A stretch of 64,000 nt of DNA from Stigmatella ashevillena (GTDB lineage: Bacteria > Myxococcota > Myxococcia > Myxococcales > Myxococcaceae), in NCBI RefSeq assembly GCF_028368975.1, contig NZ_JAQNDM010000002.1, forward strand, positions 4,334,425 to 4,398,424, read 5' to 3'. The notes below the pieces were generated by a model. That model saw only the letters and a list, made by a program, of their open reading frames with translations, ran no database searches and was not told the origin of the DNA. Both the position numbers and the translations under genes were made by a program. Of the stretch, positions 1 through 64,000 are shown piece by piece (position 1 is the stretch's first letter; each line of letters begins with the position of its first letter).

Positions 1-108
1 GCCTCGGCTGCTGCAACCCCATGGGCTGTCTCTCAAGCTCTAGGAAGACAAGAAACATGGGTGGGTGCGACGTGATGGCTGACGCAACTTTTCTCAGACT
101 CCGGGAGA

Positions 109-3100
109 ATGTCGTTGAAATCGATTTCAAAGACTCTTTTTGCCGCAGTGTGGGTGGTCTGTCATCTGGTTGCATGCGGCAGCGAGACACCCACCAGTAC
201 AGAAGCGAAAGCCTCGCCCCGGCACATCGTTCAAGCCCTCGATGAGCCCTGTACCAACCCCATTCCCCTCGGCAACGCCACGCCGTTGAATGGTGTCGGC
301 GGGCCGCTGAAGGGCTGGTCCTGCATCTACACCCTGACCTTGTCAGAGCCCGCCACCAGCCTCGAGTTCGTCACGAGCGGGGGCTCGGGAGATGGCGATC
401 TGTACGTGAAGTATGGCTCCGCTCCCACCGATACCTCCTCGTCCTCGTATAACTGTAGGTCCATCGGGGGCACCACCGCCGAGCGCTGTGTCATTTCAAG
501 CCCCCAGTTAGGCACGTACTACGTGCGCATGTATGGGCATACCGACTTCTCGGGCGTCACCTTGACAGGAACGTACACGCCTCTCGCCAAATCGGGCTGC
601 GACAACATCGTCGCGCTCTCCAATGGCGTGCCCGTGGGAAACCTCAGCATGCCGTCAACGTACTGGTCTTGCTTCTACACGCTGGAGGTGCCGGCGGGGG
701 CCAACGATCTCAAGTTCACCATGAGCGGTTCGGGAGACGGCGATCTGTATGTGAAGTTTGGGTCCGCGCCCACCCTCACCTCCTATGACTGCAGGTCTTC
801 GGGCATGACCTCCACCGAGAGTTGCGTCATCCCGACGGCACAGGCGGGCACGTACCATGTGCGATTGTGGGGGGCCGGCGGCTACTCGGGCGCCAGCCTG
901 ACGGGTTCGTACACACAGGAATGCACCAGCGTCACCTCTCTGACCCCAGGCACCGCCGCCGGCAACATCAACGGACCGGCGAACCGCTGGTCCTGCATCT
1001 ATGCCCTGGAGGTGCCGGCCAGAGCCACCGACCTCAAGTTCGTCACGAGCGGGGGCACGGGAAATGGGGATCTCTACGTGAGATACGGCGCGGTGCCGGA
1101 CAAGAACACATATGACTGCAAGTCCACGGGCACCACCTCCAGTGAGACCTGCACCCTTCCGGCCACGCGGGCGGGCACGTACTACGTGCGGATGACAGGC
1201 CCCACGGCCTTCTCGGGCATCAATCTGACGAGCACGTACACACTCGGCAAGCCCATGGGGTGCACCGGAACCAGCGTGCTCTCCAATGGTACGCCCGAGG
1301 GCTCCATCGGCGCGGCGGCCAATGATTGGTCCTGCCTCTACGCCCTGGAGGTGCCGCCAGGAGCCAGCAACCTCCGGTTCGTGACGAGCGGTGGCTCAGG
1401 CAATGGAGACATGTATGTGAAGCGAGGCGCTCCCCCGAGCGACACCTCCTATGACTGCAAGTCCACGGAGGCCACCACCAGTGAGAGTTGTGCCCTTGCG
1501 ACAGCGCAGGCGGGCACCTGGTACGTGCGCATGCATGGGCCCACCGCCTTCTCGGGCGTCAGTCTGACGGGCGCGTACAGCGCCGTGGGCCCAGCGAGCT
1601 GCACCAGCGTCATCCCGCTGTCCAATGGCTCATCCGCGGGCAGCGTCAGTGCGTCCGCGGCGAATTGGTCCTGCCACTACACCCTGGACGTGCCCGCGGG
1701 GGTCACTGACCTCAAGTTCGTCGCCAGCGGGGGCTCGGGAGATGGCGACCTGTACGTGAAGTTCGGCTCCGCACCGGATGCCAGCACGTATGACTGCAAA
1801 TCCGCGAGCACTTCCTCCACGGAGACCTGCAGCATCCTGTTGGCGCAGCCAGGCACCTACCACGTGCGGATGAATGGATACACCTCCTTCTCGGGCGTCA
1901 GCCTGACAGGCTCGTATACCTCCACGGTTCTTTCCAATAACACCCCCGTGAACGGTCTGGGGGTGACGTTGGTGGGCGCATGGTCCTCTGTCTACACGTT
2001 GGAGGTGCCACCGGGAGCCAGCAACCTCCAGTTCGTGACGAGCGGTGGCACGGGGAACAGCGACCTGTACGTGAAGTTCGGCTCCCCGCCGAGCGATACG
2101 TCGTATGACTGCAAGTCGACGGGCAGCACCACCAGCGAGACCTGCGCCCTCCCCACGGCGCGGGCCGGCACCTGGTACGCGAGGGCGCATGGGGCCACTC
2201 CCTTCTCGGGCATCAGCTTGAAGGGCTCGTACACGCCCGGCAGTTCCCCGGTCTGTACCGGAGTCCTCCCGCTCTCCGCCGGCACGGCGGCGGGCAATCT
2301 CGGTGCGTCGGCAGGGGGCTGGTCCTGCACCTACGCCCTGGACGTGCCAGCAGGCGCAAGCAATCTTCGGTTCGTCACGAGCGGTGGCTCGGGAAATGGC
2401 GACCTGTACGTGAAGCAGGGCTCCGTGCCGGACAGCAGCACCTATGACTGCAAATCCTCGGGCAGTACCACCAGCGAGACCTGCACCTTCCCGGCGGCGG
2501 CGGGAGGGACCTGGTATGTGCGGGTGTATGGCGCCAGCGCCTTCTCGGGCGTGAACCTGACCGGCTCGTACATTCCCATCAACTGCAACGTGGCCCTGCC
2601 CAACGGCTCGCCGATGAGCAACCTCCATGCGGGGGCCGATACCTGGTCCTGTGTCTACGCCCTGGACGTCCCAGCGGGTGCCAGCAACCTCCGGTTCGCC
2701 ACGAGCGGGGGCCTGGGGAATGCCTCGATGTATGTGAAGCATGGCTCCGCGCCGGACAGCAGCACGTTCGATTGCAAGTCCTCGGGCGTCACCACCAGCG
2801 AGACCTGCACGATTCCGGTGGCCCAGGCGGGCACCTGGTACGTGCGCCTGTACGGGGCTGCTGCGTTCTCGGGCGTCAGCCTGACGGGCTCGTACAGCAC
2901 CGACCAATGCACCCAGGCCCTGTCGAACGGCGTGCCGGTGGGTGGCCTCTACGGAGCCGCCGACACCTGGTCCTGCACCTACACCCTGGAGGTGCCCGCG
3001 GACGTCACCCAGCTCAGGTTCAGCACGGGCAATGGCTCGGGGGTCCCCTCCCTGTACGTGAGGCATGGGGCCGCACCGGACAGCAGCACGTATGATTGCA

Positions 3101-5202
3101 AGGGCAGCAATGGCTGCAGTGTTCCGGCGCAGGCGGGCACCTGGTACGTGCGGCTGCAGACCGCCAACGGCTTCTCGGGCGCCAGCTTGACGGGTTCGTA
3201 CATTCCCTCCATCAAGCTCTCCAACGGCGTTGCGGTGGGCAACATCAGCGGGCCGTCCACGTCGGCTGCCTACACCCTGGAGGTGCCCGCGGGAGCCACC
3301 AACCTCAAGTTCGTCACGAGTGGGGGCACGGGCAACAGCGACCTGTCCGTGAGGTATGGCTCGGCGTCCAACCCGGTGGCCTGCGAGTCCAAGGGCACCA
3401 CCACCAGTGAGACGTGCACCCTCTCGCTGCCCCAGGCAGGCACCTACTTCGCGCAGCTGTCTGGGAGCACCTACGCGGGCGTCAGCCTGACGGGCTCCTA
3501 CACCACCACGAACCCTGTGCCCCCCCCCAACGACACGTGCACCACGGCGCAGCCGCTCGTCTTCACCCATTCGGGCCTGGCCTACGTCCAGGGAGACACC
3601 ACGCTGGCAGGCAACGGCAACAGCACAGCGGATGCGTCACCGACCTGCTCGGCTTCTGCCAGGGCTTCCGGCAACGACGTCGTCTACCGCCTGACGTTGA
3701 CGGAGCCCCGGAGCCTCCAGGTGTCCGTCAAGCCGACGGATGCCCGGCTGGCCCCGGTCGTCTACCTGCGCAAGGCCGAGAACTGTTCGAGCCCCGTGGC
3801 CGCGTCCGAGTTGGCGTGCAACGCCACCGAGGCCGACGCCTCGGGCCCCGTGGACCTCTTCGTGCCGAACCTTCCCGCGGGCGAGTACACCCTCTGGGTG
3901 GATGGAGGCGTCTACAAGAACTGGAGCGGGCCGACCTCCTTCGGGCGCTTCTCGCTCGAGGCGGAGTTGAACCCGCCCGTGCTGCCGCCGGTGAACGAGT
4001 CCTGCCAGACCGCGCAGCCCCTCGTCTTCCACCACGGTGTTGCCAGGGCTGTGGGCGACACGCGCACCGCGCTGAATGACAATTCGCAGGGGTGCGGCAA
4101 CTCCACCTCGCTGTATGGCGCTGACGTCGCCTATTCGTACACGCTGGAAGAGGCGCAGGATGTCTTCATCGAGGTGAAGGCCGCCGAGACGGCTCCGGGC
4201 TGGAGGCCCGTCGCCTCCATGCGCAAAGGGCCGGCTTGCTCTTCCTACGCGCCCGATGACCGGTGCCTTGAGAACTCCAACGAGGGGCGGTACTACAGGC
4301 GCTTTGTCCGGCAGTCCCCTGGGACCTATATCGTCTGGGTCGATGGCGCGACGGCCAAGGATGCGGGCCCCTTCGAGTTGAAGGTCACCGTCAACACGCC
4401 CTCGTACAACGGCTCTTGCAGTTCGGCCAGGCCCTTGGCGTTCGATGCCGCGGGGGACGCGTTCGCGCGAGGGGACACCACGTATGCCGACGACAGCAGC
4501 GCGACGGCCGGCACCTCGATGTGCGCGAGCCAGACCCAGAATGGGGGAGATGTCGTCTACACCGTGACGGTTCCACCCGGTCCTCCGCAGCAGGTGTCCT
4601 TCGTGGTGGAGCCGACCATCGATAGCTGGCTCTTGCCCGTGCTGTCCCTGCGCAGGGCCTGCGCGCTCTCCTCTGGGTCGGACGAGCTGATCTGTGGGAC
4701 GCCGCTCAACTATGGGCTCCGTCAAAAGGCAGGGATCGCGGTCGCGAAGCTTGAGCCGGGGACTTACTACCTGTGGGTTGACAGCGATAACTGGGATGGA
4801 GCGTTCTCCCTGTATGGGCACATGGGCGCTCCCAACGACACCTGCGCGACCGCTCGTCTCGTCTCCCTGGCGTCCGATGCCCAACCCGCGGTGGCCACGA
4901 CGAACGTCGGGATGACGAACGACTACGGCTCCGGCAGTGCGAATCCCTATGGCGGGACGTGTGGAAACTCGGGGGAGGCTACTCCGGACTCCGTGTACGC
5001 CTTCACCGCGCCTGCCTCGGGGAAGTACTACACCAACTCCAACGCGATGAGGTTCCTGGGCGAAACCTGCGACCCAGCTCTCTGCTCGGCAAACTCCGTC
5101 TTCGAGGCCGTCGAGGGGCATACGTACTACTTCGTTCTCGACCATCAGGGGTATGGCTCTTCGGGGACCCAGGATCTGCGCATCCTTCCGTACCCGTGGT
5201 GA
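109..5202 (+). CDS. giant PPC-repeat surface lipoprotein
   Basis: Predicted exported lipoprotein of 1,697 residues. The N-terminus has a basic start, a hydrophobic stretch and a lipobox (LVAC, Cys23). Residues about 45-1135 are ten tandem units of about 105 residues. Each has a WSCxYxLxVPAGA strand, a TSGGSGxGDLYV segment, a paired YDC...ETC cysteine motif and an AGTWYVR...FSGVxLTGSY end, as in bacterial pre-peptidase C-terminal (PPC) domains. Units 6 and 10 lack the WSC cysteine. About four further, more divergent units start with NDTC/NESC (residues about 1140-1697). No catalytic domain is visible, so an adhesive, carbohydrate-binding or matrix role is inferred. PPC domains normally follow secreted peptidases; here they form the whole protein. 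The start was chosen because it gives the signal peptide. Confidence 0.85.
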   Translation: MSLKSISKTLFAAVWVVCHLVACGSETPTSTEAKASPRHIVQALDEPCTNPIPLGNATPLNGVGGPLKGWSCIYTLTLSEPATSLEFVTSGGSGDGDLYVKYGSAPTDTSSSSYNCRSIGGTTAERCVISSPQLGTYYVRMYGHTDFSGVTLTGTYTPLAKSGCDNIVALSNGVPVGNLSMPSTYWSCFYTLEVPAGANDLKFTMSGSGDGDLYVKFGSAPTLTSYDCRSSGMTSTESCVIPTAQAGTYHVRLWGAGGYSGASLTGSYTQECTSVTSLTPGTAAGNINGPANRWSCIYALEVPARATDLKFVTSGGTGNGDLYVRYGAVPDKNTYDCKSTGTTSSETCTLPATRAGTYYVRMTGPTAFSGINLTSTYTLGKPMGCTGTSVLSNGTPEGSIGAAANDWSCLYALEVPPGASNLRFVTSGGSGNGDMYVKRGAPPSDTSYDCKSTEATTSESCALATAQAGTWYVRMHGPTAFSGVSLTGAYSAVGPASCTSVIPLSNGSSAGSVSASAANWSCHYTLDVPAGVTDLKFVASGGSGDGDLYVKFGSAPDASTYDCKSASTSSTETCSILLAQPGTYHVRMNGYTSFSGVSLTGSYTSTVLSNNTPVNGLGVTLVGAWSSVYTLEVPPGASNLQFVTSGGTGNSDLYVKFGSPPSDTSYDCKSTGSTTSETCALPTARAGTWYARAHGATPFSGISLKGSYTPGSSPVCTGVLPLSAGTAAGNLGASAGGWSCTYALDVPAGASNLRFVTSGGSGNGDLYVKQGSVPDSSTYDCKSSGSTTSETCTFPAAAGGTWYVRVYGASAFSGVNLTGSYIPINCNVALPNGSPMSNLHAGADTWSCVYALDVPAGASNLRFATSGGLGNASMYVKHGSAPDSSTFDCKSSGVTTSETCTIPVAQAGTWYVRLYGAAAFSGVSLTGSYSTDQCTQALSNGVPVGGLYGAADTWSCTYTLEVPADVTQLRFSTGNGSGVPSLYVRHGAAPDSSTYDCKGSNGCSVPAQAGTWYVRLQTANGFSGASLTGSYIPSIKLSNGVAVGNISGPSTSAAYTLEVPAGATNLKFVTSGGTGNSDLSVRYGSASNPVACESKGTTTSETCTLSLPQAGTYFAQLSGSTYAGVSLTGSYTTTNPVPPPNDTCTTAQPLVFTHSGLAYVQGDTTLAGNGNSTADASPTCSASARASGNDVVYRLTLTEPRSLQVSVKPTDARLAPVVYLRKAENCSSPVAASELACNATEADASGPVDLFVPNLPAGEYTLWVDGGVYKNWSGPTSFGRFSLEAELNPPVLPPVNESCQTAQPLVFHHGVARAVGDTRTALNDNSQGCGNSTSLYGADVAYSYTLEEAQDVFIEVKAAETAPGWRPVASMRKGPACSSYAPDDRCLENSNEGRYYRRFVRQSPGTYIVWVDGATAKDAGPFELKVTVNTPSYNGSCSSARPLAFDAAGDAFARGDTTYADDSSATAGTSMCASQTQNGGDVVYTVTVPPGPPQQVSFVVEPTIDSWLLPVLSLRRACALSSGSDELICGTPLNYGLRQKAGIAVAKLEPGTYYLWVDSDNWDGAFSLYGHMGAPNDTCATARLVSLASDAQPAVATTNVGMTNDYGSGSANPYGGTCGNSGEATPDSVYAFTAPASGKYYTNSNAMRFLGETCDPALCSANSVFEAVEGHTYYFVLDHQGYGSSGTQDLRILPYPW

Positions 5203-5222
5203 GCGTCTCTGCTCGAGAGAAC

Positions 5223-5254
5223 GCCACCGTCAGCGGAGCTTGGCTGACGGTGGC
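5223..5254 (+). terminator. hairpin after the PPC-repeat gene
   Basis: An 11-bp perfect inverted repeat (GCCACCGTCAG / CTGACGGTGGC) with a 10-nt loop lies 20 nt past the stop codon. There is no T-run after it, so it is terminator-like rather than a classic Rho-independent terminator. The flanking genes converge, so it could act in both directions. Confidence 0.45.
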
Positions 5255-5302
5255 ACAGTGAGCGAACACAGGGGGGACGGCCGTTCTCCTTCTGAGAGGC
5301 GT

Positions 5303-5551
5303 CTACTGGGCTTCAGAGGCAGGCGCTGCCGCGGAACACCATGTGGCCTCGCAGTCGATACGGCCCTCTTCACAGGACGCCTTGGCCTCGGGGGTCTTCG
5401 CGCGCGACATGCACCGCACGTAGAGCCACTGACAATCCGAGCACAGCGCCATCGCCTCGACTTCGGCCTTTTCGGCGCTCGTGTCCCCTTCGGCTCCGCC
5501 ACATCCCACCAGCAGTCCCAACGCCAGTACCGCCCCAACAAATCCGCGCAT
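5303..5551 (-). CDS. small cysteine-rich lipoprotein
   Basis: 82-residue predicted lipoprotein. A short hydrophobic signal ends in the lipobox LLVGC (Cys17), followed by GG and an acidic linker. The mature part holds six further cysteines spaced like two small disulfide hairpins (CSDC, RC, SC, DC, WC), so it is probably a disulfide-stabilised envelope peptide. I do not recognise the family. It lies 76 nt upstream of the divergently-numbered neighbour's end on the same strand (the beta-barrel-like gene at 5628-6623 is transcribed toward it) and could be its last operon member. Confidence 0.65.
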   Translation of the reverse strand: MRGFVGAVLALGLLVGCGGAEGDTSAEKAEVEAMALCSDCQWLYVRCMSRAKTPEAKASCEEGRIDCEATWCSAAAPASEAQ

Positions 5552-5627
5552 GTATCCTCCAGGTTGTGCGTTCTTGAGAGGCTAGCGGATTTTTCCCGGA
5601 GTGTCGCTCGCGCGACCGGCACTTGAG

Positions 5628-6623
5628 CTACAGGAAGAAGCGGGTGCCAAAACCCAGGGTGAGCTGCCTTCCATCCTTCCAGGGCACGTTGAACTGATGC
5701 CACCGCAGCTCGAGCGCGAGCGTTGGCCCGTGGGCGGGCCTCCAGTCCAGGCCCGCCCCCACGGAGTACGTCACAGGCTGTCCCGCCGTATGTGCGGAGA
5801 AGCCCACCAGGAGTGAAGGCGTGAGGGCGGCGGGGCGAGGGGTGGCGCGCATCAGCACGCCGAAGGAGAACAAGGCCGCGTTCAGCGGCTGCCCATCCAA
5901 GCTCTCGAACAGATGGTGAAAGGCCACCTCGGGCCCTACGGCGACGTAGGGACCCAGTTGCACGAGTGCCTCGACGCGGGCGCCCAATCCGAGGGCATCC
6001 GAGGGCTCGTCGAGGGTGAGAACATTGGAGACGAACAGGCCGAGCTGCCCGGTGACTGGCCACGATTGCCCCTCGGCGGTTTCCACCCAGGCCTCCTCCG
6101 GCGCTCGCAGCGGGGGAAGCAGGAGCGGCCCATCCAACACGCGCTCATACACCCTGTCCCAACTGGGAATGAGGCTTCCGATGAGCGCGCCCAACCCCGC
6201 CGTCACGAGCCCCCCCCCGACGCCGGCCAGGGCACTTACCGGAATGCATGGCGCCGTCGTGGAATCATCCGCAATGCGGCACACGTACATGCCCAGAATG
6301 ACGCCTGCCAGAAAGCCGGGCACGGCACCGATGGCCGCACCTGTTCCCGCATGGCGCCCTCGGACGTAAAGCTCCCGGACACTGGGCAACGGAAACTGCG
6401 CTCGCAGGGACTCGGACACTCCAGCGTCGAGCGTGAGGGACTGGGCGCTCGTCTCCAGCAGCCGCCCCTCCACGACCCCCTCCTCGCCAGCCACCCGCAG
6501 CGGCTTGCCCAGCGCCTTCTCCAAGGCGCGGGACACTTTGGAGGGAGCGTCCGCCGCCCCGGGAGCCTCGGCGAGCGCCTCGGCGCTGATGAGAAGGCAC
6601 GCCAGAAAAGAAACCATGCGCAT
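5628..6623 (-). CDS. envelope protein with predicted beta-barrel C-terminus
   Basis: 331 residues with a Sec signal peptide (cleavage likely after ALA, about residue 19). Residues 30-95 contain a small beta module on how an attribute is stored or displayed (VEGRLLETSAQSLTLD). Residues about 95-165 hold two glycine-rich hydrophobic segments (GTGAAIGAVPGFLAGVILG and the ALAGVGGGLVTAGLGALIG stretch), like glycine-zipper segments. Residues 200-331 alternate polar and apolar residues and end in FGTRFFL, with the C-terminal Phe-x pattern typical of outer-membrane beta-barrels. The function is unknown. Glycine-zipper plus barrel suggests outer-membrane insertion. Confidence 0.7.
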   Translation of the reverse strand: MRMVSFLACLLISAEALAEAPGAADAPSKVSRALEKALGKPLRVAGEEGVVEGRLLETSAQSLTLDAGVSESLRAQFPLPSVRELYVRGRHAGTGAAIGAVPGFLAGVILGMYVCRIADDSTTAPCIPVSALAGVGGGLVTAGLGALIGSLIPSWDRVYERVLDGPLLLPPLRAPEEAWVETAEGQSWPVTGQLGLFVSNVLTLDEPSDALGLGARVEALVQLGPYVAVGPEVAFHHLFESLDGQPLNAALFSFGVLMRATPRPAALTPSLLVGFSAHTAGQPVTYSVGAGLDWRPAHGPTLALELRWHQFNVPWKDGRQLTLGFGTRFFL

Positions 6624-6699
6624 AGGGCCAATCTAGCAAGAGGCCACCCAGCTACGACGTCACGTTGGAGTGACCTGCGACGTGTCTTGGCGCGGGCCG

Positions 6700-6721
6700 G
6701 GCCAACGGCTCGGGTGGCACC
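6700..6721. repeat. 22-nt dispersed repeat, copy 1
   Basis: A 22-nt sequence beginning GGCCAACGGCTCGG is identical to 11134-11155. Both copies lie in intergenic DNA beside a gene of the propeller-like type. No role can be read from sequence alone. Confidence 0.5.
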
Positions 6722-6732
6722 TGGACGCTGGA

Positions 6733-6754
6733 CGTCCGCGGACGTCCGCGGACG
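6733..6754. promoter_or_regulatory. 22-nt perfect palindrome
   Basis: A perfect 22-nt palindrome is built from two copies of a 10-nt unit (GACGTCCGCG). It sits between two divergent genes, about 110 nt upstream of the 6623 start and about 150 nt upstream of the 6901 start. It could be a binding site for a dimeric regulator or a cruciform. This is inference. Confidence 0.4.
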
Positions 6755-6900
6755 GGACCGGTGAAGGCTCGCTTGGGGAGGCCTCGCTCGGAGGTGGCTG
6801 TGCGCTGCCCGTGAAGTCCGCGCGCCAGATTCTGGCGCGGGGATTGCTCAAGGTCCGTCACGCCTCGAAGCGTGGGCAAATTCTCCCAAGGATCGAAAGA

Positions 6901-7791
6901 ATGAACACGAGCAACCCGAAGATCGATGGCAGCTCCACCAGTGTCCAGAACCTGCTCTCGGCGATGAGCCGGACCCCCCAGAGGTTCAACGTCGTGGGGA
7001 CGATCCAGGTCCCCGATTGGCGAGGGGTCAATAAGCACTTCCAGGGGATTGCCCCCCTGAACGGAGCGATTGCCATCACGGGCCAGATCAGCGCGAGCGC
7101 CGACACCTGGTGGTGTGCGTCTTTCAGTGAATCGGGACCGGCGCCCGCAAGAGTCTCCTCCGTGATGGGGACGAGCTATTACGATCACGCGGGTGGAATC
7201 CAGCGGCTGGGTAACTTGTTGCCCATGCCCCTTGAGAACGACAGGAACGAGGCGACGGTGGCGTTCTACGATGTGTCAACGAACACGCCTCGCAACCTCT
7301 ACGAGATTCACATGACGGGCAGCAAAGCCTCTGCTGCCGCCATCACGACCTACACCGACGCGCAAGGCATCGAGCAGGCGGTGCTCCTGGTCTATGCCTA
7401 CAGCCCGAAGCAGTTCGGGGTCTACCGAGCGCCTGCCCATGCGCTCAGCACGAACGCGTGGACCAAAATCGGCGAGACCAATGTCCTCGACAGCGATGAC
7501 CAGTTCCAGTGCTTTGGCCTGGTCACCCAGGCGAACGTGGGCGGGGACGTCGTCTACCTCGTGGGTTTTCGCGAGGACGAAGAGGTCCACCTGTACAGCA
7601 TGAATACGAACTCGGTGAACTATGGCTACCTGAGCCATGTGGAGACCTTCAGAGGGTGGAGTGGGTCCCAGTGGCGCTATGGCGTGGGCCTGCAGATCTC
7701 GAACTCGACCAAGCTCCGCATCTTCGGGTGCAGCGAAGACCCGAGCGGCGACCGGGACGACTACTCCTTCCCCATCTACTACTGGGGATGA
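6901..7791 (+). CDS. hypothetical protein, propeller-like strands
   Basis: 296 residues from the chosen ATG, which is preceded by GAAAG. The open frame extends 231 nt further upstream, but that part is Arg/Gly-rich and looks non-coding. There is no signal peptide. The body is rich in short beta-strand segments ending in Trp/Tyr (DTWWCASF, VLLVYAYSPKQFGVY, GGDVVYLVGF, GGWSGSQWRYGVGLQISN-like spacing), which suggests a beta-propeller or jelly-roll. I do not recognise a named family. The lower third-position bias of the first 30 residues may reflect recent acquisition or an uncertain start. Confidence 0.6.
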   Translation: MNTSNPKIDGSSTSVQNLLSAMSRTPQRFNVVGTIQVPDWRGVNKHFQGIAPLNGAIAITGQISASADTWWCASFSESGPAPARVSSVMGTSYYDHAGGIQRLGNLLPMPLENDRNEATVAFYDVSTNTPRNLYEIHMTGSKASAAAITTYTDAQGIEQAVLLVYAYSPKQFGVYRAPAHALSTNAWTKIGETNVLDSDDQFQCFGLVTQANVGGDVVYLVGFREDEEVHLYSMNTNSVNYGYLSHVETFRGWSGSQWRYGVGLQISNSTKLRIFGCSEDPSGDRDDYSFPIYYWG

Positions 7792-7998
7792 CCGGGTTCA
7801 GCCTCTTCGGCGGAGCAGGACAGCTCACGGCAGTGGTGGGCCACTTCACGGCATGGACGGAGCGCTTTACTGCAAGGCCGGCGCAACGGGGAACAGGGCT
7901 CTGTACATAGCCCCTCGCGAGCAGGGCGCCCCCCGAGGCCCTGACCGCCGCCAGAAATGGCGGTTCTGAACCCATTCAATCCCAAGGATTGGTCCTTC

Positions 7999-8508
7999 AT
8001 GCGTCTTCACAATGCGTTTCTGATGTCCGTGCTGTTCGCCACCGCTTGCGGCCCCGAGTCCGAGCCTGTCCCAGACGAGCTGGGGACGCAGGCCGGTGCG
8101 CTGGCTTCTCCCGTCATCACCTTCTGGGAGGGCAACTTCTGCGGCGGAGACCAGGTCGGCTCGTATCCCTACAATTCGGCGGCCACCATCATCCCCAACT
8201 CCAGTGGCTCGGGCTGGTCCAATGACGAGGCCCGGTCCATGAAGTTGTTCCAGGTGCCCGTGGGAACGGTCATCCGCGTCTACAACAGCTCTTCTGGCAG
8301 TCATGGCGATGACTGGTCTGAAATCGTCATCAACCAGTACGCGGAGCAGCTCTGCGTCACCTCCTTCGAGGTGACGGGGACCCCCAACCCGTACTACTCG
8401 CTTCGCTACTGCGACACTGGGGGCCTTGACGGAAAGGTTTCGCAGGTCCGGGCTCAGCCCTATGCATTCGTGGGCGACTCGTGCACGGGGACTTGGCGCT
8501 ACTACTAA
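7999..8508 (+). CDS. small lipoprotein, beta/gamma-crystallin-like
   Basis: 169-residue lipoprotein from the ATG at 7999 (lipobox FATAC, Cys17). That start gives a clean signal; the longer frame from 7957 does not. The mature part opens with ITFWEGNFCGGDQVGSY and continues with WSNDEARSMKLFQVPVGTVI and VRVYNSSSG. This order (a colourful F/Y-x-G strand, then a DEARS-like segment) resembles single beta/gamma-crystallin Greek-key domains found in secreted bacterial proteins, but a bona fide calcium-binding N/DxxS/T motif is not certain. Conserved cysteines lie at both ends. Probably exported to the envelope or matrix. Confidence 0.65.
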   Translation: MRLHNAFLMSVLFATACGPESEPVPDELGTQAGALASPVITFWEGNFCGGDQVGSYPYNSAATIIPNSSGSGWSNDEARSMKLFQVPVGTVIRVYNSSSGSHGDDWSEIVINQYAEQLCVTSFEVTGTPNPYYSLRYCDTGGLDGKVSQVRAQPYAFVGDSCTGTWRYY

Positions 8509-8534
8509 GGCGGACGTGAGCGCGGGGCGTCAGG

Positions 8535-9926
8535 TTATCGCTGGTAACCGATTGCGATGATTTGGCCTGACGCGTCGCTGCTCACAAACAACTCGCCATG
8601 GGGGCCCACCCCCAACCCCACCGGCCGATGCGGCCAGCCGGCTGCGGTGTCGCTGGTGCCGTCGAACTCGAAGAACGGCTCGTAGCGAACCGGCAACCCG
8701 TTCTCGAACACCACCCGCACCACCTCGTAGCCTTGGGCAGGCTGTCGATTCCAGGAACCATGGAAGCTGACGAAGGCGTCGTCGACCACCTCGGGCGGGA
8801 AGGACGCGCCGTTGTAGAAGACGATGTCGAGCGGCGCAACGTGCGCGGGCATCGCCAACATCGGAGGCACCACCTTGGTGACGTCGCGGCACCACGCATC
8901 GGAGTGGGTGCCATCATTCATGAAGCCCGGATCTGCCCACTGCGTCTTCGGGCCCATTCCCACACCCGCCGGAAGCAGAAATTCACTGAAGCAATAGGGG
9001 TAGCCATAGAACCGCCCGGCTTCGGCGAAGAGGTTCAGCTTTTCAGCGGGATTGTCGGTGTGAATGTCGCCCCCGAGGTCGGCACGGGTGAGGTTGTCTC
9101 GCCCGTTTTCCACACCCCACAGCCGACCCTGGCTGTCGAAACGCAGGCCCACTTCGTTCCGAAGGCCATCGGCAAACACCTCGCCGGCCGTGAAAGCCAC
9201 GTTGCCCGCCTGAACCTGGGCTGCGGTGAAGCGACGAATGCGAGCGCGCGTCGAATCGTTGTCCACGTTCGCGGCTGAACCGACGCTCACGTAGAGGCGG
9301 CCTTCAGCGTCGAAGATGATCGTCCGGGTGACATGGCCGCCCGAAGGGATGCCGGTCACCACTTCTTCCTGGCCGCTCAGCGCTGCTCTCGTTCCAGTTG
9401 CGAACGGCCAACGCAGGACGCGCGTCGCGGAAGAGGCATAGAGATATCCGCCGTGCAGTGTGATGCCATGGTTGAGCCCGCTGGCTTCGACCAACGTCGC
9501 CCGTTCGGACGAATCCGAAACGCCGTCATTGTTCGAATCGTAGAGCGCGGTGATTCGAGCCGCGGTGCGCTCGACCACCAGAACGTCTCCGTTCGGAGCG
9601 ACGATCAACCCTCGCGGATTCGCAACGGTCGCCCAAGTCCATGCACAGTACCCCGCCGGCAACCTCGCATTGGCCACGTTGGCGCTCGAAGGCCCCAGGC
9701 AACTGTTCTTAAGAGAAGTGCCGGCATCGGAAGTGCCGGCATCGGAAGTACCCGCATCGGAGCTCTCGCCGCCATCGGCCACGCCGGCGTCACTCGTTGG
9801 GTTTTGATCTCCGGCATCACTCTCGGTGGAGGGCCGGTCTGAACAAGCCAGGAGGGCAGCGGCACAGAGCGCTGCGGCGAGCCCAAGTCGTTTGCTGAGC
9901 GGGAGGGAGAAGCCTCTGCCAGTCAT
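8535..9926 (-). CDS. sugar-dehydrogenase-like propeller lipoprotein
   Basis: 463 residues. Lipobox LLAC (Cys28) is followed by an Asp/Ser/Ala-rich linker with three exact SDAGT repeats encoded by tandem 15-nt units (about 9716-9762). The rest is a six-bladed propeller of the soluble glucose/sorbosone dehydrogenase type: NPRGLIVAPNGDVLVVER, NHGITLHGGYLYAS, GRLYVSVGS, EVFADGLRNEVGLRFDSQG, WGVENGRDNL and SWNRQPAQGYEVVRV. Related enzymes use PQQ to oxidise sugars in the periplasm; whether this one binds PQQ is not shown. A paralogue lies at 32412-33647. Confidence 0.85.
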   Translation of the reverse strand: MTGRGFSLPLSKRLGLAAALCAAALLACSDRPSTESDAGDQNPTSDAGVADGGESSDAGTSDAGTSDAGTSLKNSCLGPSSANVANARLPAGYCAWTWATVANPRGLIVAPNGDVLVVERTAARITALYDSNNDGVSDSSERATLVEASGLNHGITLHGGYLYASSATRVLRWPFATGTRAALSGQEEVVTGIPSGGHVTRTIIFDAEGRLYVSVGSAANVDNDSTRARIRRFTAAQVQAGNVAFTAGEVFADGLRNEVGLRFDSQGRLWGVENGRDNLTRADLGGDIHTDNPAEKLNLFAEAGRFYGYPYCFSEFLLPAGVGMGPKTQWADPGFMNDGTHSDAWCRDVTKVVPPMLAMPAHVAPLDIVFYNGASFPPEVVDDAFVSFHGSWNRQPAQGYEVVRVVFENGLPVRYEPFFEFDGTSDTAAGWPHRPVGLGVGPHGELFVSSDASGQIIAIGYQR

Positions 9927-10119
9927 GGTGTGATTGCCTCAAAGAAAGAGGGGCGCTGCTGCGGCGATGGAACAAAAATACGCCCCCGAGCCTGCGGACC
10001 ACTAGGAACTGAGGTTTAATGGGCTGTCAAGCACAGGTTTACAATGACGCAGCGTCACCGTTGATGTCAGGGCAGAGCGTCCGTCTCCGACATTCATCGC
10101 CCGGCCCCGCTCTTCCCCC

Positions 10120-11085
10120 ATGAAACGCATGCACTCCCCCATCACGCTCACCCAGCAGGGCGACTTCACCGAATTCCTGGGCGACCTGCGCATCATCGCC
10201 TCGTCCATTGGACCCGATCGCTCCGCTTGCGTGCTGGCCGTGGACGCGGCGGACGCGGAGGGAGTCTTCGCCCGGGAGGAACTGCCTGGCGGTGCCTCCT
10301 CTGCCCGGTCCAGGACCCGGCGGCCCTACAAGGCCGTGGCCTTCCAATACGACGGCCTGTCCTTCCACCGCACCGAGCTGCCAGAGTTGCCCTATGCCTT
10401 TCCCTTCATCCAGATCCTCGGGACGGGACACGTCCTCGTCGCCGGGGGCCGCTGCGGCTATTCGAAGGGACGCGCCGAGCTCAACGCCTCGTTGTACACC
10501 CCCGAGGGCCAGCTGACGCACCAACTGACCCTGGGAGATGGCATCCAGGACATCCAGGTCGCGCGCAACGGGGAGATTTGGGTTTCCTATTTCGATGAAG
10601 GGGTCTTCGGCAACCACGGATGGACCCAGCCCATCGGCGCCCCGGGCTTGGTCTGCTTCGGGCTGGAGGGCCAGGTGCTTTGGAACTTCACGGAGCCCGG
10701 CGGAATGGAGGGCATGGCGGACTGCTACGCCTTGAACGTCGCAGATGACGCGACCTGGGCCTGCTACTACACGGGCTTCCCGGTGGTGCGCATCGCGCCG
10801 GACCGCACCACGCGCGCCTGGAAGAACCCCATCACGGGAGCCTATGCCCTGACGGTCTCCCGGAGTCACGTGCTCCACTTTGGCGGATACCAGGAGAAGC
10901 AGAGCCGCTGCACCGTCCAGCGTTTTGGTACCGGCTCCCTCACGGCGCCCCGCGACCTCACCTTGCTCCTGCCCACGGGAGAGCCCCTCACGACCGGCAC
11001 GGTCGTGGGCCGGGACTCAATCCTGCACGCCTTCGTGGGCACCGGATGGTACCAGTTCGACCTGAACGAGTGGCCTGAGTGGTGA
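10120..11085 (+). CDS. hypothetical propeller-like protein
   Basis: 321 residues with no signal peptide, so probably cytoplasmic. Repeated blade-like strands are visible: GTGHVLVAGGRCGYS, LYTPEGQLTHQLTLGDGIQDIQV, NGEIWVSYFDEGVFGN, GLVCFGLEGQVLWNF, TWACYYTGFPVVRI and SHVLHFGGYQEKQSRC. The family appears in actinomycetes and myxobacteria as uncharacterised proteins, as far as I recall. It lies alone between a divergent dehydrogenase gene and the accessory region. The nearest start is the ATG at 10120; a second Met follows at residue 4. Confidence 0.7.
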   Translation: MKRMHSPITLTQQGDFTEFLGDLRIIASSIGPDRSACVLAVDAADAEGVFAREELPGGASSARSRTRRPYKAVAFQYDGLSFHRTELPELPYAFPFIQILGTGHVLVAGGRCGYSKGRAELNASLYTPEGQLTHQLTLGDGIQDIQVARNGEIWVSYFDEGVFGNHGWTQPIGAPGLVCFGLEGQVLWNFTEPGGMEGMADCYALNVADDATWACYYTGFPVVRIAPDRTTRAWKNPITGAYALTVSRSHVLHFGGYQEKQSRCTVQRFGTGSLTAPRDLTLLLPTGEPLTTGTVVGRDSILHAFVGTGWYQFDLNEWPEW

Positions 11086-11585
11086 ACCGGGCGGGTCGAG
11101 CGCCCAGCCCCCGTCCGGCTCCCTCAAGGGCCCGGCCAACGGCTCGGGTGGCACCCGGCAGCAGCACTCCTGGGGGCACATGTGGCCCCAGCCCTCCACG
11201 GGAAGCGTCCACGGCGGCGCGCCGCGCGGCCCCTTGGGACAGCTTATGCGCTCCGTGCAGTCTTGCGCCATGGCACGTCGAGTTCCGCCAGCCTGTCCGC
11301 TCCCACTCCTGCAACCTTCCTGAACTGTGGAAGCAGGTCGGCCTCGAAGATAGGCTGGAGCACCAAGAGGGCAGCTACTTGCACCACCCTGTCTCGGACC
11401 GTTGAAGGGCCGGGGCGCATACCGCTTCGCCTTCAGCTCCTCCTGGCGGTTTGCGAGCCATGCTTGTTTGTCTTGGGATTCGATGGCCTCGAAGTCCTCC
11501 TCGTCGACTCCGGGTGCGCCACCGTTGCGTCAGTATTGGCGCTTGGCCTTTTCTATCTAGCCCCTCTTCGATGAAAGGACGTGGA
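11086..11585. other. gene-poor stretch at the island edge
   Basis: About 500 nt with no convincing gene. It holds copy 2 of the 22-nt repeat (11134-11155). A minus-strand frame (11017-11271) contains a CPQECCC motif but overlaps the end of the upstream gene. Frames are broken and base composition is uneven, which suggests decayed DNA at the boundary of the accessory region. Confidence 0.5.
11134..11155. repeat. 22-nt dispersed repeat, copy 2
   Basis: Identical to 6700-6721. It lies about 50 nt past the stop of the upstream gene, in a stretch with no clear coding frame. Confidence 0.5.
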
Positions 11586-12299
11586 ATGAACTTCCAAACG
11601 TGCAGCGCACTCCGCCAAGCCGTTGCCGTTGCCATTGTCGTCGCTGGGTGCGCCACCTCTCACGAGGTGCCTGAGACCTACGCTTGGGCCCCTGTGCGCC
11701 CACCCGCTGTGCCCGGCACGGGCCTCCCCACCCCCGGGCAGCCAGGGCAAGTTCGCCCCCAGGCCTTGCCACGGAGCCCGCACAAGCGCGTGTTGCCACT
11801 CACCCGGGAGCCGGGCCTTTGGGCCGGAGACGCTCCTCGGGCCTCGAAGGAACCGGAGGCGAACCCCACACCGGAGAAGTCCAGCGCGAACAGGAGGGAC
11901 CCGCCTGCCCCGGTGACGACGAAGCGCCGCCGCCCAGAGTGCGAGCCCACCCCAGTGCCACACGCGGGCGAAGATCCCCTGCATAACGAGTGCGCCGATA
12001 AGTTTCCGCCGAACCGCTACCCCGGCAAGGACGTGCTCGTTGGCGGCAAGCGCTTTGATGCGCTGCAAGTCGGCGTGCGCGTGCTGTGGGAGATCAAGAC
12101 CCATCGATTTGACACGTACAATGCCTTCATCCAGCGGATGACGATCCTGGAGGAAGTGCCGTTGCTACAGGAAGAGCGGGACATCGCGGAGGCCTGTGGA
12201 TACGACTTCATCGTTGGGGTGAGCACCCAAGCCCATAAAGATGCGTTACTGCAGCAGGATCCCAGGCTCTTTATTGTCGTCACAGGGTGCAAGCGATGA
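11586..12299 (+). CDS. lipoprotein with nuclease-like C-terminus (DUF6310), SitA-like toxin candidate
   Basis: 237 residues from the ATG at 11586, which follows a GGA-type ribosome site and gives a lipoprotein signal (VVAGC, Cys22). Residues 23-130 are a proline/basic disordered linker. The C-terminal about 100 residues carry FDALQVG (Asp158), LWEIKT (Glu169, Lys171) and ACGYDFIVGV (203-212). This spacing matches the D...ExK core of PD-(D/E)xK nucleases. I match this domain to DUF6310, a mainly myxobacterial family. The stop overlaps the next start (ATGA). A lipidated linker plus C-terminal nuclease, with an immunity candidate directly downstream, is the plan of Myxococcus SitA toxins delivered by outer-membrane exchange. 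Toxicity is inferred. Confidence 0.75.
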   Translation: MNFQTCSALRQAVAVAIVVAGCATSHEVPETYAWAPVRPPAVPGTGLPTPGQPGQVRPQALPRSPHKRVLPLTREPGLWAGDAPRASKEPEANPTPEKSSANRRDPPAPVTTKRRRPECEPTPVPHAGEDPLHNECADKFPPNRYPGKDVLVGGKRFDALQVGVRVLWEIKTHRFDTYNAFIQRMTILEEVPLLQEERDIAEACGYDFIVGVSTQAHKDALLQQDPRLFIVVTGCKR

Positions 12300-13054
12300 C
12301 CAACCACAGAACCCTTATCCTCATCGTCTACGCGCCTGCGCTTGTGGGCGACGACGGTCGCACGCTCGCAGTCGTCCACGGAATCGAACGGGCGCTTCCC
12401 GGTGTGCGCTTGGAGTGGGAACTGTCAAAGGCGGGGCGGCCCATCGCGTTGCTACAACGCGATGGGTGGCTCGCTGAGGCGAGCGCGCGCGGGAAGTTCC
12501 CGCTGCTGTGCAACGGCGACGAGAGTCACCCCGTGACGGTTACAGGATGGGGAACACCTGCGCGCCAAAACGCGGGCGGCCAGCCACAATTTGAGGTCCA
12601 TCTAGAGTTGCCGCTGGATGCAGCCACCATCGCGGCTGCGGCGGATCTGCTGGATGGCGTGGCAGAAGGCGCACGCGCGTTCTGGGGGCGTGCGACGCCG
12701 GACGGCGCTGCGCTGGACATTGCGTATCAGACAGCACCCACGCTGCAAGGGCCGCCGTCCCCACGCCGGGGGCTGCCTGCACTGAAGCTCTTCAAGGAGA
12801 TCCGCGCGCCAGAGATTCCTTATTACCTCGGGTGGCTGAACTACTGGTCCGATGCTGCCGCTCGAGCTATCGGCTTCCCGGATCCCTCACGTGACGCGGA
12901 CTTGCTCTCTCGGGCGCGACGCACCGAGCGGGGCGGGTGGATCGTTCGGCTTACAGATACGCCGCTCGATCTCGACAACCCCGCGCACTTGGAGGCGCTC
13001 TTGCGCGCTTATGAGCGCTTCCCGGAGATTGGCGGGCGCGTTCCCCTGCGATGA
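12296..13054 (+). CDS. DUF5953 protein, candidate immunity factor
   Basis: 252 residues, cytoplasmic, with no signal. It starts at the ATG inside the ATGA overlap with the nuclease-like lipoprotein, so translation is probably coupled. The pattern is LILIVYAPALVGDDGRTLAV, then LPGVRLEWEL, FPLLCNGDES, AEGARAFWG, LPALKLFKEIRAPEIPYYLG and WLNYWSDAAARAIGFPDP, ending GGWIVRLTDTPLDLDNP and LLRAYERFPEIGGR. I recognise this as the DUF5953 family that often follows DUF6310 genes in myxobacteria. The coupled position and cytoplasmic location fit an immunity protein blocking a nuclease. A second, frameshifted copy lies at 17629-18066. Confidence 0.75.
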   Translation: MTNHRTLILIVYAPALVGDDGRTLAVVHGIERALPGVRLEWELSKAGRPIALLQRDGWLAEASARGKFPLLCNGDESHPVTVTGWGTPARQNAGGQPQFEVHLELPLDAATIAAAADLLDGVAEGARAFWGRATPDGAALDIAYQTAPTLQGPPSPRRGLPALKLFKEIRAPEIPYYLGWLNYWSDAAARAIGFPDPSRDADLLSRARRTERGGWIVRLTDTPLDLDNPAHLEALLRAYERFPEIGGRVPLR

Positions 13055-13128
13055 GCAAGGGGTTCAATGGGCTCAGCGTCCTGGTGGAGCAGCAGTTGGG
13101 AGGACAGCCGCTCAAGGGATGTGTCCTC
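13051..13128 (+). pseudogene. IS66 TnpB (Orf2) fragment
   Basis: A frame starting at an ATG that overlaps the DUF5953 stop reads [20 protein letters not shown], matching the conserved N-terminal region of IS66 Orf2 proteins (RKGFDGLxxLVxxxLxxxPLSG). Similarity stops after about 25 residues and the frame then runs into the catB fragment. The remainder of the insertion sequence is missing. Confidence 0.6.
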
Positions 13129-13139
13129 TGCGCCCCCCT

Positions 13140-13270
13140 CCGTCGATCGTCAGGTCTTCTGGCCCCACCTCGTCATCGGCCGCTACGGCTACTATTCCGG
13201 CTACTACCACGGTCACAGCTTCGAGGACTGTGCCCGCTTCTTGCTTCCGCAGCAGGGGGCAGACCGGCTG
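13140..13270 (+). pseudogene. catB 5' fragment, copy A
   Basis: This stretch repeats codons about 12-56 of the intact acetyltransferase gene at 18191. Positions 13189-13270 are identical to 18277-18358 (82 nt) and encode [20 protein letters not shown]. Similarity ends abruptly at 13270, so this copy has no catalytic core and cannot make the enzyme. Confidence 0.75.
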
Positions 13271-13590
13271 AGTTACCTGTGCGCGCGTCGGGATACTTGT
13301 CGGAGCCGTGCGGCTTGATGATGTTGGGGGGACCCACCGTCAGCAGGATCGCCAGTTCGCGCAGCGTGCGGGCATGCGTCCGTTTATCGTCGCGACTGGC
13401 TTCACGGTGCAGGGCGAATTTCCGATCCGACGGCTGATCCGCCCGTGGTTCTGTGACGGGTTCGATCAAGCGTGGGGATGCGTGGTGCGGGTGAAGCAGG
13501 CTATGAAATGACTCACACGCTGCCTGTATGGCCATTCACTGACCAGGCACTTGGGAAGCGGCACATTTCGAACCGGCACCACCCAGAGCA
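13271..13590. other. remnant DNA, possible transposon fragment
   Basis: About 320 nt with no intact gene. A minus-strand frame (up to 13535) reads LHREASRDDKRTHARTLREL then [20 protein letters not shown] in good coding style and may be a fragment of a mobile-element protein, but I cannot name it and it is fused to the antisense of the catB fragment. Treated as debris. Confidence 0.35.
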
Positions 13591-13626
13591 TTGTGTTCTT
13601 GGTTAATCAGCGGGACGGAGGCGAGC

Positions 13627-15045
13627 ATGAACAGAGCACTTCCATTGGCTCTCGTTGCACTCTTGAGCCTGGCACCGGTAGCTCAGGCGCAGATCGCGTT
13701 ACCCACCGACGTGGCGCCGAGTTGCACGGTTTCGCAGTGCGAGTTCGCGAGTTGGTTCGTTGGCGGCACGGTCACCCCAGGTGGCGTGGTGACTCCCGCG
13801 AACGGCATTGTCTTCCCACCCACGAGCAATACAGCCTGCGACTTCTACAAGTGGTCGTCGCATATGTTCTTGTGGCTCACGTCCCCGACTCAGAACACCC
13901 TCATTCTGGATTCCCCCATCGTCTTCGATGTGTCGGCGCCGAATTCCCAGGGACAACGCGCCTTCATGGCAAACACTGGCAACGGCGAGGCCAAGGGTAA
14001 TAAGTTCGCCCTGCGCGACGAGAAGCCCATCGGCGTCGACTCGACAGGCCAGGCCGGTGGCAACGCGGTGCTGATATCTCAGAAGGGTTCGCTGGTGTAC
14101 TACGGCGTTCATGCCAACGACGTCTTCGCGTGGTTCCTGACCGGGCAGAAAAGCGGCCAGATCCCGGTGATGACCTTCCCCATGAATGCACCGGAGATCG
14201 CCGCTGTGGCCCTCTACGCTGGCGCCAAGGGAAAGACCACTCTGCTGGACCTTCAGGCCATGACCATGGAGATGAAGTCTTCCTGGGTTGACGCCACCAC
14301 GGTCGACGCCACCCAGTTCATCACGATCATGGCCGAGGTTCCGAACTACGTGAAGACCTCCGCCACCCAGTGGACGCCGTATGGCACCATCCAGAAGAAG
14401 CTGGCGCTGGTAGGCCTGCACGTGGTCGGCACGGTCAACGGCCACCCCGAGATGGTCTGGGCCACCTTCGAGCACGTCTCCAACGCGCCGAACAACGGCT
14501 ACTACTACAACCCAACGACTGGTGGTGTGGCGAATGTGCCCTACAACTCGGCAGGAAACTGGACCTTCATGCAGAGCGGTGGGTCTCAGACCGGAGCGAA
14601 CACCGAGCTGATGAATGTGGACACAAACGGCAACATCGTCGCGAAGGGCGCGAATCCCATCGGGCCGAGTAACACCTTCCGCGTCAACCCGTGGGGCAGT
14701 GCTGGCAACACGAGCTCCTCGGCGGACAACAACACGGACATTCTGTCGCTCAATGTCGATGTCCTCTCCCAGCTGGCCAACCAGGACGTACGGCGCAACT
14801 ACGTGCTGGTCGGGGCCTTGTGGACTGCCGACGGCTCCATCCCGACGGACGGCTCGAGTACCGCCATGCGCGGCTCGCTCGAGCTGGCCAACACGACGAT
14901 GGAGACCTACCACCAGGATATGAACTGCTTCGCCTGTCACAAGGTCCCCAGCGGCAGCTCAAGCTTCGACGCAGGGGCCCTGAGCCACATCTACTCCCAA
15001 CTCCAGCCGCTCCAGCTCCAGAAGCCGCCTGTCCCTTCCAAATAA
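13627..15045 (+). CDS. secreted protein with one haem c motif
   Basis: 472 residues from the ATG at 13627, preceded by GGAG at a good distance, with a Sec signal peptide cut after VAQAQ or nearby. Near the N-terminus TACDFYKWSSHMFLWLTSPT is a conserved-looking block. The C-terminus carries CFACH (Cys434, Cys437, His438), the covalent haem-c attachment site, followed by a Ser-rich tail. Only one CXXCH is present in 472 residues, so it may be a monohaem periplasmic or secreted redox protein. I recall similar uncharacterised proteins in proteobacteria, with a HMFLWL segment and a C-terminal CXXCH. The substrate is unknown. Confidence 0.7.
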   Translation: MNRALPLALVALLSLAPVAQAQIALPTDVAPSCTVSQCEFASWFVGGTVTPGGVVTPANGIVFPPTSNTACDFYKWSSHMFLWLTSPTQNTLILDSPIVFDVSAPNSQGQRAFMANTGNGEAKGNKFALRDEKPIGVDSTGQAGGNAVLISQKGSLVYYGVHANDVFAWFLTGQKSGQIPVMTFPMNAPEIAAVALYAGAKGKTTLLDLQAMTMEMKSSWVDATTVDATQFITIMAEVPNYVKTSATQWTPYGTIQKKLALVGLHVVGTVNGHPEMVWATFEHVSNAPNNGYYYNPTTGGVANVPYNSAGNWTFMQSGGSQTGANTELMNVDTNGNIVAKGANPIGPSNTFRVNPWGSAGNTSSSADNNTDILSLNVDVLSQLANQDVRRNYVLVGALWTADGSIPTDGSSTAMRGSLELANTTMETYHQDMNCFACHKVPSGSSSFDAGALSHIYSQLQPLQLQKPPVPSK

Positions 15046-15063
15046 GTCGATAGCGTCGACCGG

Positions 15064-15088
15064 TATGCCGAGGCGCTCCTTCGGCATA
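15064..15088 (+). terminator. hairpin after the haem-motif gene
   Basis: An 8-bp inverted repeat (TATGCCGA / TCGGCATA) with a 9-nt loop starts 19 nt after the stop codon. There is no T-run. It lies between convergent genes. Confidence 0.4.
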
Positions 15089-15272
15089 TCGCCACGCGCG
15101 CCACCGGACCGCAGGCGAGCGAGGCAGCTCCCCGGTGCTGCGAGGTTTCAGACCCACTCCACCGATTCCGCGGCCGCCCGCCGTCACCTCGCAGCTTTTG
15201 CCATTTTCGCCCCCTGGAGCCTTTGCGCGCCCGGGCCGTGTTGGCCGACTTGGTGCCCTCGCGCCGAGTGCT

Positions 15273-17156
15273 CTAAGGCAGGCAGCCGACTCCACGGTCA
15301 TAGGTATGCTTCTGGCACGAGATACCGATGTCCGTCGTCCTTGAGGGACAGTCGGGGCTACACACGCAGCAACCCACGGCGTGGAAGTTCTGCTTGCACT
15401 TGGGGTAAACGATGGCCCCATTCTTCTCGCAATTACCGGCGCCGTGATCATTCTCGCAGCGTCTGTACATCCCGCTGTCGTTGAGCGAGTCGCCAAACTT
15501 CCACGGATAGCCCGCGCCGCGGCCGTAGGAGTTGGGCTTGAAACAGTAGAGCCCGTCATCGCGGAAGCCCGAGGGGCACCCGGGAATGCACATGGTCGCG
15601 TGACCGCTGTAACCCGGGTCACATCCCTTGTAGCAAAGGCCCGCTGAGTTCTCCAAGCCGTAGGGGCAACTGTGGCTGCCACCGAGATCAGGATCAGGGA
15701 GTTCCCACTCGTCACCTTGCCACCCTGCCTTCCTGGCCATCTTGTCGCCTGGCGCTCCAACGCAGTCTGCGCGGTTGCCAACCACCTGCCCTCCGCAGAA
15801 CCGGCCATCTCCATCGGCGGGCCACACCTTGTCCTGCCCATTCGACTGCCCATTCTGAGCCATGAGCTGCGCGAGGTTGGGCCCCTGCCCCGGCCCCGTC
15901 CCGATGTTGTACAAGTTGTATCCCGCTGAAAAGCTATTGAGGCAGACCTCGGCTGGTGTCCGCTTCGTACAGTCGAGCCATGAGAGGTAGACGGCGTGCT
16001 TGCCCAGCGAAGAGACGACCTCGCCCGGAGGATCGCACGAGTCCAGGATCCGCTCGTTGATTTCGCGCCGCTTGTAGTCTCCGCTGTGGGCGACGGTCTT
16101 CATGGCGTGAATGCGCCAGCCTTTGGAGCACGAGGCGTCTTGCTTCAACGTGTAATAGAAATACTCGGCATCCCCGGGGTGCGACTCCGCCCCGTGAGCG
16201 CCGCTGTGCCCCGCATGGCCACAGTCCTGGCGGAAGAGGAGCGCGAAGGAGGCGAGCACCCGGTCCGGGTTCCGAGGGTGAGGACCGACGTAGTAGAGCG
16301 CGACGCCGGTCTTCTGGTCCTTCGACGCAGGCGCCTGACAATTCTCTCCGGCCGCGAACCGCACATTGCGCGGGAAGAGGGCCTCGATCGTCGCCTGATC
16401 CGGCAGCGCAGGTGCCCCGCCTGAACCGTTGTACCGATAGATACCTCCGGTGCTGTTGACGCCCACGACCGTCCCATCATTGCCAACAGAGATGTTGCGC
16501 AGCGCTCCCGGCACCTGGGACCACGCAGAGCCGCTCCACTTGAAGATCTGGTCCGCCCCGTTGAGCGCCCAGACATTCCGCGCGTTGCCCACGGCGACGT
16601 AGGTCATCCCCGTGGGGATGCTCCAGGTCCACTTCGCACCATTCCACTTCAGGACGCGCAGCGAGTCGGGAGGGTTCGTCGCCCAAAGTTCTCCATCACC
16701 GCCGACGGAGACCTGGCTCACACAGCACCCCTTCTGATCCCAGGCCGAGCCGTTCCATCTGAAGAGCTTGCCGCCGTTGTCCAGCCCGTAGATCGTACTC
16801 GCGTTGGCGACCGTGACCTGCTTCATGCCGGTGGGCATGTTCCAGGTCCACTGAGAGCCGTTCCACCGAAGCACTCGCATCGAGTCGGGCGGGTTGGTGG
16901 CCCACAGCTCTCCATCGCTGCCGACGGAGATTGTACTGACGCAGCAGCCCTTCCTGTCCCAGCCCACTCCATTCCACTTGTACAGCACACCGCCGGTGTC
17001 GAGACCGTAAATGGTGCTGGCGCTGCTAACGGCTATCTGCTTCAGCGTCGTGCCTTGCGGCCCTGGCAACTGCGTCCATTGGGCGCTCGCCGCTCCCGGA
17101 ATAAGCGACAAGAATACGAGGGCCACGGTACACAATCCCAACACTGTTGGCTGCAT
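15273..17156 (-). CDS. secreted tectonin-repeat protein with cysteine-rich tail
   Basis: 627 residues from the ATG at 17156 (a GTG start 21 nt upstream is possible). A Sec signal ends GAASA. Residues about 25-260 are five to six tectonin/lectin-L6-type blades: IAVSSASTIYGLDTGGVLYK with W-N-G-x-x-W, and ISVGSDGELWATNPPDSMRV. Residues 270-480 are a distinct domain with LYYVGPHPRNPDRVLASFAL-like strands. The last about 130 residues have many cysteines (CPYGLENSAGLCYKGCDPGY, GLYCFKPNSYGRGAGYPW, CCVCSPDCP), a pattern I associate with eukaryotic microbial surface proteins. Tectonins bind sugars or lipopolysaccharide, so surface recognition is inferred. Confidence 0.75.
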   Translation of the reverse strand: MQPTVLGLCTVALVFLSLIPGAASAQWTQLPGPQGTTLKQIAVSSASTIYGLDTGGVLYKWNGVGWDRKGCCVSTISVGSDGELWATNPPDSMRVLRWNGSQWTWNMPTGMKQVTVANASTIYGLDNGGKLFRWNGSAWDQKGCCVSQVSVGGDGELWATNPPDSLRVLKWNGAKWTWSIPTGMTYVAVGNARNVWALNGADQIFKWSGSAWSQVPGALRNISVGNDGTVVGVNSTGGIYRYNGSGGAPALPDQATIEALFPRNVRFAAGENCQAPASKDQKTGVALYYVGPHPRNPDRVLASFALLFRQDCGHAGHSGAHGAESHPGDAEYFYYTLKQDASCSKGWRIHAMKTVAHSGDYKRREINERILDSCDPPGEVVSSLGKHAVYLSWLDCTKRTPAEVCLNSFSAGYNLYNIGTGPGQGPNLAQLMAQNGQSNGQDKVWPADGDGRFCGGQVVGNRADCVGAPGDKMARKAGWQGDEWELPDPDLGGSHSCPYGLENSAGLCYKGCDPGYSGHATMCIPGCPSGFRDDGLYCFKPNSYGRGAGYPWKFGDSLNDSGMYRRCENDHGAGNCEKNGAIVYPKCKQNFHAVGCCVCSPDCPSRTTDIGISCQKHTYDRGVGCLP

Positions 17157-17395
17157 TCTCACGATGGATCCCTTCACGCAGTACTGGCTCGTGCTCAGCG
17201 CTTCGCTTACACACCGTCAATTTCTAACACCCGTGCAGTCTCTTGCTAAGGACTTGGACAGTCGGTTCATGGGGCAGCGCTCTAGTATGTGCTGAGTAGC
17301 AAAAAGCTGGCTTGACTGGGTAACCGTCGAGCACTGATCCCTGAGGGATTGACACACTGTCCGAGGTGGCTCTTCAAACGGTAACCGTTAGGATG

Positions 17396-17600
17396 AGCCC
17401 ATTCGAATCCATACCAGCCCAGGTGGTCCAACTGCAGGTGCTGCTGGGGGCAGCGCTGACGAGGATACGGCAGTTGGAGCAAGAGAATGCTCAGTTGAGG
17501 GAGCGGTTGAGGCAGAACTCCACCAACTCCTCAAGGCCCCGTCGAGCGATGCTCCGGGCACAGCCCGGGCCAAAAAGAAGTGGACCGTCACCTGTCGTGA
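17396..17600 (+). pseudogene. IS66 transposase N-terminal fragment
   Basis: The frame from about 17395 reads LTRIRQLEQENAQLRERLRQ followed by NSTNSSRP, the coiled-coil and SSN-SSxPP signature at the N-terminus of IS66 TnpC transposases. The catalytic DDE region is absent; the frame runs directly into DUF5953 sequence. Confidence 0.65.
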
Positions 17601-17628
17601 CTATGTCCAAAAACTTCGCGGACACTCC

Positions 17629-18066
17629 ACTAGATGCGGCCAGCATCGCGGCGGCGGGGATGCTGGAAGGCGTGGCGGAAGGCGCACGCGCGTTCTGGGG
17701 CGCGTGTTGCCGAACGGAGTGGCGTCGGAGGTGGCGAAGCAGTTTCGCCACTCGATGGCTCAGCCGCATGTTCCGCCCCGGGGACTCCCAGCGCTCAACC
17801 TTCCCAAGCACCTCCGCTCGCCTGAGATCCCCCATTATCTCGGGTGGCTGAACTACTGGTCGGCAGCCACCGCACAGGCCATCGGGTTCCCGGACCCTGC
17901 CCGCAACGCAGAGATTCTCTCTCGGGCGCGGCGCACTGCGACGGGCGGGTGGGTCGTTCGGCTCACAGAGACGCCGCTCGATCTCGACAACCCCTTACAC
18001 CTGGAGGCGCTCTTGCGCGCCTACGAGCGCTTCCCGGAGATTGACGGGCGCGTGCCCCCGCGCTGA
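17629..18066 (+). pseudogene. frameshifted, truncated DUF5953 copy
   Basis: Similar to the C-terminal about 60 percent of the DUF5953 gene at 12296-13054: AEGARAFWG, then LPALNLPKHLRSPEIPHYLG, WLNYWSAATAQAIGFPDP, GGWVVRLTETPLDLDNP and LLRAYERFPEIDGR. The first half is gone, replaced by the IS66 fragment. At about 17697 this copy has four G where the intact copy has five, moving the reading frame; the remaining 119 codons are open from 17704. It could still be read as a short protein from the ATG at 17704, but no good ribosome site is seen. An orphan or decayed immunity gene is the likely origin. Confidence 0.75.
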
Positions 18067-18123
18067 GTCACCGGGCCAAAGTTGGGTCAGTGCTCGCCGT
18101 GCCCCGTCGTGACGTGAGGCGTG

Positions 18124-18172
18124 GTCGATTGTCAGGTCTCCTGGCTCCACCTCGTCGTCGGCCGCTCCAACC
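18124..18172 (+). pseudogene. catB 5' fragment, copy B
   Basis: About 48 nt (GTCGATTGTCAGGTCTCCTG and on to the GGCCGCTCC) repeat codons 12-27 of the catB gene that starts 19 nt downstream of its end. It resembles copy A at 13140 more than the intact gene (shared CAGGTCT and CCACCTCGTC). Confidence 0.6.
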
Positions 18173-18190
18173 CTCCTTCCGGCGAATATC

Positions 18191-18814
18191 ATGACCCATT
18201 TTTTCGAAAGTCCCTTCAAGGGCATCACGCTCGATCGTCAGGTCACCCATCCGAACATCGTGGTCGGCCGCTACAGCTACTATTCCGGCTACTACCACGG
18301 TCACAGCTTCGAGGACTGTGCCCGCTTCTTGCTTCCGCAGCAGGGGGCAGACCGGCTGCTCGTGGGCAGCTTCTGCTCCATCGGCTCGGGTGCAGCCTTC
18401 ATCATGGCGGGAAATCAGGGCCATCGGAACGAATGGGTCAGCACCTTTCCGTTCTTCTACATGTCCGAGGTGCCACATTTTGCCGGCGCCCGCGACGGCT
18501 ACCTGTCGGCAGGGGACACGGTCATTGACAATGATGTCTGGATCGGCTCGGAAGCCATCCTGATGCCCGGCATCCAGGTGGGCCACGGCGCCGTCATCGG
18601 CACCCGGGCGCTGGTGACGCGAAATGTCGAGCCCTACACCATCGTGGGCGGCAACCCGGCCAGGCCCATCCGCAAGCGCTTTTCCGAAGAGCAGATCTCC
18701 ATGCTGCTGGAGATGAACTGGTGGGATTGGCCCGAAGCGCAACTGCACGAAGCCATGCCCCTTCTGTGTGACGACGATGTCGCGGCGCTGCACCGCTGGT
18801 GGCAGGCTCGCTAG
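18191..18814 (+). CDS. catB: CatB/Vat-family O-acetyltransferase
   Basis: 207 residues, the normal length of the xenobiotic acetyltransferase (type B chloramphenicol acetyltransferase, Vat) family. These are trimeric left-handed beta-helix enzymes that move acetyl from acetyl-CoA to a hydroxyl. Visible signatures: [53 protein letters not shown] (catalytic His region), [36 protein letters not shown] and [19 protein letters not shown]. All core motifs are intact. The start is the ATG at 18191. Its 5' end has been copied at least twice nearby. Actual resistance activity is not shown. Confidence 0.9.
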
Positions 18815-18847
18815 GCAAAGACCAAGCGGGGCGGCTTGGCCGCTCCG

Positions 18848-19200
18848 CTACACGCTCTCTTGGAAGAGAGCCCCTGCTGTTTCACCGGCCAGTACATATG
18901 ATTGGTGACGATGTGCCTTTGGGGGCTTCGCGCTCTGGCCACGAATCCACTCGAAGGCCTCTTGGCTCAGCGACTCGGTCGGAATCATGATGCCGCCATT
19001 GTTCTGGAAGTGCCGACCGTCCCAGGCCAGGAACGCTCCCTCCGTATCCACGCAGATATCCTTCGGGCAGGACTGAGCGTCTCTTGCCTGCTCTTCGCAC
19101 TCGCCAGCGCGGAGGACTGGAACGCCATCGTGGTGTTCGGCCACGCCATCCAGAGTGGGCTTGCGTGCCAGATCCGCACGAGCCTTCCCTCCTCGTTTCC
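18848..19200 (-). pseudogene. truncated coding fragment of unknown family
   Basis: The minus frame ending at 18848 has good coding character for about 110 residues: LARKPTLDGVAEHHDGVPVL, CPKDICVDTEGAFLAWDGRH, FQNNGGIMIPTESLSQEAFE and WIRGQSAKPPKAHRHQSYVL. No start codon fits: the open frame simply continues antisense through the next gene. A TTG with GAGGAGG context at about 19202 is one base out of frame. I infer a gene with a lost or frameshifted 5' end. The family is not recognised. Confidence 0.4.
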
Positions 19201-19261
19201 AACGTCCGGATGCTATCCTTACGTTCAAACGCTTCCCTGAGTACCTCACGAAAGGCTGTCC

Positions 19262-20521
19262 GTGTCGCGCATCACCCCTGAACAGGTCAAGACCAAATTC
19301 AACAATGGTGACTGGACTCACGATCCCTGGTTCCTGGCCCCCCAGCATGAGACCCTCTTTGAGCGAGCCAACCTTCCCAGAAGTAAGATTCTCTCGGCCG
19401 TGGACGGACTGGCGCGAGTGTATCCTCCGGAGGTCTGTCGTGAGCTGCTCGTCGCGCCCCATCATGCGTGGCTCATTCACATCCTCTTCCAGCCATGCAT
19501 CCTCGCGGGCATCGTCCCTCGGCTGAGGCTGGGGCATGACGTGGCGACACTCGGGAGAAGTGTCGATGACGGAACGCTCAAGCGGCTCCACAACCGGAGC
19601 CACTATGATGCCGTGGCCTTCGAGCTTGCGGTATGGGCCAATCTCAAGCGGAACCTTTATGTCTTGGAGCGGGAGCCTCGCGGGCCTGGGAAGTCCAATC
19701 CCGACTTCGCGCTCTGCTTCGACCACCGTCGCTACATCCTGGAGCTGAAAGACCTGGACCTCGCGGAGCAGGAGTTTTTCGCGAGCGAGGTCAATGATCT
19801 GATGCAGCAGGTTGTTTCGAACCTGTGGCACGCGCACCGTCTCTTCAAGATCCGGTCCTCTCCTGAGTTTCAGAAGCGCTGCGGGTCCCCGGAGGGGCGA
19901 AAAGCCCTCGCCTCTCAGCTGCCTGAGATGGTGGTGGCCTTTGCGAAGAAAGCCGCCGAGGTAGAGCAGCTCGGCTTCCAGATCGGCCAGTATCCTGTCG
20001 ACTCCTACGGAATGATCGATGTGAAAGAGGACATGGAGCTTGAGCAGGGTGCCCTCGAATGGGACCTAGTTCCCCCCTTGACGGCCCGCAAGCGCGTCAT
20101 GCGAAGCATCAGCGTGATCAAGAAGGCGGTGGGCCAGCTACCGGCTTCAGGGCTCGGGGTCGGCCTCATCAACGTCGGCCGGTTCAGGAAAATTGAGCTC
20201 CTGCGCGAGGAGCTGATGATAGCTCAGCGTGAGCGTCCTTTGAAGTTCCAGAACTGCGCCTTCGTCGTCGTGCGTACCCTGGCGCGAAGCGAGAAGGGCA
20301 TTGAGAAGCCCTTCCTGGACGTCATCCCCATGTCACACCACCGGATGAGCCGCGCAGAAATGGACTTCGTGAAGGTGCTGGAGGCACCCAACAGCGGCGA
20401 GGAGCCTCAGATGCCACCCTCTTCCCGTCTGGTGCATCTCGGCCGAATTCAAGGGCCCGCCCAAGCGGGCTCCTCCATCCAATTCACGCTCACGGGTCCA
20501 GGCAGGATCATCCGTCCCTAA
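19262..20521 (+). CDS. PD-(D/E)xK nuclease-like protein
   Basis: 419 residues from a GTG start. No signal peptide or membrane segment. The centre carries SNPDFAL (Asp148), then YILELKD (Glu161, Lys163), the D...ExK pattern of restriction-endonuclease-fold nucleases. Upstream HNRSHYDAVAFELAVWANLK could provide the accessory helix, and the residues after the core (NDLMQQVVSNLWHAHRLFKI) look helical. It is followed by a beta-rich C-terminal third. It stands alone with no methylase or helicase partner, so it is not an obvious restriction system. Possible roles are DNA repair, phage defence or a mobile-element remnant. The function is unproven. Confidence 0.65.
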   Translation: MSRITPEQVKTKFNNGDWTHDPWFLAPQHETLFERANLPRSKILSAVDGLARVYPPEVCRELLVAPHHAWLIHILFQPCILAGIVPRLRLGHDVATLGRSVDDGTLKRLHNRSHYDAVAFELAVWANLKRNLYVLEREPRGPGKSNPDFALCFDHRRYILELKDLDLAEQEFFASEVNDLMQQVVSNLWHAHRLFKIRSSPEFQKRCGSPEGRKALASQLPEMVVAFAKKAAEVEQLGFQIGQYPVDSYGMIDVKEDMELEQGALEWDLVPPLTARKRVMRSISVIKKAVGQLPASGLGVGLINVGRFRKIELLREELMIAQRERPLKFQNCAFVVVRTLARSEKGIEKPFLDVIPMSHHRMSRAEMDFVKVLEAPNSGEEPQMPPSSRLVHLGRIQGPAQAGSSIQFTLTGPGRIIRP

Positions 20522-20842
20522 AAGCCACCTCTTTCAAGGTAATGGAGGAGGAAGGCAGCAGGCGGGGTGAGCGAGAGGGGAAGCGATGTCTTGAGAGGAC
20601 AGCAAGGGTCGTGCGCCGGGAACATCTTTGGAGAATCTGGCCATGGCGACAGGGTTTGACCGCCCTGACTTCCGGATGCCGGATGAGAATGCTGAGTCGA
20701 ACTGAAAGCTGCTCCGGACGCCTGTTCTGGCGGGAATCTTCCAGACTATCCACCACGTTCCGAGGGACTGCTTCGCTGCGCGCCTTGTTCAGTCTCTGGC
20801 AAAATGTTGACGCTTGAACACTTTCGCCTAGGAATGACTGGC
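20522..20842. other. intergenic region before the kelch gene
   Basis: About 320 nt without a convincing gene on either strand. Nothing recognisable was seen except an AGGA ribosome site at 20830-20833 for the next gene. Confidence 0.5.
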
Positions 20843-23800
20843 ATGAGAGTTCTTTGCGTCAAGCAACTGTTCATTGGGGTTGTGGCGTGGTGGGGGGTGG
20901 TGGGGTGTTCGGGCGAGCGACCTGAGGCTGAACCCAATCGTCACGAAGCCCTGGCATTGGCACGGGCCTATTTCCCCGAGCATTCCGAGTCACCCAAGAC
21001 CCCGCTTGCCCCGACCGGGTTGAGCCGTGAGGACCTGGCGCTGCGGGTCACGCTCCCGCTTTCGATGGGGGAGTCCATGGGGATTCACGCCCGGGGCCAC
21101 TTCTTTTCCGTGACGCAGGAGACGTCAATCGCAGCCCCCCGGATCGTGCGTGAAGGCGTGGTTTTTTATGGCCCTGGGCGATTTTGGACCCCGGTAGGGA
21201 ACTGGAGAGAGGACACGGCGGGCCGTTGGATGACGCACCGGGTGGAGGAATACGCAGTGCTTACGGAAGCTGTGGGCGTCTACCAGCAGCACCTCACGGT
21301 GGCGGTTCCGGAAGGAATTCCAGAGATACGAGACGCGGGCGAGTGGCTCGAATTTCTGGATGCATCCGGCGTCGCGGTGCTTCGCCTGCACGCCCTGGTG
21401 GCCCGTGATGCCCAGGGGCACTCCCGCGCGGGAGACATGCGCCTAGTCAATGTGGACCGCATCCCGAAGGCGGAAGATCCCCTGCCACGGTATGCCCTCG
21501 CGAGCAGAGCGCTCCGTGTGGAGATGTCGCTTCCCCTGGAGGGTTTGCGTGGGCCCATCGTGGTGGACCCGGGATGGTCCTCCACGGCGTCCCCAGCGGT
21601 CACGCGCTCCGAGCACACCGCGACGTTGTTGCTTACAGGAAAGGTGCTCGCGGCCGGTGGTTCCGGGGCAACGGCGGAACTCTATGATCCAGCCACTGGG
21701 ACCTGGATGGCCACGGGCGCCATGAGCATGGCACGCAATTCTCACACGGCCACGTTGCTACCCACGGGCAAGGTCTTGGTGGCCGGGGGAACCGCCGCGG
21801 GAACATCCTCCGCGGAGATGTATGACCCCGCCACCGGAAAGTGGAGCCAGGTGGATCCCCTGCCCGTTGCCCATGTTGGTCATACGGCGACGCTGCTGCT
21901 CTCGGGGAAGGTGTTGGTGGTGGGAAACACCGTTGGGCAGCTCTTTGATCCTGCGACAGGGAAATGGACACAGACAGGTTCAATGAGTGCCTCTCGTGCC
22001 GCGCATACCGCCACGTTACTGCCATCGGGCAAGGTTTTGGTGGCAGGGGGAACGCCCGGCCACGCCAGCGCTGAGATCTACGATCCAGAGAAGGACACGT
22101 GGACCACAACGGGCTCTCTGCTGGCAGGACGCCACTTTCACACAGCGACCTTGCTGCCATCGGGCAAGGTCCTGATCACGGGAGGACACCCTTACACCAA
22201 TGTTGCAGAACTCTACGACCCAGAGACGGGGAAATGGAGTGCGACCGCGCCCTCGCTCATCGTCAAAAATGCCCACTCCGCGACGCTCTTGCCCTCGGGC
22301 AAGGTCTTGGTGGCAGGTGGGCTCTACAATCCGTCATCGTCGACCAATATAATTCGTGATTCCATCGAAATTTATGACCCCTTGGCGGGGACATGGTCGA
22401 GTGGCCCTGCCATGTCGGTTGGGCGGTATTACCATACATCGACGCTGCTTCCTTCAGGACTTGTGTTCATCACAGGCTGGAGCGCGACGTCGGAGCTGTA
22501 CGATCCAGGAGCGGGTGGTTGGAGTGCCACAGGTGCTCTGCAATCTGCTCGGACGGGCTTCACCCTGACGGTGCTGCCCTCGGGGAATGTGCTGGCCACG
22601 GGAGGAAACACAGGGGCGGGCCCCTCTTCTTCGGCGGAGGAGTACGATGCGAAGACCCGGCTCTGGAAGGCGACACTGGGGATGAGCGTGCCGCGCGATG
22701 GGCATACCGCGACACTGCTTCCGGCAGGCAATGTCCTGGTGGTGGGAGGTTCCAGTGGGAACACCTTCCTCGACGATGCCGAACTGTACGAGCCGGTGAC
22801 GTCTGCCTGGATGCCCACGGGTCTGTTGACGAGAGCTCGCTCCTGGCACACCGCGACGCTGCTTTCCTCGGGGCAGGTGCTGGTGACCGGTGGAAAGAAC
22901 TCGGAGGGGGCCCTGTCCAGCGCGGAACTGTATGATCCACTGACAGGAACGTGGCGGAGCGCGGGGAGTCTAGCGCTGGCCCGGAGCCACCATACGGCGG
23001 TCCTGCTGACCTCTGGCAAGGTCCTGGTCGCGGGAGGACTGGGTTCAACAGGTACCCTGGCCAGTGCTGAACTCTATGATCCGATCTCGAACACGTGGAG
23101 AACCTTGCTCGCCATGGCGAGTCCCCGTGCGCAGCATCGCGCAGTGCGGTTGGCCTCTGGGAAGGTGTTGGTGGTGGGAGGCTTCCAGGACGCCACGGCG
23201 CTTCGGAGCGCGGAACTGTATGACCCGCAAACCCAGCTCTGGAGCCAGACGGCTTCACTGGAACATGCCCGAGCCCTTCACACGGCCACCTTGCTGCCCT
23301 CGGGCCGGGTGGTAGTGGCAGGCGGCAGCAATGGCGCGGGTGAGTTCTATTCCACAACGGAGGTGTATGATCCCGTCCTGGCGAGGTGGGCGCGCATGAG
23401 TCCCCTGGACATGACCCGGGCGGGCCACCAGTCCGTGGTGTTGCCCACGGCCCGTGTGCTCACGGTGGGCGGCTTCAACAGTGGGCTGCTCAGCTCTGCC
23501 CAGCTCTACGATGACACCGGTGCCAGCGATGCCTGGCGCCCTGTTCCCCACCTGCCCCAGGTGCTTCGTCCCGGAGCGACCACCCTTCTGTCGGGCGTGG
23601 GCTTCCAAGGCGTCTCCGCGGGTAGCAGCGGAAGCTCACGGGATTCGCCGGGGGCCATCCCCAGCGCGTCTTTGGTGAGCACCGAGGGCGGTTTGCTGAT
23701 TCCGCTGGTGAGCGAGACCTTCTCCCCGGTCTCGCTCAAGCTCCAGGTGCCCTCCGTGGCTGTGGGCAGCTACCTCCTCTTCGTGTCGTCCAACGGCGTG

Positions 23801-25078
23801 GCGGGAGGGCGGATGGTGCGCGTCACACAAGACAACCGGATGCCGGTGGCCCAGGCCGTGTCGGTGACCACGACGCGGCGCAAGCCTGCCGCGGTGGTGT
23901 TGCAGGCCACGGATTTGGACGGAGACATCCTGGAGTACGTGGTGGTGACACCGCCCGCGAAAGGAACGCTCTCTGGATCCGTGGACCGCCTCATCTACAC
24001 CCCCGGCGATACCGCCCTGGGCAATGACTCCTTCACCTACAAGGCCCATGATGGGGAGGCGGAATCCAATGTGGCCACCGTCTCTCTGGTGATCTCTAAC
24101 GCCTCGCCCAGCGGAGAGCCGCAGGCGGTTTATCTGCCCAAGGGGCAAACACGATCGGTGACCCTGAGGGCCACGGACCCCGATGGGGACGTGCTGGCGT
24201 ACACGGTGGTGACGCCGCCTCGGAATGGCACGCTGTCGGGCACCGCTCCGGGTCTTCTCTACACGCCCAGGCCGGGCTTCGTGGGAACGGACTCCTTCAC
24301 CTTCAAGGCGAGCGATGGGCTGACGGCTTCCCCCGTCATCCCCGTGTCGCTCTGGGTCTTGAATGCTGCCCCCGTGGCACAGGCCCTATCGATCCAGACT
24401 TCGGAGGGGACGCCCGTAGCGGTAACGCTGCGGGCCACGGATGCGGATGGAGACGCGCTGGCGTTCGGGGTGGTGACGCCGCCAGCCCATGGCTCGCTCT
24501 CGGGTTCACCGCCCGCACTGCTCTACACGCCCGAGCCCGGCTATACCGGACCCGATTCCTTCACCTATCAGGCAAGCGATGGGATGGGCACCTCTCGCGA
24601 GGCAGAGGTGGCCTTGGAGATGTCCGAGCAGGTGCCCAACCGGGCCCCTGCGATCCCTCGGATCTCTGGCGGTGAGGCACAGGCCGAAGCAGATGGCAGG
24701 GTGGTGCTTTCGTGGCAGGCATCCACAGATGCCGAGGGGGATGCGGTGCTCTACCGGCTCGAACTGCTCCGAGACGGTGCGGTCGTGTCACTGCTGAGCT
24801 CGGCGTCGCCCACGCTGAGTCTGCCGTCCACGTTGCCTGTGGGCGTCTATCAGTGGCGGGTGGAGGCCGTGGATGCCCATGGGCATGCCAGTGGCTATTC
24901 CGAGCCTCAGCGTCTGGTGATTACCCGCGAAGCCTTGGACTCTGGCGCGCCCGCTTCGGGGGGCTGCTCCACATCTGGAACGGGCGGTGGAGTGTTCTTG
25001 GCGCTCTGGGTCTTGCTGGCCTTGGCCCAGGTGGCCGTGGCGGTGACCCGGGGCTCGGCGGCCACAGCCGCGAAATAA
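20843..25078 (+). CDS. kelch-repeat lipoprotein with Ig-like and Fn3 domains
   Basis: 1,411 residues from the ATG at 20843, chosen because AGGA lies 9 nt upstream and the lipobox VVGC (Cys22) then has a proper signal. Residues about 80-245 are a non-repeat domain. Residues about 250-900 hold about twelve kelch-type units (HTATLLPSGKVLVAGG, AELYDPxTGxW), forming one or two propellers. Residues about 1015-1290 are three Ig-like tandem units (ATDxDGDxLxYxVVTPPxxG, LxYTPxPGxxGxDSFTYxAxDG). A fibronectin-III-like unit follows, then SGGCSTSGTGGG, a hydrophobic span and a short tail, which resembles myxobacterial MYXO-CTERM sorting tails. A large outer-surface protein is likely. Confidence 0.85.
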   Translation: MRVLCVKQLFIGVVAWWGVVGCSGERPEAEPNRHEALALARAYFPEHSESPKTPLAPTGLSREDLALRVTLPLSMGESMGIHARGHFFSVTQETSIAAPRIVREGVVFYGPGRFWTPVGNWREDTAGRWMTHRVEEYAVLTEAVGVYQQHLTVAVPEGIPEIRDAGEWLEFLDASGVAVLRLHALVARDAQGHSRAGDMRLVNVDRIPKAEDPLPRYALASRALRVEMSLPLEGLRGPIVVDPGWSSTASPAVTRSEHTATLLLTGKVLAAGGSGATAELYDPATGTWMATGAMSMARNSHTATLLPTGKVLVAGGTAAGTSSAEMYDPATGKWSQVDPLPVAHVGHTATLLLSGKVLVVGNTVGQLFDPATGKWTQTGSMSASRAAHTATLLPSGKVLVAGGTPGHASAEIYDPEKDTWTTTGSLLAGRHFHTATLLPSGKVLITGGHPYTNVAELYDPETGKWSATAPSLIVKNAHSATLLPSGKVLVAGGLYNPSSSTNIIRDSIEIYDPLAGTWSSGPAMSVGRYYHTSTLLPSGLVFITGWSATSELYDPGAGGWSATGALQSARTGFTLTVLPSGNVLATGGNTGAGPSSSAEEYDAKTRLWKATLGMSVPRDGHTATLLPAGNVLVVGGSSGNTFLDDAELYEPVTSAWMPTGLLTRARSWHTATLLSSGQVLVTGGKNSEGALSSAELYDPLTGTWRSAGSLALARSHHTAVLLTSGKVLVAGGLGSTGTLASAELYDPISNTWRTLLAMASPRAQHRAVRLASGKVLVVGGFQDATALRSAELYDPQTQLWSQTASLEHARALHTATLLPSGRVVVAGGSNGAGEFYSTTEVYDPVLARWARMSPLDMTRAGHQSVVLPTARVLTVGGFNSGLLSSAQLYDDTGASDAWRPVPHLPQVLRPGATTLLSGVGFQGVSAGSSGSSRDSPGAIPSASLVSTEGGLLIPLVSETFSPVSLKLQVPSVAVGSYLLFVSSNGVAGGRMVRVTQDNRMPVAQAVSVTTTRRKPAAVVLQATDLDGDILEYVVVTPPAKGTLSGSVDRLIYTPGDTALGNDSFTYKAHDGEAESNVATVSLVISNASPSGEPQAVYLPKGQTRSVTLRATDPDGDVLAYTVVTPPRNGTLSGTAPGLLYTPRPGFVGTDSFTFKASDGLTASPVIPVSLWVLNAAPVAQALSIQTSEGTPVAVTLRATDADGDALAFGVVTPPAHGSLSGSPPALLYTPEPGYTGPDSFTYQASDGMGTSREAEVALEMSEQVPNRAPAIPRISGGEAQAEADGRVVLSWQASTDAEGDAVLYRLELLRDGAVVSLLSSASPTLSLPSTLPVGVYQWRVEAVDAHGHASGYSEPQRLVITREALDSGAPASGGCSTSGTGGGVFLALWVLLALAQVAVAVTRGSAATAAK

Positions 25079-25431
25079 TCCGCTCGAGGCGCAGCAAACC
25101 TTGCAGCGATGGGAGGAGTGGCCCTCACCAAGCCGGTGTACACCACCCAGATGATCCCGTGAGCGCTTGTTTGCACCGAAAATTCTCGCCGCAAACCTCT
25201 CAGCTCGGGGACCTCCTCGGCGGGAGCGGTCTGCTGCACCTGCTGCACGTCCGCCGTCCCCGGGTTCTGGTTGTGCCGCACGGGGGCGGCATCCCAGCCA
25301 TCCTGGAACGTGTGCTCGGCCTCCTGAGGGGTCCGCGTCTGCTGAGTGGCGGTGTCGGGCCGAGTCTCCTCGGGGCCGTGTGCTTCACGCCTTGGGTACA
25401 GACGAAGCCAGTCTTCATCCAAAGCCTTCAT
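25079..25431 (-). CDS. possible small hypothetical protein
   Basis: A minus-strand frame starts at the ATG at 25431 (DEDWLRLYPRREAHGPEETR) and has coding-like third positions for about 90 codons, including DVQQVQQTAPAEEVPEL. It then meets a short hydrophobic segment (GIIWVVYTGLV) and continues antisense into the end of the kelch gene, so the 3' end is uncertain; 25079 is only the limit of free DNA, not a stop. There is no clear ribosome site. Unknown family. It may be a damaged gene. Otherwise the 380-nt stretch holds nothing visible. Confidence 0.3.
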
Positions 25432-25461
25432 TCACATCAGCATGAGCGATTCAACACCCTC

Positions 25462-26468
25462 TCACCGTGCCGGTGTCCACGTGCCGGAAGCCTGGGTCGC
25501 CCGCAGCTTGGTCAGGAAACGCTCCACTTCGGCATTGACGACATCCGGGCGATCCAGATGCAGGGAGTGATCGCTGCCCTTGGCGATCACCCGTCGCGAG
25601 TCGGTCGACAGCTGGAGGGCTTCGTCCTGCATGATGTTCCAGACGACGGCGTTCCCCCTGGCCACGTCGGGCGGCCAGTTGGAGGGAAGGACGGACGGGT
25701 CCCTCGACAGCACGAGGACCGGCAGCGACCCGAATGGCCCCGCGTGTAGGGTTTGCTCACCCGACCTGCGCCCGGCATCCAGTTCGTTCTCCATGACGCC
25801 GATCTGCGAGGGGACACAGGAGTCCGCCTTGATCCAGGCGGCATAGGCTTCGAGACCCGGCGGCACGGCGGTGCAATCGCCTTGGAGGCGATACCAGCCG
25901 ACGGTGATCAGGAAGCGCAGCCACGGCATGTCGGCGCGCTGCTCTTCCTGGATCTTCACCAGGGTCTTCGGCACCCGGTCATCCTGCAAGGGCGTCGCAC
26001 CGTCCACGAACACGAGCCCAGCGAGGTCGCTCGGGTAATGCGCGGCGTAGGAACGCAGGTAGAGCCCGGCGATGGAATGTCCCATCAGCACGAACGGCTT
26101 ATGCACGCCCGCCACGGATAGCAGTTGGTGGAGCTGCGCCGAAATGGCGTCCGCATCCTGGCGTCCCGGGCGCGCGTCGCTCCACCCGAAACCCGCCCGA
26201 TCGTACGAACAGACCTTCGTGCTTTTGGACAACTGGGGTTGGATTTTCCCCCATATCAACGAGTCGTCGCCGAGGCCGGCGTCGAGTACGATGGCTGGCT
26301 CGCCCTCGCCCGTGCAATACAGGTGACTGGCGCAGCCCTGTCCACGTCCTCGGTCTTCACCCCGGTCACGCCCGGGAGCACGCGCTCCATGGCCAGAAGG
26401 GAGATGTATACCCGCCGAGCCTGGTCCTGGTCCTCGCCGAGCACGGTGACGAGTAACGCGTGGCCCAA
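25462..26468 (-). pseudogene. alpha/beta hydrolase, probably frameshifted near the N-terminus
   Basis: The main frame encodes a complete alpha/beta-hydrolase core of about 290 residues: HLYCTGEGEPAIVLDAGLGD (oxyanion region), VCSYDRAGFGWSD, FVLMGHSIAGLYLRSYA (nucleophile elbow GHSIAG, Ser), LVFVDGATPLQDD and a late GSDHSLHLDRPDVV (catalytic His). Upstream of HLYCTG that frame is Arg/Gly/Pro-rich with no good start. The neighbouring frame instead reads QARRVYISLLAMERVLPGVT from a TTG at 26468, which looks like the true N-terminus. One indel near 26310-26350 would join them. It may be a pseudogene or a sequencing error. Confidence 0.55.
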
Positions 26469-26521
26469 AGACCGGGGGCAGATCCGTGGTGAGCACCAGC
26501 GCCTCCGGTACAGTATGCCCC

Positions 26522-27454
26522 ATGCGCTCTCTTCCCCCGATGCTCCTGGCCATCCTCCTGTGTGGCTGCTCCACGGTCAGCAGCCGCGCCTCCGCAGCAC
26601 ACGATACGCCCCCGCCGCACGTATTCGATGCATCGACGCCCTTGCAGGACCGTAACGGCCCCGCGCCCAAGGCGTTCTTCGAGATGCTGCAACTTCGCGA
26701 TGCGACCTCGCACACGCTGACGGACTCCGAGCGGCACAAGCTCGCCGCGGCGCTGGGCCACCTGACGCCGCTGCAGCGCCGTGTGCTGACCAGGCATCTG
26801 CGCTCGATCAGCTTCGTCGAGGGCATGCCGAACAATGCGCTCACGTATCCGGATGAGACGGACCGTTCGGAGAAGCGCTTCCACATCACCATCCGCGCCG
26901 GCGTGCTGAACGAGACGGTGTCCGAGCTCATCACCCGAAAGGAGCGCAGCTGCGCCGATGCAGCCGGGTCGTCGCTGGAACTGTCGATAGACGCCGGCCA
27001 CATGGATGCACTGGTCTACATCCTATTGCACGAGGCGACGCACATTGTGGACAACAGCCTTGGGTTCACCGCCGAGGTCGGCGCGAGGTATGCGCCGACC
27101 AAGCCGTTCACCGAGGGCATCTGGGAGGACCGCCTGCATGCCGTGGCCGCCTATCGCAGTGACATCCTGGATACGACTTGTTGGCGCGAGCGCGGAAAGA
27201 CGGTGCCCCTGGACAAGACCCCATCCGTCTACACCGCCCTCTCACAGACTCCCTTCGCGTCGCTCTACGGAAGCAACAACTGGCACGACGACATCGCCGA
27301 ACTGGTCGCCTGGTACACGCTGACGCAGGTGCTGCACCAGCCTTATCGGATCGAGCTACGCGATCAGGGCAATTTGGTCTACTCGTACGAACCCATGAAT
27401 TCACCGCTCGTCAGAAGCCGCTTCGTGTACTTGCAGCAGTTCTTCGCCGGTTGA
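26522..27454 (+). CDS. HEXXH metallopeptidase-like lipoprotein
   Basis: 310 residues from the ATG at 26522 (lipobox LLCGC, Cys16); the upstream start at 26486 spoils the signal. The core carries LLHEATHIVDNS, an HEXXH zinc motif (His170, Glu171, His174). A plausible third ligand is in the downstream helix, where NNWHDDIAELVAWYTLTQ is a conserved-looking block. Residues 60-165 are helical (LTPLQRRVLTRHLRSISFVE). The layout fits secreted zinc peptidases of unassigned family. The 5' end is divergent from, and close to, the damaged hydrolase gene. The substrate is unknown. Confidence 0.75.
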   Translation: MRSLPPMLLAILLCGCSTVSSRASAAHDTPPPHVFDASTPLQDRNGPAPKAFFEMLQLRDATSHTLTDSERHKLAAALGHLTPLQRRVLTRHLRSISFVEGMPNNALTYPDETDRSEKRFHITIRAGVLNETVSELITRKERSCADAAGSSLELSIDAGHMDALVYILLHEATHIVDNSLGFTAEVGARYAPTKPFTEGIWEDRLHAVAAYRSDILDTTCWRERGKTVPLDKTPSVYTALSQTPFASLYGSNNWHDDIAELVAWYTLTQVLHQPYRIELRDQGNLVYSYEPMNSPLVRSRFVYLQQFFAG

Positions 27455-27537
27455 CGCCAGGAAGGACTCTGAGAGCACCGATCCGTTTGAGATTGAGTAT
27501 CATGAGACCGGTATGCGCTTTGGCCGATGGCTCCAGC

Positions 27538-27720
27538 GGCTCCACATCACTCCCACGCTCTCCTTGCTGTACTGAGGAGGCGGGGCTGCTCTCGGAGGCC
27601 GCAGGCGCGGCCCTTGCCCCGGCTCCGGACCCGGCCATCGTCGTCGACAACACCGACTCCCGGTTCTCGGTGAACGATATCGATCGGTGGGCGCACGTCC
27701 CCTTCTCTCATACGACTTGG
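27538..27720 (+). pseudogene. fragment resembling a golvesin-type domain
   Basis: A plus frame reads ALAPAPDPAIVVDNTDSRFS and VNDIDRWAHVPFSHTTW. The IVVDNTDxxFSV block is like the start of golvesin/xanthan-lyase-like C-terminal domains found in secreted myxobacterial enzymes. It has no ribosome site and no downstream domain, so it is probably a leftover of a deleted gene. Confidence 0.35.
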
Positions 27721-27749
27721 TCGCTCCGGGAAGACGTGCCCCCGCCGCC

Positions 27750-27947
27750 TCAGACCTCGACGGGGCGCTCCCGGATGGGATCCGATACGAGGGGGGGAGT
27801 CCGCTCCAGCGCCTCTTGACGCTCCCACTCGGCCCGCATCGCCAAGTCCTTGGCCGTCTCTCGCGATGCGGCGCCAAAGAGGATGGTGATCAGCATGATG
27901 GCGAACAGAATGAGCGCGCTGAACACAACCAAACCCATGATGATCAT
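27750..27947 (-). CDS. small single-pass membrane protein
   Basis: 65 residues. The N-terminal about 28 residues form one transmembrane helix (IIMGLVVFSALILFAIMLIT) followed by a charged cytoplasmic tail with AKDLAMRAEWERQEALER, probably helical, and RERPVEV. No family recognised. Coding style is good and it is not overlapped by another gene. It lies 130 nt downstream of the receiver-kinase gene on the same strand and may be co-transcribed. Confidence 0.55.
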   Translation of the reverse strand: MIIMGLVVFSALILFAIMLITILFGAASRETAKDLAMRAEWERQEALERTPPLVSDPIRERPVEV

Positions 27948-28079
27948 GCCGTGACCTCGCTTCGAGAGGCGGGATCCCCGTGATCCCCCGTCCTCCCAAG
28001 CTGCTCATCCCCGAGCCCGACGGCGTCATCCCGCCCGAAGTCCCCTTGCCTGCTCAGGAGGCAGGGAGTCGTTCCGTTC

Positions 28080-29213
28080 TCAGGACACCGGGGCTACCGG
28101 GGCCCCTGACCGAGGCAGGGACATCCAGAAGCGGGTGCCCTCGGCGGCGGTGGACGTCACGCGCAGGGTGCCGCCGTGAGCGCGCACGATTTCGTGGGTG
28201 ATGTAGAGCCCCAGCCCCAGCCCCGTGCGCGCCTTGTTGTTCGCTCCCTCGGCCCCCCGGACGAAGGGATCGAAAACGTGCGGCAGCCGCTCCTCGGGAA
28301 TGGGCGTCCCCTGATTGCGGACTTCCACCCGGATGGCCTCCCCTTCGTCCCGGACCACCACCGCCACGGGGGTGTCCTCGGGGGAGTACTGCACCGCGTT
28401 GCCCACCAGGTTGGAGGCCGCCTGGGCGATGCTGTCCGCATCCCATTCCCCCCACCCATTGCCCGACAGGCTCAGCTCGAAGTTCCGCTGCGCGTGCGCC
28501 ACCTCCAGTTCCTCCACCACCTGCCGCAGCACGTCGTGCAGGTTCACCTGGGCCCGCGTCACCGGGTATCCGCCCCCCAGCCGCGCCCGGGTGAAGTCCA
28601 GCACGTCGTTGATCATCCGCGACATCCGGTCCGCGGAGATGGAGATGCGGTTGACCGCCTTGCGCTGCGGCTCGGCCAGCCCCCCGTAGCGCAAGAGCAG
28701 CCCCGCGTTGCCGGAGATGGCCTGCAACGGGTTGCGCAAATCATGGCCGAGGATGGCCAGGAACTGCTCGCGGAAGACCGCCGTCTGCCGCTGGGCCTCC
28801 TCCCGCTTGAGCCCCTCCTCCACCCGCTTGCGCTCGATGGCATAGCGCAGCGCCCGTACCAGCAACGGCCCCGTCACCTGCCCCTTCACCAGATAGTCCT
28901 GCGCCCCCTGGTGGACCGCCTGTACTGCCAGACGCTCGTCGTCCGTGCCGGTGAGCACCACCAGCGGCACCGTGGGGCCCGCCTGGAGCAGCCGCGAGAT
29001 GTTGCCCAGCCCGTGCCCATCCGGCAGGGACAGATCCAACAGCACCACATCGGGCGCCGACTCGGTGACACACCGCTCCGCCTGGGCCATCCGCTCCACG
29101 TGCTGCACCCGGAAGCGCTCGGCGGCCACCTCCTTGAGCTCCTCCTGGATGAGGCGCGCATCGCCGGCGTTGTCCTCCACCAGCAGCAGCCTCAGCGGAC
29201 GTTCTTCGGTCAT
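28080..29213 (-). CDS. receiver-histidine kinase hybrid
   Basis: 377 residues. Residues 8-125 are a CheY-like receiver (LLLVEDNAGDARLI; phospho-acceptor in DVVLLDLSLPDG; VVLTGTDDE; conserved Lys in YLVKGQ). Residues about 145-215 are HisKA with the H-box FLAILGHDLRNPLQAISG. Residues 245-370 are the HATPase with NLVGNAVQYSPED (N box), VFDPFVRGAEG (F box) and GLGLGLYITHEIVRAHGG (G box). No membrane segment or sensor domain, so a cytoplasmic kinase controlled through its own receiver. The start is 5 nt from the preceding gene's stop, so it is the third gene of the operon. Confidence 0.9.
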   Translation of the reverse strand: MTEERPLRLLLVEDNAGDARLIQEELKEVAAERFRVQHVERMAQAERCVTESAPDVVLLDLSLPDGHGLGNISRLLQAGPTVPLVVLTGTDDERLAVQAVHQGAQDYLVKGQVTGPLLVRALRYAIERKRVEEGLKREEAQRQTAVFREQFLAILGHDLRNPLQAISGNAGLLLRYGGLAEPQRKAVNRISISADRMSRMINDVLDFTRARLGGGYPVTRAQVNLHDVLRQVVEELEVAHAQRNFELSLSGNGWGEWDADSIAQAASNLVGNAVQYSPEDTPVAVVVRDEGEAIRVEVRNQGTPIPEERLPHVFDPFVRGAEGANNKARTGLGLGLYITHEIVRAHGGTLRVTSTAAEGTRFWMSLPRSGAPVAPVS

Positions 29214-29218
29214 GGCGC

Positions 29219-29668
29219 TCAGACCTTCGAGGGCAACCGCACCACCGACAACCAGAAATCATCAATGGACCGGACCACCAAGATGAACTGCTCCAGGTCC
29301 ACCGGCTTGTTGATGTAGCAGTTGGCGTGCAGGTCGTACGTGCGCAGGATGTCCTCCTCGGCCTTGGACGTGGTGAGCACCACCACCGGAATGCGCCGCA
29401 GCGAGGCGTCCTGCTTGATTTCCTCCAGCACCTCGCGCCCATCCTTTCGAGGAAGGTTCAGGTCCAGGAGGATGAGGTCCGGGCGCGATGCCTTCTCGTG
29501 AATGCCCTCCCGCCGCAGGAACGCCAGCGCCTCCACCCCGTCGCGGGCGACGGAGAGGTTGTTGCGCACCTTGCCCTCTTTGAGGGCCTCGATGGTCAGC
29601 CGCACATCGCCTGGGTTGTCTTCCACCAGGAGAATCTCAATGGGCCTGCCGAGATCTTCGCTCGTCAT
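29219..29668 (-). CDS. CheY-like single-domain response regulator
   Basis: 149 residues, one receiver domain of the type that partners phytochrome-like kinases: [40 protein letters not shown] (phospho-acceptor Asp), [15 protein letters not shown] and a conserved Lys in [13 protein letters not shown]. No output domain, so it passes phosphate to another protein. The start ATG overlaps the kinase stop (ATGA at 29665-29668), so the two are translationally coupled and are very likely cognate. Confidence 0.9.
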
Positions 29669-32262
29669 GAGGGGGAACCTTGGGAAGAGGGGGGGGCCGT
29701 AGGGAGGGTAAACCAGAAGGTGGAGCCCTCCCCAGGCCGCGACTCCACGCCGATGCGCCCTCCGTGACGCTCGACGATCTTCTTGCAAATGGCCAGTCCG
29801 ATGCCCGTGCCGGGGTACTCCTCCCGGCCATGCAGGCGCTGGAAGATGACGAAGATGCGCTCGAAATACTGTGGATCGATGCCCAGCCCGTTGTCCTTCA
29901 CCGTGAAGCGCCAGCCCTCGGCGCCTTGGAGCTCGGCCCGCACCACCACCCGGGGCGGCACCGGGCCGTGGAACTTCAGCGCGTTGCCCACCAGGTTCTG
30001 GAACAGCTGCACCAACTGCGACTCGTCCGCGAGCACCGTGGGCAGCGCGCCCGCCACCTCCACCGTGCCGCCCGTCTCCTGAAGCATGGCCCGGAGGTTC
30101 TCCTGCGCGCGCTCCAGCGGCTTGAGGGCCTCGCACGGCTTGAGATCCCTCCCCCGGGTGCCCACGCGCGAGTACGCCAGCAGATCCTGGATGAGCCGCT
30201 GCATCCGGTTCACCCCATCCACCGCGTAGCGGATGAACTCGTCCGCGTCCGCGTCCAGCTTGCCCCGGTAGCGCCGCCCCAGCAGCTGCGTATAGCTGGC
30301 CACCATGCGCAGCGGCTCCTGCAAGTCATGCGAGGCCACGTAGGCGAACTGCTGAAGTTCCTCGTTGGAGCGGGCCAGCTCCTGGACGTGCAGGCGCAGC
30401 GCCTCCTCCGCGCGGCGGCGCTCCACCCCCTGGGTGATGATCTCCGCCACCGCAGCCAGCACATCCACGATGTCCCGGCTGAACGGCTGGGTGCTGGCCA
30501 AGGCCAACACGCCGATGAGCTGCTCTCCCAGCACCAGGGGGTAGCCGGCGAAGGACACCTTCTCCTCGGGCAGGCTCAGCTCGGCGAGCTCCGGTCCGGG
30601 GGCATGCCGGACATCGTGCACCACCCAGGGCTTGCGCGACTGCGCGATGCGCCCGATGGGAGAGACGCCCAGCGGCAGGGGCCTGGGCTCCTCCTGCGCG
30701 GGCCCTTGCCCGGCGCTGACCCTCGCGTGCAGCAGCTGATCCTCGCGATCCAGCAGCCAGACCCGGGCCCGGGCGACCCCCAGGTGCCGGACCACCGCAT
30801 CGCAGGCGCCCTGGAGCACCTGCAACGAGGAGCCCGGCTGCGCGAGCGCGGCGCTGACGTCCGCGCGCAGCGCCTCATGGCGCCGGGCGCTCTGCTCGGA
30901 CTCCAGGCGCCGGGCGGCGCTCTCGGCTTCGCGCTGGGCCTCGAGATCGGTGTGCGTCCCAATCCACTCGCGGATGCCGCCATCCGCGTTCATCACGGGC
31001 ACCGCGCGCGCGAGCGTCGGGGTGTAGCGCCCATCCGGTCGGCGGATGAGGTACTCCACTTCATAAATGCGCCGCTGGGCCATGGACTCCCGCCACGCCA
31101 CCCCGATGCGCTCGCGATCCTCCAGGTGCACGGCATCCAGCCAGCCGCTGCCCCGCCACTGCTCGTACGTCTGGCCCGTGAGGGCACGCCAGGACGGAGA
31201 GTCCTCCAGCACGGTGCCATCCGGGGCCGTCACCCACACCGCCTGGGCGGTGGCGGTGATGAGCGAGCGGAAGCGTTGCTCGGCGTGGACTGCCTCCCCA
31301 TAGAACCGGGCATTGTCCACCGCCAGGGCCGCGCGAACGGCGAGCTGTCCCGCAAGGGACAGGTCCTCGAAGGTGAAGTGCCGACGGGACTCGGCGTTAA
31401 CGAGCACCATCGCCCCCAGCGTGCGGCCTCGGGCGGTGAGCGGCAACATCATGCCCGAGTGCGGCGCCAGCTCCCGCAGGAGGCGCAGGTGCTCGGCATC
31501 CTTCGCGCCGGCCACCAGGATCTCGTCCGTGATTTCCGGGGCGAACTCGGGCACTCCGGTGCGGACGACCTGGGCGAGGCCGCGCGCATCCTCCGGCTGG
31601 CTGGGGTATCGCCGCCGCATCTCCTGGGCGAAGCGCACCTTGTCCGGGTCCACGTGGGCCACGCTGACCTGGCGCAGGGTGCCATCGTCCTGGACAATCT
31701 CGATGGAGCACCAGTCGGCCAGGCGCGGCACCACCAACTGGGAGAGGGCCTCGAGGGTCACCTCCGGGTCCAGCGCGGAGGACAGCAGCGAGCTGGCCTC
31801 GGCCAGAAAGCGCATCGACTCCGTGGCGCGCTTCGGGTCGTCGATGTCCGTGCAGGTGCCAAACCACTGGAGGATGCGCCCAGCGCTATCCCGGACTGGA
31901 GAGGCCCGGCCCAGAAACCAGCGGTACACCCCATCGTGGCGGCGGCACCGGTACTCCGTCTCGAACGGCTCGCCCGTGCGCAGCGAGTGCTGCCAGCGCC
32001 GGAGCGCCTCCGGCAGGTCCTCCGGGTGAAAAGGGCCTTGCCAGCCCTCGCCATGGACCTGGCCCGGCGCCATGCCGGTGTAGTCGTACCAGCGCTGGTT
32101 GTAATAGTCGAAGGACCCATCCGGCCGTGTGGTCCACACCAGTTGGGGAATGGCCTCGGCAATCCGGCGGAAAGCGTCGCTCGCGGAGTCCTCACCGCGC
32201 AGTTCACCCGGTGGAAGGGAAGACGTGTCCGGCTCTGGCAAGCGCTGCTCGGTGGCTTTCAT
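29665..32262 (-). CDS. PAS/GAF sensor histidine kinase
   Basis: 865 residues from the ATG at 32262; the longer frame upstream is Arg/Gly-rich and non-coding. No membrane segment. Order of domains: PAS ([20 protein letters not shown] with PAC block [11 protein letters not shown], to about 155), GAF (about 165-320), second PAS ([20 protein letters not shown], 330-450), second GAF (about 470-615), HisKA with H-box [17 protein letters not shown], and HATPase ([43 protein letters not shown]). Typical of phytochrome-like or light/redox kinases, but I see no chromophore cysteine. Partner: the CheY-like regulator immediately downstream. Confidence 0.9.
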
Positions 32263-32411
32263 GGGAGTGGCATGGACGCTAACAGTGTCGTCCAGGCCCT
32301 CCCTTTCTCCCAAGCATGACTTTTCCTCCAGGCGACAATCGTCCCCTGGTCTCAATGTCCCCTGGGGAAGGGGGCCAGCGGGCCCCTGGCACCCCTCCGC
32401 CCGGGCCCAGG

Positions 32412-33647
32412 TCAGGGCCTGTAGGCCACCCGGTAGATGACGCCGCCGGTGTCGTCCCCCAGCAGGAGGGAGCCGTCCGCCGCCTGGGTCACTCCGGCCA
32501 CCCGGCCAAAGTGGGCCCGCCCGCCGTCGAGCAGGAAGCCCGAGACGATGTCGCTGAACCCCACGGGCTGGCCGCCCTCGAAGTCGACGCGCACCAGCTT
32601 GTAGCCCGTGGCGGGCCTGCGGTTCCACGAGCCCCGCATGGCGACGAAGGCATCCCCCTGGTACCCGGCGGGGAACTGGGTGCCCGTATAGAAGACCATG
32701 CCGATGGGAGCGCTGTGCGCCTGATAGTCCAGCACCGAGGGCTCGGACATCGCGGCGTACTGCTGCTTGGTCATGTTCTTCGGCTTGTCGATGACGGGAT
32801 CCTCCTGCCGAGTCCCATAGGCGTAGGGCCAGCCGTAGTCCTTGCCCGGCAGCAGCTTGTTGAGCTCCTCGGGGGGAATGTCGTCCCCCCGGTGGTCACT
32901 GCCATGGTCGAAGCCCCACATCTCACCGGTCTGCGGCTGCCAGCCGAAGCCGATGGTGTTGCGCAGTCCCCGGGCGAAAATCTCTCGGCCCGAGCCATCC
33001 AGGTTCACCCGCAGCATCGTGGCGTGCTCCTGGTTCGTCTCGGCGCACGCGTTGCAACTGCTTCCCACCGAGAGGTAGAGCTTGCGGTCCGGCCCCACCG
33101 CCAGCGTGCGGTTGGGGTGCTGGCCTCCATCCGGCAGCCGGTCGACGAAGAGCTGGTGGGGGCCCCAGGTGCCGTCGGCCAGGAGCTCGGCGGAGAATAC
33201 CTGGGTGGGGGTGGCCACGTAGGCCTTGCCCTCGTGCAGGGTGAGGCCATGCACGTTCTCCAGGCCGGAGAGCACCACACGCGGTGCCTCGGCGCGCCCA
33301 TCGCCATCGGTGTCCCGCAGCAGGACGACATCCCCCTTCTTGGGCCGCGTGACATAGACGGAGCCATCCGGAGCAACGGCCATCATGCGCGGATCGCCCA
33401 GGTCCTGGGCGAAGACGGACACCTGGAAGCCGTGCGCCACCGTCAACCGTTGAATCAGCTCGGGGGTGAAGGCGAGCAGCTCCGGCCTCAGGGTATTGCT
33501 GATGGCGGTGTCCTCCTGGGGATTGCCCTGCGCGGGCACCTCCGTCTTCGGAGGAAGGATCTGACCGGAGTCGGAATCCGAGGTACAGGCGGCCAGGGAC
33601 GCGGCGGCCAGCAGCGCACGCCCAGAGCGGAAAGAGACAGCCCTCAT
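32412..33647 (-). CDS. sugar-dehydrogenase-like propeller lipoprotein
   Basis: 411 residues from the ATG at 33647, which gives a lipoprotein signal (SLAAC, Cys21); the upstream frame does not. Glucose/sorbosone-dehydrogenase-type propeller: [127 protein letters not shown] and [18 protein letters not shown]. Paralogous to 8535-9926, from which it differs by lacking the SDAGT linker. A periplasmic, membrane-anchored sugar oxidase is likely; the cofactor is not shown. Confidence 0.9.
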
Positions 33648-33789
33648 CGAAGAACTCCCTGAACAGCGGGTGAGGCGCCCCTCATGTCTTCTCGTGGCGT
33701 CCAGGGCCACTTCCGTCCCAAGATGTCATGTGGTGGAGAACACTCCGGCTCTGGCTGGTAGCAGTCCGGTGAACACTTAGAATGGCACC

Positions 33790-35592
33790 ATGACCGTTAG
33801 CGCCAACCCGCTCCTGTCCGATCGCGATGTCGACTTCCAGCTCTACGAAGTGCTCGATGCGCCGAGCCTGTGCGCCCTGCCCGCCTTCTCCGAGCACTCG
33901 CGCGAGACGTTCGAGTTGGTGCTCGGCAATGTGCGCCGCTTCTCCCGGGAGGTGCTCTTTCCCACCTACCGGATGATGGATGCCGAGCCCCCCGTGTTCC
34001 GGGATGGCCGGGTCCACGCTCACCCGCTCATGCGCAAGCTCTATCCCCAGATGGTGGATCTGGGGCTCCTGACGGCCTCGCGCCCTCCGGAGGTGGGAGG
34101 GCAGCAGCTTCCCCTCACGCTCTACTCCATGGCCTCGGCGTACCTCATGGCGGCCAACCTCAGCGCCTACGCCTACGTGGGGCTCAGCATCGGCGCGGCA
34201 CACCTGATTGAAGCCTTTGGCACCCCCTGGCTGCGCGAGCAGTTCATGGCCCCCCTGTACCGGGGCGAGTGGACGGGCACCATGGCCCTCACCGAGCCTC
34301 AGGCGGGCAGCAGCCTCGGGGACGTGAAGGCGCGCGCCGTCCCGGCCGAGGATGGCTCCTACCGCATCTCGGGCTCGAAGATCTTCATCAGCGGTGGAGA
34401 CCAGGACTTCACCGAGAACGTGGTGCACCTGACGCTGGCGCGCATCGAGGGGGCTCCGCCGGGCACGCGGGGCATCTCCCTGTTCGCCGTCCCCGCCCGC
34501 CGTCCCGAGGGGGACCGGCTGGTGGACAACGACGTGCGGGTGGCCGGCGTCATCCACAAGATTGGCTGGCGCGGCATGCCCAGCCTCGCCCTCAATTATG
34601 GCGAGGAGGGCGACTGCCGCGGCTGGCTGGTGGGCCAGGAGCACCGGGGCCTCGGCTACATGTTCCAGATGATGAACGAGGCGCGCATCATGGTGGGCCT
34701 CAACGGCGTGTCGACCGCCTCCGTGGCCTACCACGAGGCGCTCGCATACGCGCGGAGCCGCCCGCAGGGGCGCGCTGCCGGGACCAAGGATGTCCAGCAA
34801 CCGCAGACCCCCATTATCGAGCACGCCGATGTGCGGCGGATGCTGCTGCGCCAGAAAGCCATCGTGGAGGGAGGCCTGTCCCTGCTGGCCGCCACCTCCC
34901 TCCAGGCGGATCTCGCGGAGCACTCGCCGGACGAGGAGACGCGCAAGCGGGCCGGGCTGTTGTTGGATCTCCTCACCCCGGTGGCCAAGACGTTCCCAGC
35001 CGAGAAGGGCTTCGAGGCCAACGTCCTCGCGCTCCAGGTCCATGGCGGCTACGGCTACTCGAGCGAGTACCTGCCCGAGGCCTGGCTGAGGGACCAGAAG
35101 CTCAACAGCATCCACGAAGGCACCACCGGCATCCAAGGCCTGGACCTGCTGGGGCGCAAGGTGGTGGCGGGCGGGGGCGCGGCGCTCCAGGCTTTCTCGG
35201 AGGAGGTGCTCGCCACCGTGGCGCGTGCGCGTCGGGCGGGCGTCCAGGGGCCGTGGTGCGCGGCGATGGAGGCCTCGCTGGAGGCAGTGCTGGAGCTGAC
35301 GATGAGCCTGGGGGAGATGGGGATGGCGGGCGAGGTGGAGCAGATGCTCCGCCACAGCGCGGACTACATGGAGCTGTTCTCCATCCTGGCGGTGGCCTGG
35401 CGCTGGCTGGCGCAGGCGGCGGCGGCCCGCGAGGGGCTCTCGAAGGGCGGCGAAAGCCAGGAATTCTATGAAGGCAAGCTGCGCGCGGCGCAGTACTGGT
35501 TTGCCGCGGAGGTTCCCCGGGTCAAACCCCTGGTGAAGTTGTGCCGTTCGGGAGAGGACTCCTACACGGGCATGCGGCCCGAGTGGTTCTAG
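33790..35592 (+). CDS. acyl-CoA dehydrogenase
   Basis: 600 residues, the long acyl-CoA dehydrogenase class with an extra C-terminal domain. FAD-dependent alpha,beta-oxidation of acyl-CoA thioesters is the family role. Visible: [20 protein letters not shown] (FAD/substrate segment), [75 protein letters not shown] and [18 protein letters not shown] with the likely catalytic Glu in HEGTTG. The last about 130 residues are helical. It leads a cluster with 35620 and 36433. Cytoplasmic. Confidence 0.93.
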
Positions 35593-35619
35593 GAGGGCAG
35601 CCCGTATAGAAGAAGAGGC

Positions 35620-36429
35620 GTGTCCGTCTCGTTCCACCTCTGCCAGCCTGGAAAGGGCGCCTCGTGCGGCGCCTGCTGCGGCCTGTACAACTTCCGCGAC
35701 CACTCGCGCGCGGCCCTGACCGAGCGGTTGGCGGAGCAAACCACCCGGCTGCGCGACGTTCCCAAGGAGCCCGCCGCGTGGCACGGCGCGGCCCGGGAGC
35801 TCGTCGAGTCCCGGCGCGAGGCCCCCCTGTTCCCCGCCGTGCGCGTATGCCCCCTGCTGGGGTTTCTGGACGAGGCCCAGCAGCAAGTGGGCTGCCTGGG
35901 ACATCCCAAGGCGACGGGCGGGGTGGACTTGCGCAGCTGCGGCGTCTACCGGTCCTCCATCTGCGAGACGTTCACCTGCCCGTCTTTCAGCTGGCTCACC
36001 GATGAGCAGGCGCGGCTCGTCCTGGCGGCGTGTCCGGACTGGTACCTCTACGGCCTCGTCATCACCGATGTGGAGTTCGTGCGCGGCTGCCTGCGCCTCA
36101 TCGAACGGGAACTCGGGGGCCCGGCGAAACCCGAGAAGGTGCTCGCCCGGCCCGCGGCGCTCGCGGCCATGCGGCGCCTCTTCGCCCTGAAGGAAACGGC
36201 GCCGGGGCGCGACGTGCACGCGCCCATCTTCGGCCGCTTCACGCCGGACACAGAGGGCGAGCCCACCTCCCGCACGCTCAACTACGCCCGCCTGGGCGTC
36301 CGGGCCTCCCCCGAGGACGATGTGGTGCTGTGCCTCGGCTACATTCCGGGAGACGCCCAGTCGCTCACCGCGGCGCGGGAGCGCGTGCGGCACCACATCC
36401 GGGCCGTCTCACGCGCGTTGATGGACTGA
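35620..36429 (+). CDS. YkgJ-type cysteine-cluster protein
   Basis: 269 residues from a GTG preceded by AGAAGAGG. Begins with SCGACCGLYNF, then VRVCPLLGFLD, VGCLGHPKA and SCGVYRSSICETFTCPSF, the cysteine pattern of the YkgJ-like zinc or iron-sulfur binding family. The second half has no cysteines and is alpha/beta. The start lies 27 nt after the dehydrogenase stop, and only 3 nt separate it from the next gene, so the three genes are probably one operon. The biochemical role of the family is unknown. Confidence 0.8.
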   Translation: MSVSFHLCQPGKGASCGACCGLYNFRDHSRAALTERLAEQTTRLRDVPKEPAAWHGAARELVESRREAPLFPAVRVCPLLGFLDEAQQQVGCLGHPKATGGVDLRSCGVYRSSICETFTCPSFSWLTDEQARLVLAACPDWYLYGLVITDVEFVRGCLRLIERELGGPAKPEKVLARPAALAAMRRLFALKETAPGRDVHAPIFGRFTPDTEGEPTSRTLNYARLGVRASPEDDVVLCLGYIPGDAQSLTAARERVRHHIRAVSRALMD

Positions 36430-36432
36430 CGC

Positions 36433-37452
36433 GTGGACAACCTCACGCACGGACTGATGGGCCTGGCCCTCGGTGCGCTGCGGCGGCCGGACGCCGCCGA
36501 CTCACCGCTCTCCGCCACGGACAAGGCCGTGCTGCTCGGGTGTGTCCTGGCCGCGGAGCTGCCGGACCTGGACAACTTGCTGCCCTCCGAGAACTCCGTC
36601 GTCCATGCGCTCCAGGCCCACCGGGGGCTCTCGCACGCCCTGGTGTTCACCCCCGTCATCGCGGGGGCCGCCACCCTGGTGGCCAAGGGCCTCTTCCGCT
36701 CTGCCCGAATGGGCCCCGTGTACCTCTTCAGCCTGCTCTCGGTGGCGTTCGCGCACCTGCTGGCCGACCTGTGGACGGGCTGGGGCACGCGCGTGCTGCT
36801 CCCCTTCTCCGCTCAGCGCTGGACGCTGGACTGGACGATGGTGGTGGACCCCTGGGTCACCCTGCCGCTGCTCGCGGGAGCGCTCTGGGCGTGGCTCCGA
36901 CGAGAACAGTGGCGGCGGGCCCTGCTCTGGGGGCTGGTGGGCACGGTGGCCTACCTGGGCGTGCGCGTCTCGCTGCAAACCGTCCTGAGCCACCGGGTGC
37001 GCGGTGCCTGGCCTGCCGCGGAACGGGTGCAGGTCTTCCCCGCCTGGCTGTCGCTCACCACCTGGCGCTATGTGGTGGTGCTTCCCAGCGAGTACGTCAC
37101 CGGCACCGTGGCCCTGGGCAGTGCCCCGCACGAGCAGCGCCGGTGGCCCCGGCCCGGGCCCGAGGCAGTCCCGGCCTCCGCCCGGAACCTCCCCACCGTG
37201 CGCGAGGCGCTGGCCTGGGCGCGCTTTCCCCTCGTCTCCACCGCGCCCCAGCCCGAAGGGGGCACCGAGCTGCGCATCGGAGATCTGCGCTACCACCTGG
37301 GAGGCGAGCCCACGCTTCAGTTCATTCTGGAACTGAGCCCCCAGGGTGAGTTGCGCGCCGCCCGGCTGGATCGCGGAGGAAGCGCCGCCTCGTTGCTGCG
37401 CCGCTGGCGGACCCCGGAGCCTGCCCCTGGCGCACCCACGCCGGAGGGGTGA
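36433..37452 (+). CDS. YdjM-like integral membrane metal-dependent hydrolase
   Basis: 339 residues from a GTG start 3 nt after the upstream stop. Signature of the YdjM/DUF457 family of membrane metal-dependent hydrolases: DNLTHGLMGLALGALRRPD, GCVLAAELPDLDNLLPSE, HRGLSHALVFTPV and HLLADLWTGWGTRVLLPFS, with conserved His/Asp in or near membrane segments. About four to five hydrophobic helices cover residues 30-185; the C-terminal 150 residues are soluble and probably periplasmic. The real substrate of this family is unsettled. Confidence 0.8.
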   Translation: MDNLTHGLMGLALGALRRPDAADSPLSATDKAVLLGCVLAAELPDLDNLLPSENSVVHALQAHRGLSHALVFTPVIAGAATLVAKGLFRSARMGPVYLFSLLSVAFAHLLADLWTGWGTRVLLPFSAQRWTLDWTMVVDPWVTLPLLAGALWAWLRREQWRRALLWGLVGTVAYLGVRVSLQTVLSHRVRGAWPAAERVQVFPAWLSLTTWRYVVVLPSEYVTGTVALGSAPHEQRRWPRPGPEAVPASARNLPTVREALAWARFPLVSTAPQPEGGTELRIGDLRYHLGGEPTLQFILELSPQGELRAARLDRGGSAASLLRRWRTPEPAPGAPTPEG

Positions 37453-37608
37453 GTTCTCCTGGGAGGAGCTGAGCCTCCCACAGAGTGGAAAACCTGTTCC
37501 CACGCGGTGTCCACCCGTCCCCAATTCACGGCCCCCAGAGCAGGAGCGTCCCAGGCATGGCGCTTGCTCACCGAAGCAGTCACATCATTTTACAAGGGGA
37601 GCGCAAGC

Positions 37609-38319
37609 ATGGGGCGTCGGGCGTGGATGGGAGTGATTGGGGTGTGTGCGTTGCTGACGGGGTGCCAGGGACGCGAGAGCACGGAGCAGGCAGCCCCCGC
37701 AGCTTCCGCACGGACTCCCGCTCCGTCGCGGCCAGTGGCCACCACGGCCCCCGCGCAAGAGGGGAACTCCGAGGTCGCCACCGCTGGCAGGCCCACCGCT
37801 CCCGCTCAGACGGCAGCGCCCCAGCGCACGGCCTCGACGGTCGGCCGAACGACGTTGCCGGGCGCGGCCCCCGGGCCGGTGACATCGACGGCACCGCAAG
37901 GAGCCCCCGCACCGACACAGGGCACCCAGGCGGCAGCCCCCGCAGCGGACCCCGCGACGGATGAGGGCCGGGTGATGATCGGCTCGGACGCCATCCAGGC
38001 CAGCGAGGATGAGGACTGGTACAAGGGCGCGGCGCGCGCGGCAAAGGCCTTCCAGGAGAACAACAACCAGCCGCTGGAGCAGGTCGTCATCGCCACAGGC
38101 AGCGTGGATGGGAAGATCAGCCGCGTGAGCCAGGGCGCCGTGCACGTGCGCGACCCCGAGGGAAACGTGTACCAACTGCGCATCGACAAGAAGAGCCGGG
38201 GCCTGCGCCAGGGACAGCGGGTGCCGCTGAAAGAGCTGGACGAGGGCACGCCGGTGCGCGCCTCGTTTGATCTCGTCGGCGGCGGCAGCATTGCCCGGGA
38301 CATCGAGGTCCGCCGCTGA
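37609..38319 (+). CDS. lipoprotein with Ala/Pro-rich linker
   Basis: 236 residues from the ATG at 37609, with GGGGA 9 nt upstream; the longer frame from 37507 hides the lipobox LLTGC (Cys19). Residues 20-125 are low-complexity Ala/Pro/Thr. Residues 130-236 are folded: DEDWYKGAARAAKAFQ, VVIATGSVDGKISRVS, GAVHVRDPEGNVYQLRIDKK, RGLRQGQRVPLKELDEGTPV and RASFDLVGGGSIARDIEV, resembling a small beta-barrel or OB-like domain. Similar architectures are common myxobacterial envelope lipoproteins. Function unknown. Confidence 0.75.
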   Translation: MGRRAWMGVIGVCALLTGCQGRESTEQAAPAASARTPAPSRPVATTAPAQEGNSEVATAGRPTAPAQTAAPQRTASTVGRTTLPGAAPGPVTSTAPQGAPAPTQGTQAAAPAADPATDEGRVMIGSDAIQASEDEDWYKGAARAAKAFQENNNQPLEQVVIATGSVDGKISRVSQGAVHVRDPEGNVYQLRIDKKSRGLRQGQRVPLKELDEGTPVRASFDLVGGGSIARDIEVRR

Positions 38320-38324
38320 GACCC

Positions 38325-38357
38325 AGGCGCCCGGCAGCCACACGCTCCCGGGCGCCT
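38325..38357. terminator. bidirectional hairpin between convergent genes
   Basis: A 10-bp GC-rich inverted repeat (AGGCGCCCGG / CCGGGCGCCT) with a 13-nt loop lies exactly between two convergent stop codons (38319 and 38370). No T-run on either side. Confidence 0.5.
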
Positions 38358-38369
38358 CGCCCTGAACCG

Positions 38370-38849
38370 TCACCCGAGCGAAACGAGCACCTTGTCGAGT
38401 GCCGCGTAGCTGTCGCTGAGGCCGCCCTCCATGCCCGACTGGAGCATGCCGTCGCGATCCTCGGTGGTATGGAACAGCGACACCGACACGAGCTTCGTCC
38501 GGCCGTCTCCCAGGTCCTCCAGCGTCATCGTGTCCACGGCCACGTGGCCGGGCATCCCGTCCCACTCGAAGGTCTGGACGACGCGCTCGGGCGCGACCAC
38601 CTCACGAAACCGTCCCTCGAACCCGTGAACGCCCCCATCGGCGGAGTGCTCGACGAACCGCCAGTGGCCGCCGCGCTCGGGCTCGAAGCGCTCGACGACG
38701 AGTTTGTTGCCGCGTCCCCACCACTGCGCAACGAGTTGGGGGTCCGTCAGCGCCTTCCAGACGCGCTCGCGGGGCGCGTGGAAGATGCGCTCCACGCGGA
38801 TCTCCCGGTCCGAGGGGGTGGTCACCTTCAGGGATGTGGACGTGCTCAT
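38370..38849 (-). CDS. SRPBCC/AHSA1-family protein
   Basis: 159 residues from the ATG at 38849, which has AGGAGG upstream. START-like lipid or ligand-binding fold: IRVERIFHAPRERVWKALTD, PQLVAQWWGRGNKLVVERFE, GGHWRFVEHS and FEGRFREVVAPERVVQTFEW, ending TTEDRDGMLQSGMEGGLSDS. This is the classic AHSA1 (activator of Hsp90 homologue-like) pattern; in bacteria these are usually small stress or detoxification factors. The gene is monocistronic. A close call with no odd features. Confidence 0.9.
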   Translation of the reverse strand: MSTSTSLKVTTPSDREIRVERIFHAPRERVWKALTDPQLVAQWWGRGNKLVVERFEPERGGHWRFVEHSADGGVHGFEGRFREVVAPERVVQTFEWDGMPGHVAVDTMTLEDLGDGRTKLVSVSLFHTTEDRDGMLQSGMEGGLSDSYAALDKVLVSLG

Positions 38850-38903
38850 GAGGGCTCCTCCTTTAAAGGGCAAAGCGCAAGGACTCCAGGACCATTCCCC
38901 GAG

Positions 38904-41171
38904 TCAGTACGTCCCCTTCATCGTCACGTTGGTGTACCCACTGTAGCCATACGAGCAGGCGTAATAGAGCCCCGCGACTGGACGGGTAAGGGAGCACGCA
39001 TCGGTGTTGCCCTTCGTCACCGACTTGCACATGTAGAGGAGGGTCGTCGGCGCCTCCTGGTGCTGGACGTAGAGATCCGCGTCGCCTGAGGTGCGTGCCC
39101 CTCCTGTCTGGGCAAAGGTCACCTTGTTCAGGGAGGCCGGCACGTCGAGCGTCCAGCACGTCCACGTCTTGGGAGCGCCTCCATAGGCGGCCGAACTCAC
39201 CCCGTTGGCCAACACGCTGCCACCCACCGGGGCACTGCTGTAACTGCCCGTCAACGTGACGCCCGAGAAGCTCGAGTACGCCATCAGCGTCACGTACCAA
39301 TCGCCCGCCGGCGGATCCGGGATGATGCACTCTTCCGCATTGGAGGAGCCGTCCGATTTGCAGTCATAGCTGCTGGAGTCCCCCACCGCGCCGAGCTTCA
39401 CGTACAGGTCCAGGTCCCCCGAGCCGCCGCTCGTCACGACCTTCAAGCGTGCCTGCCCCGCGGGCACCGTCAGCGTGTAGTACTTGCTCATCCCCCCGCC
39501 CACGGAGACGCCGCTCACCGGGGTGCCGTTGCCGAGGATGACGACCTCCGGGGGAATATCTGCCCCAGCGCCGACCCCCACCGCCTTCCAGGCATCCGTC
39601 ACCGAGCCCTTGTTCCCAGGGTGGAACTGTTCCGCCTTCTGCTCGGTGCACAGCTTGGCCGCCGCGAAGTGGGAGGAGGCGGTCATGCAGTGGGCATTGG
39701 CCTCGTAGAAGATCTTCCCCGCCTTCTGCACGCCGATGCCCGTCACCTGAACGGGGGTCTTCGCACGCGGGTGCGGGCCGCCGGTGGCCAGCAGCTTGAA
39801 CGCCAGGTTGGCGATGCCCGAGTTCGAGTGCACCCCGCCATGGTCCGCGCTGCCCCGGTAGCGCTCGGGGTAATAATCGTGCGACGCGTCATCCTGCGTC
39901 GGGTTGCCCATGTACCGCAGGGCATCACCCGGAATGGCCGGTGTCCAGATATCCTCGCCGATCAACCACACGTCCGCGTCCAGGGCCCAGCCGCGCGTCC
40001 AGCTCTCGCAGTAGGCGGAGAAGATGTCACTCCAGGCCTCGTTCAGCGCCCCCGGCTCGTTGGAGTAGATGAGGTTCGACTCGGCCTCGGTCACCGCGTG
40101 GGTGAGCTCGTGCACCGTGACGTCGAGATCCTTGCCCAGCTCGATGGCCAGCTCTCCATCCCCGTCGCCGTACACCATCTGGCTGCCGTTCCAGTACGCG
40201 TTGACGTAGCCGCTCCCGTCCTCCGAGTAGTGGACCGTGCTCTTCAGCAGCGCTCCCGCGCCATCATAGGAGTCGCGGCCAAAGTTCTTCTGGTAGCACT
40301 CGTAGGTCTTCCCCAGCAGCTCGTAGTTCGTGTCCACGTGGGCATCCTGGGTGGCCACGGCGCCCTCACCGCGCATGAGCGTGCCGGGGAGCCGGTAGCT
40401 GCTGTTGGCGCTGTACACCGAGCGGCCCAACGCCGTGTGGACACGGGGATTGCGCAGGGCGATCTCCCCATCCACCGCATTCACGTAGACCCGGTCATCC
40501 ACCGGCAGCCCCTCCTTCACGCCCGTCACCCGCACCTCGTACGCCAGCACGAGCCGCTCATCCTCGCCGCGCACGTAGACCAGGCGGCCGGTGCCGAGCG
40601 CATCCATCCGCCGCGCGTCCGTGGCGAGCCTCGCCGACACCACCGCCGCCTCGGCGGAGAGGCGGGGCTCGACCGCGGCCAGCGTCTTTGCCCCTCCCCG
40701 TGCCGAGCTGTTCACCGCGTAGGCCTTCCCCTCCGCATCCAGGAAGAGGATCAACTCCGCGCCCACCACCTCGCGGCCATTCCAGAGCTGGCCGTAGCGC
40801 AGGTACCGGTGGCCCTGCTCATCCCGCGAGACGCGCTTGAGCACCAGCTCCTCCGGGCTCAGGCGGAACACCGGGGCGACCTGGCGCAAGATGTCCAGGA
40901 CGCTCTCGTGGACCTCGCGCGCCTCCCCCCCGGCGGCGGCGGTGCGCGAGGCCTGACCGAAGTCGCCCCGGATGAACGCCGGCACGCGGTCTTCGTGTGT
41001 GGCGAGCACGCGCACCCCCTTCAGCGTGCCCAGCGCGGCCCGGAGGTCCTCGCCCGTGTCCTTCTCCGCGGGCACGGCGGCCACCTCCTCCACCGGCTCG
41101 CCGCTCTCGCAAGCGCCTGACACCGCCCCCAGCCATGCCACGCAGAGTGTTCTCAAAATCTTCGTTCTCAA
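38904..41171 (-). CDS. M4 thermolysin-like lipoprotein protease with PPC domains
   Basis: 755 residues. Lipobox-like VSGAC (Cys21). Residues 40-230 are an FTP/PepSY-type propeptide. The catalytic domain has HELTH (His354, Glu355, His358), the distal ligand Glu378 in GALNEAWSDIF, and the transition-state His in DHGGVHSNSGIANLAFKLLA. Cleaves extracellular protein using zinc and calcium. Residues about 545-645 are one PPC domain nearly identical in plan to those in 109-5202 (TSGGSGDLDLYVKLGA, SSYDCKS, FSGVTLTGSYS); a second, more divergent PPC-like unit ends the protein. A predatory or extracellular nutrient role is inferred. Confidence 0.9.
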   Translation of the reverse strand: MRTKILRTLCVAWLGAVSGACESGEPVEEVAAVPAEKDTGEDLRAALGTLKGVRVLATHEDRVPAFIRGDFGQASRTAAAGGEAREVHESVLDILRQVAPVFRLSPEELVLKRVSRDEQGHRYLRYGQLWNGREVVGAELILFLDAEGKAYAVNSSARGGAKTLAAVEPRLSAEAAVVSARLATDARRMDALGTGRLVYVRGEDERLVLAYEVRVTGVKEGLPVDDRVYVNAVDGEIALRNPRVHTALGRSVYSANSSYRLPGTLMRGEGAVATQDAHVDTNYELLGKTYECYQKNFGRDSYDGAGALLKSTVHYSEDGSGYVNAYWNGSQMVYGDGDGELAIELGKDLDVTVHELTHAVTEAESNLIYSNEPGALNEAWSDIFSAYCESWTRGWALDADVWLIGEDIWTPAIPGDALRYMGNPTQDDASHDYYPERYRGSADHGGVHSNSGIANLAFKLLATGGPHPRAKTPVQVTGIGVQKAGKIFYEANAHCMTASSHFAAAKLCTEQKAEQFHPGNKGSVTDAWKAVGVGAGADIPPEVVILGNGTPVSGVSVGGGMSKYYTLTVPAGQARLKVVTSGGSGDLDLYVKLGAVGDSSSYDCKSDGSSNAEECIIPDPPAGDWYVTLMAYSSFSGVTLTGSYSSAPVGGSVLANGVSSAAYGGAPKTWTCWTLDVPASLNKVTFAQTGGARTSGDADLYVQHQEAPTTLLYMCKSVTKGNTDACSLTRPVAGLYYACSYGYSGYTNVTMKGTY

Positions 41172-41384
41172 CGCACAGCCTCCCCCCGAGGATCAGCGCG
41201 TTGTATGTGACACGGCCGCGGAGACCGGGGCAATAAGCCCTACCGTAAAACAGTAAAATTTCACCCTTGCCGCAACTTCTCAGCCAACACTCGGGAGATT
41301 GCCGAGGGCTTTCGAGCGCTTACGCTTTCCGGAATTCCCCAGCGGGGGCGCCGCGTTCCGTGGCGGGATGAGTGGCCGCACACC

Positions 41385-42584
41385 ATGGTGAAGACGACAG
41401 CCTGGGCGTTTCGAGGGGTCCTCCTGGTCGGGGCCCTGTTGACCTTGGAGTCTTGCAGTGGGCCGGCCTTGCGGGCCTCGGAGCCGCCGCCCCCGCCCGT
41501 GCCCGTGTTGCTCACCGTGCCTCGGACCGCGCGGCTCGTTCCCAGCGGCGTGAAGGACCGGGAGGGCTGGGCCCAGGCGGTGCTGGACGCGCTGGAGACC
41601 CAGAAGATTGAGCCCACGGTGGAGCCCGTCTGCCAGGTGCTCGCCGTCATCGAGCAGGAGTCCGGCTTCCAGGCCAACCCCGTGGTGAAGGACTTGCCGC
41701 GCATCGTCCGCCGGCGCTTGGACACGTACGCCGGGAAGTTGGGCTTGATTGGCAGGAGCGCCCTGAAGGCGCTGCTCCAGCACAAGGCCCCGGGCGAGTC
41801 GCGCACCTTCGACAAGCGCCTGAAGGGGGTCCGGACGGAGCAGGACCTGGACCGGTTCTTCCGGGACCTGCTGGAGGCCTACGAGCGCCACTACCCCGCG
41901 TTCTACAGCGCGGCGGACCTGGCCAGCGAGCTGTTCACCTCGAAGCGGCTCGCGGAGCTCAACCCCATCACCACCGCCGGCTCCATGCAGGTGAGCGTGC
42001 GGTATGCGATGGAGCAGGACGATGGCGAGCACTCGGAACAGGAGGTGCGCGAGCAGCTGTACACCCGCACCGGCGGGGTGCGCCACGGCACCTCCCGGCT
42101 GCTCGGCTACACCGCCGCGTACCCCCAGCCGGTCTATCGCTTCGCGGACTACAACGCGGGCTTCTATGCCTCGCGCAATGCGGCCCTCCAGGCGCAGCTG
42201 AGCCGACTCACCGGGAAGCGGCTGATCCTGGATGGAGACCTGCTCCTCTATAATGACCAGGGAGAGCCCCGGGCCGAGGACAGCCAGAGCCTCACCGCGC
42301 TGCTGGCCTTCCGCCAGCGCCACACCCCCAAGCTGAGCGAACGCCAGCTCCGCAAGGACGTGCGCAAGGAGAAGGAGGCCCGCTTCGAGAAGACCGAGAC
42401 GTGGCGCGCCCTCAAGGGGGCCTACGAGCGGGTGACGGGCGAGCGCCCCGCCTATGCGCGCCTGCCCGAGGTGACGCTCCAGAGCCCGAAGCTGAGCCGG
42501 GAGCGCACCACGGCGTGGTTTGCCCGGTCGGTGGACCAGCGCTACCAGCGGTGCCTGGCCCGCCACCGCGCACAGACGCCCTGA
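41385..42584 (+). CDS. DUF1615-family lipoprotein
   Basis: 399 residues. Lipobox TLESC (Cys24). Matches DUF1615: KDREGWAQAVLDALETQKIE, VCQVLAVIEQESGFQANPVV, LNPITTAGSMQVSVRYAMEQ, and LGYTAAYPQPVYRFADYNAG followed by FYASRNAALQ. The EQESGFQAN block and the STAG-MQV-FADYNAGxYASRN order recall lytic transglycosylase folds (the catalytic Glu would be in EQESGF), so peptidoglycan processing is possible, but this family is not biochemically characterised to my knowledge. Divergent from the M4 protease gene. Confidence 0.85.
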   Translation: MVKTTAWAFRGVLLVGALLTLESCSGPALRASEPPPPPVPVLLTVPRTARLVPSGVKDREGWAQAVLDALETQKIEPTVEPVCQVLAVIEQESGFQANPVVKDLPRIVRRRLDTYAGKLGLIGRSALKALLQHKAPGESRTFDKRLKGVRTEQDLDRFFRDLLEAYERHYPAFYSAADLASELFTSKRLAELNPITTAGSMQVSVRYAMEQDDGEHSEQEVREQLYTRTGGVRHGTSRLLGYTAAYPQPVYRFADYNAGFYASRNAALQAQLSRLTGKRLILDGDLLLYNDQGEPRAEDSQSLTALLAFRQRHTPKLSERQLRKDVRKEKEARFEKTETWRALKGAYERVTGERPAYARLPEVTLQSPKLSRERTTAWFARSVDQRYQRCLARHRAQTP

Positions 42585-42600
42585 CGCGCCGCCCGGGCCG

Positions 42601-44052
42601 TCACCGCCGGGCAGCGGGGGGCGGGATGAAGTGCTTGTCGGAGAGCTTCATCTCCGTCACCGGCCCATACTTCCGGGCCACGTCCCGGATGGCGGAGGCC
42701 TTGCCAATGAGCACCAGGGTCAGGTCCTCCGGAGCGGGGTACACGCGCTGGATGACCCCGAGCACGCGCTCCCGGCTGGCGCCCTGCACCGCGTCCGCAT
42801 AGCCGTCCACGTCACTCGCATCGAGCCCGTAGAAGGCCAGCTCCGCCAGCTTCCACGCCACCCGCCCCCCAGTCTCCAACGTGGGCGGAAACTGCCCCAG
42901 GGCATAGGCCTTGGCGGAAGCCAGCATCGCGTCCTCCATGCCGCCCTGCCGGTAGCGCGAGAGCACCTGGAGCATCAGGTCGATGGCCTGGGCCGTGGAC
43001 TCACTCTGGGTGTAGGAGCTGAGCACCACCGCGCCGGGCTGCGTCTCGCGAAACACCATCGAGTTGGCGCCATAGGTCAGCCCGGACTTGACGCGCAGCT
43101 CCGTGTTGAGCAGCGAGGTGAAGCGCCCGCCCAGCACCGTGTTGGCCAGCGTCACATCCACGCGGTTCGGATCGCCGCGGGCAATGCCCGTGTTGCCGAG
43201 CCAGAAGTACGTCTGGGTGGCCTCGGGCTTGTCGACCAGCAGCACGCGCCGGCCCTTCGCCACCGGGGAGGCAGGAGCCACCGGCGCCACCGCGGTGGCC
43301 CGAGCCCACCCTCCCAGGGCGGCTTGCAGCCGGGCGGAGAGCTGCTTGGTGTCGAAGTCTCCCACCACCGCGAGGATGAGCCGGTCGCCTCCGAGCTGGG
43401 CCTTGGCATAGGCCAGCACATCTTCCCGCCGGAGCGTGGCGACCGACGCCTCGCTGCCGTGCGGCGGCCTCGCGTAGGGATGGCCCGCGAAGTGGAAGGC
43501 GTGAAAGTACGCGCCCATGAGGCCGCGCGGATCTCCGTCCTTCTCGGCGGCGAGCCCGGAGACCATGCGCTCCCTCGCCTTGTCGAACTCGGCGGCCTCG
43601 AAGCGCGGACGCATCAACAGGTCCGACAGCAGCTCCACCATCAGCGCGGCGTCTCGGGCCAGGAACTGGCCATCCACCAGCAGCGCCTCGCGCCCCGAGG
43701 TGACGGAGAGCAGCCCCCCCACCCCATCCACGGCCTCCGCGAAGCCCTGGGCATCCCGCGCGCCGGCGCCCTTCTGCAACAACTCTCCGGTGAGCGCGGA
43801 CAACCCCTCCTTGCCCTCGGGGTCTCCCAAGCTCCCTCCGCGCAGCCAGGCGCTGAAGGAGATGAGGGGAATCCCGTGCTTCTCGACCAGGATCACCCGG
43901 GCCCCATTCTTCAACTCCAACACCGTCGCCTTCGGCAGCTTCACCGACTGCTGGGACCCGGCTTTGGACGGCTGGCCCTGCCCCAACGCCGTGGTGGCCA
44001 CGAGCAGCACCGCCAGCACACCCCTGCTCAGCTGCGCACGCCCCGCCTTCAT
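42601..44052 (-). CDS. M16-family protein, inactive partner subunit
   Basis: 483 residues with a Sec signal (cut near ALGQ). M16/insulinase fold: [40 protein letters not shown], then [14 protein letters not shown] where active members have HXXEH, so zinc ligands are missing. Later blocks fit the second half: [40 protein letters not shown] and [20 protein letters not shown]. Classic arrangement: an inactive subunit paired with the catalytic one encoded just upstream, overlapping by ATGA. Probably a periplasmic heterodimeric peptidase. Confidence 0.9.
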
Positions 44053-45437
44053 TGCCCTGCCCCCTTCGTCTCTGGAACAGCCTGCTCTGGAGCCGCCTCC
44101 GAGGGCACCAACACCCCCACCGTGCGGTGGTCCCGGACGAAGATCCGCGCGGCCAGCTTGCGCATCTGCTCGCGAGTCACCTGCTCGTAGCGGGCGGGCG
44201 CCTCGAAGAGCTTGCGCCAGTCCCCATGGAAGACTTCATAACTGCCCAGGAGCTGGGCCCGCGAGCTGTGGGTCTCCAGGCCCCGCCAGAAGTCCGCGAC
44301 GGTCTTGTTCTTCGCCTTGCGCAGCTCCCCCTCGGTGATGCCCTGCTGGCCCAGCCTCGCCAGCTCCGCGTCCAGCAGGGCCTCCACGCGCGCCACGTCT
44401 CCTCCGGGCGGCAGATCCACCAGCACCCAGACCAGCGAGGGATCCACCGAAGGGCCAAAGTGGCTCGCCACGTGGAGGGCCACCTGCTCCTCCTCCACCA
44501 GCTTCCGGTGGAGCCGCGAGGAGTCTCCCTCGGTGAGCAGGCTCACCAGCATCTCCAGGGCGGGCGCGTCCGGGTCGGTGGCGGCCAGCCCATGCCAGGC
44601 CATCTGGAGCAGCGGGGCCTGGGCCATCCGGCGCACCGTCACGCGGCGCTCTCCCTGCTGTTCGGGCTCTTTCGTGCGCACCGGCTCGGGGGCGGGCTGC
44701 GAGGGGATGGGCTCCAGGAACTTCTCCGCCAGGGCGAAGATCTCCGCCGGGGTGACGGCGCCCACCACCACGAGCGTGGCGTTGTTGGGGGCGTAGTACG
44801 TCTGGAAGTAGCGCCGCAGGTCCTCCATCCGCCAGGACTCGATGTCCGAGGGCCAGCCGATGACGGGGTACTGGTACGGGTGCGCCACGAAGGCGGTGGC
44901 CTGCACCTGCTCCGTCAGCGCCCCCGCGTTGTCATTGTCCACCGATGAGCGCCGCTCCGAGTAGACGACGCCGCGCTCGCTCTCGATGACCTTGGGATCG
45001 AACGCGAGGTTCGCCAGCCGATCCGCCTCCAGCTCGAAGATGGTCTCCAGCGCCGTGCGGGGAAACCAGTCCTGGTACACGGTGACGTCCTCGGAGGTGT
45101 AGGCGTTGTTGCTTCCGCCCGCGGCCTCCATGATTCGGTCGAACTCGCCCGGCCCATACTTCTTCGCGCCGTTGAACATCATGTGCTCGAAGAAGTGGGA
45201 CAGGCCGGTGATGCCCGGGTGCTCGTTGCGGCTGCCCACCCGGAACCAATTGAAGAAGGCCACGGTGGGAATGTCGTGCTCGGGCCAGACGATGACCTTC
45301 AGCCCATTCTTCAAGGTCCGGGCCTCGATGCCCGCCCCCGGCCGAGTCGGCTCCGCCTTGCCCTTCCGGGTCTGTGCCCCAGCAGTCCCCACCAGGAGCA
45401 GCGTTGCCCCCACCACGAGCCACCTTTGAGCCCACAT
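44049..45437 (-). CDS. M16-family zinc peptidase, catalytic subunit
   Basis: 462 residues from the ATG at 45437, where GGAGG sits at the right distance (an ATG 21 nt upstream is possible). Signal peptide cut near TAGAQ. Zinc motif HFFEH (His81, Glu84, His85) in [18 protein letters not shown], with the distal Glu in [14 protein letters not shown], and [20 protein letters not shown] in the following lobe. Pitrilysin-type enzymes degrade peptides inside a closed chamber. Its stop overlaps the start of the inactive partner gene, so both are made together. Confidence 0.92.
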
Positions 45438-45520
45438 CCGCCCTGCCTCCGCGTGCATGCGCCCCTTGACCGGCGAGCGGGACGCATCTTCCCCGGAAAG
45501 CAGGGCGCCTGTCTCGGGCT

Positions 45521-48500
45521 TCAGGATCCCGGAGTGAAGCGCAGCAGATCCATGAGCTGCTCCGGGCTGAGCGCGGCGGCCCCATCCGCCTCGGAGAGCA
45601 GGCTCAGGGCCAGCTCCCGCTTCTCGGCGTGAAGCGCGAGGATGGCCTCCTCGATGGTGCCCTCGGCCACCAGCCGGGACACCGTCACCGGCCGCGTCTG
45701 CCCGATGCGGTGCGCCCGGTCCGTGGCCTGGTCCTCCACGGCTGGGTTCCACCACGGGTCCAAGTGGATGACGTGGTCGGCCGCGGTGAGGTTCAGCCCC
45801 GTGCCGCCCGCCTTGAGCGAGATGAGGAAGACGTCCCCCTCGCCGCGCTGGAACGCCTCCACCCGCGCCTGGCGCTCGGACGCGGGCGTGTGCCCATCCA
45901 GGTACTGGAACGTGATGCCCCGGGCCTCCAGGGCCTCCCCCGCCAGGTTCAGGAGCCGGACGAACTGGCTGAAGATGAGGGCCCGGCTGCCTTCGGAGCG
46001 CAGCTCCTCCACCCGCTCCACCATGCGCTCCAACTTCGAGGAGGGCAGCGGTGAGTCCTCATCCCAGAGCCGGGGATGGCACGCGAGCAACCGGAGGCGG
46101 GTGAGGGCCGCCAGCATCACGAAGCGCTTGTCCTCGTCCGTCCGCGCCTCCAACTGCATGAGCGCGGCGATCCGGGCAGCCTCGTAAAGCTTGCGCTCGC
46201 CCTCGGAGAGCACCACCGGAACGACCGTTTCGATGCGCGGCGGCAATTCCCGCGCCACCTCGGCTTTGGTGCGGCGCAGCAGGAAGGGACGGATGACGCG
46301 GGACAGCGAGGCCCGGGCCTCCTTGTTGCCTTCCCGCTCGATGGGAACCGCGAAGCGCTTGCGGAAGGCCTCCCGCCCCCCGAGCAGCCCTGGAAAGACG
46401 ATGCGGAACAGGCTCCACAGCTCCGAGAGCCGGTTCTCCACGGGGGTGCCCGAGAGCGCCACCTTCGCCTCGGCCTGGATGTCCTGGAGCGCCTTGGCCC
46501 GGGCCGAGTCCGGATTCTTCGCGGCCTGGGCTTCATCCACCACGAGGGTGGCAAAGGGCACGGCGGCGAAGCGCTCGGCGTCCCGGACGAGCAGCCCATA
46601 GCTGACGAGCAGCACATCCCCTGCCTTGAGACTCGGCAGCAGCCGCTCCCGGTCCGCGTCGCGGTAGGACTTCATGTGCAGGGAAGGGGCGAAGCGCTCC
46701 GCCTCGCGGATCCAGTTGAAGCAGACCGACGTCGGGGCCACCACCAGCGCCGGACCGGCCTTCGCGCGGTGCAACAACAGGGTGAGCGTCTGCAAGGTCT
46801 TGCCCAGCCCCATGTCGTCGGCGAGGCACCCGCCCCCGCCCCACTCCGTGAGCCGTGCCATCCACGTGAAGCCCTCCCGCTGGTAATCCCGAAGCTCCGC
46901 CTTCAGCGCGGGGGGAACGGCAACCTCTATCTCCTGAGCCTTGCGGATCCGGGTGGCGAGCTTCCGCCAGTCGGGGGGCGCATGCACCTCCACCCCCGCC
47001 TCGGCCAGGGCATCCAGCACGGGCGCGACCGCCGCGCTGACCTCGAGCCCCTCGCGGGTGGGATGGACCAGATCCGCCAGGGGCGCCAACCGCTCGCGCA
47101 AGGCCTCGGTCAGCCGCAGGAAGCGCCCCTTTCCGAGGGGCACGAAGCGCCGGCGGTGGAGCACGGTGTCCAACAGGGGCCCCAGCTCCACCTTCATGCC
47201 CTCCACATTCAAAGAGCCTTCCAACCCAAACCAGTCTCGCTTCTTTCTCACCTCCACCTTCAGCCCCTCGGCATCCAGGGTCGGCACCACCACCCGCCAC
47301 GGCTGGTGCGCCCACTCGACGCGAAGCTCCGGGCCCGTCAGCGGCTCCAGGCGCTCCAGAAAGCCCAGCGAGGCCTCCGGGCCCTCCAGCACGAACCCGG
47401 GAGAGGAACCGTCCACCGGAAGCCCGAGACGCTCGCGCAACGCCCGCGCGTCCACGCGCTCTGCTTCCAAGTCCCTCCGCGTCATCACCCGCTCCCCGGC
47501 ACGGAGGCCTCGGAGTTCGGGTGGACCCTCTCCCGGCGGCCAGGGCGGGGCCTCGGGCAAGGGACGCACGAGGAGCTTGCCCTCCAACCGCTCCTCTTGC
47601 ACCGCCTCCAGCCGCAGCAGAAATCCGGGCGTGGGAGGCACGGCGCGAGCCTCCAGGGACTCGGGCAGGCTGACGGGAAAAGCCATCTCGAACCGAGAGA
47701 GGTGACGCAACAGATCGGGCCGAGCCTGGGCAGGAAGCCGGGTGCCATACTCCCTCAGCGTGGCGAGCAGGCCCTGCGTCCCAGCCGGAAGGGAGACCAG
47801 GGTCAGCCGGGGCAGGAGGGGCTCGGCCAGCATCCAGGGCCACTGGCCCTCATGTCCCAAGGGGGGCGGAAGCAAATCCTGGGCATTGATGACGGAGCCC
47901 TCGATGGCCGGCTGAACGGAGAACCCCCCTTCCGCATCCGCGAAGGTGAAACCCAGCGGGGCCTCGCGCAGCAGCAACGGGGTGTCCAGACGAGAGGCCA
48001 GAAAGAGGTGAGCGCCAGGGGCCAGAAGCCGGAGTGCCCGCAGCAGCAGGGCATACCCTTCCGCGAAGCGGGGGAGCCGGGAGAGCACCCCACATAGCTC
48101 CAGCGCCTCCACCTCCTCTGGAGAGGAGAGGGCCGCCCGCACTTCGGCGGCTTCACTCCACCGCACGAGGGTTCCCGAGGAGAAACCTCCCTTCTTGCGG
48201 CGGCGCTGGAGATAAGGCTGCAACCGGGGCTCGCGTTGCTCGAGCCCCTCCAGGCGGAAGGCGATGCGATGGGCCTGCTCGGAAGCCTCGAAGGACGGCA
48301 CGGCGGCCACCTTCTCGATGGCGCCGAGGAGCTGACGGCCGGGCTCGACGAAGAGCAATTCCGCCAGACGCGCATTGGGCGCCGCTTGTTCTGGATCCGA
48401 GAGTGGAGCGAGCAAGGCCTCCACGGCCGAGAGGGCATGGACGCAGCGGGCCTCGGCCTCATTGGGCATACACCAACACCAGAGTCCCGCCCGGCCCTCG

Positions 48501-49414
48501 AGCAATGCCCGGGGGTCTACCGAGACACGCATCTTGGGGACAAACCCCTCCTGTCGTCCGGAAGTCTCTGAGGTGCGGCGAGGCTCTTCCACATAGACCC
48601 GGAAGGGCCGCTCGTGAAAGGTGAGGGTGAAGTGGCCTGGCAGGGACCGGGGAACGGCATGCTCTCGCACCCGCGCCCGCTCCCGCTCGAGCACGTGCCG
48701 CCAGGGCTCCAGCCGCGCATCGGTCAGGGGTGGGCGGGGCGCGAAGGCCTGCTCACGCTCACGTTCGAGGCCCCGGCGAACGCGGCGGGCCTCCAGGTCC
48801 AACCACTTCCAGGCTGCGTCCACCAAGAGGGATTGTTCCAGCCCCCCTTGGACGCGCCGGCTCAGGTCCAGCGTGCCGTCCACGACGGCCGTGACGGGCA
48901 TGTGCGCCAGTTCGGAGAGCACCCGGGAATTGCGAAAGCCCGAGGGGAGCAGGGGCTGCACGACGGACACGGACTCGCGCCGGGCGTGGGTGACCTGATG
49001 GGCTTCCAACCAGGCTTCGACCGCCTTGGGCGTGCGAGGCCGCTCGACCTTCGGCGAGGGCTCCCCGGTGGCGCTCCCTTGTGAAGCCGGGGCTCCCAGG
49101 AAGGCGAGCCCCAGCGCCACGATGTGCTTGCAGATGCCATTGCTCCAGAAGGCGGCGCATTCGCACTCGCAGGAGAGGCCCTCCGCGTCGATGGAGAGCG
49201 CCACCTCCTGCGACTTGCCGTGACGGTTCAAGACCTTGCCGTGCAGCGCGTTCTCCGAGGCCTCGAAAGAGGCGACCCGGCGCTGGGCCAGACAGATTCG
49301 CCCCCGCTTGAACGTGCGGGGCCCCGCGGCCTCTTGCAGCATGGCCTCCGTCAACCACCCCAAAGGCGGCGGCGGCTGCCCAGGAGCAGAGGAAGAAGAT
49401 GATGAGACAGACAT
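45521..49414 (-). CDS. SWIM zinc-finger SNF2 helicase
   Basis: 1,297 residues. The N-terminus carries a SWIM finger (CECECAAFWSNGICKHIVAL, about residues 80-100). A long middle region of about 700 residues is particular to bacterial SWIM-SNF2 proteins (SNF2_assoc-like). The ATPase follows: CLADDMGLGKTLQTLTLLLH (motif I), ALVVAPTSVCFNWIREAERF, LVVDEAQAAKNPDSARAKAL (motif II), VALSGTPVENRLSELWSLF (III), then SRALIFSQFVRLLNLAGEAL, FLISLKAGGTGLNLTAADHV and VEDQATDRAHRIGQTRPVTV (V and VI). A DNA translocase for repair, transcription or defence. Last gene of a three-gene cluster. Confidence 0.93.
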   Translation of the reverse strand: MSVSSSSSSAPGQPPPPLGWLTEAMLQEAAGPRTFKRGRICLAQRRVASFEASENALHGKVLNRHGKSQEVALSIDAEGLSCECECAAFWSNGICKHIVALGLAFLGAPASQGSATGEPSPKVERPRTPKAVEAWLEAHQVTHARRESVSVVQPLLPSGFRNSRVLSELAHMPVTAVVDGTLDLSRRVQGGLEQSLLVDAAWKWLDLEARRVRRGLEREREQAFAPRPPLTDARLEPWRHVLERERARVREHAVPRSLPGHFTLTFHERPFRVYVEEPRRTSETSGRQEGFVPKMRVSVDPRALLEGRAGLWCWCMPNEAEARCVHALSAVEALLAPLSDPEQAAPNARLAELLFVEPGRQLLGAIEKVAAVPSFEASEQAHRIAFRLEGLEQREPRLQPYLQRRRKKGGFSSGTLVRWSEAAEVRAALSSPEEVEALELCGVLSRLPRFAEGYALLLRALRLLAPGAHLFLASRLDTPLLLREAPLGFTFADAEGGFSVQPAIEGSVINAQDLLPPPLGHEGQWPWMLAEPLLPRLTLVSLPAGTQGLLATLREYGTRLPAQARPDLLRHLSRFEMAFPVSLPESLEARAVPPTPGFLLRLEAVQEERLEGKLLVRPLPEAPPWPPGEGPPELRGLRAGERVMTRRDLEAERVDARALRERLGLPVDGSSPGFVLEGPEASLGFLERLEPLTGPELRVEWAHQPWRVVVPTLDAEGLKVEVRKKRDWFGLEGSLNVEGMKVELGPLLDTVLHRRRFVPLGKGRFLRLTEALRERLAPLADLVHPTREGLEVSAAVAPVLDALAEAGVEVHAPPDWRKLATRIRKAQEIEVAVPPALKAELRDYQREGFTWMARLTEWGGGGCLADDMGLGKTLQTLTLLLHRAKAGPALVVAPTSVCFNWIREAERFAPSLHMKSYRDADRERLLPSLKAGDVLLVSYGLLVRDAERFAAVPFATLVVDEAQAAKNPDSARAKALQDIQAEAKVALSGTPVENRLSELWSLFRIVFPGLLGGREAFRKRFAVPIEREGNKEARASLSRVIRPFLLRRTKAEVARELPPRIETVVPVVLSEGERKLYEAARIAALMQLEARTDEDKRFVMLAALTRLRLLACHPRLWDEDSPLPSSKLERMVERVEELRSEGSRALIFSQFVRLLNLAGEALEARGITFQYLDGHTPASERQARVEAFQRGEGDVFLISLKAGGTGLNLTAADHVIHLDPWWNPAVEDQATDRAHRIGQTRPVTVSRLVAEGTIEEAILALHAEKRELALSLLSEADGAAALSPEQLMDLLRFTPGS

Positions 49415-49486
49415 GATGTGATTTCTAGAAAGGGGATGATGGGAAACCAGAGGCGGCCGAGGCGAGACACCGAGCGGCCACCCGAC

Positions 49487-50602
49487 TCAAGAACGGGAGA
49501 GACCCGCCTCATCCATCCGGGCCAGGATGCCGTGCCTTCGGGAGTTCTGCTCTCGCAAGAGACGGATCCTGCGAGTGAACTCCTCTTCGGTTCCCCGGCG
49601 ACGGGCGACTTCCTTCAAGTCCGCAAGGAGCTCAACCCCCGCATCGTGTTCCGTGGGGCTCCGGGTGGAGAACCGCTCAGCCACCTGCTTCCAGACTTCC
49701 ACTTCGCGCGCGGCAAGCGCCTCCAACCGCCGCTCCCAAGCATTGGCCTGTTCTTTCTCCACGCGCTGCCGCTGCCGCCCTTCGAGGGCCTCCGCCTCTC
49801 TCCGCAACGCGTCCACCGTTCTCCGGACCCCGGGTTCCTGAGACTGCGCGGCCCCCCGAGTGGACTTCTCGAACCGATGGAGCAATTCCCGCTCCAGATG
49901 AGGTTCTTTTCCTTCCATGGCTCGCACCAGCAGCGTGTTCTTCTCGGAGAGGGGCAATTCCTTCACCCAGGCCTCCAGCGCTTGGCGCGGAGCGCGCGGC
50001 GCCAACGGTGGGCTGACTTGAGCCGCCGCTTCGAGCATGGACTGAGGAATGAGCAGGAAATCGGCCAGCGCGGCTTGGGCGCTGGTCAGGGCGCGCAGGC
50101 CCGGGGGAACAGGGGGTCCCTCTGTCTCCTCGCTTTCATTCTCTTCGTCTCGGATGCCCGCCAACCACCCCAGGTAAAGACAGCGCAAGTCCCCCGAGAG
50201 CAACTCCTCACGCAGAGGCAACAAGGACGCAAGCCATTTCTCGCCCTCCACATCCTCGCCGTTCTCGTCCTCGGCCTCGAAAGTCACGATGACCCACTCC
50301 CCCTTCTTCTTGAGGGAGACACCTCGTTCGGCGAGATAAGGGCGGGCGTCCCCGGGATCGAACCGCTTCCGGGGCAAGCGCAGCATCAGGGTTCTTCCCC
50401 AGGTGGCCAGATAGAGGTGGGCATCAAAGTACTGCTCCATCATCCGCTCTGGAGAGCCCTTGAAGTTCCCCCAATGGTAGACATTGGTGAATTGATAAGC
50501 GGTGATCTCCGCGCGCGTCGAGAGCTTCCGCAATTCGGCCTGCTCTTGAGACGTGAGGCGGCGATCCACGGCCCGGAACTCGTAATATTGGTATTCGCTC
50601 AT
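49487..50602 (-). CDS. uncharacterised protein of the helicase cluster
   Basis: 371 residues, cytoplasmic. N-terminal block SEYQYYEFRAVDRRLTSQEQ, AELRKLSTRAEITAYQFTNV and YHWGNFKGSPERMMEQYFDA, with AHLYLATWGRTLMLRLPRKR, then acidic EDENGEDVEGEK and a coiled-coil second half (LRREAEALEGRQRQRVEKEQ). I recall this N-terminal block as an uncharacterised family that travels with SWIM-domain and SNF2 genes. The gene sits 72 nt upstream of the helicase and 7 nt downstream of the next gene, all on one strand. A specificity or structural subunit is possible. Confidence 0.7.
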   Translation of the reverse strand: MSEYQYYEFRAVDRRLTSQEQAELRKLSTRAEITAYQFTNVYHWGNFKGSPERMMEQYFDAHLYLATWGRTLMLRLPRKRFDPGDARPYLAERGVSLKKKGEWVIVTFEAEDENGEDVEGEKWLASLLPLREELLSGDLRCLYLGWLAGIRDEENESEETEGPPVPPGLRALTSAQAALADFLLIPQSMLEAAAQVSPPLAPRAPRQALEAWVKELPLSEKNTLLVRAMEGKEPHLERELLHRFEKSTRGAAQSQEPGVRRTVDALRREAEALEGRQRQRVEKEQANAWERRLEALAAREVEVWKQVAERFSTRSPTEHDAGVELLADLKEVARRRGTEEEFTRRIRLLREQNSRRHGILARMDEAGLSRS

Positions 50603-50609
50603 GCGGTGC

Positions 50610-51167
50610 TCACGCGTGAAAGAGGTCTTCCAACACCAGGCGGTGGTAGTTCGTGCTGATGAGGGACCAGGAGAACGTCTTCGCCGAACGGCGGAGGCGA
50701 TTGACCACCGCCTCGAACTCGGCCTGACTCACATCACACAGGGACAGGTAGAGGCGCGCGGCGGCCTGGAGATAGGAAAACAACGGATTCGCGTCCTGGC
50801 CGTCCGGCCTGCGCCGCAAATGCCTGTAGAGGCGCTCGAACTCCTTGTCCCGCTCCGGCCGACCCGTCGCGCTGCAGTAGTCCGCGGCGGTGGCCTCCAG
50901 GAGGATGAAGAAGGGCTCGTATTCGGGCGGAGGGGCGAAGGAGAAGTCCGGCGGCACCCGTGAACCCACCCAGAGCCGTGAAATGGGCTCCAGAGGAACC
51001 CAGACCACCCGCTCGTCCCCCCCCCCCCCTAGGACGGGCACGGGCAGTTCCTGCGACAGCGGCAGGACACGCCCCTCCTCGCCCAGCACGGTGGTCACCC
51101 GGAGGACCTCCGGGTAGGCGGTGTCCATGCCCGCCTTCTCCAACATTTTAACGACCTTGGCATCCAT
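50610..51167 (-). CDS. uncharacterised protein with a 13-G tract in its gene
   Basis: 185 residues. Begins VVKMLEKAGMDTAYPEVLRV, then [40 protein letters not shown] and FSYLQAAARLYLSLCDVSQA, ending SWSLISTNYHRLVLEDLFHA. No known family. The four-glycine run comes from 13 consecutive G on the coding strand (51017-51029 as C on the plus strand), so one base gained or lost would truncate the protein. First gene of the cluster that continues with the 371-residue protein and the SWIM-SNF2 helicase; the gap to the next gene is 7 nt. Confidence 0.65.
   Translation of the reverse strand: MDAKVVKMLEKAGMDTAYPEVLRVTTVLGEEGRVLPLSQELPVPVLGGGGDERVVWVPLEPISRLWVGSRVPPDFSFAPPPEYEPFFILLEATAADYCSATGRPERDKEFERLYRHLRRRPDGQDANPLFSYLQAAARLYLSLCDVSQAEFEAVVNRLRRSAKTFSWSLISTNYHRLVLEDLFHA
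51017..51029. repeat. 13-nt C/G homopolymer inside a coding region
   Basis: Thirteen consecutive C on the plus strand. Homopolymers this long are rare and unstable; in other bacteria such tracts act as phase-variation switches. As given, the length keeps the 185-residue frame open. Confidence 0.85.
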
Positions 51168-51182
51168 GACCTACCCCATCAA

Positions 51183-51203
51183 GTTGGGTCTCTCACACCC
51201 AAC
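51183..51203 (-). promoter_or_regulatory. inverted repeat upstream of the helicase cluster
   Basis: A 7-bp inverted repeat (GTTGGGT / ACCCAAC, 7-nt spacer) lies 16-36 nt upstream of the start codon of the first gene. A second inverted repeat (GAGGTAGG / CCTACCTC, 11-nt spacer) is at 51271-51297. Either could be an operator or a leader hairpin. Confidence 0.3.
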
Positions 51204-51574
51204 CTAATGCCTCGGGTCGCACCTTGCCAGAACTCGGACGCCGAACAGGCGAGGAACCCATCCTCCCTCTGAGGTAGGTAGCCTAGTGTCCTACCTCGCG
51301 GGCGGTTTCCAGCCTTGGGTGGGTTGAAGCGCCGCAACGGTGCTCTGTGGGCTCCCCATGACAGAGGGTGCAGGCAGCTCGCTGCACCTGGTACTCCGAG
51401 CGCCACTGCCGCGCAGAGAGCGGCCACGGCTGAGCCGAGCACCTCGGCCCGCTCGCCCAGCTCGAATGCGCCCGGGGCAGATGGGCGCCCCTCTCCACAT
51501 GGCTCACGGGGGCTCGGCTGATCGATATGGGAGCTACGGGCCCACCGCATTGGCCGACGCAGTGTGGGCGCCCA
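51204..51574. other. gene-free stretch between the helicase cluster and the toxin-antitoxin module
   Basis: About 370 nt with no convincing gene. It holds the second inverted repeat at 51271-51297; several overlapping open frames look like high-GC shadows. Confidence 0.45.
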
Positions 51575-52147
51575 CTACGGTGAGGTGCCCGAGTAGGAGG
51601 CCCGCAGAGTGGCCATCTTCACGTAAAAGCGCTGAGGCCACCTGTTGGCGGCGACCTCGGAGGGAATGAGTGGCGTGTAATCGTGAGCCTTGTAGAAGGC
51701 TGCTGAGCGCTCGTTCTTCGCGTCTACAATGATCAGCAGATTGCCAATGTCCGCATTGATTCGCAGGGCGCGACGATGGGCATCATCGAGCAGGTGCTCG
51801 CCGATGCGCATGCCCTTACAACGCTCGTCGCGCGCAAGGCGTCCGATAAGGATGACACGGACGGGGTAGTCTGGCAGACGTTTGATGATGAGCGAGGGCA
51901 GCGTGCTGCGTTCGACCTGGCTGGTGGCAAGCGTGTAGAAACCGAGCACCAAGGGCAGCTCAGGCCTGTCGCCGGGCCGGTGGAGGACCCAAGTACGGTT
52001 CTCCTCACGCTTTCCCTGCTGCGTTGCATGCTGCCTGAAGAAGGTATTGAGCGCTTCCTCCTCGCAATGAAAGCCGCTGGCAGCGTCCTCACCGGTAATA
52101 GGGCTGAGGGCGGGAAAGAGAAGCGGGGCATGGGTGGGGGCCGTCAT
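51575..52147 (-). CDS. GNAT-family acetyltransferase, probable toxin
   Basis: 190 residues. GNAT fold of the TacT/AtaT toxin type: SGFHCEEEALNTFFRQHATQ, LVLGFYTLATSQVERSTLP, VRVILIGRLARDERCKGMRI (the RxxGxG/A acetyl-CoA loop, here RCKGMRIG), GEHLLDDAHRRALRINADIG and NERSAAFYKAHDYTPLI. Such toxins acetylate the amino group of charged tRNAs and stop translation. The gene follows a DUF1778-like antitoxin with a 32-nt gap, the standard order. Toxicity is inferred from family and context. Confidence 0.85.
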   Translation of the reverse strand: MTAPTHAPLLFPALSPITGEDAASGFHCEEEALNTFFRQHATQQGKREENRTWVLHRPGDRPELPLVLGFYTLATSQVERSTLPSLIIKRLPDYPVRVILIGRLARDERCKGMRIGEHLLDDAHRRALRINADIGNLLIIVDAKNERSAAFYKAHDYTPLIPSEVAANRWPQRFYVKMATLRASYSGTSP

Positions 52148-52179
52148 GGCAACGACTCCTGCTTTGCCCTTGAGAGACG

Positions 52180-52536
52180 TTAGCGTGACTTGCGCTTTGC
52201 GAGGGCTCTCAGGCGAGGCGATGGCGGGGACGGCTTCTCAAGCTCGTCCACGACTCGGTCAAAGTCATTGTCTGGCAGCACGATGCGGCTCTCATCCCGT
52301 GCGTTCCATTCCAGGCGCGTGAGGGAGGGCGAGCTGTACTCGGCGATCACCTGGTGTTTCTCGTCCACGAAGGCAATGTGACGCCCCAGGCGTACCTCGA
52401 GTACTGCCTTCGCGAAAAAGCCCAAGGCCTCCTTGATGACCTCGGTGTTGTCGACTTGGAGCACGGCTCGGAGCTGTTCAAGCTGAGTTTCATAGGGCGC
52501 TGGGAGCATCGCCTGCAGGCGGTATGACGCAGTCAT
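52180..52536 (-). CDS. DUF1778-like antitoxin with extended middle
   Basis: 118 residues from the ATG at 52536, with GGAG at a good distance (a GTG 9 nt upstream also fits). The N-terminal PAPYETQLEQLRAVLQVDNT, EVIKEALGFFAKAV segment is a ribbon-helix-helix-like DNA-binding part. The C-terminus, LPDNDFDRVVDELEKPSPPS followed by PRLRAL, is the typical DUF1778 tail that wraps the GNAT toxin. Between them LGRHIAFVDEKHQVIAEYSS is an extra strand pair not usual in DUF1778 antitoxins. It probably represses its own promoter. Confidence 0.8.
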   Translation of the reverse strand: MTASYRLQAMLPAPYETQLEQLRAVLQVDNTEVIKEALGFFAKAVLEVRLGRHIAFVDEKHQVIAEYSSPSLTRLEWNARDESRIVLPDNDFDRVVDELEKPSPPSPRLRALAKRKSR

Positions 52537-52582
52537 CGTGGGCACTCCATTGCCAGGTCCGGCCTACTGAATTTTTACTTAT

Positions 52583-52610
52583 TATTTACTCACTCCCTAC
52601 TGGAATACAA
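52583..52610 (-). promoter_or_regulatory. predicted promoter of the toxin-antitoxin operon
   Basis: On the minus strand TTGTAT (52605-52610) and TAAATA (52583-52588) are 16 nt apart, in an AT-rich patch unusual for this DNA, about 50 nt upstream of the antitoxin start. Confidence 0.45.
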
Positions 52611-52727
52611 CTTGTCCGGGGAGAGCAGAGGAGGCGAACGGAAAGGGGCCGCGCGGCGAGACGGCGAGCAGGGGCGCTTGCATCACAAGCCCCCAAGCCG
52701 CTTGGCTGCGCTGCGGGCAAAAAGAAA

Positions 52728-52753
52728 GGGCCTCGAACCGAAGTTCGAGGCCC
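52728..52753 (-). terminator. Rho-independent terminator after tRNA-Phe
   Basis: An 11-bp perfect stem (GGGCCTCGAAC / GTTCGAGGCCC) with a 4-nt CGAA loop. Read on the minus strand it is followed by a T-rich run (TTTCTTTTT). It lies 21 nt past the tRNA 3' end. Confidence 0.85.
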
Positions 52754-52774
52754 TGAAATCTCTTCGACTGTCTG

Positions 52775-52847
52775 TGCCCAGGGGCGGAATCGAACCACCG
52801 ACACGGGGATTTTCAGTCCCCTGCTCTACCGACTGAGCTACCTGGGC
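52775..52847 (-). tRNA. tRNA-Phe (GAA)
   Basis: A 73-nt cloverleaf on the minus strand. Acceptor stem GCCCAGG pairs with CCTGGGC, then discriminator A. The D-arm holds GCTCAGTCGGTAGAGC. The anticodon stem GGGGA/TCCCC frames the loop CTGAAAA, giving anticodon GAA. The T-arm contains GGTTCGATTCC. CCA is not encoded. This tRNA gene is close to the right end of the helicase/toxin-antitoxin block, but no attachment repeat was seen. Confidence 0.95.
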
Positions 52848-53044
52848 GAACGGCCGCTGCGAGAAGCAGCGCCGATTTACGAGGACTCCTCGGTCCCGTC
52901 AAGCCCGTTCTCGCCCTCCCCTCTCCGCCCCCCCTTCTGCCCGGCCGCCTGCCCCCCCTTCCTGCCTGGGCGGAAGCCGCGTACTCCCTGTGCCAGGAAG
53001 TCTCGTCCTGGACATAAGAGGAGCCCCCCTTTGGCGAGGTTCGT

Positions 53045-53941
53045 GTGAGCTGGCTCAACTACCACCACCTGCTCTACTTCTGGACCGTGGCCCGCGCGGG
53101 CTCCCTCGCCAAGGCCGGCGAGGAGCTCCACCTCGCCCAGCCCACCATCAGCAGCCAGATCAAGCTCCTCGAAGAATCCCTCGGCCACAAGCTCTTCGAG
53201 CGCCAGGGCCGCAAGCTCGTCCTCACCGACGTTGGCCGCACCGTCATGCGCTACGCCGATGAAATCTTCCGGCTCGGCAATGAGCTGAAGAACGTCGTCG
53301 GCGGCCTCCCCCCGGGCCAGCAGCTCCGCCTCCATGTGGGCGTCGCCGACGTCCTGCCCAAGGTCGTCGCCGAGCGACTGCTCCAGCCCGCCCTCGACGC
53401 CGGTCCCCTGCGCCTCGTGTGCCGGGAAGGCCCCCTGCCCCAGCTCCTCTCCGCGCTCGCCCTGCACGAGCTCGATGTCGTGCTCGCCGACGCCCCCAGC
53501 AACGAGCCCGTCAGCGTCCGGACCTTCAACCACCTCCTGGGCAAGTGCGGCGTCTCCTTCTTCGCGGCCGCCCCCCATGCCTATCTGCGCAAGGACTTTC
53601 CCCGCTCTCTGGACGGCGCCCCCGTGCTCCTCTCCTCCGAGACCAGCTCCATCCGCCAGGCCCTGGACCGGTGGTTCGAGGCCCAGGGCGTCCACCCCGC
53701 CGTCGCCGGCGACTTCGACGACAGCGCCCTCCTCATGGCCTTTGGTCAGCGCGGGCTCGGCGTCTTCGCCATGCCCTCCGCCATCGAGTCCGAGATCGTC
53801 CGCCAGTTCGACGTGTCCGTCGTCGGCCGCACCCAGGAAGTCGAGTCCTGCTTCTACGCCATCACCGTGGAGCGCAAGCTGCGTCATCCTGCCGTCGTCG
53901 CCATCGCCGAGGCGGCCCGCTCGAGCCTCTTCGGCGCCTGA
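53045..53941 (+). CDS. LysR-family regulator, NhaR-like
   Basis: 298 residues from a GTG. Winged-helix N-terminus SWLNYHHLLYFWTVARAGSL, AKAGEELHLAQPTISSQIKL and LEESLGHKLFERQGRKLVLT, followed by an effector-binding domain (LRLHVGVADVLPKVVAERLL; MAFGQRGLGVFAMPSAIESE). The FWTVARAGSLAKA and late GRTQEVESCFYAIT blocks are characteristic of NhaR, which activates sodium/proton antiporter genes in response to sodium. No antiporter gene is near, so the target is unknown. Divergent from the tRNA-Phe gene. Confidence 0.88.
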   Translation: MSWLNYHHLLYFWTVARAGSLAKAGEELHLAQPTISSQIKLLEESLGHKLFERQGRKLVLTDVGRTVMRYADEIFRLGNELKNVVGGLPPGQQLRLHVGVADVLPKVVAERLLQPALDAGPLRLVCREGPLPQLLSALALHELDVVLADAPSNEPVSVRTFNHLLGKCGVSFFAAAPHAYLRKDFPRSLDGAPVLLSSETSSIRQALDRWFEAQGVHPAVAGDFDDSALLMAFGQRGLGVFAMPSAIESEIVRQFDVSVVGRTQEVESCFYAITVERKLRHPAVVAIAEAARSSLFGA

Positions 53942-53956
53942 GCCCTGCGTCGGCCT

Positions 53957-55543
53957 TCAGGCCCGGAAGACCTCGACCCCCGCAACCACCGTGGCCAGCA
54001 CCCGCGCGTCCAGCAACGCCCGGGCGGCCCCTTCCACCGGATCCACCGAGAGCGCCACGAAGTCCGCGTCCATTCCAGGCATGAGCCGCCCGCGCCGCCC
54101 TTCCGCGAACGAGGCCCACGCAGGCCCCACCGTGAATCCCTCCAGGGCCTCCTCGGCCGTGAGCCGCTCGTGGGCCCACCAACCGCCCTCGGGCTGGCCC
54201 GCCGCGTCCTGCCGCGTCCGCGCCGCGTACAGCCCCGCCAGCACGTCCGGGTTTTCGATGGGAAAGTCGCTGCCCAGCGCCAGGCACGCCCCCGCGTCTT
54301 TCAGGCTGCGCCAGGCATAGGCCCCCGCAAGCCGCTCCCGGCCGAGCCGCGCCTCCGCCCACCCCATGTCGCTCGTGGCATGCGTGGGCTGCACGCTGGC
54401 CACCAGCCCCGCCGCCCCCAGCCGCTGGATGTCCTCTCGCCGGAGGATCTGCGCGTGCTCCACCCGGTGGCGCAGGCCCCGCGTCCCCGTCTCCTCCGCG
54501 CACTGGAGCAGCACCTCCACCACCAGCGTGTTCGCCCGGTCGCCGATGGCGTGGATGCACACCTGGAAGCCCCGCGCCATGAAGGCCCTCACCCGCGCCT
54601 CCAGTTCCTGGGGGGACAGCAGCAACAAGCCCCGCTGCGCGGCATCATCGCTGTAGGGCTCGTGCAGCGCTGCCCCTCGCGAGCCGAGCGCCCCATCCGC
54701 CAGCAGCTTCACCCCGCGCATCGTCAACAGCCGCCCTTCATGGGGCCCCTGCTCCAGGTACGCGTGGCGCTGCGCTCCCTGCCCGGCCGCCATCGCGTAC
54801 ACCCGCAGCGGCAGCTGTCCCGCCTCGTCCCACGCCCGCAGCGTCTGGAAGGACTCTCGGTCCATCCCCGCGTCGTGCACCCCCGTCAGCCCCACCCGCG
54901 CACAGCGCTCCAGGGCCACCCGCAGCCGCGTCTCCCGCTGCGCATCCGTGGGCTCGGGGAGGACCGCGGTCACCAGGTCCATCGCGTTGTCGATGAGTAC
55001 CCCCGTAGGCTCCCCCGCAGCATCCCGGACGATGAGCCCTCCCTCGGGATCCACCGTCTCCCGGGTGATTCCTGCCCGCCGCAGCGCCTCCCCGTTCACC
55101 CACGAGGCATGGTGGTCTACCCGCGTGAGGCACACGGGCGTCGAGGCAAAGCGCGCGTCCAGCTCCGCCCGGCCCGGAAACGCCTGCCCCGGCCACGCGT
55201 TCTGGTCCCAGCCCTTGCCCAGCAACCAGTTCCCCTGGAAGCAGGTGTCCGGCGCGGCCTCCAACCGCCGCACCACCTCCTGCACCGAGGCAGCTCCCTC
55301 CAGCCGCGCCGTCGTCAGGCTGAGCCCCAGGCCCGCCAGGTGGGCATGGGCATCCACCAGCCCCGGAACAAGCGTGGCTGCCCCCAGATCCACCTCCCGG
55401 GCCTCTGGGCCCGCCGCGGCCCGCACCTCGGCGCGGGAGCCCACCGCGAGCACCTTGTCCCCCCTCACGGCCAGGGCCTGGGCCACGGGCCGGGCTGCAT
55501 CGAGGGTCCTCACTCGCTCCGCGACATAGAGGGTCGTCTTCAC
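53957..55543 (-). CDS. YtcJ-like metal-dependent amidohydrolase
   Basis: 528 residues. Amidohydrolase (YtcJ/LAF3) signature: VDLGAATLVPGLVDAHAHLA (HxH), VKLLADGALGSRGAALHEPY (carbamylated or bridging Lys position), CIHAIGDRANTLVVEVLLQ, HRVEHAQILRREDIQRLGAA and LALGSDFPIENPDVLAGLY (metal Asp). Substrates in the family are typically N-acyl or amide compounds; the actual one is unknown. No signal peptide. The gene converges on the LysR gene with only 15 nt between stops. Confidence 0.9.
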   Translation of the reverse strand: MKTTLYVAERVRTLDAARPVAQALAVRGDKVLAVGSRAEVRAAAGPEAREVDLGAATLVPGLVDAHAHLAGLGLSLTTARLEGAASVQEVVRRLEAAPDTCFQGNWLLGKGWDQNAWPGQAFPGRAELDARFASTPVCLTRVDHHASWVNGEALRRAGITRETVDPEGGLIVRDAAGEPTGVLIDNAMDLVTAVLPEPTDAQRETRLRVALERCARVGLTGVHDAGMDRESFQTLRAWDEAGQLPLRVYAMAAGQGAQRHAYLEQGPHEGRLLTMRGVKLLADGALGSRGAALHEPYSDDAAQRGLLLLSPQELEARVRAFMARGFQVCIHAIGDRANTLVVEVLLQCAEETGTRGLRHRVEHAQILRREDIQRLGAAGLVASVQPTHATSDMGWAEARLGRERLAGAYAWRSLKDAGACLALGSDFPIENPDVLAGLYAARTRQDAAGQPEGGWWAHERLTAEEALEGFTVGPAWASFAEGRRGRLMPGMDADFVALSVDPVEGAARALLDARVLATVVAGVEVFRA

Positions 55544-55560
55544 CCGGCGCAGTCTGCTCC

Positions 55561-55755
55561 TTAAGGGGTGCCGCCGTCTTCTGGGGGCGCGGTAATGGGC
55601 TCCGCGGGCCCCGGAGTCTCCGCGGGCACGCTTTGGACGGGCTCAGGGCCCACCGCATCGATGGGCATCTGGTTCTCCGTCCCGGGCGGCTGGGTCGTAC
55701 GGCAAGCGGAAGCAGCAGTGGCCAAGCAGGCGGCAATGAGCACGAGACGGCGCAT
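55561..55755 (-). CDS. very small lipoprotein
   Basis: 64 residues from the ATG at 55755. Lipobox AASAC (Cys18), then a short Pro/Glu-rich tail with no fold visible. The stop is 17 nt from the amidohydrolase start, in the same direction, so it may be the first gene of that operon. No recognised family. Confidence 0.55.
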   Translation of the reverse strand: MRRLVLIAACLATAASACRTTQPPGTENQMPIDAVGPEPVQSVPAETPGPAEPITAPPEDGGTP

Positions 55756-55853
55756 GGACTCTCCCTTGAGATGTCCGCGGACCCTAGGAAGCGCCTCCGG
55801 GCAGGGCAACCCGCCCAGCCTGCATCCGTTCTCCATCGAATGCCCCGAGGCCC

Positions 55854-56336
55854 TTACTCGGGCCCTCTCGCGGACGGCTCCTCGAAGAGCTCCTGCTTCT
55901 CCAGTTGCATGGCCCGGCGACTGAGCCTCAACGAGGCCATCGCGTAGAGGGCGATGCCTCCCAGGAGGACGACTCCCAAGGAAAAGGACACCACGGGCGC
56001 CACCTCGGGCACTCCGAAGCGCCGCTGCAACAGGTACAGCAGCGACGTCACCACGAAGGAGAGGATGGCCGCGTAGTCCAGCAGCAGCGCCCGGGCCAGC
56101 AGCGCATGCCGCCGGTCCATGATGGCCACCTCCTGGCGCAGCACCCAGCGCCGCCGGTGTCCCTCGGGCAGCGTCCTCCACTCGCGCACCATGTCCCGCA
56201 TCCGCGTGGTGACCCGGGCCACTTGGTTGTCCAACCCCGTCGCCAGGATGCCGCACCCGGACACCATCACCGCGGGGGTCACCGCCGCGCCGATGACCCG
56301 GATGGAGGAGATGTCGACGCCCAGGGTTCCGTCCAT
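55854..56336 (-). CDS. DUF2721-family membrane protein
   Basis: 160 residues from the ATG at 56336, preceded by a purine-rich GAGAGGGG. DUF2721 pattern: a first membrane helix (IRVIGAAVTPAVMVSGCGIL), a charged helical stretch (VARVTTRMRDMVREWRTLPE, HRRRWVLRQEVAIMDRRHAL), then two more helices (ALLLDYAAILSFVVTSLLYL and VSFSLGVVLLGGIALYAMAS). Function unknown. The gene is divergent from the MerR gene, and its start is 75 nt from the MerR -35 box, so both may share control. Confidence 0.75.
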   Translation of the reverse strand: MDGTLGVDISSIRVIGAAVTPAVMVSGCGILATGLDNQVARVTTRMRDMVREWRTLPEGHRRRWVLRQEVAIMDRRHALLARALLLDYAAILSFVVTSLLYLLQRRFGVPEVAPVVSFSLGVVLLGGIALYAMASLRLSRRAMQLEKQELFEEPSARGPE

Positions 56337-56410
56337 GCCCCCTCTCTCCCACTCCCTCGCGCCCCGCCGCAAGCTGACTCGCCAGTGGCAAGTTCCTCTC
56401 AACTGTCGTC

Positions 56411-56439
56411 TTGACACTTAAACTGTCGAGTCTTACAGT
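56411..56439 (+). promoter_or_regulatory. promoter with MerR-type dyad
   Basis: TTGACA (56411-56416), a 17-nt spacer and TACAGT (56434-56439) precede the MerR gene. An inverted repeat, ACTGT (56422-56426) and ACAGT (56435-56439) separated by 8 nt, lies inside the spacer and over the -10 box. A third ACTGT copy is at 56402-56406. Autoregulation by the encoded MerR protein is inferred. A transcript from here would start at about the GTG at 56447, so it may be leaderless. Confidence 0.55.
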
Positions 56440-56446
56440 CAGGTTT

Positions 56447-56938
56447 GTGAGCACGACCAAGGCACAGAGCGAATGGAAGCTGGCGGAGCTGGCCGCCGCG
56501 GTGGGCGTCTCGCCGCGGACGGTGCGCTACTACGTCCAGCGCGGGCTGCTCCCCGCCCCACCGTTCCGGGGGCCGGACACGGTGTATGGCGAGGAGCACT
56601 TGGTGCGGCTCAAGGCCATCCGGGTGCTCCAGGCCCGCTTCCTTCCGCTGGATGCCATCCAGGCGGAGCTGGCACGCCTGAGCCCCGAGGCGCTGCGGGC
56701 GCTGGCCGATGCCGAGCTGCCCACCGCCCTGCTGCCCCCTGCGGTCTCCCCGGAACCGGTCCCGCCCCCAGCGGTGTCCATCCCGGGCCCCTCGGGCGGG
56801 CAGACGGCGGCCAAGGGCTACCAACGGTGGGAGCTGGCACCGGGGCTGGAGCTGCACCTGTCGAACTCGGCGGACGAGAAAACCCGCGCGCTGGCGGAAC
56901 GGATGCGCGCCCTCATCGAACAAGCGGAAGGACGGTAA
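56447..56938 (+). CDS. MerR-family regulator
   Basis: 163 residues from a GTG at 56447; a longer frame from 56411 overlaps the promoter. MerR winged helix: WKLAELAAAVGVSPRTVRYY, VQRGLLPAPPFRGPDTVYGE, EHLVRLKAIRVLQARFLPLD and AIQAELARLSPEALRALADA. No metal-binding cysteines, and a Pro-rich linker leads to a short C-terminal region (GYQRWELAPGLELHLSNSAD), so the signal is not a metal. The next gene starts 6 nt downstream, so the two genes form one operon. Confidence 0.85.
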   Translation: MSTTKAQSEWKLAELAAAVGVSPRTVRYYVQRGLLPAPPFRGPDTVYGEEHLVRLKAIRVLQARFLPLDAIQAELARLSPEALRALADAELPTALLPPAVSPEPVPPPAVSIPGPSGGQTAAKGYQRWELAPGLELHLSNSADEKTRALAERMRALIEQAEGR

Positions 56939-56944
56939 GGCCAG

Positions 56945-59563
56945 ATGAACACTGCGCTGACAAGCTGTGAGCCAAGTGGGCTGTACACCCGCGAAGGGGC
57001 GAAGGTCCCGCTGCAAGGGGTGGAGGTGACCGGAGAGCTGCTCGGGGGCCATGCGCGGGTGCGCGTCCGCCAGCGCTACCTGAACACCGAGCGCCGGCCG
57101 GTGGAAGCCGTCTACGTCTTTCCCCTGCCCTCGGACGGGACGCTCACCGGCTTCAGCATGGAGTGCAACGGCCGCCGCCTCCAGGGCGTGGTGAAGGAGC
57201 GCGAGGAGGCCTTCCGCACGTACGACGACGCGGTCACCACGGGCCATGGCGCCGCCCTGCTCGACCAGGAGCGCCCCAACGTCTTCACCGCGCAGGTGGG
57301 CAACCTGCTGCCGGACGAAGAGACGTGGGTGGAGGTGGAGTTCCTCCAGGCCATCCAGGTGGAGGAGGGCAGCGTGCGCTGGATGCTGCCCACCCTGGTG
57401 GCCCCGCGCTACATCCCGGGCGCGCCCCAGGGAGATCGCACCGCGCATGGCACCGCCGCCCCCACCCAACGTGTCCCGGACGCGGACCGCATCACCCCGC
57501 CCATCGGCGCCGTGGGCTACGGGCTGAAGATCGATCTCCGGGTGGACCTGGGCCGGGAGGTGGTGGTGGAGAGCCCCTCCCATGCGTTGACCTTGCACAA
57601 AGAGGGACAGCAGGTGCGCGTGACGTTCGCGCGCAACGAGGTGGCGCTGGACCGGGACTTCGTCCTCACCGTGCGCAGTCCGGACACGAGCGCCTCGCTC
57701 ACCCCGCTGGTCACCCACCGCCAGGGCGAGAAGCCGGGCACCTTCGCCCTCACCGTGGTGCCCGACCTGCTGGGGCTGGCGGCGGGCCCCAAGCGCCAGG
57801 AGGTGGTGTTCGTGGTGGACACCTCCGGATCCATGGAAGGCGAGAGCCTGCCCCAGGCCCAGGGTGCCCTCCGGCTGTGCCTGCGCCACCTGCGCGAGGG
57901 GGATCGCTTCAACATCATCGCCTTCGATACCTCCTTCCAGACCTTCGCCCCGCAGCCGGCCGTCTTCACGCAGAAGACCCTGGAACAGGCGGACCGGTGG
58001 GTGGCCTCGCTGAGCGCCAATGGCGGCACGGAGCTGCTCCAGCCCATGCTGGCGGCGGTGCAGGGCGTGCCCGAGGGCGTCGTGGTGCTGCTCACGGACG
58101 GACAGGTGGGCAACGAGACGGAGATCCTCCAGGCGGTGCTGCGCGCCCGGAAGACGACGCGCATCTACTCGTTCGGCATCGGCACCAACGTGAGCGACGC
58201 GCTGCTCCGGGACATGGCGCGGCAGACGGACGGCGCGGTGGAGTTCATCCACCCGGGCGAGCGCATTGACGACAAAGTCGTGGCGCAGTTCTCCCGGGCG
58301 CTCGCGCCGCGCATCACGGAGTTGCAAGCCCACTTCGAGGGCGTGGAGGGCACGGAGCTGGCGCCAGCCGAGCTGCCAGCCCTGGTGGATGCCGTGCCGT
58401 GGACACTGCTGGGCCGCTACACCACGCCCGGCCGGGGCAAGGTGACGCTCAAGGGCCGTTCGGGCGCGGAGCCCTTCGTCCTCAGCGTCCCGGTGGACTT
58501 TCCCGCCGTCTCGGACCGGCCCGCGGTGGAGAAGTTGTGGGCCGCCGAGCGCATCCGCGGGTGGGAGTCCGCCGAGCTCGACGGCCGCCGCGCACAGCGG
58601 ATGAAGGAGCGCATCGTCCAGCTCGCCGTCGAGCACCAGCTCGTCACCCGCCACACCTCGTTCGTCGTGGTGGAGGAGCGCACCGGGGAGCGCCGCGCCT
58701 CCGGACAGCCCGAGACGCGGGTTGTTCCCGTCAACGCGCCGGCCGGCTGGGCCATGTTCGATACGGCCAGCCAGAAGGAGCTCCGGGAGGGCGCGCTGCC
58801 CCCGCCTCCACGCGGTGTCCCCATGGGCCCCGCCGCCGCCGCTCCCGCCGCTCCCCGGAGCCGCATGGCCAGCACCGGAGCCCCGGGAAGCGTGCCCAAG
58901 CCGTCCCCTGCACGGGTCCAGAGGGCTCTTGACGTCGACGACGAGACCACGGGCTCCTTCTTCCTGGAGGCCCCCGCCGAGGCGGAGATGGCGCCCGCGC
59001 CCTCTCGCATGGAGGAGGCAGGCGCCTTCCCCATGCCGCCGCCTCCTCCCGCTCCCGCCCCCGCCAAGAAGAAAGGGAGCTTGTTCCAAAAACTCCTCGG
59101 CAAGAGCGAAGCCGACACCCTGGATCAGGCCTCCGCTTCAGAGGCCGCGCGGGCAGCCCCTGAGCCAGGCCCTCGCGGCGGAGAGGACGCCACCGCACTG
59201 CTGTCCCGTCAGCTTGCCAGCGGCTTGTGGGACGGCGCGGGCCCAGGCACGGAGGCCGTGCGCCAGGCTCGCGCCACCGCGCTCGCCCTGCTGGAATTGC
59301 TGCGCCAGGGCATCACCAGCCACCACGCGCTTCACGGCGCGCAGGTGAAGAAGGCGGTGGAAGCCCTCCTCCAGTTGGCCACGGGACTCACCAGCGAGCC
59401 CGAGGTGGCGGAACTCGCCCTGGGGGTGGCGTGGCTGGTGGCCGCCGGGCCCCGGACGCGCGGCCGGATCGCCCAGGCGGCCCAGCCGCTCGCGGGGCTC
59501 AGCGCCCGCATCGGCGACGAGGCGGCCCTGCGCCAGCACGTGGACACCCTCGCAACCCGGTGA
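56945..59563 (+). CDS. VIT and von Willebrand A domain protein
   Basis: 872 residues, no signal peptide. Residues 10-145 are a VIT domain (VPLQGVEVTGELLGGHARVR, QRYLNTERRPVEAVYVFPLP, GVVKEREEAFRTYDDAVTTG and NVFTAQVGNLLPDEETWVEV). Residues about 280-460 are vWA with an intact MIDAS: VVFVVDTSGSMEGESL (DxSxS), then GGTELLQPMLAAVQG and VVLLTDGQVGNE. The remaining about 400 residues are Pro/Ala-rich, then helical (EPEVAELALGVAWLVAAGPR). Cytoplasmic VIT-vWA proteins are poorly understood in bacteria. Coupled to the MerR gene and probably under its control. Confidence 0.9.
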   Translation: MNTALTSCEPSGLYTREGAKVPLQGVEVTGELLGGHARVRVRQRYLNTERRPVEAVYVFPLPSDGTLTGFSMECNGRRLQGVVKEREEAFRTYDDAVTTGHGAALLDQERPNVFTAQVGNLLPDEETWVEVEFLQAIQVEEGSVRWMLPTLVAPRYIPGAPQGDRTAHGTAAPTQRVPDADRITPPIGAVGYGLKIDLRVDLGREVVVESPSHALTLHKEGQQVRVTFARNEVALDRDFVLTVRSPDTSASLTPLVTHRQGEKPGTFALTVVPDLLGLAAGPKRQEVVFVVDTSGSMEGESLPQAQGALRLCLRHLREGDRFNIIAFDTSFQTFAPQPAVFTQKTLEQADRWVASLSANGGTELLQPMLAAVQGVPEGVVVLLTDGQVGNETEILQAVLRARKTTRIYSFGIGTNVSDALLRDMARQTDGAVEFIHPGERIDDKVVAQFSRALAPRITELQAHFEGVEGTELAPAELPALVDAVPWTLLGRYTTPGRGKVTLKGRSGAEPFVLSVPVDFPAVSDRPAVEKLWAAERIRGWESAELDGRRAQRMKERIVQLAVEHQLVTRHTSFVVVEERTGERRASGQPETRVVPVNAPAGWAMFDTASQKELREGALPPPPRGVPMGPAAAAPAAPRSRMASTGAPGSVPKPSPARVQRALDVDDETTGSFFLEAPAEAEMAPAPSRMEEAGAFPMPPPPPAPAPAKKKGSLFQKLLGKSEADTLDQASASEAARAAPEPGPRGGEDATALLSRQLASGLWDGAGPGTEAVRQARATALALLELLRQGITSHHALHGAQVKKAVEALLQLATGLTSEPEVAELALGVAWLVAAGPRTRGRIAQAAQPLAGLSARIGDEAALRQHVDTLATR

Positions 59564-59687
59564 GGGCTGCTCCCTGACGAAATCGACTTCGTCCACTTCG
59601 AGAACCGGGACTGAAGCCTCTCGGGACAGAAGACAAAAGCCATGACAGGAGGTTGACCGCGCCGGGCCCACGCCTCACGCTTCCCCC

Positions 59688-60587
59688 ATGGAGCGGCAGA
59701 ATCCAGACAACCCCGGCGCCTTTCCTCAAGCCCCCTCGCAGGAAGAATGGGACGCGATGGACGAGGAGGCGCGGGCGCGGGTGCTCAACTCCCTGCCTGG
59801 AGAGGTGACGTGGGAGGAGATGGCCCCTCCGGAGGGAGACCGTCACTTCCAAGCCAAGGTTCGCGCCCTGGACGCGCTCCGTGGCTACTTCACGCGCCAG
59901 AAGCGGCGGGTGTACCTGGCGGCCGAGCTGCCCGTGTACTACCCGGCGAAGAAACGGTTCGCGCCGGACCTGTTGGCCGTGCTCGATGTGGAGACGCACG
60001 AGCGGGATCGGTGGGTCGTCAGCGCGGAGGGCAAAGGGTTGGACTTTGTCCTCGAGGTGCACGTGGGCGGAGACCGGAAAAAGGACTCCGAGCTGAACGT
60101 GGAGCGGTATGCCCAGTTCGGCATCCCCGAGTACTTCGTCTACGACCGGGCCCGGCAACGGCTCTTCGGCTGGCGTCTGCCCGCGTCAGGGGCCAAGGCC
60201 TATATGCCCATCCTGGCGCAACACGGACGCTATGCCTCGGAACAGCTCGGGTTGGAACTCCAGATCGAGGATGGACGGCTGCGCTTCTGGGCAGGCCACG
60301 CTCCCCTTCTGGAATCCGATGAGTTCATCTCCCGCTTGGAACACTTGATGGCCGCCATCCAGCTGCGCGCGGATGAAGAAACCCGCAGGGCGGAGGAAGA
60401 GGCCCAGCGCGCGCAGGAAGAGGCCCAGCGCGCGCAGGAAGAGGCCCAGCGCGCGCAGGAAGAGGCCCAGCGCCGTCAGGACATGGAGCATCGTCTGGCC
60501 GAGGAGACTCGGCGGCGCGAGGAGGCCGAGCGGCGGCTGGCCGAGGTCCAAGCTGCCCTGGAGCGCCTGGAGAAAAATCAGCGCTGA
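59688..60587 (+). CDS. Uma2/DUF820-type nuclease-fold protein with repeat tail
   Basis: 299 residues. The core fits Uma2/DUF820 restriction-endonuclease-fold proteins: VYLAAELPVYYPAKKRFAPD (Asp), LLAVLDVETHERDRWVVSAE and GKGLDFVLEVHVGGDRKKDS with the ExH variant in place of ExK, then NVERYAQFGIPEYFVYDRAR and LFGWRLPA. This family is expanded in myxobacteria and cyanobacteria; its role is unclear. The tail is a coiled coil containing three perfect 21-nt tandem repeats (QRAQEEA, 60396-60473). The upstream 120 nt hold no other gene. Confidence 0.8.
   Translation: MERQNPDNPGAFPQAPSQEEWDAMDEEARARVLNSLPGEVTWEEMAPPEGDRHFQAKVRALDALRGYFTRQKRRVYLAAELPVYYPAKKRFAPDLLAVLDVETHERDRWVVSAEGKGLDFVLEVHVGGDRKKDSELNVERYAQFGIPEYFVYDRARQRLFGWRLPASGAKAYMPILAQHGRYASEQLGLELQIEDGRLRFWAGHAPLLESDEFISRLEHLMAAIQLRADEETRRAEEEAQRAQEEAQRAQEEAQRAQEEAQRRQDMEHRLAEETRRREEAERRLAEVQAALERLEKNQR
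60396..60473 (+). repeat. tandem 21-nt repeats in the Uma2-type gene
   Basis: Three full copies and most of a fourth of a 21-nt unit (GAAGAGGCCCAGCGCGCGCA plus G) with no differences. They encode repeated EEAQRAQ heptads of a coiled coil. Perfect identity suggests recent expansion by slippage. Confidence 0.9.
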
Positions 60588-60612
60588 CCTGGGCGGCTTC
60601 GGAAGACCCTCC

Positions 60613-60915
60613 TCAGAAGGCGCCGCGTGAAGACGGCAAGCGCGGGCGCCCGTTCAAGTCCTTCGGAACGCCCTCCACGTCCGGCACCGGCCGGTACTGC
60701 TGCACCTGGCGGACCATGTAGAAGGCCGCCGCGGACAGCACGCCGAGATCATCCAGCCAGCCCAGCAAGGGCAACACGTCCGGGATCGCATCCACGGGAG
60801 ACAGGAAGTAGAGCACGGCGAACACGCCCGTGAGCTTCTTCCACAGCGGCACGCGTCCATCGCGAAGGTATCCGAAGAAACGGGTCCCCATCCCCCGAAG
60901 GCCAGTCACGTTCAT
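60613..60915 (-). CDS. YkvA/DUF1232-family protein
   Basis: 100 residues. DUF1232 signature: LWKKLTGVFAVLYFLSPVDA, IPDVLPLLGWLDDLGVLSAA and AFYMVRQVQQY. A small membrane-associated family present in most bacteria; the PDxIPD motif at the end of the first hydrophobic helix is its hallmark. Function unknown. The gene converges on the Uma2-type gene, leaving 25 nt between stops. Confidence 0.9.
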   Translation of the reverse strand: MNVTGLRGMGTRFFGYLRDGRVPLWKKLTGVFAVLYFLSPVDAIPDVLPLLGWLDDLGVLSAAAFYMVRQVQQYRPVPDVEGVPKDLNGRPRLPSSRGAF

Positions 60916-60976
60916 GCCCCCTCATACGCATGGGGAGGCACGGCGATTGCGTCCCGTTCCGCCCCACGCCCGGCGC

Positions 60977-62050
60977 CTAGGTGGGCGACCGTTCATCCGG
61001 CGGAGGATCCTCGAGCACCACGGCCTTGCCCACCACCTCCAGGCGCACCCTGTCCCCTGGACGCAGCAGGGCCTCCGGCCCCCCACGCACCGTCAGCTCC
61101 ATCCCCGCGCACCCCACGGTGAACTCCACCCCGTGCCCTTGGAACTCACGCGAGAGCACCTCCGCGCGCAGGGCGCCTCCCACGGCCACCGCGTCCTTGT
61201 CGGGCACGAGCCGCAGGCTCTCGGGCCGCAGGGACAGCAGCACGGGCCCCTTGGCCTCCCCTTGCAACGGGAGAATCCCGAGCGCCGTCCGAGCCCCGTT
61301 GCCGAAGGCGCTGCCCGGAACCAGGTTGGTGCCCCCGAGAAACCACGCCACGAAGGCGCTGCGCGGCGTGGTGTAGACCACCTCGGGCGTCCCAGCCTGC
61401 TCCACCTTCCCGGCGCGCATCACCGCCAACCGGTCCGCGAAGGCCATCGCCTCTTGCTGGTCGTGCGTGACGAGCACGACGGCCGTCTCCAGGGACTTGA
61501 GCACCCGGCGCACCTCGCTCCGGGTCGTGGCCCGCAGCGCCGCATCGAGGCTGGAGAAGGGCTCATCGAGGAGCAACACCCGCGGTCCCGGGGCCAGCGC
61601 CCGGGCCAGCGCCACCCGCTGCTGCTGGCCTCCCGAGAGCGTGTGGGGCATTCGCGCCTCGAAGCCGCCCAGCCCGAACAGCTCCAGCATGGCGCGGGCG
61701 CGGGTCACTTGCTCCCGGCGCGGCAGCGCATCCAGGCCAAAGGTGACGTTGTCCAACACGGACAGGTGGGGGAAGAGGGCAAAGTCCTGGAACACCATGC
61801 CCACCCGGCGCTGGTCCGGCGGAAGGAACGCGCCCGGCCCGGACAAGAGGCGGTCCTCCAGCGTGACGGTGCCCGTGTCCGGCCGCTCGAACCCGGCCAC
61901 GAGCCGCAGCGTCGTCGTCTTGCCGCAACCCGAGGGACCGACCAGGGCCAGCGTCTCACCGGGGGCCAGTTCCAGGCAAAGCCCGTCCACCGCGGCGGTG
62001 CCACCGGCGGTGTAACGAAGGGTGACCTGATCGAGCGAGAGCAGCGGCAT
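60977..62050 (-). CDS. ABC importer ATPase, iron type
   Basis: 357 residues from the ATG at 62050. Walker A LALVGPSGCGKTTTLRLVAG, Q-loop VFQDFALFPHLSVLDNVTFG, signature LSGGQQQRVALARALAPGPR, Walker B VLLLDEPFSSLD and H-switch VTHDQQEAMAFADRLAVM, followed by a C-terminal regulatory OB-like domain with VLLSLRPESLRLVPD. Part of a ferric-iron importer of the FbpABC type, judged by the permease and binding protein. The start is 26 nt from the permease stop, in the same operon. Confidence 0.92.
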   Translation of the reverse strand: MPLLSLDQVTLRYTAGGTAAVDGLCLELAPGETLALVGPSGCGKTTTLRLVAGFERPDTGTVTLEDRLLSGPGAFLPPDQRRVGMVFQDFALFPHLSVLDNVTFGLDALPRREQVTRARAMLELFGLGGFEARMPHTLSGGQQQRVALARALAPGPRVLLLDEPFSSLDAALRATTRSEVRRVLKSLETAVVLVTHDQQEAMAFADRLAVMRAGKVEQAGTPEVVYTTPRSAFVAWFLGGTNLVPGSAFGNGARTALGILPLQGEAKGPVLLSLRPESLRLVPDKDAVAVGGALRAEVLSREFQGHGVEFTVGCAGMELTVRGGPEALLRPGDRVRLEVVGKAVVLEDPPPDERSPT

Positions 62051-62076
62051 CGCGCCCAGGCGCGTACACCAATCCC

Positions 62077-63645
62077 TCACCCGGGGCGAGCGCCTTCCTC
62101 CTGGGAGAGCAACAGAGCCACCCCCAGCGCGGAGACCGCCAGCAGCACCAGCGCGGACGGAGCCGCCTGGGCGAACCGCCCTTCCGCCGTGGCGCTCCAG
62201 ACACGCGTGGCGAGCGTCTCGAAGCCGATGGGCGCCAGCAACAGCGTCGCGGGCAACTCCTTCATGGCGGTGAGGAAGACGAGCGCCGCCCCCGCGAGCC
62301 ACCCCGGCGTCATGAGGGGGACAGTCACCCGGGCGAAAATGGAGGGAGGGGAGTGCCCCAGCGTGGCCGCGGCCTCGGCCAGGTGAGGGGACACCTGCAA
62401 GAGCACCGTCCGGAGCGCCCCCACCGCCTGCGGCAGGAAGCGGACCAGATACGCCAGCAGCAGCATGACCAGCGTGCCGTAGAAGAAAGGCACCGCGTGA
62501 ATGCCGAAAAAAACCAGCGACAGCGCCAGCACGATGGGAGGCAAGGCGTAGCCCACATAGGCGCTCCGCTCCAGCACCAGGGACCACCGCCCCGGGTGAC
62601 GCACCCCGAGAAGCGCGAGCGGCAGCGCGGCCACCACCGACAGCACCGCGGCGAGCCCCGAGGCCAGCACCGAATTCACCGCGGCCCCCAGCACCAGCGC
62701 CTCCCCGGCCCCCCATCCCCGCGCCGCCCAGTACACGAGGATTCCCACCGGAAGCCCCACGCCCAGCACCACCACCCCGCCACACAGCCCCAGGCACGGC
62801 AACCGCCAGTGCCCCAGAAGCACGGGCGCCCCCCGGCGCGAGGCGCCTTTGGCGCTGCGGTGATACCCGGCCCGGCCGCGCACCCACACCTCCAACACGA
62901 GGACGGCCACCGTCACCGCCACCAGCGCCAACCCCAGCAGCGCCGCGTAGCTGCGGTCATACGCACCTTCGTACTGCATATAAATGATGCGGGAGAAGGC
63001 GTCGTACTGGACCAGGGCCACGGCGCCAAAGTCCGACAGGACATAGAGCCCCACCAGCAACGCGCCCGAGGCGAAGGAAGGGCGCAACAGCGGTACCGTG
63101 ACGCGCCAGAACGCCCGTGCCGACGAGAACCCCAGGCTGCGGGCGCTCTCCAGGAGCGCCGGGTCCTGAGCCAGCAGTCCTGCCCGGAGCGCGAGGAAGA
63201 AATAGGGGTACGTCGAGAGCGTCAGCGCGAGCAGGGCTCCCGGGAAGCCATAGACCGGCGGCACGGGCAACCCGAGCTGGGCCAGGGGCCCTTCCAGCGC
63301 CCCGCCCGTGCCAAACGCCGCGAGCAACACGTACCCGCTCACGAAGGTGGGCAACGCGAGCGGCAGGCACAGCAGCGCCGTCCACACGCGCCGACCGGGC
63401 AGATCCGTCCGGGTGGTGAGCCAAGCCAGCGGCAGGGACAGCCCCGCCGAGCACACCGTCACCGCCAGCGCCAGCCCCAGCGTGCTCCCGAGCAGCGCCA
63501 GCGTGCGCCCCCGGAAGAGCAGGTCCCACGCCTCCGCGTCGGCCTCGGCGGACCGGACGAACAGGTAGACGGCGGGCAGCAGCGCGAGCGCGGCCACCGC
63601 CATCCCCGCGGCCCGCAGCGGCCAGGAGGCACGGCGCGACATCAT
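62077..63645 (-). CDS. ABC importer permease, iron type
   Basis: 522 residues from ATG-ATG at 63645. About twelve membrane helices in two fused half-units, each with a binding-protein-dependent transport EAA-like loop (ESARSLGFSSARAFWRVTVP, then AEAAATLGHSPPSIFARVTV). This fused architecture is typical of FbpB/AfuB ferric-iron permeases. Follows the binding-protein gene by 16 nt and precedes the ATPase gene by 26 nt. Confidence 0.9.
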   Translation of the reverse strand: MMSRRASWPLRAAGMAVAALALLPAVYLFVRSAEADAEAWDLLFRGRTLALLGSTLGLALAVTVCSAGLSLPLAWLTTRTDLPGRRVWTALLCLPLALPTFVSGYVLLAAFGTGGALEGPLAQLGLPVPPVYGFPGALLALTLSTYPYFFLALRAGLLAQDPALLESARSLGFSSARAFWRVTVPLLRPSFASGALLVGLYVLSDFGAVALVQYDAFSRIIYMQYEGAYDRSYAALLGLALVAVTVAVLVLEVWVRGRAGYHRSAKGASRRGAPVLLGHWRLPCLGLCGGVVVLGVGLPVGILVYWAARGWGAGEALVLGAAVNSVLASGLAAVLSVVAALPLALLGVRHPGRWSLVLERSAYVGYALPPIVLALSLVFFGIHAVPFFYGTLVMLLLAYLVRFLPQAVGALRTVLLQVSPHLAEAAATLGHSPPSIFARVTVPLMTPGWLAGAALVFLTAMKELPATLLLAPIGFETLATRVWSATAEGRFAQAAPSALVLLAVSALGVALLLSQEEGARPG

Positions 63646-63661
63646 GGCTCCGAGGGGCGGC

Positions 63662-64000
63662 CTAGAGGACGCCCGTCTCCTGAAGGAGTTTCAGGGTCCC
63701 CTTCAGGTCCTCCAGCTTCGACAGGTCCAGGTTCGGGGAGCCCACCTTGCTCAGCGCGGGCAAGGCCGGGGCCGCCGTCACCCCAGGGACCAGCGGGTAC
63801 TCGAACGTCTCCTGGGCGAAGTGCTGCTGCGCCTGCGTGTCGAGCAGGAAGGCGATGAACTGGCGCGCCGCCTCCGCCTTCTTCGAGCTCTTCAGCACCG
63901 CCGCGCCCGCCACGTTTACCAGCGTGCCGGGATCTCCCGCCGCCAGGAAGTGGTTGGCCACCGGCAGCGCCTCACCTTGGTCCTTCTTCGCGGCGTACAG
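63662..64000 (-). CDS. iron ABC importer binding protein, C-terminal part
   Basis: Partial: only the last about 112 residues lie in the window. NHFLAAGDPGTLVNVAGAAV, KSSKKAEAARQFIAFLLDTQ and QHFAQETFEYPLVPGVTAAP are typical of FbpA/AfuA-type periplasmic ferric-iron binding proteins. It is the first gene of the importer operon as seen; the start, signal peptide and iron-ligand tyrosines are outside the window. Confidence 0.85.
   Translation of the reverse strand: MYAAKKDQGEALPVANHFLAAGDPGTLVNVAGAAVLKSSKKAEAARQFIAFLLDTQAQQHFAQETFEYPLVPGVTAAPALPALSKVGSPNLDLSKLEDLKGTLKLLQETGVL

Follow-up and report, generated by a model that had tools for sequence, protein, structure and literature searches.

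Two pairs of the Tox-REase-5/Imm52 kind, TseT-TsiT and PA3907-PA3908, have been solved as effector-immunity complexes, and the nuclease-immunity pairs of M. xanthus described in one published study are reportedly of this same kind. Zhang et al. (PMC3482391) list Imm52 as the immunity of Tox-REase-5. In Myxococcus, the SitBAI swarm-inhibition cassettes combine a lipoprotein toxin carrying a C-terminal nuclease (SitA) with the immunity gene that follows it (SitI), and are described as having many alleles and as lying often on mobile DNA (PMC5562445, PMC8546572). Leftover immunity genes are also on record: work on the T6SS loci of Vibrio cholerae (PMC5361080) describes replaced effectors whose old immunity gene stays 3' of the new pair and is considered retained. 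For the esaG and tipC genes (T7SS), blocks of homology in the immunity genes, ends included, are reported to allow recombination between paralogues (PMC9484751).

The window analyzed here, a stretch of 64,000 nucleotides (contig C2 4334425-4398424 of a 10.95-Mb genome, G000), holds an intact pair of genes of the families DUF6310 and DUF5953 and, 4570 nt downstream of it, a broken DUF5953 copy. Neither family was found by name in the literature searched. When Tox-REase-5 and Imm52 were sought by sequence, Pfam at E 0.01 returned DUF6310 and DUF5953 only, and profile searches for PDB relatives at E up to 1 gave weak matches for both partners, none convincing, including one of DUF5953 to 4rho_A (E 0.5) that later emerged as the top fold match. 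AlphaFold2 models (pLDDT 91.6 for DUF5953 and 91.8 for the DUF6310 domain) match both sides of the solved complexes. The DUF6310 model aligns with PA3907 (9oz0_B; Z 11.5, 3.5 A, 128 residues aligned) and TseT (7dym_A; Z 11.0, 2.9 A, 116 aligned), the next match having Z 7.1. The DUF5953 model aligns with TsiT (7dym_B) and PA3908 (9oz0_A) at Z 14.6 each (3.1 A, 205 aligned) and with the Imm52 entries 9owg and 6jdp at Z 12.7 and 12.6, the first unrelated entry standing at Z 5.5.

Toxin and immunity models alike thus have the fold of a Tox-REase-5/Imm52 pair, and they fit a nuclease-immunity pair of that type carried on a lipoprotein. The differences are that these sequence searches revealed no counterpart to this likeness, that the DUF6310 toxin resembles a lipoprotein rather than a T6SS effector, and that DUF5953 is a mosaic. 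We consider it very likely that DUF5953 is an immunity protein, as the initial annotation had it, on the grounds that the models of both partners match solved effector-immunity complexes and that no clean, full toxin stands beside a broken DUF5953 gene. A family pair that existed in name only gains a role, that of a Tox-REase-5/Imm52-like pair, from fold, co-variation and pattern of loss.

With SitA/SitI, the pair of the window shares the order of a lipoprotein toxin with a C-terminal nuclease followed by an immunity gene, as well as the wealth of alleles and the frequent location on mobile DNA, and N-terminal Cys motifs were read by eye in the toxins of the same genome. SitA families carry escort domains of about 375 aa (PMC8546572), whereas the toxin of the window measures only about 237 aa in all and is too short to hold one. 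The V. cholerae arrays likewise consist of leftover immunity sequence, but the copy in the window is a truncated stub and probably functionless; and the esaG and tipC paralogues sit in tandem at a single locus, unlike the copies of DUF5953, which are dispersed around the genome.

The broken DUF5953 copy and its surroundings

Table 1. Features of the window on either side of the DUF5953 stub (window positions).
Feature	Position	Strand	Evidence
Intact toxin gene, neighbouring pair	11586..12299	+	ORF list; PF19829 196.7 bits
Intact DUF5953 immunity gene, neighbouring pair	12296..13054	+	PF19378 399 bits
catB 5' fragment (model positions 14-57) behind intact pair	13143..13270	+	NF000490 56.8 bits; 91% to 18231-18358
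IS66 transposase gene, truncated 5' piece, ~65 codons	17390..17584	+	96% to copies in the same genome
IS630-family right end, 54 nt, TA target 17631-17632, abuts stub	17580..17633	+	87% to copies in the same genome
DUF5953 stub, start lost, last ~146 codons of immunity gene	17627..18066	+	Profile match and DNA alignment
G4 run, frame break	17697..17700	+	Homologue alignment; G5 in 6/6 comparable homologues
Residual open frame, 120 codons from GTG	17704..18066	+	ORF list, PF19378 match
catB remnant, 43 nt, behind stub	18124..18166	+	91% to 13142-13184
Intact catB (type B chloramphenicol O-acetyltransferase)	18191..18814	+	NF000490 382.5 bits, cut-off 350

The toxin of the intact pair (11586-13054) consists of a lipoprotein-type signal (lipobox VVAGC, read by eye), a Pro-rich linker and a C-terminal DUF6310 nuclease-like domain (11919-12290), and its stop codon is overlapped by 4 nt (ATGA) by the start of the immunity gene. 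The partial DUF5953 copy claimed downstream is real. Its 120-aa ORF matches DUF5953 (PF19378, Pfam gathering cut-off 25 bits) over positions 117-232 with 213.3 bits (E 5.6e-63), and ORF 17366-17851, in another frame, matches positions 84-118 with 26.9 bits, so that one gene is split over two frames; a second scan places the two pieces at positions 84-118 and 113-232 of 233. The homology, which spans 17627-18085 at the DNA level, is far beyond chance, and 17627-18066 represents the last ~58% of the gene. About the first 106 codons are gone, and a complete immunity domain in a single frame is not found, the gene lying in two frames without its 5' part. No toxin remnant was detected near the stub by tblastn in 13300-20000, nor any DUF6310 match there, and the copy stands without a cognate toxin beside it.

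The missing 5' half had been read as replaced by IS66 sequence. The DNA abutting the stub is instead the right end of an IS630-family element, and the IS66 piece lies to the left of that end, so that replacement by IS66 alone does not account for the missing 5' half. The IS66 piece is 96% identical to G000:C2:6824640-6824835 and 5950674-5950869, the longer copy at 6.82 Mb carrying PF03050. The 54-nt IS630 end is 87% alike to other copies in the genome; its motif recurs there in seven further copies with unrelated DNA after the TA in each, and every copy listed ends at TA, which was itself part of the search motif. An intact copy of the element (L098) encodes HTH_29 (28.9 bits) and DDE_3 (49.1 bits) by Pfam, and the marks of the IS630 family, an HTH and DDE_3 transposase and a TA target, are all present. 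In the alignment, TA stands at the position of the stub's edge in three of four close full-length relatives. A single open frame, 17366-17851, runs from the piece of IS66 through the end of IS630 into DUF5953 positions 84-118.

Nearest to the stub within its own genome is G000:C2:6636390-6636852, the immunity gene of a complete pair 2.28 Mb away, with 95% DNA identity; relatives in three other genomes (G006, G005 and G002) reach 94, 92 and 89%, and the immunity gene of the neighbouring pair 77%. The copy had been described as lying beside the toxin locus, and an intact pair does lie close upstream, but the stub does not descend from that pair: its origin as a duplicate of the neighbouring gene is rejected, given 77% there versus 95% at 6.636 Mb. 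The window stub and one other stub of this genome lie 4.6 and 9.9 kb downstream of intact pairs, and the others 33 kb to megabases away.

It is highly probable, in our view, that what remains here is the 3' end of a dead DUF5953 gene, once part of a DUF6310-DUF5953 cassette related to the 6.64-Mb pair. An IS630 element would have inserted at a TA within the immunity gene, an IS66-associated deletion would next have removed the toxin together with the immunity 5' half, and the remaining 3' part would then have drifted; the succession of these IS630 and IS66 events and of the loss of the G is our reconstruction. Against the reading as a dead stub speak the 120 retained codons, which are still open and score 213 bits, and the 13 differences from the 6.636-Mb copy in 363 nt (pN/pS 0.80), which are too few to prove relaxed constraint. 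When the state shared by most of three outgroup copies is taken as ancestral, 5 nonsynonymous and 2 synonymous changes fall on the lineage of the stub, a small sample; among them are a D-to-N and a G-to-D replacement at two sites that are invariant in 16/16 full-length DUF5953 copies of the genome. Within so small a sample, nothing in these substitutions suggests that the stub is conserved.

A catB 5' fragment lies behind both DUF5953 copies of the window, starting at nearly the same base and 91% alike. An intact catB follows the second copy; two of five other genus genomes searched (G001, G004) also have an intact catB, whose flanks are not in common with the window. A locus shared with these relatives was considered and rejected, since catB is all that the 16-kb stretches around it in G001 and G004 have in common with the window's first 40 kb. 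Next to this region, 20804-25078 encodes a protein of 1424 aa that combines Ig/cadherin-like domains with many Kelch repeats.

Direction of loss across 13 genomes

A single stub is ordinary; the population of stubs, with its polarity and shared 3' end, is the more interesting content. In 13 genomes (7 of the genus and 6 of the family), 180 DUF5953 and 138 DUF6310 matches were sorted into loci, a toxin being called full when a single unbroken match without a stop covered 113 or more of the 126 profile positions (the signal peptide lies outside this definition), and an immunity gene when a single match covered 211 or more of 233. Both genes are intact at 101 loci. The immunity gene is intact and the toxin broken or absent at 24, the immunity gene is broken and the toxin broken or absent at 42, and at only two loci does a broken immunity gene stand beside a full toxin domain. 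Neither of these is clean: G009:C686 runs off its contig (length 7719), and at 9.968 Mb of G005 the toxin has lost its N-terminal part and the immunity gene has an in-frame gap. Recounted by hand for loci with one gene damaged, there are 17 clear cases of intact immunity with a broken toxin versus no clean case of the reverse (p 1.5e-5), seven of the 24 having been dropped (four loci without a toxin match, G003:C337 at a contig start, G009:C216 as a possible contig-end case, and G014 with a divergent toxin). Candidate orphan immunity genes, intact beside broken DUF6310 toxins, are found in the genome of the window as well, outside the window itself (G000:C2:326255-326950, L005; 3928400-3929092, L002), and the claim that loci of this kind turn over is borne out.

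The relics of the immunity gene are one-sided too: 28 keep only the 3' part versus 2 that keep only the 5' part, with a further 6 keeping both ends and 5 middle pieces (three contig-end loci, G003:C107, G003:C169 and G009:C686, are excluded from this count). When related loci are collapsed by hand, counting stubs with common upstream flanks once and placing G013 1.858 Mb in the ankyrin group, 22 3'-only relics stand against 2 5'-only ones, and a hand count of pieces of at least 60 positions gives 13 against 2. In a control on intact proteins, 80/80 N-terminal and 80/80 C-terminal 30-residue pieces reach 25 bits, but with medians of 34.9 and 52.2, so that N-terminal pieces, once decayed, would escape detection a little more readily. 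One of the two 5'-only relics, at 8.919 Mb of the window's genome, has another relic 6 kb away. These two (L074:2286-8891, at 8.913 and 8.919 Mb) lie on one strand; in one a toxin 5' part sits beside an immunity 3' piece, and in the other a toxin 3' tip occurs with an immunity 5' part.

Loss in one direction is what would be expected if cells that lose immunity ahead of the toxin die, and a mutational bias is compatible with it too. Under lethality, the immunity gene could not be lost while the toxin is intact; deletions would come in on the side of the toxin or take out parts of both genes, and 3' stubs would result. Such one-sided decay would amount to a genome-only test for self-poisoning by a gene pair once immunity is lost. 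No paper on the polarity of such stubs was noticed in the literature listings, which is not proof of absence.

The polarity might alternatively be mutational and not selective, insertion sequences and deletions simply starting upstream of operons more often, an explanation that we regard as possible yet on the unlikely side. The edge of the window stub is indeed an IS end, and six relics are internal deletions or joins of toxin 5' to immunity 3' sequence, so deletion geometry matters; but a bias of this sort leaves the toxin-side damage unexplained, that is, the 17 to 0 count given above.

Flanks of the 3' stubs and cassette ends

The flanks of the 3' stubs have at least three origins. Six stubs join or follow the 5' part of a lipoprotein toxin whose middle is lost (G006:C13, G002:C2, G005 9.731 Mb, G013 1.858 Mb, and 8.913 and 4.951 Mb of the window's genome). 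Seven others lie directly behind another cassette, three of them behind an AHH nuclease lipoprotein with Imm11 and four behind an ankyrin-repeat protein, which is preceded by a lipoprotein in the two loci read. The third origin is represented by the IS-bounded stub of the window. Given the seven that directly follow other cassettes, many stubs have the appearance of scars left where a cassette was lost or replaced.

The AHH/Imm11 and the lipoprotein/ankyrin cassettes that end in the DUF5953 3' tip each occur in two genera (domains were assigned with Pfam at one AHH/Imm11 locus and, for the ankyrin proteins, at two loci). In both groups the homology between loci starts, where it is longest, slightly before the lipoprotein gene and stops near the end of the stub. 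The ankyrin-type toxin has its 5' leader and signal-peptide DNA in common with DUF6310 toxins, whereas the left end of the AHH type is not common to them, and among the DUF5953 copies of the window's genome identity falls just past the stop codon. AHH nuclease and Imm11 pairs ending in the tip were seen at L086:1537-3694, L141, L149, L276 and L277, and lipoprotein and ankyrin genes with the tip at L273:274-1947, L272, L274 and L275. The C-terminal domain of the ankyrin-cassette lipoprotein had no Pfam match in the one example scanned; this lipoprotein is possibly a new toxin with an immunity protein of the Imm-ank type.

From these ends we tentatively propose, while doubting it more than we credit it, that the 3' end of DUF5953 may serve in myxobacteria as a shared right-hand end at which unrelated lipoprotein cassettes (DUF6310/DUF5953, AHH/Imm11 and lipoprotein/ankyrin) are swapped, the 3' stubs being the scars; self-poisoning would forbid the opposite polarity, so that polarity alone would reveal the toxin. 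If unrelated cassettes do share ends, this would help to explain how kin-recognition loci change identity. The genome-wide set of stubs records the gain, swap and loss of toxin-immunity pairs in soil bacteria.

A more active role, in which conserved 3' stubs are kept or used as recombination arms or donors for the entry of cassettes and the exchange of C-terminal halves, seems to us unlikely. It would accommodate the three AHH/Imm11 and four lipoprotein/ankyrin loci that end in the tip in two genera each, the leader and signal-peptide DNA of the ankyrin type, the mosaic build of the immunity genes (rho 0.07 and 0.079, see below) and the drop in identity past the stop codon. The shared tips may, however, simply have been inherited from a single fused unit, a shared left end is missing from the AHH type, and the window stub has neither such a cassette in front of it nor a near-identical recipient (best 95%).

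Toxin tracking and the remaining open frame

The short G run had been noted in the initial annotation, as had the open frame downstream of it, and both hold: the run has four G, where five are found in all six aligned homologues that have the site (6.636 Mb of the same genome, G006:C25, G005 at 261 kb, G002:C3, G005 at 1124 kb and the neighbouring pair; two further rows of the alignment are without this position), and the frame from 17704 remains open for its 120 codons. The frame break is secondary damage. As the ~106 5' codons are missing whatever the G count, the gene would stay broken even if reads showed five G. An error of sequencing or assembly that conceals an in-frame IS66-IS630-DUF5953 fusion is very improbable: only one G in a homopolymer is at issue, and the frame 17366-17851 does span IS66, IS630 and DUF5953 84-118, but the first ~106 codons would be missing even so and the changes at invariant sites would stand.

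Mantel tests indicate which part of DUF5953 varies with its toxin. In 34 pairs, identity between toxin domains goes along with identity between the N-terminal segments of DUF5953, taken as far as the AFWG motif (rho 0.67, reached in 0/2000 permutations), not with that of the variable module behind AFWG (0.06) and little with that of the rest (0.11); seven of 41 pair loci were left out of this set, L002, L163, L164, L165 and L179 for a partial or divergent toxin and L069 and L070 as duplicates. The corresponding values are 0.89, 0.08 and 0.24 for the 18 genus pairs within the 34, and 0.69, 0.17 and 0.31 for 66 pairs from named genomes (14 of 80 loci, with a toxin partial or missing, were excluded), a set not fully independent of the 34 pairs, as genomes such as Hyalangium versicolor and Citreicoccus are common to both. 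These values place the tracking of the toxin in the N-terminal ~130 residues of the immunity protein, up to AFWG. Physical linkage as well as function may account for the tracking, and the C-terminal part, occurring with different toxins, is unlikely to set specificity.

Divided at the edge of the stub, the lost part of the gene correlates with the toxin at rho 0.667 (34 pairs), 0.89 (18 genus pairs) and 0.654 (66 pairs), versus 0.202, 0.304 and 0.353 for the retained part. The latter values were reached in 29/2000, 12/2000 and 0/500 permutations, so some co-variation of the retained part with the toxin persists. The stub has nevertheless lost the part that tracks the toxin and keeps one that hardly does, which argues against partial immunity. 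An orphan immunity gene that still protects, its 120-aa product from 17704 being made and blocking the DUF6310 toxin of neighbours, is not supported and very unlikely: the open frame with its 213-bit match would be in keeping with it, as would the protection ascribed to orphan immunity genes of other systems in PMC5361080 and PMC12546727, but the toxin-tracking part is lost (rho 0.65-0.89, versus 0.20-0.35 for the part kept), the domain, which in the model aligns with TsiT as one unit over residues 1-247, would be cut and without its first strands and helix, and the two invariant sites are changed.

Within DUF5953, divergence of the N-terminal part shows next to no correlation with that of the variable module (rho 0.07 in the 34 pairs and 0.079 in the 66), so that the gene is a mosaic. 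Mosaic DUF5953 genes were observed at L001-L016, L083-L085 and L161-L260, and the variable module falls by eye into about four sequence classes. Across genera, the DUF5953 protein of Corallococcus terminator (L181) is 92% identical to that of the intact copy in the window, a likeness that suggests recent horizontal transfer.
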